Source: Ulota crispa
Taxonomy: Eukaryota > Streptophyta > Bryopsida > Orthotrichales > Orthotrichaceae
Direction: 5' to 3'
DNA: 64,000 bases
NCBI GenBank assembly: GCA_963920765.1
Contig: OY987243.1
Location: forward strand, 11,904,001-11,968,000
The position numbers and the translations under genes are program-made. Position 1 is the stretch's first letter. Each line of letters begins with the position of its first letter. The notes beneath the pieces were generated by a model. That model saw only the letters and a program-made list of their open reading frames with translations. It made no database searches and had not been told where the DNA came from. Positions 1 to 64,000 of the stretch are shown here, piece by piece.

Positions 1-2736
1 TCAGCCGGATCTGAAAGTCCCCGAGTGAGTGCCTCAAAGCCTAATCACATGCGTGACACTATCAATGGACAGCGCGCAACGATTGCCAAGCTCTTTGAGC
101 AAGGTACGCACCCAGCAAGCTCTCTATTTGTACATTTCTTAGCACTTCCCTAGTGTTTACTTGGTTACAGGGAACCGCATACATATTACCTAATCAAGTG
201 GTCATAATTTCTGTGCTTTCTTGCATTCATGTTCATATTGTACAACATAAGGCAATGATAATGTGTGAAACCTTTTTGCCACAGTGGGATTGCACAAGAT
301 ACTCTCTCTTTTGGAGTCAGAGGATGTGGATGTGCGGGTACATGCCGTGAAGGTTGTTGCAAATCTTGCTGCTGAAGGTATGGTTACCAAACAGCAGGTA
401 CTAGGCTTGTTTGCTTATCTCTGTAAGATGTAAAAAAGGCAAGATATTTCTTACTGATGAGTATCTTTGGTTCCTGTAGTTAGCATCCTGTTGTTGACAT
501 CCAGTTCTCAGAACTGGACTGGAGTAGAATAGAGGATTGGCCCTGCAGACCTGACTTCCTCTATTGTCTTAAAGCTGACTTAGTCCTGGTTTAAGTATAG
601 AGGACCTTAGCGTATTTTCTGCAACCGAAGTGTCAACGATACCAACCCCTACCGAACCTGCTCTCTTCTTGTGATTTTTCGATTAAACCCTAAGCCAGAC
701 AGGTCGCTCTGCCTAACGACCATTTTCAGCTCTGTCACAATTGCTTCCTCTGCAGAGTTTGCGATTTATTGAGGTTTTTGAAGAGCATCTTGAAGTTAGT
801 ATTGAGGGTTTTTAACTGCGGGGATCTTCAGAGCATTGTGCTTGTAGGAAAAATCCTTATGGTTTGTTAGATTTCCTCTTCCAGGTCCTCTGTAGTAAAA
901 TACAAAAAAACTAACTCAATCAAATTTCTGGCTGCTTGTCTCGAGTGCTTTAAATTTCATGACTGTATATGTTGGTGCAGCTGTGTGTCATTGAGCTCCT
1001 GTGTTTACACCTGTCTTGTGATTTGTTTTCTCAGAAGCAAACCAGGAAAGGATCGTGGAGGCAGGAGGTCTGGGTTCCCTTCTCAGTCTGCTGCAATGTT
1101 CTGAAGATGAAACCATTCGGCGAGTTGCAGCTGGGGCTGTGGCTAACCTTGCTATGAATGGTAACACCTCTTCTCTGCTCTATCACTTTTTGTAATGTTA
1201 CTTGTTTCGTCTATGCCTGCTTTGTATGCACAGCTAGGTCTAGATGTTTCAGGTTATTGTATGCTTGTCTTGTTGCTGAGAACGACTGTACCAAGTAGTG
1301 AATCTGTAGGATAATTCCCAGCACATTCATGTAGCTTCAGAAGGCGAGGATACTAGCATAGTGCACGGACCGACCTAATTTTTCTCTTAAGCATATTCAT
1401 TGTCCAGCCTTTCTGCTGCTTACCATTCTGTAATTCTGTTGGGAGCAGAGACAAATCAAGAGCTGATCATGGCACAAGGCGGAATAGGTCTGTTGGCCCG
1501 GACTGCAGACGATGCGGAAGACCCGCAGACACTACGGATGGTTGCGGGAGCCATAGCAAATTTATGTGGAAATGGTACTTCATCTCTGAATCCATTCTTT
1601 CAACATATTCGACTTCTCGCAGAGTGTCACTGATAAATCAAGTGATGGGCTTCCTCTGGATATTCTTTTTAAAAATTATAGCCTGTAGATCCCGGCCATA
1701 TTCAAGCACTTTGTATTGTGGTTTGTTTGCTCATTCAACTGCAGCTGTTTCCCCCACTGGGATCTCGTAGTACCAACTGTCTGAGAACTATCCTATGAGC
1801 AGCTTCATTTGTTGTACCTTTTTTGCTAGGTTTTTTACAAACGAAATATTGTGGCTCATTTCTGAACAGACAAGCTGCAAGTTAAGTTGAGGGAGGAAGG
1901 AGGTATACGCGCATTGCTTGGAATGGTGCGATCAAGGCATCCTGATGTGCTGGCTCAAGTTGCTCGAGGAATTGCAAACTTTGCAAAGTGTGAATCTAGA
2001 AGTGCTGCTCAAGGTAATGAATTCATTCTAGTGAAATGTTTTGAACTCGTATCTCTGTTTCCGTTTGCCCCTTTTGTTGTCGATAAGTTTCAAGTCGGAA
2101 TCACTTGTGATGTAGTGCCAGTTCTAGGATGCAGATCACACTACCTGGGGGAATGTCTCTCTGTATGAAGCTTATGTTTGCTAGAACAGTGAGAGACTGT
2201 ACAGCATGCGTAATATCTCGGTTTGTAGCTAAAAAATAGCTACAGGGAGCACATGATCCTTGAAACTAACAAAGAGCGTGTTGGTAGTAGCAGGCTACAA
2301 GACAGGAAGGTCCTTACTCATTGACGACGGCGCTCTGTCGTGGATCGTTGCCAACGCCAACAACGATGCCTCGCCCATCCGCCGCCACATTGAGCTCGCC
2401 CTCTGCCACTTAGCCCAGCATGGTAATTCTACCCTACCCCTTCCTCTCCTCTCACACTTTGTTAAAACCGCACTTGGCCCTAGTTTCTTCGTGTTGCAGT
2501 GGTTTCACTTTCGCTGCATGGCTTTGGTGGAGTAATAACTGGTGTACTCCTGTGGCGAATGCGCCGTGCCTGCAGAGGTGAACGCCAAGGATCTGGTGGC
2601 GGGGGGAGCTCTGTGGGAACTGGTGCGCATCTCGCGAGAGTGCTCCAGAGAGGACATTCGCAACCTCGCCCAGCGCACGCTCAACGCCAGTGGCACATTC
2701 CAGTCGGAGTTGAGGCGCCTCCACTTGGTCTATTGA
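1..2736 (+). CDS. ARK: Armadillo-repeat kinesin (KIN-U/ARK class), 3' part
   Basis: Plant KIN-U/ARK kinesins have an N-terminal motor, coiled coils and C-terminal armadillo repeats, and act in microtubule dynamics and polarised growth. Only the C-terminal 293 residues are here; the motor lies before position 1. Exons read as 1-103, 285-377, 1035-1160, 1449-1574, 1870-2013, 2294-2422 and 2576-2736 (TGA at 2734-2736), all with GT/AG borders. The joined frame is open and gives repeated ARM-type helices: VGLHKILSLLE, HAVKVVANLAAE, RIVEAGGLGSLL, RRVAAGAVANLAMN, LIMAQGGIGLLA, RMVAGAIANLCGN, REEGGIRALLGMV, VARGIANFAKCES, RRHIELALCHLAQH and WELVRISRECSREDIRNLAQ. These match the family tail, which normally ends soon after this helix with an ELRRL-type segment, as here (SELRRLHLVY). 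All internal introns are phase 1. The ARK1/2/3 subtype cannot be assigned safely without the motor. Confidence 0.93.
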
Positions 2737-3611
2737 CAGGGCCCCCATCCCCAACTGGATCTCTTCTGATGGGCTGTGACGGTCCCTTTCTCCCTTTCCT
2801 TCCTTTTTTACTTCTACCTTTTCTCCTCTTTTCCGTTTCTGAGAGTGTTGTACAATTAGGATGGAGATCATCACAACCTTTATGAATTTAGCTGTAAAAT
2901 TTGCTCCATCGTCTTTACCTTTCCCTTTTTCCTTCTTTCCCTTTCCCGGTTGCCGTTCTGTCAGTGGAGGCTGTGAGAAAGAAAGAGGGGCTCCATTGAG
3001 GTGGGTGGGATGGCACCGGTGTCTTCCTTCGAATGAGGGAGGCAGGCATTGGCTGAGTTCCGCAAGGCCAGCGCTGCTCTTCAGTTAGGGTATTGTTTTT
3101 TAGTTTCACATCATCGTTGGGCAGGCTCGGAACGGAACTCGAGACCGGAGTATGTACGCTGCTGACACATTCTTCCAGAGTCGGACTCCCTGAAATGTGG
3201 AGTCCATTGGTTTCATTGGTTTTTTTAGTTTCGTGTAATTTTATGTGGTCTCTTTGCATGACTCGTTGGTATCTCAGTAAATATGATATCTTTCAATGCG
3301 TTATTCTGAAAGTTTTTAGTGACTGTAACTCATGAGGTGGTCACCGGAGTCAAGGACTTGTATATTGATGAAAATCTGTGACTGAAAATGTCATTGCTGC
3401 TAGTTTTTTTGTCGAATCTCGTGCAACGACTAGATTTGCACTCGGAGTAAAGAGGCAGAATCAGAAGCAACTTATGTATGGTGTGTTTGGAGGGAGTGGA
3501 AGATGGAGAATCTACTGTTACTTCTGATTACATCAAACTAAAAACGTTTCTTCTTTCAGCAAGGATAATCGCTTATGTGCCCATGAGCCAGAAGTGACTT
3601 GCTTTTAACAT
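2737..3611 (+). other. 3' UTR and downstream flank of the ARK gene
   Basis: After the TGA the sequence is pyrimidine-rich and has no conserved reading frame. Part of it is probably 3' UTR. No AATAAA-type signal stands out enough to place the cleavage site. Short open frames on both strands here have no recognisable protein character. Confidence 0.4.
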
Positions 3612-3765
3612 TTGGATGGAACTTTGTTTCCAGTTTCTGATATGCTGCTATTAACAAAAGAACTGCACACTTGGACAGATAAGCTTAGAGCCGATGCGGA
3701 GATCAACCCTTCTGAAATTCCTGAGACCCCTACCCCAGTAATTTCACATGATAAGTTTTTAGTGG
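3612..3765 (+). other. Exon-like fragment, unrecognised
   Basis: An open frame begins with ATG at 3615 and reads GTLFPVSDMLLLTKELHTW, then KLRADAEINPSEIPETPTP. It runs into a good splice-donor sequence (GG followed by GTAAGT at 3766). Amino-acid composition and the donor make it look like a first exon or gene fragment, but I cannot match it to a family and found no downstream partner exon. It could be chance. Confidence 0.2.
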
Positions 3766-3871
3766 GTAAGTTATGGAATTTAGCACATGGATTTGGTATT
3801 TTACCAATCAACTCTGACATATTGTAACTTTTGCATGTTATAATCAAATGTCTGTCTTCTGACTTTGCCAC

Positions 3872-4275
3872 AAGTTTGTAAACGTATTTGTATGAGTAGG
3901 TTTAGAAATTTGAGCTCAAGGATAAGCTCGTAAATAATTTTGCTTGGTTATAAATTAAACTACCCTAGGGAAAGAACTATGTGAAAAGTACCCTAATCTA
4001 ACAAACGAGATGCCAATTAATTCTTCTCAGAAGATAAGAACAAACTTATGTTTTGTTTGTATACTCAAATCTTGCTCATTAAAAAAAAACATTATTAACT
4101 CTAATTCCTTGTGGTTCTTGTAAACACAGAGGCTCACCGTTGTGTTCATTGAAGTTGCACATACAAATTAATGTGGTGTTACAAGCTGCTTTTCATTAAC
4201 ATCATTATCTAGCAACCCAACAAACATCACCTTTGTGAAGAGTAAGCTTAGTAAGCAACAAGTTTTACTCAACAT
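3872..4275. other. AT-rich intergenic, nothing seen
   Basis: No coding frame, terminal repeat or tandem structure was recognised before the TTAA-bounded element that follows. Confidence 0.5.
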
Positions 4276-4279
4276 TTAA

Positions 4280-4491
4280 CCCCTGAAAGGCCCTTGGGCT
4301 CTAGAGATACAGTAACAAATACGGTCGCAACCAATATTCAAAAGTTTGAATTAGCTAGAAATTAAGTGTTACAACCATACATATTAAAGGGTTGTATGAT
4401 GGTGGGTGCATAATTATTTTTGGAAAGCCCTCAGAACAGCTCAAATATGGCTGTACATATGGCCACAGATGGCCGATGGGCCATTTGGGGA
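4280..4491. mobile_element. TTAA-family element, short subfamily (copy 1)
   Basis: A 212-bp non-coding element begins CCCCTGAAAGGCCCTTGGGC and ends GGGCCATTTGGGGA. TTAA flanks both sides (4276-4279 and 4492-4495). The body is the reverse complement of the element at 58919-59129, for example the segment around GTATGGTTGTAACACTTAA on the other strand. Two dispersed copies of nearly equal length in opposite orientation support a mobile unit. There is no transposase, so it would be non-autonomous. Confidence 0.8.
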
Positions 4492-4495
4492 TTAA

Positions 4496-5002
4496 AGCTA
4501 GTTCTTGGTGTCACACTCATATGATTTCAACAATTTAATAATCAAGCTTTTTTATATGCTCTGAAAAGAATAAGGTGCACATAGAACAAAAAAATAAAAA
4601 AAGCGTTGCTAATATATATTTGGAGACCCCAAAAGTCCAAATTGTTTGGTTAGTTTTGGTTTTATAAATGTCTAGGTTGCTAGTCAATAGTCCAAAATAT
4701 TATTGTAATGGTTGGCATTTCAAAAATATATGAGAGGGTATAATCTTGTCATTGGTATTATTACGTAGACTAGTGGACCCATGCACCCTTCAGGCCCACT
4801 TCAAACACATAAGTTAAGGGTGAAGGTTTTAATCATGATTTGTTTGTTGTTTATTTTAATCATTTATTCCAATCACGCTTATCATTTTATTTATTTTAAT
4901 TGTTTCTTGCTTGCTTAATCACGTCATGTTGTCGCTTATTTTAATCATTTTTTTGCTTATTTTAATGGTTTTTGTGACAAGTGAGGCTAATCATGTTTTT
5001 AA
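4496..5002. repeat. AT-rich spacer and first part of a TTATTTTAATCATTTTT repeat array
   Basis: From about 4845 the sequence repeats CTTATTTTAATCATTTTT-like units separated by GTGACAAGTGAGGC-like spacers. The array continues on the other side of the hairpin element at 5003-5393, so it was interrupted by that insertion. 4496-4840 holds nothing recognisable. Confidence 0.55.
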
Positions 5003-5393
5003 GGGAATTGATATGTGCACACCAAGGGTTGATATTTGCATACCCCCCAAGAGGTAAATTGTAGATTTCTATCATCAAAAAGTTGAATTTGAGAAATTTG
5101 AATTCAAATTTGGACATAGAGACCATGATTTACTCTAGAACCATAAAAAAAGTTGCAGTTTAACAACATTCAGTGAAAAAGCTTAGCTAGGGGAAAAAAT
5201 GTTACTTTTACTTTTGTTTGTAAAAAAAGATAAGCTTTTTCATTGGGTGTTGTTCAATTGCAAACTTTTATATGGTTCCAAAGTAAACCATGGTCTCTAA
5301 GTCCATATTTGAATTCAAAATTCTCAAATTCAGATTTTTGATGGTAGAAATCTACAATTTACCTCCCAAGGGAGTGTGCACATATCAATTCCC
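5003..5393. mobile_element. Foldback (hairpin) element, GGGAATTGATATGTG family, copy 1
   Basis: It begins GGGAATTGATATGTGCACAC and ends with the inverse GTGCACATATCAATTCCC. The two halves are inverted copies of each other around a centre near 5205, with paired blocks such as AGAGACCATG and CATGGTCTCT, and AAAAAGCTTA and TAAGCTTTTT. A second copy lies at 35305-35716. It is non-coding. The target duplication is unclear because the flanks are runs of T followed by AA. Confidence 0.8.
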
Positions 5394-5520
5394 TTTTTTA
5401 ATCATTTTTTAATGTGTGACATGTAAGGCTTATTTTAATCATTTTTTTTAATGTGTATGAGAGGTGAGGCTTATTTTAATCATTTTTTTTAACGTGTGAC
5501 AAGTGAGATATCAATCCAAG
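5394..5520. repeat. Second part of the TTATTTTAATCATTTTT array
   Basis: At least three direct units of roughly 40-50 bp, each with TTATTTTAATCATTTTT then a TGTGTGACAAGTGAGG-like tail, continue the array seen before the hairpin insertion. Confidence 0.6.
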
Positions 5521-5876
5521 AACTTTTTATGATTTTTTTTATCACCCCCCTATGGCCCCATGCATGCCCCATGTGCAATTTTATTATGGGAGTGCATGGC
5601 TTGCCCCCATGCCACGTAGAAAAATCATGCTTGACTGACAAACACCCAATTCTATTATTTATATAGACATAGTGAATGTAGATTTTCAACATTTGGAACC
5701 TATCTTACAGTGTAACACACCCAAAACTCTTTGTTAGAAAATCACCCATTTTTAGTAATTTGGTCCCTCTACATAGATGCATCATTATGCAGATTGCATT
5801 TGAAAGAATCTGTTTGCTCAGAATACAATAATATATTTTTAATAAAATTCCACATTTTTAGTTCCATTGAATTTCA
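5521..5876. other. AT-rich intergenic, nothing seen
   Basis: No coding or repeat structure recognised. Confidence 0.5.
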
Positions 5877-6478
5877 GGGAAAATTTCATGGTTACCCCTA
5901 AAGTTTGCCATATTCAGAAATTTCACAAACACCCTTGGATCAAAATTTTCAGGCATTTGTTTTGTTGTGTAAGGTAGGAGCATCCATAAACTTCAAACTA
6001 AGGGTTTTGAGCATGGTGACTATTAATAAACAACTAGCAAATTATAGGATCCTATAAGGAACAAAAAAAAAAGAGTTTGCACTTTCAAATGTATTATTTG
6101 GATATTATGAGAATAAGCTGTGAATTTTTAAAGAGCAAATTGCCATTGCACCCATAACCACTTTTAAGATTTCATGTTCACATGTTGTACATCCTTGTCA
6201 TTACATCTATTTACTTCCATAGATTTTCCAAGATTTCAAAGGTGACGGTTATGGGGACACTAATGCTTATGGGTGTTCCTACCTTATACCATTTCCTTTC
6301 TTCCTTTGTGCGCATGCATGACAAAATAGAAGTAGTGTGTACAAAGGGAGAAGGAAGTGACATGCACAACAAAACAATTGCCGAAAAGTTTTAGTCCAAG
6401 GGTATTTGTGAAATTTCTGAAAAAGGAGGGGATCTATGAAAATATGACAAATTTCAGAGGTATCCATGAAATCTTCCC
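5877..6478. mobile_element. Foldback element, GGGAAAATTTCATGG family, copy 1 (split by an insertion)
   Basis: The ends are GGGAAAATTTCATGGTTACC and TATCCATGAAATCTTCCC. The internal inverted motifs are ACACCCTTGGATCAAAA and AGTCCAAGGGTATTTGTG. Uninterrupted relatives at 54313-54625 and 54686-54994 are about 310 bp. This copy is about 602 bp because an AGGTAGG-family element (5972-6284) sits in its middle, right after the conserved TTTGTTTTGTTGTG motif. Confidence 0.85.
5972..6284. mobile_element. AGGTAGG-family MITE, copy 1 (nested)
   Basis: A 313-bp element has left end AGGTAGGAGCATCCATAAAC and right end GCTTATGGGTGTTCCTACCT, with TA on both sides (5970-5971 and 6285-6286). The body is shared, in reverse orientation, with copies at 20330 and 30802, and in the same orientation with the copy at 46175. 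It is non-coding. TA duplication suggests a Tc1/mariner-type mobiliser (inference). It is inserted in the foldback element 5877-6478. Confidence 0.85.
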
Positions 6479-7339
6479 TAAATTTTAAACACTTAAATTT
6501 GAATTTTTAAAAATAAATTCTAAATTAGCAAAATTTAGTGCTTGACGCAAAAAATAACCTCAAACCTTACAATGCAATTAAAAGGTGAAGTTTGATATGC
6601 ATAAGTTACAAAGACATATTAAACAACTTTTGTGATATATGTTAATAGAATTTGTAGCTCCTTTTAATTTGTTCTTGAAAAGAGAAATTTAAAACATTGA
6701 TAAAGCCCCTACATATTGTACAAGCTTAATTGGAGCGATTCATAAAAGGTGTAGAAGACAAAATAAATAGACTACATTAGAGGAAATTGTTGGAGCTTTA
6801 GTCTTTCACCTCTCTTATATTTCAAAGCAATCATTCATGTATGTGCCAAGAAATTGTACATTTTGTTGGGGTTCAAAATCTATGATGATAGTATTTTTTT
6901 GGTATTTAACACTAAATGTAAGAAATATTATTTAATATTTAATTCCAAAAAATAAGTCTCAATATCTAAATGATTACAAACTTGCAACTAAGGTATTCTA
7001 TAGTTTATTTTTAATAATTACATTGCAATTATTAATAAATAATGCTCCTATGTGTGTGCATAAATGTGTGTCTATACATATGTGTGTGTGTGTTTGTGTG
7101 TGTGCGCATACATTCTTTTATGAACTTGATCAATATGTTTTTAGTGTTGTTTTTGTAGTGACCGTTTCAAAATGACTACATATACACAAGTTCTAAGAGA
7201 TTTTTTTAATATATAGTATATGAATTTTTTTTTTGAAACAATTCAAAGACCCAAATGGATCACTTAGCGCCACGGTTTAAATTGTTGTAAATTTTTGGCC
7301 TAAAACTTACTTGAGTATATGCCTAGCAAATACAAGACT
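6479..7339. repeat. AT-rich intergenic with a TG microsatellite at 7051-7108
   Basis: The only structure seen is an imperfect (TG)n tract at 7051-7108. No gene was recognised. Confidence 0.6.
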
Positions 7340-8178
7340 GTAATATGAGGGTCTGGATCCAGGCTTCTTTGCCCGATTAGGAGCAGCGGCCGGGTATCCA
7401 TCGCCATGCCGGCCGACTGGACTCGATGAGGTGGGCCTGATGTGGCGGCCACGTCCCCGGTGTTGTTGCCGAAAGCTAAAGTTTACTCCATCGCCATCGC
7501 CGGCTGGCGATGTGACACATCTTCACAAAAGCAACACCTTTAGGAGTGCGTTTGCCATTTCTCCACCACGTTCATTTGAAATTTTGCTGTTATTCACTTT
7601 CCACTTGCGCTCCTTACCAGGTCAACGCCTTCTGGCACTTACCTGGTGCGTGCAATTTGTTGCTCCATGTTTAGAGATTTGCGGATTTACAACTTTATAT
7701 GCGCAATTCAATTTGAAGGCTACCTTGCAAAGTTGTCTCGCTATTGCAATTTGTAGCCTCCGTTCTAACCGTCTCAGTTGTGATTTTAAAATTTTAAACA
7801 TGGAATTTGCTAGAGGCATTTCAAGGTGAGTTCCCTAGGTTTTTACTAGCGCTCTTTTGAGGCCCCAACATGTGTGTGTCGCTTGAGTTTTACTGGTTTT
7901 TGCTTTTTTGTTACTCTAGGCTCTAGCAATGTGCTGATTTACTCATAATCTGTTTACAGAATGTTTGTTGCGTATTTTGTGTAGACAAATTGCAGAATTG
8001 CCTTGGTGCATTCTTGTTTAGGTTGTGAGGAATTGACAGCCACAATTTGTTGTAGTATTTGTTGGTGAGGCGTGCAGCACTTGCGGTTTGGCTTGCCGTG
8101 ATATAGTCGACAGACACCTTCAAAGATTGAAGCATATATTAACCCCACATGGAGCTTGCTAAACCTATTGCATTGTGA
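7340..8178 (+). other. Moderately GC-rich leader of the hAT-like relic
   Basis: From about 7340 base composition changes abruptly to GC-rich DNA (CGGCCGGGTATCCATCGCC, GTGGCGGCCACGTCCCCGG). A splice-donor-like GGTGAGTTCC follows the ATG-containing stretch near 7800. It precedes the transposase relic directly and could be its old promoter, 5' exon and intron. No conserved protein can be read in it. Confidence 0.35.
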
Positions 8179-11100
8179 ATGTTTTGTATGTTATCTTTTG
8201 TTGCTGCATTTGTTAGTTCAAAGATGACAAAATCAGCAAAAATGCAATGCATGCTTTGCAAATTCCTTTACAAAAGTTGTGTTTCAAGTGAAAGTGAGGT
8301 TGTAAGCGTAGTTATGCAATCCAAGGTGCAAATTCCTGGAAGTTTAGAGGTCCGTTGTGAGGTTGAGTCAACACAGGAGGAGTCTATTATTGTTGCAACT
8401 TGTAAAGGGAAAGAAAAATTGCAAGAAGACTCTGTGGGTATCACCGCTAATATTCCTCCCAAAGTGTCCCTTGTAGGCTACTCTATTTTGAATGTTGTCT
8501 CTATCCCTGTTGCAAGCTCTTCACAAAACGAGCTGTCTAGTAAGAGGAAAAAGAGCTATGAATTGAGGTGCCATTTTCAGGATTCTTGGGTAGCAAAAGT
8601 ACCCCTGGCAAAGAGTGTTGTTGGTGTTGATGGTTGTGTCATGCATGTTTGATGCAAGATTTGTTATGAAGTGGAGGGAAGTAAGAAACTATTGGTTCTA
8701 AAACTAGACTCACTGTACAAACATGCAAGGCGGAGGACTTTGCTTTGCGATGTTGAGAAGCTGAAGCAAGGTGAGTACTATTATTTAGGTACCAACATGC
8801 ATGTCAATAATGAACAAGTCTATTTTGCAAAAAGAGGTGATACTATTATGCAGAAGGTAATGTTAGGTGTTGTGATGGAGAGGCACATGAAGTTGGTCCA
8901 ATTTTGCATGTTATTCGAGGTTCTCACGCAAGTTTTGCCTATGGCTGACTATTCTGGTATGCAAAATTTGTTGAAGCTTTTAAACACTTTGAACTTACCT
9001 TGTAAGCATTGGTGTGAACCCTCCGGATGGGAGATGGCGGAGACTATGGGTTTGGTGATTTCTTGCCAGTTGAAAGAAGCTTTGCAGAAGCAACTTGCAT
9101 TTTGGTGTCAGTTGATGAAGTGATGTCCAATTGACAACCAACTTTGGTTGTTGGTCCATGTCTATATGCCGCACCTTTTTGGAAGGCGCTCGCTTCTCCT
9201 GCAACTTGAATGAGTAGTTGGTGATTCAAATTTGGCCAACCTGCTTCACGTGATTCATTTAGCTCTAACTAATAGCAAGGGCCTCACCAATGACTAGATT
9301 GGTGAAAAGTTAATTTATTTCGGGGCTGATGGAGCCAGTGTTTTTAAAGGATGCTGAACAAGTGTTAAACAACAGATAGTGGAGAAATATGCTCCATACA
9401 CCATGGGCGTGCACTGCATGGCACACCACATAAATTTGGTTGTAGAAGCTTTGTCTAATTTATAAATAGTTAATAAGTTGGAGAGTCTCTATACCCAATT
9501 GCAGTTGTATTATTTTGTATCACCAAAGAGACATCTGAAGTTTACAAAATTGGCAGAGATTGTGGAGACTTCAAGATGAAAAATCCTAAATCAAATATTA
9601 ACAAGATGGATCTCATTGTTGGAGCCTCTCAAGCGCATCATGCTCAACTACAAGGCCCTCATTGTAAAATTCAGCAAAAACGCACATAAAGAAAGTGCAC
9701 CCAAACAAAACTTATTACTCTTTTCTGATGTTACCCCGCTATTGGTATTGCCATGTGTCTATCCTTTGCTGGAATATATTCAATCCTTGATCAAATTCTC
9801 TCAATCAAGGTTTGCATACATTTCTAATTATATAACAGCTGTCAAATTTATCAAGCTAAAATTCAAATGATTTACGTTGGTAAAGGCATATCCTCCCAAA
9901 AGACTTATATTCAAATGTTTCTTGACATAGCCAGTGACTATTCTCACATCGTGACCCAGGATTGGGGCATTGATCTCAATAATGGAAAGGGGAGCCTATT
10001 GTTTTGCATCAACGGGCATTTGTATCATGTCCACATCATCTGCCCTATGATCGATGCGTAGCAGTCAATGAATCAAACGGGCTTTGAGGCTGCAGTGACA
10101 TTTGTAAAGGAACAATGCACCTCAGCTGCTAAAGTATTCATTCAGCAGTTGGACCGCAGATTTCCTCACTCTAAAATCATGGAAGCTCTTGAAGTGGTAT
10201 TTCGCTAAATCCTCAATAGAGTAGTTGCAAGAAACACTTCACTGTTTTGTCTCAAACACCCTTAAAACTGGTAGTATTATGTAGTACTATGAGCTTTTGA
10301 AATATATATTTTTAAACAAAATAAAATATAGAAAATTTGTAAAGCACTTAAAATAACATACTCGTGAAAATTCAGACCTAGAAAAAAATTATTCTAAAAG
10401 TTGTGCACAAAACAAAATCACCAACAAAAAGCCAATTTCTTTCTTGCTTTTTAGAAAATAGTAAAATCATTCAAAAAAATAAAATAAAAAATGGCCATTT
10501 GAAAACCCATTAAACACATTCACATGGTACAATTGCTTTGCTGAGGAATTTCTTTGTATTTCACCAATGAAGGGAGATAGGATGCCCACTTTGAGACAAT
10601 GTAGATGCCATGGAATTTATATTTTTGCAATACCCTTCTATAAATGCATGTAAGCATGCTCCATAAACAATATCCTTGATTTATAACCCTAGAAAAGCTT
10701 TTTTGGACCCAAAATAGTACTAAAAACCCCCAAAATGGCCAAGGTAGACACCTATTTAGGGGCTATTCAAAAATAGTAAAATAATTAAAAAAAAACCAAA
10801 AAAATTTAGAAAAGGTTTTTAACTATGACATGTACCTTCCTCTGAAATTTCAGCTCAAAAGAACTTAATGCGCAAAAGTTACAAGCCAAAAAGCACTTAC
10901 ATGAGGTGAAGGGGACAAAAAATAGTACAAGTGTTTCTTGCAATTACCCAATGGGAGGAGCTATTTCCCATGCACATGGAAGTCATCAAGAGATGGTTAT
11001 GTGGAACCAAGTTTATATAGTTTGGCCGAGGTGAAGAGGCGGAGGTGAGGCAATTCTCTGGCCTTCTTGATGACGTCAATTGTATTTGCAAACATTGCTT

Positions 11101-11511
11101 TTTAAGATGACCATGCGCTCACAGTCTCCATATGCCATGGAGCCGCCCTTCACTATGAACCCTATAACCAAGCTTTGGCATAAGCTTGGTTTTAGCGTAC
11201 TTTTGCTTAATAAACTCAAGGAATACATAAAACTAGTTGAGTTTGCAATAACTGCTGTGTTGGGCAGTGTCAAGGATGAGAGGACCTTTTCCACTCTTAG
11301 TTTTTGCAAAACTAAGATCCAGAACAGGTTGCAAGGTCACCTTGAAACGGTGGTCAACATGTACTCTCAACCATTTTATGACCTGGAGAGTTTTCCGCAC
11401 TTTGAAGCCTTTAACACATGGTGGGAGTCTCGCATAAGAGTGGAGGCAAATCATTATTGCTCCTTTCTCCATAATTGTCATGGTTTCTTGATTTATCCTT
11501 GTGAAATGTGA
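8179..11511 (+). pseudogene. Degraded hAT-like transposase with zinc finger
   Basis: Most of 8179-9870 reads in one frame and resembles a plant zinc-finger/hAT-type transposase. A CxxC...H finger lies at about 8570-8735 (CKICYEVEG, LDSLYKHARRR). An RNase-H-like core follows with FGADGASVF and YTMGVHCMAHHINLV (about 9320-9440) and then ILTRWISLLEPLKRIM (9590-9640). The C-terminal hAT dimerisation region is at 11233-11440 (SVKDERTFSTLSFCKTKIQN). It is broken by several in-frame stops: TGA at 8650 where an Arg is expected, 9211, 9292, 9352, 9463 and 9577. A short frame slip occurs near 9085-9122, and a 719-bp insertion lies at 10225-10943. Several stops are TGA where CGA would be expected, consistent with decay of methylated CpG. 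No intact terminal repeats were found. Confidence 0.8.
10225..10943. mobile_element. 719-bp element with TTGCAAGAAACACTT terminal inverted repeats, inside the hAT relic
   Basis: The left end TTGCAAGAAACACTTCACTG is mirrored by the right end AAGTGTTTCTTGCAA, a perfect 15-bp inverted repeat followed by weaker similarity (CTGTTTTGTC against CTATTTTTTGTC). It separates two transposase-like segments, ending FPHSKIMEALEVVF on the left and reaching the dimerisation domain on the right. It is non-coding and a target duplication was not resolved. Confidence 0.6.
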
Positions 11512-13813
11512 ACTAATTTGGGAGGGGGTGGAATTGTGTGCTACACGGGGCAGCAGGCTCTTATGAGTGGGGTTTGAGTCTCCCGTACAATTGTTGCATG
11601 TTTTTGCTTTTGATTTCTTTCATATCCTTGTTTTTGCAAAATGCATTATTTTGTTGTTCTTGGTATTCAAGTATGCATTTAAAATGTGCCCTTCCAATTA
11701 ATACTGCTTGGTTATAATGTATGTAGAATCCAATCTAGTTCTAGTTTATTTGAATGGATAAAAATCCTGAACAATGCTTAAAAATTTATATTGAAGTTCA
11801 TGTAGGAGCCAGAAACCGTAATTGAAAAAAATTAGTGTTGCCAATTACCACACGTGGAACTCTACCATGTTGCCAAAATCTAGAGAGAAAATAAAAAATT
11901 TATTGCCATACAAGGGCACTTTCAAAAAAAATTGCGATGGCTATTAACTTACTAGAATTCTAAAGATAGAGCTAGAATAACAGATTTTTTTTAATATTAT
12001 CGTCATTATAGCTCTCTTCTTAGTGGCTTGAGAGCGAGTTGTACCACCTCTGAATATATGTAAAATGCGCTAAGTTAGCACATTTTAGAATTGATATGTG
12101 GCATAATATAGCAAGGATTTTATTCACTTGAGATATAAATTGTAACAAACTTACAAATAAAGACGAAAAATTTCAAAGTGCTAAATCCAATATAAATAAT
12201 GTAGGTAAACTATAAATCTCTAAAACATGGATTTTTTTTCACAAATAATGTAAGAGCACAAGATTTGGACGTATCCATGTACAAGATTGTGTTTAGTATG
12301 GATTTATGCATGCAGCTGGGTATTTAAGAGGCCATGTTGTATCGGATGAAAAGTCAAAGCAAAGATGACCTAACTAAAATAAAAGGAAGTGAAAAAAACT
12401 CAAAATTTAAAATCAACCAACCAAAGTGTCATAGCTTATATCATAATCAAAAATATGGTGTTAAAATCAAAGATAAATTTAAGTTCAAAAAAAAATCTAA
12501 CAAAAAAAATGGAGAGTGAAATCAATATCAAAATTTTGTGTAAACAAATGTGCCATAACTAGGGTCCAAACAAGGGTCTAAGCAAAAAAATAGGATGTGA
12601 AAAAAATGCAAAATCTAATACCAACCCAAACATCAAATAAAATATATTAACAAAACAAATAAAGTGTAAAAAAGAAAACCAAATTTTCTACTATATTAGA
12701 CTTCAACCATCAAATATTCACATGCATTTTTTGTACCTTATGCTCAAAACATTATGCTATCACTTTGTTTGACAATTTATTTTTCTTTATAAAAAAAATA
12801 GTGTGGGAAAAAATGAAATATCCTAGGTTGTACAAGTAATTATAGAGTGCCCTAACATGGATCATTTTGCCAATTTTTTTATAATTATAGAGGCCTTTTT
12901 ATTTCTGCTTGAGAAGTAAATAGCTCCTTGAAAATACTCCCTTGCCGCACAAGGGATACTCAACATACAAAAAGTGATCTGCCCAAGCTCAAAGATTTTA
13001 GCTTTATTTAGTTTCTAGTGTTTAACATAGAATTTTACCTTCTTGGATTAAGAAATTAAATTTAATTTAGTTTTCTAATTCCATACAATTGCTTTCTAAA
13101 AGCATTTCTAATACATGCAATATCATTGTACCAAATTACATCATAGATGAGAAATTAAAAAATTAAAAAATTGGATTCAACTCTACTTTCTTTTGGCTCT
13201 ATGAAACAAGTTATATCGCGGCAAAGATAGTAAGCCTTCCAATTGTAAAGCAATGGTATAATCAAACAATGACAAACAAACTCTCACAACCACAAAAACA
13301 TCCTTCTATATCAATAGTTGAAAATTGGAGGCGTTTTTGTGGGATGCTTGTTATAAGTTACAAAGGCAAAGTATATTAAAACTCTACATAACATCTTCCA
13401 TCAAGGAAAAAAGAAGTGTTGAATCTTAAACAATGAAGAAAAATATACATTTCCAAATTTTTGTTCAACTTATTGGCAATCTTTTATTGTAGTTGCTTTT
13501 AGTTGTACATACTAATGAATGTTTAATTTTTCTTCATTATTTATTTGATTCTTTAAACCTTCAACACCTACAACAACATTATATTTGATATTTTGAAAAA
13601 AATATTATAACCATAATAGTGAATGATACCATCATTACCATGTGTTCTCTAAACCCACAAATAAAAAAAAAGTTAGAAGCCTAAAAGGAGATAAAATATC
13701 ATTGCAATGACTCCTCTTAACTTACATACAATTATTGGATGAGAATTGATATATATACCAATTCTTTTTAACTATTCTACTACACCTACTTTATATGGCC
13801 AATATTTGTGATA
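11512..13813. other. AT-rich intergenic, nothing convincing
   Basis: Very AT-rich with many A-runs (for example 12360-12660). Short open frames rich in K, N and S are composition artefacts. No terminal repeats or gene remnants were recognised. Confidence 0.5.
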
Positions 13814-14803
13814 TTAAAGTAGGCATGAATCATGGGAAAATTATCACTAATTTGAAAATACAACTTGACATAGAAGTGGCAACTTTTATTTTGTTATTGA
13901 GTTCTAGATCCGGCTTATAATTTCAATTTAAAAAAAATATGAATTAACCCCTAAAGGACCAAAATCCCCTTGGGGGACTTTTGGGATTTTGGGCATGTAT
14001 TTACGGCTAAACTACATTGTGTAATTTTTTGAAACTTTTATGGAAAATGGGGAATTCAAAGATCTGTGTGGGCATCTAATTTTAACCTCATTTTGACATT
14101 TATCGAAGAAGTTAAAGATGAATTTATGAGAATTTTAGTTCGGCGGGTAGCTCAAAAACTTCTTCAAAATTTGCAGTTTTAAAAAATAAAAATTTGAGGC
14201 TAGTTCTTTAGACTTATGTATATGTGGGAAGCTTTGAATCATTCAATTCTAATTAATGAGATGAAAGTTATGAGAAGTTTTTGTTGAAGTATAGGCATAG
14301 TTTTGAGATTTTCCACACCTACCCGCAAACTAAAACTTCTCATAACTTTCATCTCATCAATTAGAATTGAATGATTCAAAGCTTCCCATATTTACATAAG
14401 TCTAAAGAACTAACCTCAAATTTTTATTTAAAAAAAATGCAATTTTTAAAGAAGTTTCTAGATTGCCCACCAAACTAAAATTCTCATAAATTCATTTTTA
14501 ACTTCTTCAATAAATGTTGGAATGAGGAAAAAACTAGATGTCCACACAGATCTTTGAATTCCCCATCTCCCATAAAAGTTTCAAAAAATCACGCAAAGTA
14601 GTTTAGCCATAAGTACGTGCCTGAAATCCCATTTGTCCCCAAAAAGGGGGCTTGGTCCTTTAGGGGTTAAAGTATAATTTGGATTTTTCAATTGATATTT
14701 TGAGCACAATCAGGAGCTAAAAATAAAAATAAAGTTACAACTTCTATGACAAGTTGTATTTTCAAATTAGTGATGTTTTTCCTGTGGTCCACCTCTACTT
14801 TAA
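13814..14803. repeat. About 990-bp inverted repeat (long hairpin), bounded by TTAA
   Basis: Two arms of roughly 470 bp are inverted copies with a loop of about 50 bp near 14282-14330. Paired blocks include CACTAATTTGAAAATACAAC with GTTGTATTTTCAAATTAGTG, TTCAAAGATCTGTGTGG with CCACACAGATCTTTGAA, and GAAAGTTATGAGAAGTTTT with its inverse at 14331. Both outer ends are TTAA (13814-13817 and 14800-14803). Transcription would give a long double-stranded RNA. Confidence 0.85.
13948..14666. mobile_element. TTAA-family element, foldback derivative
   Basis: CCCCTAAAGGACCAAAATCC at the left and GGCTTGGTCCTTTAGGGG at the right, with TTAA outside (13944-13947 and 14667-14670). Both halves match the same end of the long subfamily at 39921 and 45252: the free-standing copies share GAAACTTTTATGGAAGA and AAGATCTATGTGGGCATC with each arm here. 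So this is a head-to-head foldback version of that subfamily. Confidence 0.8.
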
Positions 14804-15874
14804 CCCCTAAATGCCTGAGGTCTTTTTTGACCTTTTAGGAATTTGCTCTAAGTTGAACAAAAAGCTAACATTTTAATAAGTTGTCTCAAATTTTTAAAAT
14901 TGTAAATGCCCATATTCAAACTAGGTATGTTAGAGATCACATAGGTAAAGAAGACACAACAATGTCAATTATGGATTGAAAGATTATTATGTTTGATCAT
15001 GAGGGTGTTAAAATTGCAAAAATGACTTGAAGTCTTTCAATCCTCTTTTCACATATTGAATCTAAAAAAATTGATCACCACAAAAATACAAGGTTAAAAG
15101 ACATAACATACATAACTCCAATCACTTTATGGCTTTTCAAAATCTCTTCTATGATTTTTTCAAGGAATTGCTAACAAGACACCCTAAATTGCTAATAGGA
15201 CACCGCCTATGAGCATGAAATTTGATCATTTAGTACTATGTTTTGTTTATTCAAGTGGTCCATCATTCAATCAATCATGACATTACAACCTCTTTGAAAA
15301 AAACATGACAAATAAATATTTTTGTTGAAATATTATTGCACCAATGCTAATTTTTCATGTATTTTTGCTATCAGTAACTCAAAAGTCCTATATTTTTAGT
15401 TTCATATTTAAGCACATCTATTTTTTTTAATATAGTCTTAGAATGATAAAGGTGAAACAAATTTGTTGATCCAAATAAAAAATCAACATTAAAAATCACA
15501 TATCATGCTCACAAGGGTTGTCGCGTCAGTAAGTTCCTTTATAAAATGAGTTTCTAGTGTAAATTTTTCTCCAAGACCTAGTGTACTTGAGGCTCATTTC
15601 CAAAAGCCCTCAACCCTAAAAAACGTCAAAACCCTTGCACAAAATCTTGAATAGAAAAATCATAATCAATCATTTTCAAAATCAGATTTTTGAAGCCTAA
15701 ACTAGACTTCTAAAAGATTAGTTCAAAACATAAACTACTAAAAATAGCAACTTAGTTAGGTTTATTGAACTTCAAAGTATTGTCAACACCAAGATTTAAA
15801 TATTGGCCATATATAGTAGATGTGGTAGAATAGTTGAAAAGGGGTGGTACATGTACCGGTTCCCTTATTAGATA
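14804..15874. other. AT-rich intergenic starting with a lone TTAA-family terminus
   Basis: TTAA at 14800-14803 is followed by CCCCTAAATGCCTGAGGTC, a typical left terminus of the TTAA family. No matching right terminus was found, so it is probably truncated. The remainder to 15874 shows nothing recognisable. Confidence 0.45.
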
Positions 15875-16212
15875 CTCCCTTTGTCCCAAAATGATCTTCT
15901 TGTTGACTTTTATTTAGTGTCCCAAAATTATCTTCTTGTTGGAGGAGGAAGGGAGCTAGGGTCACTTGCACATAATCCAAAAGCATGGGCATGCTAACTA
16001 ATCCCATGTCATCAAGTGAGTGGCCACCGGTGCTCTTCAAAAATGCCTCTAAAATTCAATTTTCAAGCACTTTGAAACCACAATTTGAAAACTACTTTGA
16101 AATTTAGAATTTTAGAATAATAAGAGGACATTGAACTCAAAATTTGAAAAATAGTTATTTTTTAGTTTATAACATTTTGTGTAACAGGAAGATCATTTTG
16201 GGACGGAGGGAG
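15875..16212. mobile_element. Stowaway-type MITE
   Basis: The terminal inverted repeats CTCCCTTTGTCCCAAAATGA and CATTTTGGGACGGAGGGAG carry the classic plant Stowaway motif (CTCCCTCCGTCCCAAAA). TA flanks both ends (15873-15874 and 16213-16214). The element is 338 bp and non-coding. Confidence 0.9.
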
Positions 16213-16224
16213 TACTTTCGAGAG

Positions 16225-16328
16225 CACATCTGTTACTGCAATGGATGAGCATCGACGAAAATTGGATGACTTAAATCACATCTGTTACTGCAATGGATGA
16301 GCATCGACGAAAATTGGATGGCTTAAAT
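16225..16328 (+). repeat. 52-bp tandem duplication
   Basis: Two almost identical direct 52-bp units (16225-16276 and 16277-16328) contain GTTACTGCAATGGATGAGC and differ by a single A/G change near the end (GATGACTT against GATGGCTT). They sit at the upstream edge of the GC-rich promoter-like region before the DCN1-like pseudo-exon. Confidence 0.85.
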
Positions 16329-17782
16329 GGATGAATGAAACCGGACTCTCCATCGTCCGTCCACCTTTCTTCTCCGTCCGCCCTAAGGCTTCCGACCTTG
16401 GCTGACGATGCTCGCTTGCACCACCTTTCTCGGCACCGTTGCACCATGTGCTCGCAATCGGCGACGGACAAGCTGCTCGCAATCACCGCGTCTTCCTTCT
16501 CTCCCTCTCCCGATTTTTGGCTCTCAATTCCGCGCCGAATTGATGCAGTTTCAGGTGTGTAAGCTTGGATTTCGTGCGCTCATTCGGAGTTTTGTGTTTA
16601 CGATCGGGCGCACAGTAATCTCCCTTTCTGACTTTCTTCGTAAGTCCCTTCGCATCTTTGTTCTGCCACCACTCCCTTGACATGCACGGCTCTGGAGATC
16701 TCTAAACAATTTCTGAATTTTCGAGGAGGCGAGGGTTCTTGGTTTTGTCGTGTGTAAGGGTTCAAGGCTTTCTTTTTGGGAATAATCAACGATGATTCAT
16801 TCCGCACACGTTGATCTGCGTGTTTCTTGTGAATTTTGTGATTGGCTCTCTTGTTTTGTGGAAGACGTAGTCATGATGCATTTGAATGATAATCAATTCC
16901 AAAGTGAGTGATAGTTTTGGAGAGAGTTGTTATATTCCCTGCGTCGAGATTCGCTGCTCCATCAAGCTCTGGATCCATCCTTGTTGTTTAAATCCATCTA
17001 TTTTTTCTCACTTGTTTAGGCGTGATAGCGAGAATCATGATCAATATGCTTTCTGGCTACTGAAAAATTAAGATGAATTGCTTTCCATGCTGGTATAGGA
17101 CTTTTTCAAGACGCTTAGAATGTTGTTGCCGGAAGAATTTGGTCTGAGCTTGAAGGAGAGTGCTTTATAAAACGGCATATATAGCCTATGTTAGTTACTT
17201 CATCAAGCTCAGGATGCATCGTTGTCATTGTAATTAATTCTTAATTCTCACGATTTTAGTACAAACCACGATAAATATACATCGTGGCTACGGAGTCCAT
17301 AGGAGTCTTTCTAGGGCGCAGATGAGCTTCAGGCAACCTAAGTGAGTGAGTGATTGCTTTAACATCCGATCTTGTTCAGCGATACCTTTCGTGTGATTAT
17401 GCTACGTGGCCATCTTCAATTGCGTTTATGTTCCTTATTCTAAAATATAATTTGCCTAATGTAACTTGCACACCAAGACCTTGTGATTCCAAGCATTCTG
17501 CTTAATGTGGAATTGTCATGAATAGTCTGAGACATTCCGGACACCATTGTCGATTGTGAAACCCGAGTAGGACACTAGCTACATTGTTAACCTTGTGTTT
17601 GGATGGCGAACGACTATTATAAATATGAGCAGATTTCAAGGGATCTCTATACCAGGTATCATGATATCATGACTTATTATGACGCTTATTCTTAATTAAT
17701 GGAGAAGGGACGAGAGGGATTACACTGATGGAACTAGAATTGGTTTTGAAATTTGACAGAGCAAATGGTACTTGAATGACAG
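16329..17782 (+). other. Promoter/leader-like region, partly homologous to DCN1 intron 1
   Basis: 16340-16690 is pyrimidine- and GC-rich, like a plant 5' UTR. Further in, GTCTTTCTAGGGCGCAGATG and GAGCTTCAGGCAACC (17300-17340) correspond to TCATTTCTAGGGCTTGATG and GAGCTTCAGACATCC at 26570-26600 in DCN1 intron 1. I could not find a copy of DCN1 exon 1 here. The segment may now serve as the upstream region of the BSD gene. Confidence 0.5.
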
Positions 17783-17873
17783 GAACAGGAAACCAAGCCG
17801 CCGTGCAGGGGTTGGAGAAGATCGAAGATTTGTTCCACTAATATGCTTACAAGACGGACAGTACTCGTATAAG
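17783..17873 (+). pseudogene. Decayed copy of DCN1-like exon 2
   Basis: The segment between a preserved acceptor (AG at 17781-17782) and a preserved donor (GTGGGA at 17874) is 91 nt, exactly the length of DCN1 exon 2 (26899-26989). In the same phase it reads TGNQAAVQGLEKIEDLFH, a TAA stop, then YAYKTDSTRI, against TGSKAAVKELEKIDGLFN, QYADKADDNCI in the functional gene. The stop replaces the Gln codon CAA. No copies of exons 3-9 follow. Homology to DCN1 is direct from the sequence; loss of function is inferred from the stop and the missing exons. It could survive as a non-coding exon of the BSD transcript. Confidence 0.75.
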
Positions 17874-18690
17874 GTGGGAGTTGGATTTTAATCCAAGCGC
17901 TCAGAATGGTTGTAGTCTCGTCAATTGTTTAATATGACTGGCATTGCCTTCTTTGTCGATCGGTACTATACGTTGTTACTTGCTGCATAATCAAGAGAGT
18001 GTGTTCTTACTGTTGCTTGGTATATTTATTACTGGTTTGTACACCCGGTGAAGTTATCATCCTTGTGTATGACTGTTGCATATCACGGAGAAGTAGGGCT
18101 TTAGTGGTTATTCGATGTGGCCAAAGTGATGAATATACCATGGGAGGCATTCTTGTCCTTGTTTTCTTTTCTTTTTTTCCCCTCTATTGTCAGGCATATG
18201 AATGTAGTGCGCTTTTATCTATTATGCAAGGACTCTGCCGAGTAGAAGTTGTAGCAAATAAAGCTCAAAGTTTTAATTTTTTTGGTTTCGAACATTTGCA
18301 GTTTGGAAATTCTGTGTCCAAGGGAACTCGATCTTATGATACGAGGGTTCTTGCCAAGCAAGTGTATATTAGGTTATATCTTGGTCGTGTTTTTTGTTTA
18401 GCTGACGATCTCTTTTCATTTTTTATGCAGCAGTTGACTTGGAAAAGCAAATTTCAAATTTTCTTCGGTTGCTGTTTCATCTCGGCACAACTGGACCGAC
18501 ATTTGAGCCTACTTCAGCCCATAATTATCTGCTTCTCATCGTTCACGCACTCCATTGCGGCTATGTATGGTCTTTAAATTCAAGAAGCTCTGTTTCCAAG
18601 ACTAAGATGGGCTTATAATATTGCAGGATAAATTATTACAAATCATAGGGAACTGTTAAGGAGAGCAGACGACCACAATCTCCACACGCA
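17874..18690 (+). promoter_or_regulatory. Upstream region / probable 5' UTR of the BSD gene
   Basis: The start codon at 18691 is preceded by an acceptor-like TATTGCAG at 18620-18627, so the 5' UTR may contain an intron. A 192-residue open frame at 17999-18577 is Cys/Phe-rich with no family character and is treated as chance. No TATA box can be assigned with confidence. Confidence 0.4.
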
Positions 18691-21600
18691 ATGTCTTGGA
18701 TTTCTAGTTCTTTCTCTCGTTCTGCAGCACCCTCGCCAGAGCAAGACAGATCTGGTAAAATAGAACCAGATGACGACGGAGAAACCTCGAGTCAGGAGGG
18801 CAAGGGCGTTACGGATGAGTTCTTTGAACTGACCAAGAATATAACCCAACAATTTTGGGGCGTAGCGTCATTTTTGGCTCCTCCTCCTATTCAGGTGGAA
18901 TCTCCAAATCTCACCAGCACACCACAAATGGCCTCACATAGTATGACGATCGCTGGGAAATCAGAAGATCCTCAAGTTGCTATGGATGTGGTTGCAAAAG
19001 AAGAACAAGAAATCCCGGGGTTTTCATCGGTGGCAGAAGTAGCCGGAATGGAATCTGCCAACCTTGCGGAAAGTCAGAAGACTTTTGAAGGGATTAGTAC
19101 TTCGTCAGCCAGTGGCTCTCCTAGTGCATCTGGGGAGAAATTTACAGGTTTTCGGAGTGACTTGGCTGAGTTGAAGGGCACTATGGCCACTGGCTTCTCA
19201 CGAATACAAACTGTGATTCGAGCTGTTACGCAGGATGAAGACGAAGACGAAGATGAGGCGGCTGAAAGTTCACTTGCGGAGGATAGTTTTCATGGGGATA
19301 ACGGCCTGAGTTCGTTGCTGAAGCCACTGTTAGTGAGCATGTCGTCATTTCGTGAGAGATTTCCTAGAAGCGAGAGAGAGGAGTCGCCTTTAGATGTTGG
19401 AGAACGTGTCGAAAGAGACATGGACTATGAAATTCGGCCCAAGGTTCGTGTTTTTTGAGTTGAATAGGAATGCGCATTTATGGAGGATTTTTGGATTGTT
19501 GCACCTATCGGGGATTTCTATCACGTAATCAATGTGCTTCGAGATCCATTTAGTTTTGTAGATGTATGCTAGTCAATTATCGATTTACAACCTAGCATGC
19601 TCTTTTACTACGTAAATCATAAAGCTTTCTGCACTTCTTGATGTTGGCCTGCAGAATATTTATCTTGGTTGAATGTCTTGATGTGCAGCCTGCAGGTCAA
19701 AGCTCGCTAGCGGGCAACATTGGTGGTTTGTCTAGATTTGCTACCAATTTCATTCCCTATGCTCGGGATATAGTTGGAGAAATTTCAAGAAAAGACTATT
19801 ATGCTGTGGCATTGACAGATGAGGTAGTGGCTTTTGCCGACAATATTGCAATGCACCCGGAGACTTGGCTGGATTTTCCATTGCTAGAGGAAGAGGAAAA
19901 TGAGGGTAAGCCATATTAGCATGTGGTTGAGTCCATTTGAATGGGTCCCCATCGTTCAATGTTTTCATATCAGACGGTTTCAAGGAGGGAATATTTGAGA
20001 ATCCTTGCAAAATTGAGACTGAGATAGACTGAAGTTTAATGCTAACAGAGTAAATTTTCCATTTAGATTTGAACAGAGCCTCATAGGATGAACTTAGAGA
20101 AAACTTGCACATCAGAAAGGGGACATGAGTTGAAAAATGGAAAAACATAGCCCAAAGAAGTCAAAAGCTTCGATCCCTTACCATGCGGATATCCTTGTGG
20201 TTCAGACCAAGAATTCACCAATCGCAAAAACTGCTACCGTCGCACTAAGTTGCTGACTTACATTTTAGTTAACGTGTGCGATGCAATTTTATTTGGTACT
20301 CACACCCTGGATGGTGTTAAGGTAGGAACACCCATAAGCGTTAGTGTCCCCATAACCGTTAGTGCCCCCATAACCGATATCTAAATTCTTGGAAAATCTG
20401 TTGAAGTAAATAGATGTAATTACAAGGATGTACAACATGTGAACATGAAACCTTAGTGTTGGTTATGGGTGTAATGGCAATTTGCTCTTTCAAAATTCAC
20501 AACTTGTTCTCACAGTATCCAAATAATACATTCGAAAGTGCAATCTCATTACTTTTCTGTTCCTAATAGGATCCTTTAATTTGCTAGATGTTTGTTAATA
20601 GTCATCATGTTCAAAACCCTTAAACTAACGCTTATGGGTGTTCCTACCTTACTGTGAAAAGAGTATTTACTTTCAGTTTTGTTGTGTAGAATTTGAGATG
20701 ACGGAAATACAATACGAGCATGCCAAAGCTGTGGAAGAACTGTCATCTAAGCTTGCAGCAGTGCACCGTGAGCTTTGCCCAGCTTTCATTAGTGATGGTC
20801 GCTTTTGGAAGATCTATCTTGTGCTTTTACACTCGCGCCTCAGTAAGGAGGATGCAGAGCTTTTATCCACATCTCAGGTATGTCCAATGAGTTTGTTTTC
20901 AAGGATCACCAGTAGCAACTTGTATGTCTAAGTAAGTCGAAGGATTTCGTGCTTTGAGTGTAGATTATTAGGGCTTCCTTGACTATCTGCAAGGTGCACC
21001 CGCTTGCAACTATGTAACACAAATTTGTTTGTTTTTTTATTTCCCCTGTTTACAGATTTTAAAAGCTCGGGAGGTACTTTTACAAATCAAAAAGCCGGAA
21101 CCCAAAGTTTCAGACACAGCCCCCACTACATCTGAACGTGAGGAGCTTGGACTCACCGAGTCGAATATGGCGCATTTGCGGTTTGAAAATGTTGCACATG
21201 AGGAGCATTTCAAGTCTTCTGCAGAATCTACTTTCCTGCCCATCATGGAGGAAGTATCACTGGACTATGCTTCTCATCCTCAGCCAGAGTCTTCTCAGGA
21301 GATTCTTTCTGTTGCGACAGATGTCGAGGAAGGAGCACATGAGTCACGCTCTCTGCGCTTTACAGCGTTGAAGCTGGACGATGAGGACGCCGATGCGAAT
21401 GCTTGGCTTGATCAGGATGAAGGAAACGATGTGAATGAAACTGCTGATAGAGGTCTAAACACACACCTGTGATTGCGTGCGAGGATTACTTGGCATGTTT
21501 CGTGGTTTCTATGTTTATTTTTTTACCAACTTGTTTTGTGGATGCAGGAGCAGCAGTAAGTATAGATGAAGATGTGTCCTTCAGTGATCTAGAAGATGAT

Positions 21601-21910
21601 GATGATGAGTGCAGCAAGAAAGAGGTACGTTAATGAACGGGTGGTGACGTATAGCTCATGTATTTAGCCTTCATTCAATATTGTTATGAGAGGCTTGAGC
21701 TTCATGTTGTGATGATGACAGTTGTCAATCTGAGGGGCTTTCTCTGAGCAGAATGGATCTCGTCCTGTCGAGCGCGATTTAAGCGGTGACAACGATCGGA
21801 CAAGTGATCAAGCTTCACAAGGAGATGCGTCGAGTGGAAGTAAATCCGAAGGAGACTGGCTCACAGTCAATAAAGAAGATGTGGCCAGTCCAAATTCCAT
21901 GTCTCCTTGA
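18691..21910 (+). CDS. BSD-domain-containing protein
   Basis: Exons 18691-19443, 19689-19905, 20690-20877, 21056-21452, 21548-21624 and 21752-21910 join into an open frame of 597 codons including TGA (596 aa), all with GT/AG borders. Features by residue: a family N-terminal block FFELTKNITQQFWGVASFLA (44-63); FRSDLAELKG in mid-protein with an acidic run after it; LTDEVVAFADNIAMHPETW (293-311); the BSD domain around 327-386 with its diagnostic FW pair (362-363) and Tyr366 (GRFWKIYLVLLHSRL); VSFSDLEDDDDE (528-539) and a C-terminal DWLTV. This order matches the plant BSD proteins of uncharacterised role. BSD domains also occur in the TFIIH p62 subunit and in synapse-associated proteins. The protein is acidic with no signal peptide or membrane segment, so it is probably soluble. 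The ATG is the first in frame after the acceptor-like upstream sequence, and homology begins at once. Intron 2 carries a MITE. Confidence 0.94.
20330..20649. mobile_element. AGGTAGG-family MITE in BSD intron 2, copy 2
   Basis: The left end AGGTAGGAACACCCATAAGC and right end GCTTATGGGTGTTCCTACCT are perfect inverted repeats, continuing about 5 bp further to at least 25 bp. TA lies on both sides (20328-20329 and 20650-20651). It is 320 bp and non-coding, and sits only about 40 bp from the splice acceptor of BSD exon 3. The central GTGTCCCCATAACCGTTAG is partly duplicated. Confidence 0.93.
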
Positions 21911-22484
21911 TGATTTTCCTAATCTGAAGTTTCTGATATCAATCTAGCTGAATAACGTTAAGTTGGCTAATCTGCTTTCATCTTCATCAATGTCTTTAGT
22001 GAGTGATGAGCATGGCTATCAGAGGCATATGGGCGTGGGGATCTTGGAGAGAATCTTTCTTTTCTCCTTTCCGTCAAAGCTCTAAGTCAGTGGTAATCAA
22101 AATTCCTTTCCCTGTAATTGAGCAAGGCTTACTGCTTAGCTCATCGTAGAGCTCCACCAGATGATCGTCTTGTAAGAAGTGGTTCAAATGTATAGTGTCC
22201 CCTGTTTTGTAGAGCTGAGGAGATGGGCTCCATCCAACATATAGTGTTGGCTACACGAGCGTGTCAGAAGCAGCAAATATCTACTTGAAGAACGTACTTG
22301 TTCTTGTATATATGTCTCTTTTTTTCTATTGTATTAATGGACTGTGTCATTATTCGACGCAAATTTGATATGGTACTTGTAGTGTTGCAGAGACCGTGTT
22401 TTACGGTATTTTTAAAGGGATGTATGCCTGGGTTGGAGAACTCTTTGTTGCCATAATCGTTTCTTAAATGTCGTGATTGACCAG
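21911..22484 (+). other. 3' UTR and downstream flank of the BSD gene
   Basis: No further exon of the BSD gene is needed after the TGA. The stretch is ordinary mixed-composition DNA and part of it should be 3' UTR. The exact poly(A) site cannot be placed. Confidence 0.4.
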
Positions 22485-22813
22485 CTTAAGGTTTGTCAAG
22501 CCAAATGTGACACTTCCCGTTCGCCCCGCCACGCAAGTTTCCAAGAGCAGCCAATGGGAGGTGAAGCATTTGTGCTTCAGGGATGTCTATTTGGTAAGTT
22601 CTGTTATCAACTTGAAAGATTTGAAGACGATTACATGTGCATTGGTAATTACAATATCCGTCCATGCAGAACACTTTTGAAGAAAGTTCTTTGCTTCTTG
22701 AGTTGTATAATTATATGGAAGACATACCTGAAAACGCCTTCCCTTTATTCCAAGTATTGGTCATCCAAAATGTGAAACATGCTTTGCAATTTGTATTCAA
22801 GAATGTTATGTAA
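22485..22813 (+). pseudogene. Orphan two-exon coding-like fragment
   Basis: Exon 22485-22593 (acceptor CCAG before it, donor GTAAGT at 22594) and exon 22670-22813 (acceptor TGCAG) join in frame across a 76-bp intron. They read KPNVTLPVRPATQVSKSSQW, EVKHLCFRDVYL, then NTFEESSLLLELYNYMEDIP and ENAFPLFQVLVIQNV, ending at TAA. The composition and clean splice sites look like real protein. There is no start codon and no family I recognise, so it is most likely the 3' end of a gene whose 5' part was lost or lies unrecognised upstream. It could also be a chance pair of frames. Confidence 0.35.
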
Positions 22814-24369
22814 GGTAGTATGCTCTAAAACCTATTTCATGGGCTTTTCATGGTAGGAAGATTTTTTGTCTAATTTTTAGACAAAGAGAAATGGATGCTA
22901 AATGTAACACAACTTTTTTCATATTTTTTGAAGCATTATTGAATTGTTGATGAATTTTCAAAGTTTTCTATAGTAAACACTCTATTTGTGACTCTAGGTC
23001 TCCCATAAACCGTCCCCCTATAACTTGTGAGTAGATGAGGAGAAATTGAGGAATTTGATTGGCTCTTGCAATTGAAGACATCTTTTCTTCTATGACTTAA
23101 AGGGGTCTATTCAAAAACCACTTCATTTCCATTTGTAAGTTACCTATAGGACGCTTTATCTAAGAGGGTTGCAATTATAGCACACTACCGTACATTTGCT
23201 TGTTTGGATTGTGGGTGTTATATTTTTTTTGTGTTTATGCGTGAACTTGAGTTTCCTTTTTCAATGTTTTATTAATTTTTTGCTTTCATCTCTATTTTGA
23301 AGTGTTTTTTAAGATGTTGCTTAGGAAAGGCAGATAGGCTTTTATTTATTAATGATTTGCAATAGTCTTCAAGCAACTCTTAGGGCATCCTTCCATGTGA
23401 GGGGGTGGAGGGTGGTCTTGTAAAAGCTAGACCAAGCCCTCATTGATGATTGATAGATATAAGGAAGAAGGAAATTGAAACTCAAAAATGACCAATACAT
23501 TGGTCACCAAACATACTTGATGATAAAACCACTTCCATGAGCATTGATTGGGGAAATTCTTGTTGTGTAGCAATTTGATCAATTATGGATCTTGCATGGA
23601 AGGACACCATTAGCATCTTGAACTTGGGAGTTATAGAAGGATATGTTTTAAGAAGAAAATGGGTCATATTGTTTGCAAATGAATGTTGAATGAAAATAAT
23701 ATAGTATTTTACATAATTTGTGAAGAATATGTTACACTCAAATGTACTTTGTGTGGCTTGTTGAAGGAATATTGCTCATACTCTTGTATAGTAGATCATA
23801 ACAATTTCAAAAATAAACAACATATCACATTTTACATAGCAATCAACATATTGAAAAAAAAAAATCTTTCCATTTCCTATCAAGCTCAAGATATTCTAAC
23901 CAAATTGTCCAAACACCATACCTAGAGCACAATTTTGAATATTTAGTGTACACACTTGTGTAACCATTGCAACACTTAATTTATAGTTATACAAATTAAT
24001 ATAATTTTGGTATGTGTGTTTTCTTAATGTTACGCATACTACAAAATACTAACCATGTCAACAATCTATTTATCTATGTTACTAAGGGGAAGGATTTCCC
24101 TCCCTCCCTCACTATGTGCCCTTTCCCAGATTCTTCTATAAATTTTTGATGTAAATTGAAGCACCAAAGGATGCTTGAGTTACAGAACACCAAGCAAACA
24201 TATGTGCAAAAAAATACCAACAAAATATTGAGGTAAGATGAACATTTACAAAATGTTGCTAGATTAATTGTGACCATAGATCACATGTTGAAATATTGCA
24301 AAAATCCATGCATGCACCCAACTTGCGCAAAGAGTGTGACTTTAAATTAGTAACTTTATACTAGTCTTA
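22814..24369. other. AT-rich intergenic, nothing convincing
   Basis: No gene, terminal repeat or tandem array was recognised. Confidence 0.5.
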
Positions 24370-24815
24370 TCTATATATAAAAGAATACATCTGCATTTTG
24401 ATTAGTTGAAAGAGTGTTGTGGTGCAATTGCATGTGACCTGTTGTTAACGTCTAGTGAAGCGGCTCAATCTAATTGGTTAAAAAAGAGTGTTGTGGTGTA
24501 ACTTCCAATGATCGTCATACTTTATTGTTAACCACCACATGAGAGAGGGATACATGCATAAAGTGGTTTACATTGAGTCTTTTTAGCAAAAGATCAATAG
24601 AGGAGAGGGGTACATGCATAAAGTGGTTTACACTAAGTCTTTTTAACAAGGGACCAATAGGGGAGAGAAGGGTATATACGTAAAGTAGTTTACACTAAGT
24701 CCTTCTAACCAAAGATCAATAGGGAGAGATAGATACATGCGTAAAATGGTTTACAATAAGACTTTACTTTGAATCAAGTTGTTGCTTTTGTTGGTACAAC
24801 GGGTACCTAAACTTA
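24370..24815. mobile_element. Possible Helitron-like segment (weak)
   Basis: TCTATATATAAAAGAATAC at 24370 follows an A and resembles plant Helitron 5' ends. A possible 3' end is CAACGGGTACCTAA near 24800-24811, but it is followed by A rather than T and lacks a clear hairpin. Only the left end is reasonably typical. Confidence 0.25.
24541..24772 (+). repeat. Minisatellite, about 4 x 60 bp
   Basis: Four diverged direct units each contain TACATGCATAAAGTGGTTTA, followed by an AAGTCTTTTTAACAA-like stretch and GATCAATAG. The third unit is the most changed (TATATACGTAAAGTAGTTTA). Confidence 0.85.
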
Positions 24816-24979
24816 TATTTCAATAAACAAAATGAAATAAACATAATGGAGCAATTTCCTAACATAACGTACTTTGGACATTTGCCCAAGAATAGTAAGA
24901 GGCGAGTCCCTCAAAGTACAATAATTGGGTCACTAATCACGGGTCACTACGGTAATTACTAAATCCATGACAAAATTAC

Positions 24980-25200
24980 CTAAGGTAAGAGGTTCTAATT
25001 GCGATCAAGCTTTAATTGCGATCAGCTCTAAGAACATTTGACATTTTATAAGAAATATCTATGACTCTCATTGATGAGTTAGGTAGGCTTAACAGCTAGG
25101 TAGGCTTAACATATTGCTAAACCTCCTAAATCATCAATAACAGTCATAAATATTTCTTGTTGTTCCTACAGCTGATCGCAATTAGAACCTCTTACCTTAG
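24980..25200. mobile_element. MITE with perfect 28-bp inverted repeats, upstream of DCN1
   Basis: It begins CTAAGGTAAGAGGTTCTAAT (continuing TGCGATCA) and ends with the exact inverse, finishing AACCTCTTACCTTAG at 25200. If TA is the target duplication the unit is AGGTAAGAGG...CCTCTTACCT at 24983-25198. Its AGGTA start resembles the AGGTAGG family, though the bodies differ. A second inverted pair lies inside (AAGAAATATCTATGACT and AGTCATAAATATTTCTT). It sits about 370 bp upstream of the DCN1 start codon. Confidence 0.9.
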
Positions 25201-25276
25201 TCACGAGTTAGGGCGAAGCCCGAAAGGAGCATGAGTAGCGGAGCCCGCAAAGCGCCTGCTCTGCGTAGTTTTTCCG

Positions 25277-25336
25277 CCATAGCCACAGGCCCAGCCCCAG
25301 CCCCAGCCATAGCCATAGCCACAGCCATAGCCAGCG
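25277..25336 (+). repeat. CCATAG/CCCAGC hexamer tract in the DCN1 leader
   Basis: Alternating CCATAG and CCCAGC hexamers (CCAGCCCCAGCCCCAGCC, then CATAGCCATAGCCACAGC). It lies about 240 bp before the DCN1 start codon, probably in promoter or 5' UTR. Confidence 0.85.
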
Positions 25337-25573
25337 TTGCATCTGCTTCGTCCGGCAATCACATACTTTACTAGTCCCGCGCTCTCTCTCGCCCGGCCAT
25401 TGATCCACCTTTTCGCCACAAGCACGTCTCCGATTCTGTGGCTGCTCTTCTTTGATTCTCCTTCTGGCAAGGGGATTGTTGTTGCTCGTTCTTGGCTTTT
25501 GTCGTCCCGGCTTTGCTGTTGTGGTGGTTGCCAGGGTTTCCACGCCTGTTCGGATTCGTGATTCCAGCGGGGG

Positions 25574-28500
25574 ATGATGCGGAGGTCGTCGACAAGAAGA
25601 ACCGGGGTGCTCCTCCAGCCCGCCACCGGCCCCGCCGCCGCTGCTGCCGCTGCTGGTGATCAGAGTGAACCTTTTTGGTTGTGGATGCTGTGTTCTTGTT
25701 CGTTGTTTGCGTGCGATTGACGTTGATCGGTTTCTAGAGACCCTAATTGTTGGATGCGGTATGTGATGGGAGCGATTTGGTAATCTTTTAATTGGTTCCG
25801 GAGTAAAATGGCGCCATCCTCTTGGTGTCTTGTAGCCTGATTTGCGTTGTTGCTGGTCGATCTCGTGTGAAGCTGCACATTATGGAAAAATTTATGTGAC
25901 GTACGCTTAGTGGATAATTGAGGTGCCTGCTGTCTTTCTTGTTGAGATCTCTTTTGGATACCGTTTAATTAGATGTGAGAGCACTTGGATCTTTGGTTTT
26001 TTGCTACTTTCGAGTCGAGGATCACATGCATCTAATAGAGACGTCTCGGTTTTTGCGGTGCTGCTGGTGATGCATTGAAACTCGCTGTTGTGGAAGCCGC
26101 GTGTCTATTTGTGGTTGGATTGTTTGCGTATAATTGAAATTGCTCGGTCTGGAAGACCTAATTTTTGGATGCGGTATGTGCTGGAGCGGTTGGAAGAGCT
26201 TTTAAGAGCCAGATTATAGATTCGGGAGTGGATGGCGCCGATGTTCTTGGTGTCTTGTAGGTTGGCTTGCATTTATACGTGGTTGCTGGTCAATCTCACG
26301 TGAAGCTGCATAACAGTGGATTTTGTGAGATGTGGTTAGTAGATAATTGAAGTGCTGTCTTGTACGTTGTGCACACCGCCGTTTAGATGTGAGAGCACTT
26401 AGGTGTTTGGTTCATCTGCTCCGTCTACTTTCGAGTCCATGATCACGTGCATCTAAGAGAGGATTCCTGTTTTATGTTAAATCTGGTCTCTCTCTTATGC
26501 TTAGACGTGAAGATGAGCACAAGAAGTGTACTTCGGGCTACCAAATGGCCTACCACGGATCTGTAGGAGTCATTTCTAGGGCTTGATGAGCTTCAGACAT
26601 CCTAATTGCGTAGTAGGTCACAGGATCTGGTCTTTTGTGACATTTTCGTGACTTGAGGAAGCTGCTGTTGTTCATTCAAGTTTATGCTCATGTTTAGCAT
26701 GTCCGTTTTTGTTAGTTTATAATTCACCCTTTTTCGGTTTATAATTGCCGTAATGTATTTAGAGTTTGTGACCGTTGGCAGTCCGCATAAGGAATACCGC
26801 CATAGTTAGTCAACGACATACTGTATATCATCGTCGGCGTCTATGAAGCAACGGTGACAGGTGGTTAGAACATTGAGTGATGGTGACATTGTTGGCAGGA
26901 ACAGGTAGTAAGGCCGCTGTGAAGGAGCTCGAGAAAATCGATGGTCTTTTCAATCAATATGCTGATAAAGCGGACGACAACTGTATAGGGTGCGTGGGAA
27001 TTTAATTTAATTGTCTCGCTCTGTTTACATTTCCGCCGTATCAGTTTTCTTTCAAGTTGTGTGTCAATGTATGTTAGGCGCGATTTTGGTAACATTTCTG
27101 GAATTGCTGCATTTATGTGCTCGAAGAGTGGACGGTGCCGATGTATTACGTTAAGGAACCAGGTTTTGCTATGATGGTTGTGCAGGCCCGAAGGTATTGA
27201 AGCATTGTGTGACGACCTTGGGGTTTCTCCTACAGATATAAAAGTTCTGCTTCTTGCATGGTATGCTTTTCGAAAAATGCCATGATCTTTGCTCTGAAGA
27301 TTAGAATGAGGTGCTCGTCTGATCTGGAGATGACTTTCCTTAATTTATTTGCCAAAACAAGTACATGAATTCGCTAATGTAGTGAGTTTTGTTGAGGTTG
27401 CAGGAAATTGCAGGCTGCTCGACAGGGATATTTTTCCTTGGTGAGTAACTCTGAGTTACTTTAGTACCCGTTGTGTAACGTTCCTAGCTGCATGAACGTG
27501 TGCGTTAGGGTTGCCCGTTTGAGGTGTAAAGAGTGAGTGAAACAATGTCATTGTAGATGTTAGCTGAAGTGAAAATTTGGTTGCAAACCTGTGATTGTAT
27601 CTTGGTTATATATGATGTGCAGGAGGAATGGAGAAAAGGGTTGAGGGCCATGCGAGTGGATAGTCTTGATAAGCTGAAGAAGGCACTCCCTGCGTTGCAA
27701 CAAGAGGTGCACCAACTTAAGACTGAACCCTTACATGAACTGTTTCCTGGATGTCATTTTGGCTAAGAATATATAGTTCTTCTGTCTAAGAATTGTTGGG
27801 CCTTCTTGTCTTGTTTGGCAATTTGCAGATTGGGAGTCTGTATCATTTTAAAGACTTTTATACATTCTCATTCAAGTATTGCCTAACAGGTATTTTCTCC
27901 CATGCGCAAAATCTATAGAGTTCTTTCATAATGCAAATTGCATGTAGTGAACTTTATTTGATCAATTGCTCAATTTTTTTATTGTGTACTCATTTGCATT
28001 GATTGGTAGCAAATGACTTCAGTAGGAAGATCTGTATGTTTAAGCTATCGAAATTGTTACAACACGACGATTTGAAATTCTTGCAATTTATTGTAAATGC
28101 TTGCCGCCTTCTATGTATCCTTTGTTGTCTATTTACTGGCTTTGTTCGATGTCTTAACAGAGCCTCGGCAGAAAACATTGGATTTGGATACAGCATGTCA
28201 GATGTTGGAGTTGGTTCTGGGTTCTCGGTCACATGTGAGGTCTTTCCTTCAATTTTTACAGGTACGTTCCCTGTTTGTTTGGAACTCAATTAATTCAAAA
28301 ACGGTCATGATTATGTTGTTCAGGATTTTTCCTAATCTTTGTTGACCATTTCGTCATTGCAAACTCATGCTACGATGAAACCGTGCAGGAACAAACTGAG
28401 TACAAAGCCATGAATTTAGACCAGTGGTCTGCTTTCCTTCGATTCTGTGATGAGGTATGAATTTGCAAATTTTAAGGGCATCTTTTCATATAACATCGGT

Positions 28501-28665
28501 CGTGTTGTTTGATTATATCTCAGTTTTATTCTTTTCTTATCTTACTGCTCTCTATGTTTGCAGATCAAGCCCGACCTCAGTAACTACGATGAGAGTCAAG
28601 CGTGGCCGTTGCTTCTGGACAATTACGTGGAGTGGGCCAGGAAGTGCATGTTAACTATGTCATGA
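25574..28665 (+). CDS. DCN1: DCN1-like protein (defective in cullin neddylation)
   Basis: DCN1-type proteins are scaffold E3s that bind cullins and the NEDD8-conjugating enzyme and promote cullin neddylation, activating cullin-RING ubiquitin ligases. Exons 25574-25664, 26899-26989, 27186-27260, 27404-27440, 27623-27706, 27829-27889, 28161-28261, 28389-28454 and 28564-28665 join into 236 codons including TGA (235 aa), all GT/AG. After a short basic and Ala-rich N-terminus (MRRSSTRR), the PONY/DCUN1 domain fills about 31-230: KELEKIDGLFNQYADKA, PEGIEALCDDLGVSPTDIKV, DFYTFSFKYCLT, MLELVLGSRS, NLDQWSAFLRFCDEI and QAWPLLLDNYVEWA. The three cullin-contact residues known in yeast and human DCN1 (Asp, Ala, Asp) are present as Asp191, Ala215 and Asp221. 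There is no UBA domain, as in the shorter plant paralogue type. Two in-frame ATGs (25574, 25577) open it; homology favours the second. Confidence 0.95.
25700..26470 (+). repeat. Tandem duplication inside DCN1 intron 1 (period about 415 bp)
   Basis: About 25700-26045 and 26110-26470 are diverged direct copies. Shared landmarks, each offset by 414-415 bp, are GGATGCGGTATGTG, TTCTTGGTGTCTTGTAG, GTTGCTGGTC, GTGAAGCTGCA, TAGATGTGAGAGCACTT and ACTTTCGAGTC. The intron is otherwise non-coding. Confidence 0.85.
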
Positions 28666-30166
28666 TCCTGGCTTTACAGTCGAGCTGAAGCATCTCCATG
28701 GCATGTTTGAGAGGACCTGAAGCAAACATGAGGGCAGGGTGATCTTTGCTCGGAGAAGTGCGATTGTTTTTCGTGATGATGTTTCCAGCTTCAATATCGA
28801 TACTGCTGTATACATCCTCCATCTTATCTCTCTGAAAGAGAGCGTACGAGCAGTAAAGCTTGGATATTGTACGGTTCCACTGGTTGGCTTGTGGCCACAT
28901 GTTGTGTTAGATGGTCACGCTCAGCCTGCCCACTCATGGTGCCAGGGAATTTGACATATTGGTAATGTAAATGTAGGTTGTTTTTAAGGAAATATTGTGC
29001 ATGTTAGGTTGTTATGCTGTTGGTCACTTCATTGGACAGCATACACAAGTATGTCTTGTCCCTGAATAAGAGATGATTTCAGGCGCATTTTTCTTGTGCT
29101 CTTTCTGGGACTCTTCCAGGTTTTGCAGAACACCATTTTTGATTGGTAGATGTTCCCTCGCTGTTGACGTTTTTTCTGACATGTCATCAGTATTGACTGT
29201 CAGATGCTCCCGTACTGTAGATGTTTGTCTCACATGCTTCTAAACCGTATGCGTCATGTTTGTTGAATTTAGTTTCCACCAATTGCAGCCTTTGCTTTTG
29301 TGTATGGCAAAGAGTTGATGAAGTACGAAGAATTTCATGCTGTTGTACTTGTTGAGCAGAGACCTGGTTAACCTCCTTGAATTTGGTATTTATGGACACT
29401 TAAGATCTGCAACATATCTAAAAGAGTGAGACGGAGTCTTGGTGCAAGATCGCTTATCACATTGTCAAGAAACAAAGGGCAGTAAGGGTAAGTACGGCTG
29501 ACTCAAAAACTGACCCAGACTTCATAATATTTGCATTTAAAACGCAGTAACATTGTGATATTATGTAACAGGCTATGTATTTGTATATTTGGAGGCTCTG
29601 CCCTGTAGGACTATGGCATGAACATTAGGTTTTCTAAAAAGGAGCTCGCTTTTTGAATAATGTAGTTTCTTTTTATGCCACCGTATTGTTTAGAGCTCAT
29701 AAATTTATGCTGAAGTTTAAATTCGCCCAGAAGCTTAAATGAGAGCTTTACTACTTGTATAGACGTTTCAGTTGAACTTACAAATGTGTCAAATGTGGTA
29801 TGTACTCAATATTAAAATAGCAACTGGCCATGCTATAGTAGTTAATTTAGAGGGGGCATACGTGTTGTTTGGAATTTGGGGTGGGATTTATAGTATCAAG
29901 CATTTCTAAAGAGTGCACTCCATTGTGAGCCCTAAAATACTTGAGGTGGCAACTTCTTATTGATTAGGCATGCCCTTGCCACAAAAAAAATTCCCAGCCT
30001 ATTGCTTGAGCTTCCACTGGCAACGGAAGACGTGCCTGCAATCCGGTGCAAGCTTTTGAGCTTGGAAGAATTATATTTTCAAAAAAAATGTGAAGAGTAC
30101 TTGTGCTTGAAGTGACGATAGCCTTGTCATATCCTTTCTTTCTTGATTTATGTTCTTAGTGTGCTA
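28666..30166 (+). other. 3' UTR and intergenic DNA after DCN1
   Basis: The first few hundred bases have mixed composition and are probably 3' UTR. Further on it becomes AT-rich. No second gene was recognised; open frames on the minus strand (28655-29399) look like chance. Confidence 0.45.
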
Positions 30167-30747
30167 CTCCCTTTGTCCCTCTAAAAACATCCAAATCATA
30201 CATATTTCTTGTACCACTAAAAAAACTCCTTTTGGAAATTTCAAACGTTGAGAAAGCATTTGTCATGTTCAACGATCTCAGGGGACAAGTTAAGTGATTA
30301 GGGAGCATTCCTCTCCTAGCAAGCTTGGCCTTGTCCATATGAGGTATCATTGTTGTTACAAATCTTTAAATCATCAATAGTGAGGAGCTAGCAACATGCA
30401 CAAATATGGTATGTTTTGCATGGAATTTGGGTGCCCAAATGGCAACATCAAAGATGGAGATTTTGTATACATTTGGTAGATGGTATATTGATTTGAGAAT
30501 GCATGTGTCACTAGCACAAAGACTAAAATAATGAGGAGTTGGCAACATTCACAAACTATGTACAAGTATGATACTTTTTATACGGAATTTGGGTGCCTAA
30601 ATCGCAACATAAAAACTCAAGATTTTGTATACATTTGATAGATGATATATTGATTCTAGAATGCATGTGTCACTAACACAAACACTAAAAGCACAATTAA
30701 TCCTTCACAAAGAAGCTTTTTGACTGTTTTTAGAGGGACAGAGGGAG
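30167..30747. mobile_element. Stowaway-type MITE with an internal direct duplication
   Basis: The ends CTCCCTTTGTCCCTCTAAAA and TTTTAGAGGGACAGAGGGAG are inverted, with TA on both sides (30165-30166 and 30748-30749). At 581 bp it is long for Stowaway because a segment of about 150 bp is present twice in direct orientation. Both copies hold GATTTTGTATACATTTG and GAATGCATGTGTCACTA (about 30385-30535 and 30540-30690). Confidence 0.88.
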
Positions 30748-30801
30748 TATTTGTTATTAACCTTTTGCCGTTTTGTAAGACATTCATTGCTTCTAATTGT
30801 A

Positions 30802-31507
30802 AGGTAGGAACACCCATAAGCGTTAGTGTCCCTATAACCGTCACCTCTGAAATCTTGGAAAGTCTGTGAAAATTAATAGATATGATTATAAGGATGTACA
30901 ACATGTGAACATGAAACCTTAGTGTTGGTTATGGGTGCAATGGCAGTTTGCTCTTTAAAAATTCACAACTTATTCTCACATCTATACTTATAATAGGCTT
31001 GGTTCCATTAGTTGGGTAGTTGGGTGTCTATAATAAAATAAAATCTCTATTAGTTGGGTAGTTGGGTGTTGCTCCAAGAAGATTAAGTGGCAGTTATGTG
31101 GCGGTTATTCTTATTTCTAAGGTTATGTGACGGTTATGGTTGTCCTTGGGGATGGGGTATACAGGGGAATAGGGGGTGGTTGCTTGGAGAAGGGGGCAAA
31201 GCGTGTAGGTAGGCATAGTACAGGTAAGCTCATTGGAACGGAAAGGAGAAGAATCTTGAAGAAGGTGATTATGAGGAAGGTCATGTTAACTTTTTTGCAA
31301 GGACCCCTTCCCATGATGGCCGTCCGCCAGAACAGCGGGTACAAGGGTCTACTAGTAATATTATAATACTTGTTATCCAAATAATACATTTGAAAGTGCA
31401 AACTCATTTTTTTAAAATTTCTAATAGGATCCTATAATTTGCTAGTTGTTTATTAATAGTCATCATGTTCAAAACCCTTAGTTGGATGTTTATGGGTGCT
31501 CCTATCT
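30802..31507. mobile_element. AGGTAGG-family MITE, copy 3 (split by an insertion)
   Basis: The left end is AGGTAGGAACACCCATAAGC and the right end is the decayed TTTATGGGTGCTCCTATCT. TA lies at 30800-30801 and 31508-31509. The body matches the intron copy at 20330 until 30980, then resumes at about 31356-31373 after a 375-bp foreign segment. Confidence 0.88.
30981..31355 (+). mobile_element. Putative non-autonomous Helitron nested in the AGGTAGG MITE
   Basis: It begins TCTATACTTATAATAGGC directly after an A and ends GGGTCTACTAG directly before a T. A short hairpin, CCGC-CAGAACA-GCGG, lies 17 nt before the end. The 5' TC, the 3' hairpin, the CTAG end and A/T insertion are the plant Helitron hallmarks, and no target duplication is seen. 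It has no Rep/helicase coding capacity. The tandem motif TTAGTTGGGTAGTTGGGTG occurs twice near the 5' end. The host junction at the right differs slightly from other MITE copies, so the exact end could be off by up to 18 bp. Confidence 0.6.
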
Positions 31508-31616
31508 TATGTTTATCACTTTACATCCAATCTTAGGATTCCAATTTTTTAAAATCTTGATACAATTCTGTGCTTTATTTGTTTTTATACTTTGAACAAG
31601 TTGAAAACTTAGAAAT

Positions 31617-32046
31617 GCTTGTACATGGTTCTCATCTAGGTACTACGGGGAAACCATGGTCGAATTGACAAAAAAATGTGACCTAATCTATAATTAATGT
31701 ACATTAGGTCATATTTTTTTTGTCAATTTGACCATGGTTTCCCTGTTGTGAGGATTAGCAATGACAATTCACTACAATTCATATGAAATTAAAATGCAAC
31801 AAAGTCATGAACAATAGTAGAGTCTGCAATTTACTTGAACGATAAGTTCTTTTATTTTTTGGAGTTCTCATGTTCAACTTAAACACTTACGATGTTTTTT
31901 TTTTAAGGATGACAACTTGCAGTTGTTTGAAGCATTTTTGCAATTGCAACTTTATTGTTTTTTATGATTTTGTAGCATTTTAATTATATATGAATTGTAG
32001 TGAATTATCATTACTAATCCCTAATGAGAACCATAGACAAACATGC
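31617..32046. mobile_element. Inverted-repeat element with a nested hairpin
   Basis: The outer ends GCTTGTACATGGTTCTCAT and ATGAGAACCATAGACAAACA are imperfect inverted repeats. A second inner pair is AATTCACTACAATTCATATG and TATGAATTGTAGTGAATT. The hairpin at 31646-31745 lies inside. Non-coding. Confidence 0.65.
31646..31745. repeat. 100-bp near-perfect hairpin
   Basis: Arms of about 42 bp (GGGAAACCATGGTC...TGACCTAAT and ATTAGGTCA...GACCATGGTTTCCC) flank a loop of about 15 bp. If transcribed it would form a stable stem. Confidence 0.85.
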
Positions 32047-32740
32047 TAGTCTTTTTTAGTTGCATCTACCACTTGCTAGAGCTGAATTTCTGAATGTTTG
32101 ATCGTCCAAGCTCTTAGACCAAAGGAATTTTTTTCTAAAAATAAAAAGTGACATAGAAATTATTACGTAGTCAAGAAGAATTGATTGCAGATTTTTCCCA
32201 TTGACCAAGTCATTGTAAAGTGCTTTTGAACACTTTGTGGGCAACTCCCTTCCCAATCTCTTTGTTTCTGAGTCTTTTAGGGATGCCCATGTTGGCAACT
32301 AAATCACATATGATACCATGTCTTAATCAAAAAATTACTCAATTCCAAATTTTTTGAAGGAATGCAAGCTTTTCAATATGAGCACATACACCCTTATTTT
32401 CATAGTTTTATCTCAAGTATTTAAAAAATAAATGCTTGCCCAAATATCCAAAAAGCCCAAAGTGGACTCCTTGGTGCTTTATGGGTTAAGGAAAATTTAA
32501 AGTGATACATTTCTTGTTTTGAAAATTATTGATTGTTTTTCGTGGATGTGATGGAGTTATTGTTCACCCATTGACATTCATAAAAAAAAACGCTTCAAAA
32601 CTTTTATGAAATTTTGAGTAAGATGACCAATTTTTTTAGCATATACAATGAACAAAGAACACCGCCTCATGTATTCATTTTTTGATTACAATTTCATTTA
32701 TTGCATATTTTTCTATCTTTGGTGCTCCATTTCAAAAAAG
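32047..32740. other. AT-rich stretch with a lone TTAA-family right terminus
   Basis: At about 32465-32489 CCTTGGTGCTTTATGGG is followed by TTAA, a decayed right end of the TTAA family. The left end was not found. Nothing else was recognised. Confidence 0.4.
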
Positions 32741-33058
32741 AATAAATTTCATGGATACCCTTGAAGTTTGTAATATTTTCATAGATACCCTTGCTTTTTC
32801 AGAAATATCACAAATACCCTTGGACCAAAAAAAAAAAAAAAAGGCATTTGTTTTGTTATGCATGTCACTTTCTTCTTCTGTTGTGCGCACACTACTTCTT
32901 TCTTGTTATGCTTGCGCACAAAGGAAGAAGGGAAGTGGTATGCACAACAAAACAAATGCCTTTTTTTTTCTGGTCCAAGGGTATTTGTGATATTTCTGAA
33001 AAAGTAGGGGTATCTATGAAAATATTACAAACTTTATGGGTATCCATGAAAGTTTCCC
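32741..33058. mobile_element. Foldback element, GGGAAAATTTCATGG family, copy 2
   Basis: It carries AATTTCATGGATACCCTTG at the left and GGGTATCCATGAAAGTTTCC at the right. Inside are CAAATACCCTTGGACC and its inverse GGTCCAAGGGTATTTG, and CATTTGTTTTGTTATGCATG and its inverse. The extreme left end has decayed (AATAAATTT instead of GGGAAAATTT), and a run of 17 A lies after GGACC. Confidence 0.82.
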
Positions 33059-33605
33059 TTGAAAAAAATATGGTTCTTTTTGGGAAATTTGATTTGGTTT
33101 TGTAAAGTTTGACTTGCTTCAAATTTGAGGAGATTGATAACTGAAAATTTTGACATCAAGTGAGATAGAAGGGTATATATAGGCTTCCTAACACAAAAAA
33201 GCATAAAAAGCTTAAATTTTTCAAAGAAAATTTTAAAAAAATAGCATAAATGTTAAAAGTTCAAATGTTTAGGGTGTATATCAATACAGAAAATAATACC
33301 TCCATATGCCACTACTCTACATCAAGAAATAAGTCCTTTGATTCTTGTCTAATGGAAGCACCTCTCATCACAATGTATCCAAAATCCAATACAATTACTT
33401 CTCCCTCATGCACTTTTCTATCCAATAATTGTAAGCTTATTCTTAGTAGTGCCACAATTGTTTATAATACAATGTATTTTCATTTTAAAATGGTATGAAT
33501 GTAATACAATTCAAATTAGTTTAGGCAAATAAGTTGTTCTCCTAAGGAGATATTCATTCATGGTAATGATTGAAATCACAAGCTTACCAATTACTATTTT
33601 TTTTT
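33059..33605. other. AT-rich intergenic, nothing seen
   Basis: No gene or repeat recognised. Confidence 0.5.
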
Positions 33606-33759
33606 ACTAATTAGTAAAAAACTCCTTCCAAAACAACAGAAAACCAACAGTTTCTTGTTGATTTGGGCACTTGCCCACGCTAATTGACTAATTTAACAGA
33701 ATTCTGTAAAAAACTAAATACGTTCTGTTGATTTGGACACCATTATCTAAATCAACAGA

Positions 33760-34460
33760 AATTTTGGAATCTTTTGAAGATCTTTTGGGATTTTTTTGTG
33801 AATCTTTAAGAATCTTCAAGAATCTTTTGGGAATCATTGAGAATCTTTTCAAGATTTTTAAGAATATGTAAGAATCTTTTTGAGATTTTAGAATCTTTGA
33901 GAATCTTTTAGGAATCTTCATGAATCTTTGGAAATCTTTCGGAATCTTTTCAAGTTTTTTTGGAATCTTAGAGAATGTTTGAGAACAATTGAGAATGTTT
34001 GAGAATCTTTGAGAATCTTTTAGGAATCTTTGAGAATCTTTGGAAATCTTTTCAAGTTTTTTTGGAATCTTTGAGAATGTTTGAGAACAATTGAGAATCT
34101 TTGAGAATCTTTGAGAATCTTTGAGAATCTTTGAGAATCTTTTAGGAATCTTTGAGAATCTTTGGGAATCTTTTCAAGTTTTTTTGGAATCTTTGAGAAT
34201 GTTTGAGAACAATTGAGAATCTTTGAGAATCTTTGAGAATCTTTGAGAATCTTTGGAATCTTTGAGAATCTTTTGGAATCTTTTCAAGTTTTTTTGGAAT
34301 CTTTGAGAATGTTTGAGAATGTTTGAGAACAATTGAGAATCTTTGAGAATCTTTGAGAATCTTTTTGGAATCTTTTTTGAAATTCAAAAAATCTTTGAAA
34401 ATCTCTAAGAATTTTCAAGAACCTTTTTGGAATCTTTGAGAATCTTTTTAAAATCTTTAT
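33760..34460. repeat. GAATCTTTGA decamer satellite with higher-order units
   Basis: Dozens of direct 10-bp units GAATCTTTGA. Four larger units of about 100-122 bp each start at CAAGTTTTTTTGGAATCTT (33951, 34053, 34175, 34285) and include GAGAATGTTTGAGAACAATT. The minus-strand open frames rich in KDSQRF and KILK are just translations of the repeat. Confidence 0.95.
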
Positions 34461-35304
34461 GGAATTTGTTAAAGTACTTCAAAATACTCATAGAAATAGA
34501 ATCTCTTAGACTGAATTAGAGTCCTTCAGGAATCTTTTTGTAAATCATCAAAATACTTTCAAAAAAACTATCACAATAGTTTAGGTTTGTTTTTGAAATC
34601 TTTCTAAAACCTTTTTGGACCTCATTAAATTTTTTTGAAGTTTTAAAAAGTAAAAGAAGTTTTCAAAAAAAAAGAATCTTTTAGAAGTTTGAGTGTACAT
34701 TGACTGGTTTTATTTTCTTTACTTTTCACAATTTGGTAAGATTTAAAATTAGCAACCTTTAAAGTCAAGTAAAAACATGACCATAATAACAAAAAACTCA
34801 ACAGTTTTTTGTTGATCTAGATACTTTTGGACACAACTTCACTAATTCAACAAAATTTTATATAAAAGTACAACATCTTGTTCTTTTAAATACCAAAATT
34901 TCTTTACAAACAAATATAAAAGATGCTCCTCAATTCTTTGAAGAAATCATAAATGTCCCTTAAGGATTAAAAGTACCAAAAATATCTTTGTGTTACATGA
35001 TAACCAAGTGTATAGTTTAATGCAAATTCTTACAAGAAACCAAAGGTGATCTTTACATTTCAAATAACACAAGGATATATTTAACATTTCAAAATAGAAG
35101 AGTTTTTTTATTAATTTTTCAAAATAATAGGAGTATAATTGATATTCCTACAAAAAATAAGGAATATATGTTTCACATATTTTTGGCGTAAACTTGATAT
35201 TTTGAAAGACTTAAAGGGTATTTTTAGTAATTTTCCTTTTATTACTAACCAAATGAATTAAAAAAAAACAATCTTATAAAATATTTTTATAAACTTTAAA
35301 AGAT
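34461..35304. repeat. AT-rich, with a decayed inverted-repeat element at about 34926-35247
   Basis: TCAATTCTTTGAAGAAATC near the left and TTGATATTTTGAAAGACTT near the right, with AAGGATATATTTAACATTTC in between, resemble the hairpin element at 62171-63664, but heavily diverged. Confidence 0.4.
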
Positions 35305-35716
35305 GGGAATTGATATGTGTACCACACTCTTCCAATTACTATACCACACCATGAGGTAAATTTTAAATTTCTACCATCAAAAAGCTGAATTTGAAAATTT
35401 TGAATTTAGATTTGGACTTAGAGACCATGGTATTGTCTAGAACCATAAAAAAAGTTGCAATTCAACAACACCCAATGAAAAAGTTTAGTTAGGGAGAAAA
35501 TTGTTAATTTTACTTTTGTTTGTAAAAAAAGATAAGCTTTTTCATTGGGTGTTGTTGAATTGCAACTTTTTTTATGGTCCTAGACAATATCATGGTCTCT
35601 AAGTCCAAATTTGAATTCAAAATTCTCAAACTCAAATTTTTGATGGTAGAAATCTAAAATTTACTCCAAGGGTGTGGTACAATAGTTCAAAGGGTGTGGT
35701 TCACATATTAATGCCC
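35305..35716. mobile_element. Foldback element, GGGAATTGATATGTG family, copy 2
   Basis: It begins GGGAATTGATATGTGTACCA and ends CACATATTAATGCCC. The inverted halves share AGAGACCATG, CAACACCCAATGAAAAAG and GATGGTAGAAATCTA with copy 1 at 5003-5393. Non-coding. Confidence 0.85.
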
Positions 35717-36209
35717 TTAAAAAATATCCAAAACTATTCAAAAGTCAATAGAATTTTGATTTTATAATTGCAAGGATTTAATTTTGTAACTTTTCACGAC
35801 TTCATGTTATTTGAAGCTATCAAACTATGGAGGCTATTTTAACAAAATAAGGTTCTTTTTACAAAAAAAGTAGCACTAAATAATAATTGTTAATGAATCC
35901 AACCTTTGCTTGCAACAATCCTTATGAGATTTGTGAATTCTAAAAAAAATTTATAAACAAAATCAAAAGAATGGAAATAAACAATTTATTTAAAATTTCT
36001 AAACACCTTCTCTGATTTTAGCTCATAACTTTTGATAAAAAGATTGAAATCCAAAAAAAATTGATGGAGGTGAAAGTAAAATACATTTACCAACTTTTCT
36101 AAGTTCTAAGTTTTTTGAAAAAAAATCCTTTAATGGGCGGAAATAGCCTCCAAAGTCTACTGGATTACTAAAGACATGAACATTTAATGTACAAATAGAA
36201 TCAAGATAT

Positions 36210-36350
36210 TATTGTATGCATGTGCATTTGCACATTCTCTAGTGGTTTTGAGAATGTGCTAAGGTTGTGGAGTGTGAGAGGAGAGGTGGAGAGTTCAAAC
36301 CCCGCTATTGGCAACTGCCCAGGAGGAGTTCGGGCAGCTGCCCATCCCCC
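36210..36350 (+). repeat. Possible tRNA-derived SINE-like segment (weak)
   Basis: TCTCTAGTGGTTTTGAGAA resembles an A box, and GAGAGTTCAAACCCCGC about 60 bp later resembles a tRNA B box. No cloverleaf can be folded and no poly(A) tail or target duplication was seen. Confidence 0.2.
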
Positions 36351-36595
36351 TAAAAAGTTCACATTTTCGTAAAATAATAACAAATTCTATGAAAAAAAAA
36401 TTTAAAAATGAAAAGAAATTGAATTGAACAACATAAAATACGTAATAGAAATCAACAACAAATTAATAGAAAACTGTAAATAATCAACAGAAAATCAACA
36501 GAAAAGTACCCAAATCAACTTGACCAAATTCACAGAAAAAATCAACAGTTTTTTGTTGAAATTCTGTTGATTTTGTGCTGAATTTTCTACTAGTG

Positions 36596-37679
36596 TAAAT
36601 GAAAGAGCATTTATGTATGAAGTCTAATATCAGAAGACAATTTGTATACAAGCAATTTATCCTTTTATCACTATGCCTTAATTCAAGCATTAATTAAAAA
36701 TTTCTACAATAAACCAAAAGTCATGATTATGGTATTATCTGAAAGATAATCAAGTCAAGGTTTTGTATCAAGTTCCAAATTCCTAAATGAGTGAAGTATA
36801 AGTTAGTTAGCAAGGTTTCAATGAGATAAGGTCAAGGTTATGCTCAAATTCAAAATTGTGGTCTGTTATCACTTCCTTAGAGATTTTTGTTGTCAAACAT
36901 GATCATATTTTCTCATTTTCATCTTTGGACTTCTTCCTTCTCTTGGCCTCTATGGTCATCCATAAGTGCTAACTTAGTTGACAAATTTCATTTGTTTTTG
37001 GTATTTTGCAATTGACATTACTATAGCTAAGGCGTTGGGGTAGTAAATTGTATGTCTAACTAAGATCTTTAGAGCTAATACACTACATCTTTTGCAAATT
37101 TTGATCAAATGAAAAAAAATTGCACTAATAGTAAAAGATTGTAAGACCTTTCTTGAATACTTGTAAACCTAATTTGAAACTAAACCCTAAAGGATATGAA
37201 TTTTTGAAGATGAAGAAGTCCTAATAGGGGCGGAGTGATAATAGGGTAAACTACTTGTAAAGTGTTTTAGACCAGGACAAAAAGTCATAGTCTTTTTTTA
37301 TAATTTTCTCAAGCAATCAATATTTTTACCAAATCTAAAACTAATTATATATTTGAAAAGCTTAGAAAAAGGAGTAAATTTTGTTAAAGTTTGACATAAA
37401 TCTAATTAGGGAAGTGTTAGAAAAAAAAATTTGAAAAAAACATCCACTTACAATTTAAATGCTTTTAAAATCACTACTAGTTTGTCAACAAATTACCACC
37501 AATATACAATAGAACTCCTCTAAACTAATATCCTCTAAACTAATTTCTCACATGTTCCAACACTACCCACCCCACTATAACCTCCATAAATTAGTGTACC
37601 CACCCAATCCCAAGCATAATTATTAATTTAGAGAAGTTCTACTATATTCTCAATCTATTCTCAATGTACAATATGCTTG
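36596..37679. other. AT-rich intergenic, nothing seen
   Basis: No gene or repeat family member recognised. Confidence 0.5.
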
Positions 37680-37683
37680 TTAA

Positions 37684-38197
37684 CCCCTAAATGCCCAATT
37701 GATCATTTTTTGGTTGCTACCCTTTTTTTGGGCTGCCCAAGATGAAAAAATAAAGTATACTTTCATATAGGAAAGCAAGTCTACTTTCCAACCCATTTTT
37801 GAATCATGTCAATCCAAGTTAAACTCCACCAAGGAGAATTTTTCAAAGACAAACACTTCAATATTTGCTAGTGTTATAAAATTTACTATTTTGAGAAACT
37901 AATGATGTTCTCTTCTTCAAAAAAAAACAGTTTTTACTTTTAGGATAGAATGTCAAATTTAAACCTATCATACCAAATTTTGTATTTCATGAATTATTTT
38001 GATGAATATTAAATGGTAAATGCTTCTAAAATTCATTAATAAAGAGTGCAAAACATTTTTTGAAATTTTGACCGTATTGATAATTACTAAACATCATGAT
38101 TCTTGTTTTCTCTTTTGGAGCAACCTTCATCAAAGTTACAAAAGTAATGTTTTATAATGGATCTATGTTTTGCCCTTACCCCTTGGGCGTTAAGGGG
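37684..38197. mobile_element. TTAA-family element (514 bp)
   Basis: It starts CCCCTAAATGCCCAATTGAT and ends CTTGGGCGTTAAGGGG, with TTAA on both sides (37680-37683 and 38198-38201). The right end also has an internal TTAA immediately before the last four G. Non-coding. Confidence 0.75.
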
Positions 38198-38201
38198 TTA
38201 A

Positions 38202-39916
38202 GTTGAGACAATTTCAAGCTCTAAAAGGCAGTTAAAAGCCACAAAGATGTTGATGATGTTGATAAAAGTTGATAAATATGGCATACTCATCTGTGCAATG
38301 TTGCATTTGACATCAATTAAAAGCATGCAATAAGAATAATACACTTTCAAATTTTAATTCATTTTACCCTTCTTAGCAAGCTTTTCAAACATGTAATCAC
38401 TTTTAAATTTGATGAAGAATTGAATGTATAGGAGGGGTTTGAAAAAGGACTATGACGTTATATCTAGGACTCTACTACAAGGAATCTCATCTTAACTTAA
38501 CATTTGACTCCTTTATGTTTCAAACTCATTAGTCAATGTTGTTTGGGTTCAAACCCCAATTTTGGATGAACTAAAAACCCTTTGGTTTTGGCAAGAATTT
38601 CAAGCCATATACATCATGAAGATATGGCTAGAAAGGTTTTAACTTTCAAACTTCTAAAATACAACAAGCAACATTAGGAAGCATGAAAAAATGGACTGAA
38701 TCTTTTATTTATATGTATTTATCCATAAAATGAATTATTGTTAATAGTAATCACCCAAAAATTTGAGAAATCTAACTTGTTTTTTGAGAGGGATTTGGCA
38801 ATCCCATCTATTTCTTTATCCAATTTTCACTAATGTCAAAATGAGGTAATATTTTGATTAAAATTCACCCAAAAAAATTAGCAGCTTGGTAGGCTAGGAG
38901 GCACTCCCAAGTTGCATCTAGAAGATGCCAAGTTCAATCATTATCACCATAGAGGTTGTTCACTCATTAGAGATAAAGTATGAAAGAAACATGATTTCCT
39001 CATCTTCGTTTTTAAAACAAAGACATAATTTTTAACCTTTGATTTTATAAATACCATTTCCTAAATTTTGCATTGGTCAAATGCATTTTGCATTGAAATC
39101 CTTCTAAAACAAAAACATTTGAGTTTCAAAAAGCAATTGACAACTCTTGGTATTTAACTTTGACTAATATTTTGTCTTTGTAGCCCATGATCTTTTTTTT
39201 TTACTTTGAAGTTGTCATGCTACGTTGTTTCTTGCATGGTTGTAAGAAAACCAAGAGCATAAACATTGAGTTCAATGTAAATGGATCACAAAGGTACGTG
39301 TAGCTTTTGTATCTTCTATAACTTTATGACTAGGCTTTCAAAATGAATTTAGGAATGTTTCTTAGGCCGGATAGTTGACCAAGAGAATTGATCGTGCAAA
39401 TGTTTTGGACATGACCCTTGATGCTGTGTAAAGACCCTCAATGGCACCACTTTCCTTATATTCTTCCAACCCAAACAATATAAAATAAAAACAAATAAAA
39501 ATCCCTATGTACAAACTAGTAACCCCCTGAAAACTACAATCATCAATTGAGGTACCTCTGGCTTTGCATTGAAGTCCATTTGTTGCAGCACGGCTCTTAA
39601 GAGCCGCTTTACATGAGGAGTCGAGCCTATCAAAACTTGGGGTTGTTTGTTCCAAAATATTAACACATAAGTTCTCAAGAATAATATCAAACACTCATTA
39701 AAATAAGAATAAAATGTAGACCTTTTCTCTTGTATTCATCAACTTTGTGATCCAAAAGTGGACGCCATCGTTATGAGCCTTAAATTTTTTCTAAAGAAAG
39801 ACAACAAAGGAGTTGTAGTAGAGTTGTTGAGATTTCAATCACATCATATACTGTTGTTTGAAAATATTCACTTATATAATCAGGAAATTGTGTTTTACTG
39901 AAATCAAACAATGGAT
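38202..39916. other. AT-rich intergenic, nothing convincing
   Basis: A 110-codon minus-strand frame at 39362-39694 has no recognisable protein character. No terminal repeats were seen. Confidence 0.45.
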
Positions 39917-39920
39917 TCAA

Positions 39921-40801
39921 CCCTTAGAGGATCATTGTCCCCTTGGAGGATAAATGGGATTTTAGGCATGTACCTATAACTAAATTACTTTGAGTAATAT
40001 TTTGAAACTTTTATGGAAGATGTGGAACTTAAAGATCTATGTGGGCATCTAATTTTTTCTTCATTCCAACATTTATTGAAGAAGTTAAGCAAGGATTATC
40101 AAAATTAGGGGAAGAGGGGCAATTTGAGCAAGGCCTCTCCTTTGTAAGTAGGTGTTGACTCCAAAGAGGGTCAACCCTTCCGAGCGCAATGTGTGGACAC
40201 TTGGGCAAAGGGGAGTGGAGTGGAAGGAGTCTGTCTTGGGGGACTCCCAATCCTCCATTCCTTTTGCCCCTTGTAAATTTTGGTATTTTATTTTTTTAAG
40301 CGGTTTATGCATGTGTTTGTTTTTATTTTTATTTTGTTTCCAAATTATATTCAAAATTCTAGATTTTACTTAAATCCTCCAATTTTTCCTAGTGTACTTG
40401 CAAATATCATGACCTTTGGGCATTCAAGGGTTTTTAAAGTATGTTTTACACCTCCAATTCATTTGAAAATTCTCCCACACATACCTAGCTTGGTCTTCTA
40501 CATGGAGCAACTAAACCTCAATTTTGTTTAGAGTAATTTTTTTTCTATAGGAGCAATCAAAGGCTTTTGAAGTATTGAGCAAGAAGGAAAAAAGAAAATC
40601 TTCACTTTAGATGTCAATATCTCACTCCTCTCCATCTGAAATGAGCTGATTTTTTCCACAAGTACCTTGCATAGCCTAGAGGAAGACTTTATGATTGGAT
40701 TTGTTTTTTTAAACATTATTTCCTACCTTTCTACTCAATTCCTTGAAAGTGGCAATTTTCAATGACTTTTACAAAGAAATGAAGGCTTGGTCCTTCACGG
40801 A
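39921..40801. mobile_element. TTAA-family element, long subfamily (881 bp)
   Basis: The left end CCCTTAGAGGATCATTGTCC follows a decayed TCAA. The right end GGCTTGGTCCTTCACGGA is followed by TTAA (40802-40805). The body is the inverted equivalent of 59356-60327; both carry the segment around TTTTGCCCCTTGTAAA, and AGTGGCAATTTTCAATGACT against its inverse. It shares CATGTACCTATAACTAAATT with the foldback copy at 13948. Confidence 0.78.
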
Positions 40802-40805
40802 TTAA

Positions 40806-42084
40806 GTTTATTAATTAGCCTCTACAATTCTTGCCTTTAGATCCTTGTCAAACATTTTCCTTTCTTGTAGCATTAATGCATTTTACAAATTCTAGAACTT
40901 GAATTCTATTGTAAAGGTCTTGGAGATTGGTTTTAGCATTTGAGCTTATTACAAGCAAGGATTGAGACATGCTGACCCTTCATAACAATCTCAACTCCTA
41001 CTGCAAAGCATCCTTGAGAATGTCAAGATGTTTTGATTGTCCTATTCAGGTAACACGATTTCTCAAAAAAAAATATTCTACAATTGAATGGGAGAGTTTT
41101 TGAAATTTAAACAAAAGAAGAACAAATACAAATTTAAAATTTGAAGTTGAGGTGTTTTGTACAAGTACCTGGTCATTTTGAGATAATTGCTAGAAAATTA
41201 GATAATTATCAAAACTAATTGCCCAAAGCATCTCTCTATTTTGGCACAATTTGATTGGAGGGTAGCTTAGACAATTATATGCCAAAAACCTGTGTAAACA
41301 AACTACTTGCATTCTTGGATCACACAATCGTATACGTATCCACTTTAAGAATCAAGTTGGATGCAACCACTTATGTCGAATGATCAACTTGCTACTACAT
41401 AACTTGGATGCTATCTAGCACATGACATTGGACATTACAATCAATAAAAAGCCTCAGAGACATACGCTCAATAGCAAAGATGATGTACCTCAACATCATG
41501 AATTCAAATTCCATATGCAAGTCCACTCATAGTGCACCACATTAACATTGATGTTGATAGCACAAAGTTTAGGATGACCTACACTCAACCTTCTCTAAGT
41601 AAGGATATATTTAATAAATGACAAATTTCTTGATTCTTCTAAAAACCTCTCATGTTACATATGCAAACAGCTTCCACATGTCAAGTTGTGAACACATATC
41701 AAAGTGCAGTTAGAAGCCCATTTGTCCTTTGAGGTTAAGCAATCAAAGATGGTTGCGAATAAGAAGGACCGTGCAAACACCCAATATTCTCCAACATCAT
41801 TAAAGCAAGAATACACTCGGATTCCTGCTTTGACGATATAATATTAATACCCCTCCAAGGACATCATCATCATCCTTCAGACGCAAAGCGGCCTTTACAG
41901 AATCAGATAATGTGGACTTCCAAACAATGATCCCAACTCTGATTATTATAAGAGTATCTGTTCCCACACTAGCCAAATTTGACGCGCTATAGACTACATT
42001 TATTTTGTTGAAGAGCCCTCCAAACTCTTATCCGCAACAAATTGGATTATTTGCACATACGTGTTTGTGGGTCCACAATGGAAA
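40806..42084. other. AT-rich intergenic, nothing convincing
   Basis: No complete gene or terminal repeat recognised. A slightly less AT-rich patch at 41840-41960 could be an old gene fragment but shows no clear frame. Confidence 0.4.
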
Positions 42085-42385
42085 ATTGAACTGGGGAACG
42101 CTAAATCCTGAGCAGGAATCCATGAGCCGTCCGTGAGCCTAGTTTTTTTTTTTTTTTTTTTTTTTGTCAAAATATTAAATTTCACCTATGGATGTGTACA
42201 TAGTATGGATGTGTACATAAGACCTTATAATTGTACATTTTATAAGTTTATCTCCTGAAAACTTGGTGCTTTTTTAGTTTTTTCATTAATTTTGAGCTCA
42301 AAATTGGTTCTTGGTCACAAAATCTTGGCTCACCGCTCATGAGCTTACAATTTTACGCTCACAAAATAGCCTTGTCCAACTTTAG
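42085..42385. repeat. Dispersed repeat (copy A) with a poly-T tract
   Basis: It shares CTGAGCAGGAATCCATGAGC, TTTTTTGTCAAAATA, ACATAAGACCTTATAATTGT and CCGCTCATGAGCTTAC with the segment at 47468-47735. A run of about 24 T at 42141-42164 sits where the other copy has a short T-run. No terminal structure was identified. Confidence 0.65.
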
Positions 42386-43063
42386 CTTCTTTTACAAACA
42401 AGAGAAAAAATGATGATTTGCCACCTATGCTAAGGTTGGTCAATTACATCCTCCATTGTGGTTTTATAAGAAATCAGAATTTTTGAATTCAAATGTCAAT
42501 TCAAAATTCCCTAACTCATTCTCCTAACGGTAAATATTTAAACTCTTACATTTTTTTGCAAATGAAAAAATAAGCACTATTTCACCTTGTCCCCACATTG
42601 ACATATATGCAATAAACTAAGTTGTCCCCCATCTTCACTCACCAAATGTGTCTCACAAATAGTTAATTGACCAATCGCTATGTAGAGTATAGGATAATAC
42701 TCACTAATCTTAGGATGAATAGTGATTCCAAGAGTTAGTGCTTCACAAGCTAGGATTGCATGCCACAAGAATATTTTAAATGATCCAAACTCCAAAGCAC
42801 TTATCATTTAAGTATGCCAAATGTCAAACCCTTAGCACGTAAGGGTGCAAATGCTATAATTAGCTCAATTGATAGTGACAATGCCAATAAAAATAAGAAA
42901 ACCAAAAAGAAAAACCAAAACCAAAAAACACAAAATCCCCCAACTAGCAAACAAAACAAAACCAAATAAAATAAAAACCCATAAAAATAAATACAAAAAA
43001 TGGCTAAATGTGCTAAAAGTTTAATTGTTAATTTTTAAGTAGTTAAAATTGCTAAGAGCATTG
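42386..43063. other. AT-rich intergenic, nothing seen
   Basis: Includes an A-rich tract at 42890-43000 (AAAACCAAAACCAAAAAACA type). No gene recognised. Confidence 0.45.
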
Positions 43064-43476
43064 AACACCATATTAGGTAAATCGGGGAAAACAAAGGGAC
43101 CATTCTGTACTCCGTTTTAATCTTACATATAATGAATGAAAGACATAGCTATTAACGCATTATTCATTAAATTGGGAAAAAGTGACATTTTGGGACTTTT
43201 GGATTTTATGTTTTTTCAAGAGTATTCAATGAATACTCTTCAAAAAATATAGAATCCAAAAGTCCCAAAATGTCACCTTTTCCCAATTTAATGAATAACG
43301 CGTTTATTGCTCAAAGTTACAATTATCAAAGTTCTTGAAGACAATCATTGAGACTTCACTATTGTGCAAGAAAATGCAAGTTTGATTTTTTGTAACATGT
43401 TAAAATGTACATAATGGCAGAAATAATAATAAGTCCCATAATATATCATTTTTCCCAATTTACCTAATATGGTGTT
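43064..43476. mobile_element. Inverted-repeat element with a nested perfect-type hairpin
   Basis: The outer ends AACACCATATTAGGTAAAT and ATTTACCTAATATGGTGTT are inverted copies. Non-coding, 413 bp, with the hairpin at 43151-43306 off-centre. Confidence 0.82.
43151..43306. repeat. 156-bp hairpin with stems of about 75 bp
   Basis: The left stem includes ATTCATTAAATTGGGAAAA, GTGACATTTTGGGACTTTTG and AAGAGTATTC. The right stem is their inverse, GAATACTCTT, CAAAAGTCCCAAAATGTCAC, TTTTCCCAATTTAATGAAT. The loop is only a base or two, with few mismatches. Confidence 0.92.
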
Positions 43477-45247
43477 GACTGCTAAATGTGCTAGAGGTTC
43501 CATTTTCTAGTGAAGACTTCACCACTTACAAAAAGAAATTTTCTGGTTTCTAGGTTGCTAAATTTAGCGGTAACTGCAAACACTGTTCGGGACACTGCTG
43601 GAGGTTGAAGAATTAAAACGCATTAATTTACTTGGAAAACACATATGAGCACATTTCATTTCACAAAGAACTGCTGGAATATATTGATATTATTTACATT
43701 TAATGCTCGTGACTTTACCAAACTTTTTGCATATATATAGAGCACTGGTTTATTTTTTCACTTGTATTATAAACACTTGTGTTTATAAATAAAAAATTAA
43801 TATTTAGGACAATTTAATCTAAGCTTTGGGTTGCACTAGGTCCCTTCATGTATTGGAGGATTTATTTGTAATGCAAAAACTCTTAGCTCCAAGGGTTTCA
43901 TAATTCTTAAAAGAATTTGACATAGATGTTCACAAATCAATTACAAGTGAAAGGGTAAAGGTGAGTGTCCACAAACCATCAAAATTGAAAGAATATTTCT
44001 GTACAAGTACGTTGTTTGCCTTGATTTCATTACATTGTTCCATTAAAAAAAAAGCGGATTTTAAATTCCCAAATATTACTTCGTGAAAATGAGAAGTTAT
44101 TTGGTCAAAACAAGCCTTTATTCCCTTACCAAAGAGCACGGTGTTTAAATTTGGAATGATCAATGAATGTAAACACAACCTTAAAACTTGGTTTTTGTAG
44201 ATTTAGCCACGTGTTACTAGATTTATTGTGTTAGTCCTTTAGAATTTGTTTGATGCAGATCTCCAAAAATGATACTTTATAACTCAATTATTACCAGTTT
44301 CCTATACCTTCAAAAATGAATGTTTTCATTTCCAAATATGATACTTTCAAAAATAGTTTCAAAGATAAATTATGATGAAATGTCTTCAAATACTATCATA
44401 ATCAAATTCAACCCTACACATGTAAAGGAAAAAATCTTATGAAAATGATTAACTTTCATCCTAGAGTCAAGTTTAGAAGGAAATTTGAAACATGCATTTC
44501 AACTTTTATTGATAAACATGAATGAGTCATGAGAACAATAGTGGATCTCAATGTATGAATAATCTATGGGTCATTTTTACAACACTAATAAAAAAGTTGT
44601 CATTTAATTATTTTTTAAAATTACACTTTAAAACTCAATTCCACACATTTTTTTGAAATCCAAAGTATCTCCTTGTCCTCCTTCAAGGATTTGAAGCACT
44701 TTGTTCATCATTCTTACAAGAGATTAATGTGGAAGCACCTATAGTCAACAATGCCGCATACCCAACCAATACGGTGTGTTATTTCCAATATGAGTAAGGA
44801 TAGGTGCTTTGGAATGTGTTTTTTTGTCCTTTTCAAGGTTGAGACCAGCTAAGTTATGCCATGTGTTCCAAAGTGAAATAGGAAATAATGAGCGGAAAGT
44901 AGTTTGACTATTATTAAAATTACATGAGTGTAGAGGTTGACAATGAGTTCAAAGCATTTTTGGACTCCCAAAATTTCATGTAACTTTGGTTTTGCATATA
45001 AAATTATGAAAATTTTGCAATTCCAATGTTTCTTATCTTCCCTCTTTGTAGTTTGTTGCAGAAGTGCTAGGTTATCGGGGTGTGGGTGCTTCCACCTTAG
45101 AGGTAACGACAAACTTTCAGACACCTTACACAGCATGTCAGATTTTGACTTCAAACCATTGGAAACCTTCAAAGGAATAAAGACTGCAAGGCTATTGCTT
45201 TAGAACATTACGAATGGGGGCTACGTTATTGCGTTTGAAAAGATTTA
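43477..45247. other. AT-rich intergenic, nothing convincing
   Basis: A frame ending near 45203 (GNDKLSDTLHSMSDFDFKPL) has a protein-like look but no neighbours, no splice context I trust and no recognised family. Confidence 0.4.
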
Positions 45248-45251
45248 TTAA

Positions 45252-46171
45252 CCCTAAAGGACCATTGTCCCTATGAAGGACAAATGGGATTTTGGGCAGG
45301 TACCTATGGTTTCAATTTTTGTCCTAATTTTTTGAAACTTTTTTTGAAGATAGGAAAACACATTAGCTTTTGGAGAATTTAATTTTTATTCCAATTGATG
45401 CTAGGGAGCAAAAGTTATGCCCAAATAAGCACAAATTTGGGGGCTAGGGGCAGCAAAAAAAATTCTTATAAAAATTTGAAAAAAAAATTTAATTTATTTT
45501 TCTTATAGATTATATTTTTGTCTACATCTGAAGTTTTGATTCATTCCATTTGGACTAGTTATGAGAAAGTTATGGACAATCTTGTTTTTCGGGCAACTCA
45601 AGCATCTTCTTGAAAAAATAACTTGTAAACTTCATTTTTGAATGTAGGTTTAACATTTTTTCAAAAGAAATTGTTGGAGAGGGTGAAATTTGCTTTCTAG
45701 AACAATCCTACCATTGGGATTATTGCATTTCAATTCCATTGCAGGGTTACTAGCAATTTAAGTTTTTGTTCAATCTCATACCTTCTTCTACCTAATGTTT
45801 TTTTAAAGAATGAAAATTAAGTATTCTTTTTCCAAATTTTTTCCCAAGATTCTCAACTCAACCTCCCACTATGCAAAAATAGGATTCCAACCTTTGTTGC
45901 GCAAAAATTTTAAGTTAAAAATGTTCAAAGTTAAAAAATCTAGTCAAGCAAGGTGCAAAAAAAGTTTTTTTTACACTTTAAATGCATATATCTTCCAATC
46001 TGTGTGGTCAAAGTTCTTGGGTTTTGCATGACACATTCTTATAGTAGTCTAGCACAAGACCCTATGATCAAATATGCAAAATGCCTGATTTTCAAACTTT
46101 TTTACTCTTTGCCATAGAGGTGGCAGTTTTGAGTGTCTTTTGACAAAATAAAGGCCATGGTCCTTTAGGGG
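45252..46171. mobile_element. TTAA-family element, long subfamily (920 bp)
   Basis: CCCTAAAGGACCATTGTCCC at the left and CATGGTCCTTTAGGGG at the right, with TTAA at 45248-45251 and 46172-46175. Inside, GACAAATGGGATTTTGGGCA and GGTGGCAGTTTTGAGTGTCT link it to the copies at 39921 and 59356. Non-coding. An AGGTAGG MITE lies immediately at its right border. Confidence 0.82.
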
Positions 46172-46174
46172 TTA

Positions 46175-46489
46175 AGGTATGTACACCCATAAGTGTCAAA
46201 CTAAGGGTTTTGAACATGATGAGTATTAATAAATAGCTAGCAAATTATATGATCCTATTAGGAACTGAAAAAGATTCAGTTTGCACTTTTGAATGTATTA
46301 TTTGGATATAGTGAGAATAAGTTGTGAATTTTTAAAGAGCAAATTGCCATTGCACCCATAACCACTTTCAAGATTTCATGTTCACATATGTTGTACATCT
46401 TTGTCATGACATCTATTCACTTCCACAGATTTTCCAACATTTCAGAGGTGACAATTATGGGACAGTGACGCTTATGGGTGTACATACCT
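46175..46489. mobile_element. AGGTAGG-family MITE, copy 4
   Basis: The ends are AGGTATGTACACCCATAAG and CTTATGGGTGTACATACCT, perfect inverse of one another, with TA at 46173-46174 and 46490-46491. The body matches copies 1-3. The shared change of the tip (AGGTATGTAC for AGGTAGGAAC) at both ends suggests paired change or a sub-lineage. It inserted next to, or into, the TTAA at the end of the element 45252-46171. Confidence 0.92.
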
Positions 46490-46682
46490 TAGTTCAAGAT
46501 ACTATTGCACAAAGGAAAATAAAAATTACAAATTATGCACTTAATTGTGGTCTTCACTATATCCGGGGAATGCTATTTCATGAGCAGGGATTTGTGAACT
46601 AAGCTATTGTGTTACTAAAAGATTTATTAGTTCAAGATACTTTTGCATAGAGGAAAATAAAAATTACAAATTATGCACTTAA
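46490..46682 (+). repeat. Tandem duplication preserving an empty TTAA site
   Basis: 46490-46626 and the segment starting at 46627 are direct copies (TTCAAGATACTATTGCACA against TTCAAGATACTTTTGCATA; both AAATTACAAATTATGCAC). In the first copy ATGCACTTAATTGTGGTC runs on uninterrupted (TTAA at 46541-46544). In the second copy the same TTAA is split by the element at 46683-47449. Confidence 0.93.
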
Positions 46683-47449
46683 CCCCTAAGCGTCTTGCTA
46701 AGAAAATTCAGCCTACCTCCAACATGAAATTTTCAACACATTCCCAGAGTTTTTGAAAAGTTGAACAAGTAATCACATAATCCAATTTGGTCATTCTATA
46801 CCCAACTATAAATCAAATGTTTTAAGCCGGTTTGATTTCAAATCCAAGTAAATCTGCAAAATCCCCACCGTTGAGAATCTCATGTTTTCCAATTTGGGCA
46901 ATAGTCTAAAATATGGATTTTGGACTTTCATGTAATATTTTCTCAAAAAAAGGATTCACCTGATGGCTAATCCCATGAGATTGTATCTTGTTATGCTTCA
47001 TGGAAAAAAACTCCACAAATGGAAAAAAACTCCAAAAGATATGGGCACTCAAAGTAGCTAGATTCCACTAGCTCTTTCCTTTGGAGCTATAATAACTTTG
47101 CCCAAATCAAGAAAAAAAAAAGCCACACATCACCAAACTTCTCTCTCATACAATACAAGACGTGAGAGCGCCTATCCCATCCGCTCTCCAAGCTACTCCC
47201 TTTGTTTGCCCTGAGACATTCTTCTCTTAATTGTTGAAAAAATAGAATATTTTACATATTCCTTGTAGAATCTAGAGCAAAGGAGGCGCTTTAAGGAACA
47301 ACAAGCCAATCAGAAATTTTTCTTGAACTAGCAGCTCCATTTGGACTTGAGTGGCAAACTAAAATTTGAGCTAAAAATGCCTCTTTTGTATACTTTCACA
47401 CCTCCAAGCACCCCCTTTGGCCATATTGGGCTCTTTGGTCCTTTAGGGG
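46683..47449. mobile_element. TTAA-family element with proven insertion site (767 bp)
   Basis: It starts CCCCTAAGCGTCTTGC and ends TTTGGTCCTTTAGGGG. TTAA lies at 46679-46682 and 47450-47453. Left flank AATTATGCAC and right flank TTGTAGTCTTCACTATATCC are contiguous, joined through a single TTAA, in the unfilled duplicate at 46531-46562. The element therefore added exactly its own length plus one TTAA. Non-coding. Confidence 0.93.
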
Positions 47450-47735
47450 TTAATTGTAGTCTTCACTATATCCGGGGAATGCTATTTCATGAGCAGGGAT
47501 TTGTGAGCCGTGAGCAATGATAGGAATTTTTTGTCAAAATAATAAATTCCACTTATAACCATGTACACATAGCCCTATAATTGTGTATTTTAAGCTAACA
47601 TCTCCTAAAAAACTTGCTATTTTTTTTAGTTATTTCTTTGATTTTGAGCTGAGAATCCGTTCATTCTTACAATCTTGAATCCCCGCTCATGGTTCACTGT
47701 TTTATGCTCACCAAATAGGTCGTCCCACTATATCC
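47450..47735. repeat. Dispersed repeat (copy B)
   Basis: Right part of the split tandem duplication (to about 47507), running into a segment shared with 42085-42385 (TTTTTTGTCAAAATAATAAA, TGTACACATAGCCCTATAAT, CCCCGCTCATGGTTCAC). Confidence 0.65.
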
Positions 47736-48370
47736 CAAGTCCCAATGAATAAATACTAAAAAAGCGCTATTGGTTTGGATTGTTGGAAATTGGGACTTGC
47801 ATCTTTGCTCTATATTAGGGTTTTTTTTTCTTGGCAAAATCTGCCTAAACCTTACCTCAAAAAGCCTTTGACGATCACTACACTAAAAATTTTGACCATA
47901 AAAGTGGATAAAATTCTCAAATATCTCCTTGAACAAACACACAATTTGCAAGATTTTGGATGAAAGCAACTTATATTGGTAAACAAATTGGCTGAATGTG
48001 CAAACATTGTTCATTTTATTCAATTTAAGCTCATTTTTCCTTACTAGTGTGCAGTCTGGAGTGCAGCTCGCTCTACCTCGACAAATACCAAAATAAAACC
48101 TGCTCACACTTGGTCTAATGAGTCATTTTATGACAAATCAGACTAAATGTGGATCTTAAGGCTTAGTCTATGCAAACCATGTGCTTGCCATTTGAACAAG
48201 CTCTTTTCATATGTGATTTACACATTTGACTTGAGAGAATGATGGCACGAGTACATGTGCTACAAATTCAGATTTCACTCTTTGATGTTCACAATTTTTT
48301 GTAGCCAACAAAAAGTGTAATAAATTCTGCTATATTTAACCAAATGTGTAACACTACTTTTGGTGTTACA
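47736..48370. other. AT-rich intergenic, nothing convincing
   Basis: CACTACACTAAAAATTTTG at 47877 and TTTTTCCTTACTAGTGTG near 48036-48053 faintly resemble CACTA ends of a 170-bp unit, too weak to call. No gene seen. Confidence 0.4.
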
Positions 48371-48374
48371 TTAA

Positions 48375-49256
48375 CCCTTTAAAGACCACACACATTTTCT
48401 CAAAATTCACTAGAACCTGGGACAATAAAATTAGATGTGCATTTGAAACAAATATGGACCCAATTTGAATAATCCAACCGTATAGGACATCTTGCTTGTT
48501 GTCACATATTAAAATTTCAATTAGATTTACCGTTGAAGATGAAATGTTTTAATGATTCAATGAGCCGTATGTGGAAAATCTCTAGTTTTCATGCTTGTGT
48601 GGTTTTGAATGTTAACGATTCATGCAAGCTTTGATTGAAAAGAGCTTTACATTTCTAAAAAGTAGGGTTTCCCGCCTTTCCAACTAGACTAGTTTCACTC
48701 AAAATAGACAAAAATAGCAATTACAAGGTGTAGCAAAGTGGACAGAAAGGGTCAAAAATCCCATTTTCTTTGCTACCCTAAAACAATTCTACAAGAAATT
48801 TGATAAATTTTATGGAAAATCCAATCGGTGAAAGCAATCAAGAATTGGCCTTAAATGTAGGATGAATTTTTTTAAATAAATTAATAGCATCATTTCAATG
48901 GATTCTCAAATAGTACAATTGTACTACTACCATATAGAGAAACAATACAAGCATATTCCTTGAGCAATTTGAAATTTTTTAAGATTGCACAATTGAAATG
49001 TGACATTCTTCTTGGATGTTTGATGTATTGTATAGTTGCTTTGATCCATCTTTGACCAGATATGGATACGTATTTTGAGGTCATGACGTCTAAACACCAT
49101 TATTTATCAACTCCCATATCCAATTCTATTGTTGTTTTTGGGTTGGATGCAAAATTCTTGTGATCACAAGAGTTCTTCAAGATCATTTTTCAAATTGTTG
49201 AGCAATTTTACTTTATAAGCCAAAAACTACTCTCCCAAACAAGAAAATTACAAAAC
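48375..49256. mobile_element. TTAA-family element, third subfamily, right end decayed
   Basis: The left end CCCTTTAAAGACCACACACA follows TTAA at 48371-48374. The body is an inverted copy of 62446-63358: TTGATTGAAAAGAGC, AACTAGACTAGTTTCAC, TACAAGGTGTAGC and TTGATCCATCTTTGA have their inverses there. Similarity continues to TATAAGCCAAAAACTACTC at about 49220; the last 40 bp including the right terminus are lost or diverged. Confidence 0.7.
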
Positions 49257-50259
49257 ATTAATCTTATGGTACATGCCACTACATGGTGGACAAGTAAAAG
49301 GTGACATAACCATTATTCACAAATGTGGCCATATTTAGAAATAATTCAACCTAGCATAAACATTATTACAAAAAAATGTGAACATCGCACAACTAAACTC
49401 AAAGCTATAGCACATTTAGCAATGCTTAAGCAACTTGGACGATCAAATTTGGAAGCATTGGAGGTCACAATCATTGACATTCCTTTCAAAATTAGAATCC
49501 TCATTCCAAATTATGTTAGTTAATTAGTTTGACATACTGTATAAGGTTTTCACATAGCAAACTAAGTTAAAGCCACACACTACTTATCTTGTCATGGTTG
49601 TTTTTTGTATGTGAACACTATCCACTAGTATGTGTGTCTCCAAAATTAATCTAATACAACTATTAATAAATGTGTGATTAAAGTGAAGCTCTATAAAAGC
49701 TTGATACTTTGAAAAGTAAATCAGATTAATTCAAAATTGCACTGGTATTCAATATGCAAATAACAAATAGACAACTTCAACACAAAAGTGCATTCATTAT
49801 TGTAGATGAATTCTATTCACCCAACTCAAGTTGAACTTTGTATTTGTGTTAGTAGTTTGTAATGATTGTTCCATTATAAAACATGTTTTTACCTCATAAG
49901 CACCATTGCTAAAACATCCCTCAACGCTCTTAGGATATAGTCACACCATGAGTGATGAAAACACGAGGTGTATAACAAAATCTTGTATTCTATATAGGAA
50001 TAAAATATATAATCCACTTGACAATAAATATATCTCCTTTATTTGAGAGCTCATTCACACGAAAAGGGAAAAATAACCTTCAAGGAGTGTGCGTGACACC
50101 AAAAAAAAATCCACCCTCCTATTGGGCTCTTAATTATCCTCACTACTACCTTCTAACATCTAAATATGTTGAAGATTCTAATATCACTATGAACAAAATA
50201 TAATCCTCACAAGTTAGAGATATAACCCACCTGTCATGTTATATGCCACGTTGGAGTAA
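49257..50259. other. AT-rich intergenic, nothing seen
   Basis: No gene or repeat recognised. Confidence 0.5.
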
Positions 50260-50482
50260 CCCCTAAAAGACTGAGCTTGCTGCTGCGACCAAAAGAATAC
50301 AAGGTGTTTTTCTTATATTTGGAATAGATTCACATATTTACTGCATTTGAGATCAACAAAGAAGTTGAAAAATAGATCAAAGCAGTTGTAGTAGACTACT
50401 TGAGATCCCAAATTAAAACTTATTGGTAGAAAATACCAATTATTTGACAGCATATATACTATGCCCTATGGTCATTTAAGAG
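50260..50482. mobile_element. TTAA-family element, short and decayed (223 bp)
   Basis: It starts CCCCTAAAAGACTGAGCTTG after GTAA and ends ATGGTCATTTAAGAG before TTAA (50483-50486). Termini match the family; one flank has lost a T to G. Confidence 0.6.
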
Positions 50483-50486
50483 TTAA

Positions 50487-51788
50487 GGTTTATAGACCCC
50501 TTGGTGAAAACCCTCCATAAGAGTTTGTAATCTTAACCTCATAAATTTCATTTTTCCCTGTTTGCTGTGAATGAATCCTTAGGGTTCTTGAAAATGTAAG
50601 AGATAGGAGTGCCTTTGCTCACTGACAATTATGCAAAAAGGAGAGTCAACAAGTAACACAATCCCTCCAGGATTAAGGCAAAAAAACAAGTTGAACTCAA
50701 AAAAAAATTGGTATAACAGCATAGTACCATCATGTAGGTACTGAGGCCAGGGATTCGAAGGCCCACATCAATGGCATGCTATGCGAACAAAAAGAGCTAG
50801 ATGCTCAAGGTATACCTATCTAGTATTTTCCCTTTTCAAACCACAAGGGTCATTTCATTCGGTGACCCAACGGGAACTGCCCTACGTCTACATGTGATTA
50901 AAATTCTGCCTGTTCTCAAAGCCATGGCTTGTGGTATCAAAAGAACCAGAGCATCCATTGTGTGACAGCTCCAACAATGGGAAGTACCCCTGATCCTTAA
51001 AAAAACTACAAAAAGGGAAAAGAAAAGGGAAAGTACAAATCCATTTGAACAGCAAAAGTGTCATGCATTCAAAATAAGCATCATGGTTGCAGCAGTTGAG
51101 CTAGTAGGAGCAGAAATCTCCAGAGATACATCACCACTCTTATGTCTTGATAGCGCGACAAAGCACTGACAGAAAAAACCAACCATGTACCGGAAAGAGC
51201 CACTTGTAAGATGTTTTGGGTGGTGTACATCACTTTACTTAACACGTACCTGTTTGTCAAGAAAACAACGTTAGAAAATCTCACTTTGATCTTTCCTATC
51301 TTGCAATTATCCTTCATTCATCCACACGAACATCAACAAAAATTTAACCGAAAGGAACTGTAATGGAACACAATCGCAACAGTAACACACTTTTCCTTTC
51401 ATTACTCTAGAAACAACTTTATAACATCAAGCTTTTACGCATTGTAAGCTTTGCATTTGGAACACCTTCGTTAGAGCACTACAATCTTCTTTTATTTGCC
51501 AAAATCACTAAAAGATATGACCATCTAGAACCAAGGTGAATATCAGAATTTCCAATTGTGTACAATACTATGTATCCTATATTTCAAAGAAGCAATTTTT
51601 ACGACATGTGACTATGACCCTTTGTAACTTTTGCATATGCTATCCAAAAAAACACATTCTGTGGAGAGTTGTAATGCACTTTCATGTACCAACAAGGACA
51701 CCAATCAAAAGAATTAAGTACCGGACCAAAAAATAATAAGAGCTGAAAAGCAGCAAGAGTGATGACGATGATTTTAAGTGGGCGTACC
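50487..51788 (-). other. Downstream region and probable 3' UTR of the VQ gene
   Basis: 51300-51788 lies just past the VQ stop on its strand and may be 3' UTR. CTTGTCAAGAAAACAACG and AACACGTACCTGTTTG near 51240-51270 could include a donor on the minus strand, but no coding continuation is convincing. The rest is AT-rich. Confidence 0.35.
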
Positions 51789-52646
51789 TCACGAGAACGC
51801 CGACCTGGAAATATCGGCGTCGGGAAAACTGAAGGCGTTGTCCATGGCCAGAGAAGCACCGGGAGAGAACTGGCCACCGAATCCGCCATAGCCCGACGAG
51901 GGCATCCCAGCGGGGCCGAAAGAGCTGAACGATGGATTGAAAGAAGAAGAAGGAGGGAAGCGGAGTGAAGGAGAGGCGCTAAATCTAGAAAGTTCCTGAG
52001 GAAAATTGGTATGAGGAAGGCTGAGAGGTTGTTGTTGCTGCGTCGACATCGAGGGTTGCAAATCGAGCTTCGAAGCGTCCATGAGCTGCGAGAGCTGCCG
52101 CATTGACACGCCTCCGGGACTCTCCGAGAGCGTCATGATGTTCGCCCAGATTTGATCAGCAGGGCTCAAAGCGGGAAGCGGCGAGAAAGACAACGGTGAC
52201 ACTGCGAAGTTGGATGGCCGTTGCGGCGTGGACGGAAACCTCCTCGGTCCTGGATTGAAGGTTCCCGTTTGACTGAATCCAATTTGTTGAGGAGGTTGCT
52301 GTTGTTGTTGCGAGAGATTCGAGAACACTGGTCGGAGTGGCGGAGGCGCAATTTTCTGGAGGCGCGGGTTCAATGGCTTGGGCGTCAGTATAGGGCTTGA
52401 CTCCACCGCAGGAGAGGTGCCGGTCAGTTGCTGAACCAGAGAACGAAAGTCGCTAGGTTCCGTCTTGTAAACTTGCGGCGCTGGCCGCGGCTGCGTCAAT
52501 GGTCGCCGTAAATTGTTCTTGTTGATCTTCAGCGACGATCTGCTGACCGACAGCGCTGATGTGCTCCGACCTCTGCTTCCTTCCGAATCCGACATATCCA
52601 TCGGTGCCGCCATGCCTCCTGTGTGCATAATCAGCCTGCTCGGCAT
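51789..52646 (-). CDS. VQ-motif protein
   Basis: A single-exon, 285-residue protein with the VQ motif FRSLVQQLTG at residues 67-76 (consensus FxxxVQxxTG). VQ proteins are plant cofactors that bind WRKY transcription factors and often act as MAP-kinase substrates in defence or development; most lack introns, as here. Ahead of the motif LSVSRSSLKINK (32-43) recalls the conserved block of the MKS1/VQ21 group, so that subgroup is possible. The rest is low-complexity Ser/Pro/Gln/Phe (QQQQQPPQQ; QQQQPLSLP) with several Ser-Pro or Thr-Pro sites that MAP kinases could use (inference), and SPADQIWANIM in mid-protein. The first ATG of the frame (52646) is taken; Met7 and Met12 are alternatives. Base composition is far more GC-rich than its surroundings. 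Confidence 0.92.
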   Translation of the reverse strand: MPSRLIMHTGGMAAPMDMSDSEGSRGRSTSALSVSRSSLKINKNNLRRPLTQPRPAPQVYKTEPSDFRSLVQQLTGTSPAVESSPILTPKPLNPRLQKIAPPPLRPVFSNLSQQQQQPPQQIGFSQTGTFNPGPRRFPSTPQRPSNFAVSPLSFSPLPALSPADQIWANIMTLSESPGGVSMRQLSQLMDASKLDLQPSMSTQQQQPLSLPHTNFPQELSRFSASPSLRFPPSSSFNPSFSSFGPAGMPSSGYGGFGGQFSPGASLAMDNAFSFPDADISRSAFS

Positions 52647-54310
52647 GGAAAATTGTGCGAAGAATCCCTCACCGACGGTCGGTTCCTCAAACGAACTCTA
52701 CACGCTCTACAGACCTCGCTCAATCTATTTCTTCTCCAAGAGGCAGCCACCATAATAATTCTAGCTATGGAGTGAGATTGCGCTGAAATGTTGTCGCATT
52801 CTTCTATCCAAACAAGAATTTCTGGCCTTTGAAGCCAATTAATGGCGAAGAACTTCGGGATCAGCTAAATAGCCACAACCGATAGCCTATTTAGGCAATC
52901 TGTTGCAGTTCTACAAGAAGGCGATTCAAGAACGAGAAATTCAAGAACAAGGATTCGTGCTGCTCTTGAAGCCGTGTTGTTTCGCCGATCTCTTTTTGGA
53001 GAAAGAAGTAGCTACTAGCCGTAACAGAGGAATCCTCGGAGAAAATCACACCCGGGAGAATTTAAAAACGCCGTCTTCCTAATTTCTGATTACTACTGAG
53101 GTATAGTATGAGAAAAAATGGAGAGAAAGGAGTGAGCTCCAGGACTAGAACACCTCTGCGGCTGCTGCTACGAATCGAGGACGAAAGCGAAGAAAAAACA
53201 TTACTGAGCAAGCAAGCAAAAAGAGAATTGCTACATGTTCTTGTATTGCGCTCTTCTGTCCGACAATTTTCCTTCGAATCTAATGAGCTTTCCACACAAG
53301 AAGAACAGCTCCAAGATACTTCTAGAATACTCGGAAACACGCAGAAACACGCGGAAGCTTAATTAACAAGCTCACGCTCCGCAAGAAGTCGTCAACGATT
53401 ATTCACAAAATAAACAAGAAGCAAGAGCTCATCAATGGCACGAGCATTTATTCCATTCGATTCGACACGCCGTGCTTATCACGCACAAGCACAACTAGCT
53501 AGGGCACGGCGCAACAAAAACCGACACTCGTCTGCGACGGAGAAGCGAGCAGCTGCACGCACACTAAGGTAGTAACTGAAGTACGTCCAATTCAGTCCGA
53601 ACCGAAGGAAGCGCTCGTGTCACGTCGAGCTCGAAGGAAGGCGACGACACTCCACTGTACTTAAGTTAAGCGAGAAACGCCTCTGCTACCGTTCAAGACG
53701 ACGACGACCTCGAGCAAATCAGGGCCATATCACCAAAATCACAACCGTTTTCAGTGACAGTTGTAGCTAGTTAACGCCGCGTGTCAGGGGACTCGAAGGA
53801 AGAATTCCAGATTTTTCCACGGATCTACAGCGCCATACGAAATCAAACTTCCCCGAATTCCGACAACGAACATCCGAGGCCCTGCCCCTTGGGCCGGGAA
53901 AACGGATGCGGGTGAGACGATTGATGAGCGGAGTCGCAAATTGGCGTGCAGAGGAAAAGGCGCGTTGTGCTAATGCAACGTCGACGGAGCATTAGAAGGC
54001 GAGGACTGGCGTTGGCAATTGAAGCAGGCATGGCGAGGCGGCGACGGCTGATCAAGAGTTTGATTCGGCACGCAAATTCGGGTGAGCGACAACCACGGCG
54101 ACGACGACGACGACGGTGTGCGAACTGCGAAACATCCCCTGCGGGCAGCCATGACCGTATCGTGCTCTGTATTGTACATCTTACTGTATTGTATGTGGAT
54201 TTGTATATTGCCTGGAAGTTGTTCAGTGAGCCCCGAGTGACCATGCCACGTAGTCCATTCGACCGGTTGATCGGACCAAGTTTTCCTCTTTCTTTTTTCT
54301 TAGTATTCTC
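52647..54310 (-). promoter_or_regulatory. GC-rich upstream region of the VQ gene
   Basis: About 1.5 kb of higher-GC DNA precedes the VQ start on its strand and ends abruptly near 54300 at the first foldback element. It likely holds the promoter and a long 5' UTR. Open frames in it on both strands (for example the Arg-rich frame around 53946-54545) are composition effects and run into transposon sequence. No single core-promoter motif is certain. Confidence 0.4.
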
Positions 54311-54312
54311 TA

Positions 54313-54625
54313 GGGAAAATTTCATGAATACCCCTAAAGTTTGCCATATTTTCATAGATACCCATGTTTTTTCAGAAATTTCACAAATACCCTTGGAACA
54401 AATTTTTCAAGCGTTTTTTTTGTTGTGCATGTCACTTCCCTTCTCCATTTGTGCACACACTACTTCTTTCTTGTTACGCGTGCACACAAGGAAGACGGGA
54501 AGTGGCATGCACAACAAAAAAAAATGCCTAAAAAATTTGGTCTAATGGTATTTGTGAAATTTTTGAAGAAGCACGGGTATCTATGACATTATTGCAAACT
54601 TTGGGGGTATCCATGAAATTTTCCC
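54313..54625. mobile_element. Foldback element, GGGAAAATTTCATGG family, copy 3
   Basis: The ends are GGGAAAATTTCATGAATACC and GGTATCCATGAAATTTTCCC, with TA on both sides (54311-54312 and 54626-54627). The arms share CAAATACCCTTGGAACAAAT against its near-inverse, and CATGTCACTTCCC against GGGAAGTGGCATG. 313 bp, non-coding. Confidence 0.9.
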
Positions 54626-54685
54626 TATTTTCTATAATCTTTTTTTTTTCAATAGTTAAACTTGAATTCCATTGCAAATAATATA

Positions 54686-54994
54686 GGGAAAATTTCATGG
54701 ATACCCTTGAAGTTTGCGATATTGTAGATACCTTTGCTATTTTAGAAATATCACAAATACCCTTGGACCAAAAAATTTAGGCGTTTGTTTTGTTATGCAT
54801 GTCACTTCCTTCTCCCTTTGCGTGCATACTACTTCTTTCTTGTTATGCATGCACATAAAGGAAGAAAGGAAGTGACATGCACAACAAAACAACCGCCTAA
54901 ATTTTTTGGTCCAAGGGTATTTGTGATATTTCTAAAAAAGAAGGGTTATCTATGATAATATTGCAAACTTTGGGGGCATCCATGAAATTTTCCC
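54686..54994. mobile_element. Foldback element, GGGAAAATTTCATGG family, copy 4
   Basis: It starts GGGAAAATTTCATGGATACC after TA (54684-54685) and ends GGCATCCATGAAATTTTCCC. 309 bp. It lies only 60 bp from copy 3 in tandem. Arms pair through CAAATACCCTTGGACCAAAA and TTTTGGTCCAAGGGTATTTG. Confidence 0.9.
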
Positions 54995-55153
54995 AAATAG
55001 ATGTGATATACAGAGGTTTGTTGCAAATAAGTATAATACCAATGTCCATAATAAGGAAGTCAATATACAAGCCGGTGTAAATAGAACTATTCAAAGGTTC
55101 ATGTACAAATGGTACACTAAATAGTGCATTTAGGTTGTTTCACGCTAATTTAA

Positions 55154-56049
55154 CCCCTCAATGCCCATGACTATGTTTCACCAAAAAACATTTGGGATGG
55201 GCTGTTTTTTTTTTATATATATAGCAATAGCAAAATAAAGATGGAAAATGAAATCTTGGTGCAATTAACCCTAGGATCTGGTGTTAGACTACTTCATCAT
55301 GATACAATACAAATTTGAAAGATACTTACTGTACAAAAAGTGAGATTATAAGGTTTGAAGTGAAAAAAAAAAATGGCATTCAAGTTCTTGGCAACTTTGA
55401 TTTGTGGAGATATTTGCACCAATTGATCACTTTTTGTATTGTAATTTTCAAATTAAATTTTGTAATAGAGCTAGTCATATGCTTAAGAATTTTCATAACA
55501 CTTTAATTTGAAAACACACACTAAGATTTTAGAATAAGAAACTAGCTTCAAGATAATTCTCATACAAAGCCATTTTTTCAACAATTTTTGGCTTCCACAT
55601 ACAAATTTATTTTCAAAATGTGAACAGTGGAGCTTTAGATTTTAGCTAACTTTAGAAGGAGAAGAAAATAGAAAGCAAATCAGTTAAAAACTCTGGCTTT
55701 GAAAAGCTTGGTCAACCTAAGGCCACTTCCAACAAAGGTGAAGTAAAGGGCGATAAGCAAAAACAATTGCCTTCATGAAATGAAGTTGGGTCATACATGA
55801 CGAGGAAAGATTTATGCATCTACAATGTAAAAGAATCTATTTGTGCTAACCCTTGAGCAAACAAAACTATTGATATTGCATCATAACTTTTTTTTTACTA
55901 ATCAAAATGGTTTGAAAAAGGTTGCATCTAAAAGCTGTTCCTTGGGCACACATCTTCTAAATTTTTGTGGGAAGTTAGTTGTTGTTTTATAAGTACTAGC
56001 CTACCTAAAATGGAAGCAAAAAAAAAAAGCAATTTGGGTATTTCAAGGG
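55154..56049. mobile_element. TTAA-family element (896 bp)
   Basis: It starts CCCCTCAATGCCCATGACTA and ends GGGTATTTCAAGGG, with TTAA at 55150-55153 and 56050-56053. Non-coding; the interior matches no other copy that I could recognise. Confidence 0.7.
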
Positions 56050-56053
56050 TTAA

Positions 56054-58914
56054 TTGCTTGACATTTTATATTATATAAATACTTATTGATACTACAATAA
56101 TTCTCATCAACAATTACTACAATAAACAATTTTCAAAGGGCATGGCAACAACAACAAGTCGTGGGAAGACAAATTAGCAATATTTGAGCCATAATCCATG
56201 TGAAACTCCAATATTTAAAAAGTTGCATGAGCCTCTAGGTGGTCAATAGGTGAGTCATGAGGTAACTTTCCAAAATAGGACAACCCAAATATACTATTTT
56301 TTTGTAGATATTGGGAACCATTGTATATAAAGTTGTGCTAATAAGAAGACAGTTTGATCACCTTTAAAGAAGTGTGTTTTGCCTAGTGATTCCTTACTAC
56401 TTAAGTTATGTTATTTGTCAAAAATTGATGTATTTGTATAAAAATCACCTTCTTATCACCACATGTTCGACAAGATTTCAATCAATTTCATTTTCTCCTC
56501 CACTTCAATTTATTTTTTTACTATAGAATATTTATGTTGCTACTTAATACTCTTTTCTTACTGTAAAATTTGTAGGACATAACAACATAAAAACACAAGA
56601 AATCATGATTGATATTGAGTATTTTTATTGAAGAAAACTGTTTCTTGATTTGATTATGCTGAAAGTGATTACTTGGAATTTTATGCATTAAAGAGCTAGA
56701 TCGTAATGGTGCATTCTGTAATGTGTATGTGACAACCATGTGTCAAATAAAAGAAGTGAATATCTTAGATTTACTTCAAAAATATTGATGCATTGAAATC
56801 TTATGTCTTTTTTCTAAAAATCCATTCAATTTATTTTGAATCAACTTCTCAATCAACTTGAATCTTGATCCAAGCACTAATTCAAACTCAGTCTACATTA
56901 AAACAGGCGTGATTTTGTGATGTGATTCTTAGTAATCCTTAAAGAAGGCTACAGAGTGATTTAAATGGTGCCTTCATTGTTATGGTGCCTTCATTGTTAT
57001 ATAGAAGTTGGGATCCCATTGTTTAAACCAAGAGTATAAAATAATTATAGAAACCTTAATTTTTGATGTGTTTATTGAAAAAAAAATTGAAACAATTCAA
57101 AGAAACTAGAAGTCAAATAGAGTACTATACGTTGTTGATTGTACTTAATAACATGCATAATAAAGTTAGTATGAGATGATTTACTAATATAACATACAAT
57201 TCATGCTCAATGTTGATGGTACTAAATGTAAAATAGTCTAAGCAATTTAATGAGAAATATACTTTTTGCAATGTGAGTGGATTATGGAAAGCGACAACAT
57301 TTCCCTAAATCAATCATTTAATAAATCTCCGTAGTGTTGAGTGTCAAGTGCCATTGCATCAATCACCTCTCCATCAAGTTTGTTAAACTCAAATAAAACA
57401 AAATAATGCTTGAGTTCCCACTAAATAATGTTTTTGTAGGGGTGTATCTTCAACACATGGAATTACCACCAATTTGATAGGCTTCACTTTGGTTTTTCAA
57501 TCAAAATAATTAGTATACTACAAAAGGAAGTCTTCATCTTTGGATAGGTAGTGAAAATAGTTAATTTCACTCTTGAATGTCACGGTACAACTACTTCACA
57601 AATGTGTCTAAACTTAAACTTAACAATAAGTATACCAAAATCGATTTTACACCTTAGTAAATGCCGATCATCACAATTTTAGATTGATTGTTTTAGGCGC
57701 TTTGATACTAATGAAAATATGCTTAATCTAACTAAGTTTTGACTTTGAAAGCAAATCTTAATTGCACACTGCCATGTTGATTGGAAGATACTCCAATGTC
57801 ATGCATATTTTTCAAAAGTACTTTCTTAAAGCCTGGAGTGGCCTCCTATCTAGGGATCTCTCCATACAATTATAAGGGTCACAAATTAGCAAGAACTTTG
57901 ATTTCTCTTTATCTATTTTTGGACCTTCCATTATTCACAGTTAGTTGAATATGGCATAAATCATGTTAGGGACCATATGGTAAGGCCCCATGGATTGCAC
58001 AAAACATTTATTTTTGGATGCCAATTTTTTTAAAGTATGGATGATTTGAATTAGTGTGGTCCACATACCAAGTGGTTTTTTTGGAGCAGGGCCTATTTGT
58101 TTCAATTTATTGTCTGTATTCTAAAAATAAAAGGGATTTATTTCATCATTTTTGTGTTCTTTTTAAATTGCAAAATTTGCAATAAGGATCAAATTTGCCA
58201 CATCAACATTGGTCAACATTTCCAACTTAGTTATAATCACTATTTTAGATACAATATCTATAAGAGCATCTCCTCCAACCCTCCAAATATCCAAGCCCCT
58301 TTGAAATCCGAATGAAAAACAACTAATTATAGTGGTGTTAGCCTCTACATTTACTTTTCCCCTTAAAATAGGCCATATTTAAAGGGGCCTCTAGAACATT
58401 AATAAGCCTTACTTTCTTGTTGTTATAGCTTACTTTGTTATTTTTGGAAATTCCTTGACTTGTGATTGGTTGGCACTATACTTAGCGGGTTGCACTGTTG
58501 GGGATACAACTTACAAGTGAGCATTCCCTCTTAAAGTGACAAAGAGGAATTGAAGGGACTTGGATAATTGCACGGTTCTAGGAGATACTCTAAGCCCTTT
58601 TACTTTCAGTGCTTTAATGTGGACTAGAGTCACATGTTCTGCCCTGCATGCACGTGTTTTGCCCCACATGCAGCTACAAGTCTACCCTATTTAGCCTTAT
58701 TGGACTTGACTTGCAATCACTTGTGTGGCAAAACATATGGCTCCTTGCACGCTCTATAAGGTAGCAGCACCCTTTACTATTACTGTCCCCATCCCCAACA
58801 TCTACTAGTTTGTGTGATGTTAGTCACTGAATTTTAAAAAATATATAGTTATGGGTGACAAAGTGATGGTTACAAGTGATTGGCATGATGGTTTTGAGTG
58901 CCCCATCTCACTAT
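56054..58914. other. AT-rich intergenic, nothing convincing
   Basis: No coding frame, tandem array or terminal repeat was recognised in 2.9 kb. A 16-bp direct duplication GGTGCCTTCATTGTTA occurs at about 56967-57000. Confidence 0.45.
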
Positions 58915-58918
58915 TTAA

Positions 58919-59129
58919 CCCTTGAATGTCCCAAAAGTCCTTTGTGGCCATATGTACAGACGTGTTTGAGCTGCTTTGAGGGCTTTTCAATTCTTTTACG
59001 CACCCACCATTATACAATCCTTCAATATGTATGGTTGTAACACTTAATTTACAACTAATTCAAACTTTTGAATATTGGTTGTGACCATATTTGGTACCGT
59101 AGCTCCAGAGCCCAAGGGCCCTTTAGGGG
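58919..59129. mobile_element. TTAA-family element, short subfamily (copy 2)
   Basis: A 211-bp element starting CCCTTGAATGTCCCAAAAG and ending GGGCCCTTTAGGGG, with TTAA at 58915-58918 and 59130-59133. Its body is the reverse complement of 4280-4491. Confidence 0.85.
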
Positions 59130-59355
59130 TTAAGAACTCCTCAAGGTAGTTATTATGAGCGTATGGGCACACTAAAGACATCTCCTACAAACAACTATAC
59201 AATTTCAGTGATTTAGAACTTTGAAAATTATGTGTGAACAAATGCTAAAAATAGGAACTTTCAAATTTATGCTAATGTCTTTTATTCCCTCTTGCTAACC
59301 TAGGAATATTATTTTCAAGCTTATCTAACCGGGCTTAATATCCTAAACTCCTTAA

Positions 59356-60327
59356 CCCCTTAAGGTCCAAGCCCCTTCTTTTATGTGAAAGTCACTGAAA
59401 ACTGCCACTTTTTGGGGAATGAAAAGAAAGGTAGGAAAAAAAGATTTATTTTTCTGAAATCCAAATGTAGGATCCTATCCTAGACTATGTGGGGTACTTG
59501 TGGAAAAAAAACCAGCTCATTTTAGATGCAGAGGAGTGAGATATTGACATCTAAAGTGAAAAAAAAAAATTTTCCCTGCTACCCAAAAAATTCAAAAGCC
59601 TTTGACCTCTCCTATATAAAAAATTAAAAAAAAAAAAAAATGCTATATGCAAAGTCGAGGTTTATTTTTTCCATGTAGAAGACCAAGCTAGGTAAGTATG
59701 GGAGAATTTTCAAATGAATTGGAATTGTGAATCATACTTTGTAAAAGCTTGCAATGCCATAAGGTCATGGAATTTGCATATACACTAGACAAAATTGGAG
59801 GATTTATGGAAAATTGAGAAATATGAATTACTTTGATCCAAATGGTGAAAACCAAGGAATCTTAGTTTACTACAACTCGGAAAAAAAAAAGTCAAAAAAC
59901 AAATACACAAAGAGCTCAAAAAAAATAAAGCACCAAAGTTTACAAGGGGCAAAAGGAATAGAGGTTTGGGAGTCCCATACCTATTGGCAAACTAAAACTT
60001 CTCACTCACCAATCAAAATAGAATGATTCAATGCTTCCCACATATGTAAAAATCTAAATAACCAATTTTAGATTTTCACTTTTAAAAAATACAATTTTTA
60101 AAGAAATTTTTTGGGCTGCCCGGACTGCTTGCCTTCCCCTGTTGTTTAAAAATACATGCATGACTTCTTCAATAAATGTCAAAATAAATAAAAAATGAGA
60201 TATGCACGTACATCTTTGAATTCCCCACCATCCTCAAAAGCTTCAAAAAAATGCAAAAAATTAGTTTAGTTGTAGGTACATGCCCGAGGTCCATTTGTCC
60301 CCGAAGGGACACTTGGGCCTTTACTGG
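59356..60327. mobile_element. TTAA-family element, long subfamily (972 bp)
   Basis: It starts CCCCTTAAGGTCCAAGCCCC and ends ACTTGGGCCTTTACTGG, with TTAA at 59352-59355 and 60328-60331. It is an inverted relative of 39921-40801 and also shares AGTTTAGTTGTAGGTACATG with the arms at 13948-14666. Contains a run of 16 A near 59625. Non-coding. Confidence 0.82.
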
Positions 60328-60341
60328 TTAAACTCACGGTT

Positions 60342-60572
60342 ATGGCTGCTGCTACCTTACTACAAGCATGGTTGATGGAATGGATAGGCGAAGGTATGTA
60401 TGAAATTCAGCTTAATACAGACAAATGTCAGTGTGCTTTGCAAAGCTGGTGCATTTATCACGCAACAGCAGGTCAAATTGCGGGCTGGGCTTTGCCCCCA
60501 CCGCAATTGCCTCATAACCAATGGATTGGTAATCTGACTCAATATATCAAGCCAAATTGCCGCCCCGGATAG
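60342..60572 (+). CDS. Small open frame of 76 codons, unknown
   Basis: An ATG-started frame of balanced composition with protein-like sequence (LLQAWLMEWIGEGMYEIQLN, TAGQIAGWALPPPQLPHNQW, TQYIKPNCRPG), GC-richer than the DNA around it. It begins 11 bp after the right TTAA of the preceding element. No homologue recognised and no splice sites obvious. It could be a captured gene fragment or chance. Confidence 0.25.
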   Translation: MAAATLLQAWLMEWIGEGMYEIQLNTDKCQCALQSWCIYHATAGQIAGWALPPPQLPHNQWIGNLTQYIKPNCRPG

Positions 60573-60649
60573 CCTTGTAGACGATAGTTTTGCGATCAAA
60601 CTCAATGACTAGCTGAGAAAATAATGCTGTCAAAAACGTCTTAAATCAT

Positions 60650-60787
60650 AGGTAAAAAAAACGGATCCACAATGACTAACTGATAGACTGCAATGACTAA
60701 ATAACAATTACAAAATGATTGTAAAATGATTGTATAGTCATGGTTTAGTCATTGTCACTTAGTAATTGTGAACTCGTTTTTTTACCT
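60650..60787. mobile_element. Short inverted-repeat element (138 bp)
   Basis: The left end AGGTAAAAAAAACGGATCC and the right end GAACTCGTTTTTTTACCT are imperfect inverted repeats, followed inwards by ACAATGACTAA and TTAGTCATTGT. It also carries ACAAAATGATTGTAAAATG. The AGGTA tip is like the AGGTAGG family, but no TA duplication is clear. Confidence 0.6.
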
Positions 60788-62170
60788 GTGAATCTTACCA
60801 CTTGCATGTCCCAATTTTTCTATTATGACATTGTTTGAGTGTGTAATGAGTGTGTTATAATGAACAAAGGCATTACAAGTACAAGTACGTCTTATCTGCA
60901 CTTTGTGCATTCTTGCATATTTTTTTTCTTCTCTCTTTATTGTTTGGCTTGTCCAATTTGTTCCTCTTTTTACCTTTCATTTTCACTGGTCCATTTCCCT
61001 CTCTTTATTTCCCCCTTAAATTTTTGGTGATTTTCTCCCTCCCTTTCCCTATCTTTTCTTTTTCCCTCCCCTCCCTAAATTTCAAACTTATGATGAACAC
61101 CCAACACTTGACACCGAATACTTTTATAATCGAAACTTTTGAATTTTTGGTATTAATAAAGATTTTAAATTTCTTGTGATTAATAGACACAATATGCTTT
61201 ATAATGGAGATGATAGAGATACAAGTCTTGGATGTTCTTTTAGAGAATTTGTAATGGAAGTGGTTGGAAGGCACATGTTTGTCACATACGCATCATGAAC
61301 TTTGTGTGTTTAAGGTTTGTGTGTAAAATTTGTTATTGCCTAATCTTTGTTTATGTTTGGAACATGCCTAAGAACAAATATTTTACATATTGTATCATGA
61401 AATTGCTTCTATTTGACTAAAGGATATAGGAATGATAATTTAATTCATATTGATATAAGGGGTTAAATATTAGAAAACTTGGGAACTGTCCATTTCTTGT
61501 AAATGTTGCAAAGTTTTAAAACCAAAAGCTACTTCCAAGGTTATTATCATAAAGTAGTTTTTAATATGGGTTCTTCACATTCAAATCACTTTCATTTGCT
61601 GCTAAAAATTAAGAAAATTAAATAAATGATATGGGATAAAATTAGCATCAAAACCATGTGTTGCATGTAAATTCTTCGGTGTTGCAAACAAACTCTAAGA
61701 CAAAGAGTTTCTGGACTTTATTAATTGAGTGTTGCCAATCCAATACATTTTGGAGCCATTGCTTCCACCGCAAACACAAATGCAAAGCTTGCAAGAAATC
61801 ATCACACTATTCTATGGTTTTTTTTTAAATCTATAAATTGTAGTTGGTAAATTGAAATACTATCTTTTACTTTTCTTGGTTCTTTACCTTATTTTTCTTT
61901 TAGAAATAAAAAATGGAAATCAAAACTAGAACTTATGTATGAAGGTAGAACTCTTGTATACCACACTTGTTGTATTTAGAGAGAGAATAAAAAAAAAGAG
62001 ATTTGATGCTCATGTTATAGCTACATGTAAGTTTGTTTTCTTCAACAACAAGGAAGGAGGTTCAATAAAAGAGATTCCAAACATCCAAAACATTCTCAAA
62101 TCAAAACTCCTCCCCTTGATTTTCCAAAATAATTAGAGGAAAAAAAATCTGTGACTTGGTTGGTTATCTT
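60788..62170. other. AT-rich intergenic, nothing convincing
   Basis: A pyrimidine-rich tract (60900-61080) yields chance Phe/Leu-rich frames. No gene recognised. Confidence 0.45.
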
Positions 62171-63664
62171 GAATTTTAGGGAAAATATCAAAAATACCCC
62201 TCAATTCTTTCAAAATATCATATATACTCCTATATTATTTGAAATATCAAAAATATCCCTAGCTTTGTGTAAGAATACCAATTATACCCCTAGTTATCTT
62301 TGAGAATATCATTAACATCCCTAATTTTTTGTGCCTAGTTATTGCAATTTTTTAAAATATCAAAATGATAACAAAAATTACTATGTAATTATTGCAATGG
62401 TGACCACAATAGACTTACATGCAAACATGCATATATAGAGCTTAACCCTTTAAGGACCACGCAACCATATTTTGGTCCCAAGGAGTGGTTTTTGGCTTTA
62501 TAAATTGAAATCACTCAATTATTTGGAATTCAATCCTAAAGAACTGATGTGATCATGAGATTTTTGCTTCCATCTAAAAAAACAACAATGGAATTGGGTA
62601 TGTGAGTCGACAAATAATAGTGTTTATACAACATAGATTCAAAATATGTGTCCATTTTTTTTTTGTCAAAGATGGATCAAAGCAACAACACAATACATCA
62701 AATATGCAAGATGAATGTCAAATTTCAATTTCACAATCCTAAAAAATTTCAAATTGTTTAAGAAATACGCTTGTATTGTTTCCCTATATGGCAACATTAT
62801 GATTGTAGTGTTTGAAGATCTATTGAAATGGTGTTGTCATTTCATTTGTAAAATTTGTCATCCTACATTTAAAGCTAGTTCTTGATTTTTTTCACCAATC
62901 ATATTTTCCATAATAGTCATCATTTTTCTTGTAGAACCGTTTTAGGGTAGTAAAGAAAGTGGGATTTTTTACCTTTTTTGTCCACTTAGCTACACCTTGT
63001 TATTGCTATTTTTGTTTATTTTGTGTGAAACTAGTCTTGTTGGAAAGGTGGGAAACCTTGCTTTCTAGAAATGTAAGGCTCTTTTCAATCAAAGCTTGCA
63101 TGAAGCATCAACATTCAAAACCATACAAGCATGAAAAACTAGAGGTTTTCTGCATATAGCTCACTCAATCATTATAATATTTCACCTTCAAGGATAGATC
63201 TAGCTGAAATTTGGATGCATTACAACAAACAAGGTGTCATTTACATTCATACGGTTGGATGATTCAAATTGAGTCCATATTTGATTCAATTACACTTTTA
63301 AGCTTACAACCCATGTTTTTAGTGGATTTTGTGAAAATGGGAGTGATCCTTAAAGGGTTTAAGAGCTTGCTTTCAAGATTTGGCTTGCATTCAACTTACA
63401 TCTAATTTTTGTACTTTCCATTATCATCAAATTATTTACAAAAATTTGCAAAAAGAGGCACAAGAGAGTTAGGGAATTTCTTTATAATTCAATTAATACA
63501 AATGTATGTTTGATGTTTTATAATAATCGAGGGTCCCAAAAAAGTAGGGGTATAACTGATATTCTTATAAAGACCCAAGGATATTTTTGATATTTCAAAT
63601 AATATAGGGATATATTTTATATTTTGAAGGAATCGAGGGGTATTTTTCATATTTTCCCAAAATT
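62171..63664. mobile_element. Inverted-repeat element split by a TTAA-family insertion
   Basis: The left end GGGAAAATATCAAAAATACC (62179) and the right end GGTATTTTTCATATTTTCCC (to 63658) are inverted copies. Pairing continues for about 150 bp (AATATCAAAAATATCCCTAG against AAGGATATTTTTGATATTTC) and outward through GAATTTT and AAAATTC. Without the nested element it would be about 580 bp. Confidence 0.8.
62446..63358. mobile_element. TTAA-family element, third subfamily (913 bp, nested)
   Basis: It starts CCCTTTAAGGACCACGCAAC and ends GAGTGATCCTTAAAGGG, with TTAA at 62442-62445 and 63359-63362. The body is inverted relative to 48375-49256. It sits inside the inverted-repeat element 62171-63664, so it arrived later. 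Non-coding. Confidence 0.85.
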
Positions 63665-64000
63665 CTAAGCCTAATCTTAAAAACAATAATAGTCTTCACT
63701 CAAAAATTCCAATCTTGATACCCTAACCAAGTGTGACGCAATATATGCAAAACAATTCCTCAAAAAACAGCATTTGCAAACTCCTTGTTTATGAAATAGT
63801 TTGTTTCCATTTATAAAGTTTGGGTGTATAGCATATTATAGCACCTAGTCACTCATGCAACACACCGCCGACGTTTGTCCAAGATCCCCAAGGCCCCAAT
63901 GCCCCCAACTGTCCCAGATTTCCAATAACAGCCCAAAAATGACGTCACTACGTGCCCACCAGGTCCATATGTTTGTAAGGAAATTTAGGGGGGAGAGATC
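63665..64000. other. Intergenic end of window, nothing seen
   Basis: Composition rises in GC after about 63860 (CACCGCCGACGTTTGTCC, GATCCCCAAGGCCCC), which might announce a gene beyond the window. No frame can be supported. Confidence 0.35.

What the first reader, a model, noticed from the sequence alone, without database searches (positions are those of the whole stretch)
46490..47507. An in-window empty site proves TTAA target duplication for a small plant element
A local tandem duplication keeps two versions of one locus. The first reads ATGCAC-TTAA-TTGTGGTCTTC without interruption (TTAA at 46541-46544). The second has the same flanks, with TTAA repeated on each side of a 767-bp element (CCCCTAAGCG...TTTAGGGG, 46683-47449). 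The insertion therefore duplicated exactly TTAA. TTAA duplication with CCC-starting termini is the signature of the piggyBac superfamily, which to my knowledge is rare or undescribed in land plants.
Basis: partly seen in the sequence, partly recalled or inferred. Interest (0 to 1): 0.78.

Follow-up and report, generated by a model that had tools for sequence, protein, structure and literature searches.

The report
Moss genome full of piggyBac transposons
A small mobile DNA element in a moss chromosome turns out to belong to piggyBac, a transposon family best known from insects, and the same moss genome carries thousands of similar ends and longer elements that encode piggyBac-type enzymes, which is little documented for land plants.

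Summary
In detail: the 767-bp element at 46683-47449 lies between TTAA copies, and a sister locus at 46489-46597 keeps the site with a single TTAA. The same genome gives 120 matches to the piggyBac transposase domain PF13843 (best E 1.3e-73). Five of nine transposase regions with long flanks are enclosed by paired TTAA-CCC/CTC ends, 5.0-6.0 kb apart, against 6 of 54 dummy cores; one has its ends fixed by a second copy. The DDD triad is kept in 14 of 22 distinct copies, a C-terminal Cys motif in 15 of 20. TTAACCCCTAAAGGNCCA occurs 10,100 times in 275 Mb. By its LEAFY gene the host is a moss. New: an unnamed N-terminal domain, upstream of a scored transposase in 30 of 53 hits. So the focal element is a non-autonomous member of a piggyBac population amplified in a land plant. 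Its own full-length parent was not found. The passages seen name piggyBac for plants only in lists or repeat tables; none describes a land-plant transposase.

The parts
46683..47449 (+). Focal non-autonomous element, 767 bp, termini CCCCTAAGCGTC / CCCCTAAAGGACC (right end read inward)
46679..46682 (.). Left TTAA target-site copy
47450..47453 (.). Right TTAA target-site copy
46489..46597 (+). Empty sister copy of the local duplication; single TTAA at 46541-46544
46627..46682 (+). Filled copy, left flank
47450..47506 (+). Filled copy, right flank
45248..46175 (+). Another element of the group, ends TTAACCCTAAAGGACCA / TTAACCCCTAAAGGACCA
13944..14670 (.). Another element, 727 bp, 14/14 TIR match, self-complementary over its whole length (83%)
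14800..14827 (+). End of a further element, TTAACCCCTAAATGCC; 90% identical over 29 bp to the left end of the transposase-bearing element on C5 (E 0.003)
37680..38201 (+). Another element, 522 bp, ends TTAACCCCTAAATGCCCA / TTAACCCCTTAACGCCCA; near-empty paralogue in L028
58915..59133 (.). Short element of the group, 219 bp; relative at 4276-4495
55150..56053 (.). Candidate element, 904 bp, ends TTAACCCCTCAATGCCCA / TTAACCCTTGAAATACCC

Best explanation
The focal element is a non-autonomous piggyBac-superfamily DNA transposon in a moss. Shown by sequence: it sits in duplicated TTAA; its CCCCTAA-type termini belong to a group with more than ten thousand ends in this genome; larger elements (5.0-6.0 kb) with the same kind of ends carry piggyBac transposase genes, many with the DDD triad and a C-terminal Cys-rich motif, and with a further upstream domain without a convincing match in Pfam or PDB sequences. 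Inferred: a transposase made by such a full-length element bound the short ends in trans, cut the element out leaving an intact TTAA, as piggyBac does, and joined it into TTAA sites; many transposase genes seen here are decayed, so the bursts that made these copies look largely past.
For: Empty/filled pair exact to TTAA. A second clean junction: the outer element of L008 (left TTAA at 1490, right end 2626) against window 40024-40120. A third, L035:177-1661, aligns without gap at the junction to 3 of 6 realigned paralogues, whose own site is a variant such as TCAA. Of 11,954 CCCCTAAAGGNCCA ends, 10,100 (84.5%) are preceded by TTAA; the patterns read backwards give 0. Information is 1.6-2.0 bits at -1 to -4 and 0.03 at -5 in 54 held termini (30 loci had been chosen with TTAA). 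PF13843: 120 matches at 116 places, best 1.3e-73, 0 in 14 control genomes. Paired CCC/CTC ends of at least 11/14 around 5 of 9 transposase regions, 6 of 54 dummy cores. Two copies of one 5.03-kb element end at the same TTAA-flanked bases, 90.5% identical, no similarity outside. The 5.7-kb element on C5 has 14/14 matching ends and its first 29 bp match ends of small CCCCTAAAGG elements (L024, L025, L027) at 86-90%. In PDB two stop-free transposase frames match only 6x67/6x68 and piggyBat 9c0f. DDD in 14 of 22 distinct copies. Cys motif 15 of 20, 0 of 20 on the opposite strand.
Against: The full-length parent of the 767-bp family was not found, and its two ends differ. Within 1.5 kb of 20 transposase matches no close copy of the TTAACCCCTAAAGGACCA end was seen; the ends found lie further out and are of related, not identical, types. 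Four of nine regions show no CCC/CTC pair of 11/14 (L059, L061, L062, L063). The dummy-core rate is 11%, the dummy cores overlap, and Markov copies gave some pair in 0-15 of 100 runs per region; E42 and L061 also hold one non-CCC pair each. The end at L061:6537, at first taken as a link to the CCCCTAAAGG elements, is better read as a truncated small element and is not used. 8 of 22 transposases have lost a catalytic Asp, the stop-free L059 among them; the copies looked at are mostly the best-scoring ones. The empty paralogue of 37680-38201 is off by 1 bp. No movement was observed.
Confidence: 0.92

Rival explanations
1. A PIF/Harbinger (Tourist-like) MITE with a 3-bp TTA/TAA duplication that happens to sit in TTAA.
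For: TTAA contains TTA and TAA, so one pair alone could be cut as TTA + ACCCC...GGGG.
Against: That reading makes the ends asymmetric; 10,100 of 11,954 ends have all four bases, on both strands alike; -5 carries almost no information; elements with such ends hold PF13843 transposases.
Confidence: 0.03
2. A Kolobok-type element, another superfamily recalled to duplicate TTAA.
For: TTAA duplication alone does not separate the two (recalled; PMC9587614 seen in a search listing only).
Against: The enzymes between such ends match piggyBac in Pfam and PDB and have a C-terminal Cys motif.
Confidence: 0.02
3. The transposase elements are real but unrelated to the small elements, whose mover is another, unseen enzyme with the same TTAA habit.
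For: No parent of the 767-bp family was found; no transposase match lies in the window (one search listed none).
Against: Shared terminus types and 29 bp of shared end sequence between the C5 element and CCCCTAAAGG elements.
Confidence: 0.04

Closest known systems
piggyBac of Trichoplusia ni (PDB 6x67/6x68; that these entries are this protein is recalled)
   Same: TTAA target, CCC ends (ends recalled), homologous transposase (E 3.6e-20), C-terminal Cys-rich region
   Different: Moss elements are 5.0-6.0 kb against 2472 bp (length from a passage of PMC10140906), with a further domain 1.4-4.4 kb upstream of the catalytic domain
piggyBat transposase (PDB 9c0f)
   Same: Homologous over the catalytic domain (E 2.5e-20)
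   Different: Host kingdom; N-terminal region not compared
PiggyBac-labelled MITEs of angiosperms (named in PMC10004981)
   Same: Short elements grouped by ends and target duplication
   Different: The passage gives names only; here transposase-bearing elements with like ends are shown, in a moss
[quoted passage not shown]
   Same: Class II, terminal inverted repeats
   Different: piggyBac is not on that list

Membership tests
piggyBac superfamily | Duplication of TTAA on insertion | tested here: met
piggyBac superfamily | Short terminal inverted repeats starting CCC/CCY next to TTAA | tested here: met
   in the focal element the shared run is CCCCTAA
piggyBac superfamily | DDE_Tnp_1_7 transposase with DDD triad in elements with like ends | tested here: met
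   DDD in 14 of 22 distinct copies; the focal element itself has no ORF of 150 aa or more
piggyBac superfamily | C-terminal Cys-rich domain | tested here: met
   15 of 20, control 0 of 20, pattern tightened; Pfam PF13842 could not be run
piggyBac superfamily | Seamless excision | not testable with these tools
   the in-window empty site is compatible with it
piggyBac superfamily | A full-length piggyBac parent for the 767-bp family itself | tested here: inconclusive
   an end of the CCCCTAAGC type occurs on a transposase element (L064), but no parent sharing both ends was found
PIF/Harbinger | 3-bp TWA duplication | tested here: not met
PIF/Harbinger | DDE_Tnp_4 transposase between the same ends | not tested
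   not searched
Kolobok | Kolobok transposase between TTAA ends | not tested
   not searched; piggyBac transposase found
MITE (structural class) | Short, non-coding, inverted ends, high copy | tested here: met
   767 bp is at the long end

The most novel reading that the evidence does not exclude
Mosses hold an old, land-plant lineage of piggyBac transposons that diversified inside plants, gained or kept a dedicated N-terminal helical domain unknown elsewhere, and supplied a main class of small repeats in this genome.
Probability: 0.5. Interest if true: 0.75.

Novelty: new variant of a known kind. Interest (0 to 1): 0.63.

Why it matters
piggyBac is a standard genome-engineering tool described mainly from animals, fungi and protists. 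A moss with over ten thousand piggyBac-type ends and many transposase lineages would widen its documented range, offer plant-adapted transposases and ends, and show that TTAA-type small repeats deserve a place in plant annotation schemes that leave them out. The extra N-terminal domain is a direct question for structural work.

Tried and rejected
Rejected: PIF/Harbinger with a 3-bp duplication. L061:517-6537 as a full element, and its right end as a link to the CCCCTAAAGG elements: 5946-6540 is similar to most of the 893-bp element in L037, and the DNA just past 6537 resembles the inside of the C5 element, so a truncated small element inserted there is the better reading. L059:3448-4758 as an intact enzyme: the frame is open but the third Asp is Asn. 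The repeat family 5969-6286 / 20318-20651 / 46173-46491, split at about 30996-31373, as another filled/empty pair: no TTAA at its junctions. A relative of one transposase (L063) in viral contigs: none by tblastn. The N-terminal domain in Pfam (best E 0.034, 1 of 17 members) and PDB (best E 0.9): nothing convincing. A note of mine called the left end of L002 decayed; one search shows TTAA is there and the first C of the element is changed.

Full report
What was checked. The filled flanks, joined in a script, align to the empty copy over 109 bp without a gap, so exactly TTAA was duplicated or, equally, exactly TTAA was left after excision from one copy.

The family. The element is one of a dispersed family; 41 matches were returned, 40 of 778 first-look candidates having been scored. 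Eight copies, the focal one included, carry TTAA at 16 of 16 ends. They differ by a mean K2P of 0.086, minimum 0.057, with 1186 transitions to 523 transversions summed over pairs, so this family is not very young. The window holds several other elements with the same style of ends.

Scale. TTAACCCCTAAAGGNCCA occurs 10,100 times in the 275-Mb genome; read backwards, 0. Without TTAA the pattern occurs 11,954 times, so 84.5% keep all four bases. In 54 held termini the signal stops sharply after four bases; 30 of the loci had been chosen with TTAA, so the unbiased figure is the 84.5%.

More empty sites. One search screened joined flanks of 54 candidate pairs, where both flanks were held, against held DNA; many of its rows are self-matches, nested or overlapping places and were dropped. 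Kept: the focal pair; the outer element of L008, in whose CCCTTAAAGG terminus a copy of the 767-bp family has itself inserted at TTAA, with a single TTAA at window 40024-40120 (gaps elsewhere in that alignment); and L035:177-1661. Of six paralogues realigned to the latter, L038, L055 and L021 are ungapped, L012 has a 1-bp gap beside the junction, L033 and the window copy a 1-bp gap elsewhere; they carry variant sites such as TCAA. The pair for 37680-38201 is off by 1 bp.

The enzyme. PF13843 gives 120 matches at 116 places over contigs C1-C11, best E 1.3e-73, and none in the 14 control genomes; 116 of 528 candidates were scored, so the number is a lower bound. Two stop-free frames match only 6x67/6x68 and piggyBat 9c0f in PDB. 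The three catalytic Asp are all kept in 14 of 22 distinct copies (17 of 26 rows, four places being held twice); these are mostly the best-scoring copies. In the 20 best rows the in-frame stops are 25 TGA, 38 TAG and 11 TAA; with the Asp-to-Asn changes this looks like decay by C-to-T change, an inference. A motif CxxC-x(3-14)-CxxC lies some 60-70 codons past the end of the PF13843 match in 15 of 20 copies and in 0 of 20 on the opposite strand (the pattern was tightened after a first look). Copies are 31-49% identical in protein to the L063 query, and 26-35% to L059 apart from three relatives at 66-70%, so many lineages coexist.

Linking enzyme and ends. Close copies of the TTAACCCCTAAAGGACCA end were not seen within 1.5 kb of 20 transposase matches. 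Nine regions with longer flanks were scanned. Five have a CCC/CTC pair of at least 11 of 14 bases next to TTAA: C5:10867266-10873011 (14/14, CCCCTAAATGCCTA), C2:15046195-15051296 (12/14), C8:446266-451851 (11/14), C3:13130262-13135288 (12/14) and C4:4126481-4132490 (11/14). Dummy cores in the window gave 6 of 54 (overlapping frames, four distinct pairs); Markov copies had any pair of that quality in 0-15 of 100 runs per region, and E42 and L061 each hold one such pair that does not start with CCC. The C3 element has a second copy on C10 ending at the same bases, 90.5% identical, with no similarity outside. The first 29 bp of the C5 element match ends of small CCCCTAAAGG elements (L024, L025, L027) at 86-90% and window 14800-14827 at 90%; 352 bp of its left part match L035 at 75%. 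L059, L062 and L063 show no pair.

A new domain. Upstream frames of three distant transposase regions share a stretch with a WRYL..RQIAKLLGW-like core. Searching the genome with one of them gave 53 hits; 30 lie 1.4-4.4 kb upstream of a PF13843 match on the same strand, 0 near one on the opposite strand, 1 past one on the same strand; 0.07 expected by chance. The other 23 have no scored transposase within 6 kb; transposase scoring was incomplete. Twenty hits were fetched; 15 of them and 2 earlier loci were aligned, the other 5 left out for stops or short frames. AlphaFold2 predicts a helical domain, mean pLDDT 80.5, pTM 0.70. Pfam and PDB sequence searches give no convincing match. I take it as the N-terminal part or first exon of the transposase; that it binds DNA is a guess.

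The host. A VQ-motif gene lies in the window. The LEAFY DNA-binding exon matches PDB 4bhk at 60 of 61 residues, ahead of 9g19/9fwy, 2vy1 and 8s8q. That 4bhk is Physcomitrium LFY1 and 2vy1 Arabidopsis is recalled. Ten contigs of 15.8-41.4 Mb and one of 6.3 Mb would fit a pleurocarpous moss; that is recall and inference, and no species is named.

Literature, as seen. PMC10741241 (passages) lists seven plant DNA transposon superfamilies with TIRs, piggyBac not among them. PMC12550479 (passages) uses five superfamilies and one special group for MITEs of 207 plant genomes; the word piggyBac does not occur, nor in PMC9033089. On the other side, PMC10794571 (passages) names PiggyBac in a list of plant superfamilies, PMC10004981 (passage) among angiosperm MITE superfamilies, PMC10140906 and PMC10813416 (passages) say 'plants' without detail, PMC6890710 and PMC8319324 (table passages) count 1,230 repeats in a fern and one of 75 bp in a grass, and PMC12732532 (passages) says occasional in plants such as red algae. 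Ten searches were made. Of those naming mosses, one search listed 20 of 197 papers, 15 of 870, 10 of 10; I recognised none that reports piggyBac in a moss, but most were seen as listings only. In PMC10619864 the word is 'piggybacking'. Subscription papers and Repbase were not searchable, so priority is not settled.

Noticed in passing
L060:1690-2061, L063:5915-6646, L059:1594-1872, L066-L085: Conserved, predicted helical domain upstream of moss piggyBac transposases, without a convincing match in Pfam or PDB sequences.
   Followed up: partly
G000:C1:1180709-1181995, G000:C8:19570986-19572215, G000:C6:21758576-21759502: Transposase-like frames listed without stops; young copies or host-adopted genes.
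   Followed up: no
G000 C3:160709/184234, C7:18203169/18223004, C2:36765124/36779670, C10:676128/785346: Pairs of repeats with identical or near-identical scores on opposite strands, about 15-110 kb apart: inverted duplications in the chromosome or the assembly.
   Followed up: no
window 13944-14670: A 727-bp element self-complementary over its whole length (83%), a possible source of long hairpin RNA.
   Followed up: no
window 5969-6286, 20318-20651, 46173-46491, 30800-30995 + 31374-31509: Another repeat family, one copy split by about 378 bp; no TTAA at the junctions.
   Followed up: partly
L008:1490-2626: A 767-bp copy inserted into the TTAA inside the CCCTTAAAGG terminus of another element: nested insertion into the group's own end.
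   Followed up: yes
L061:5946-6655: A truncated small element next to DNA resembling the inside of the C5 transposase element, perhaps one element inside another.
   Followed up: partly
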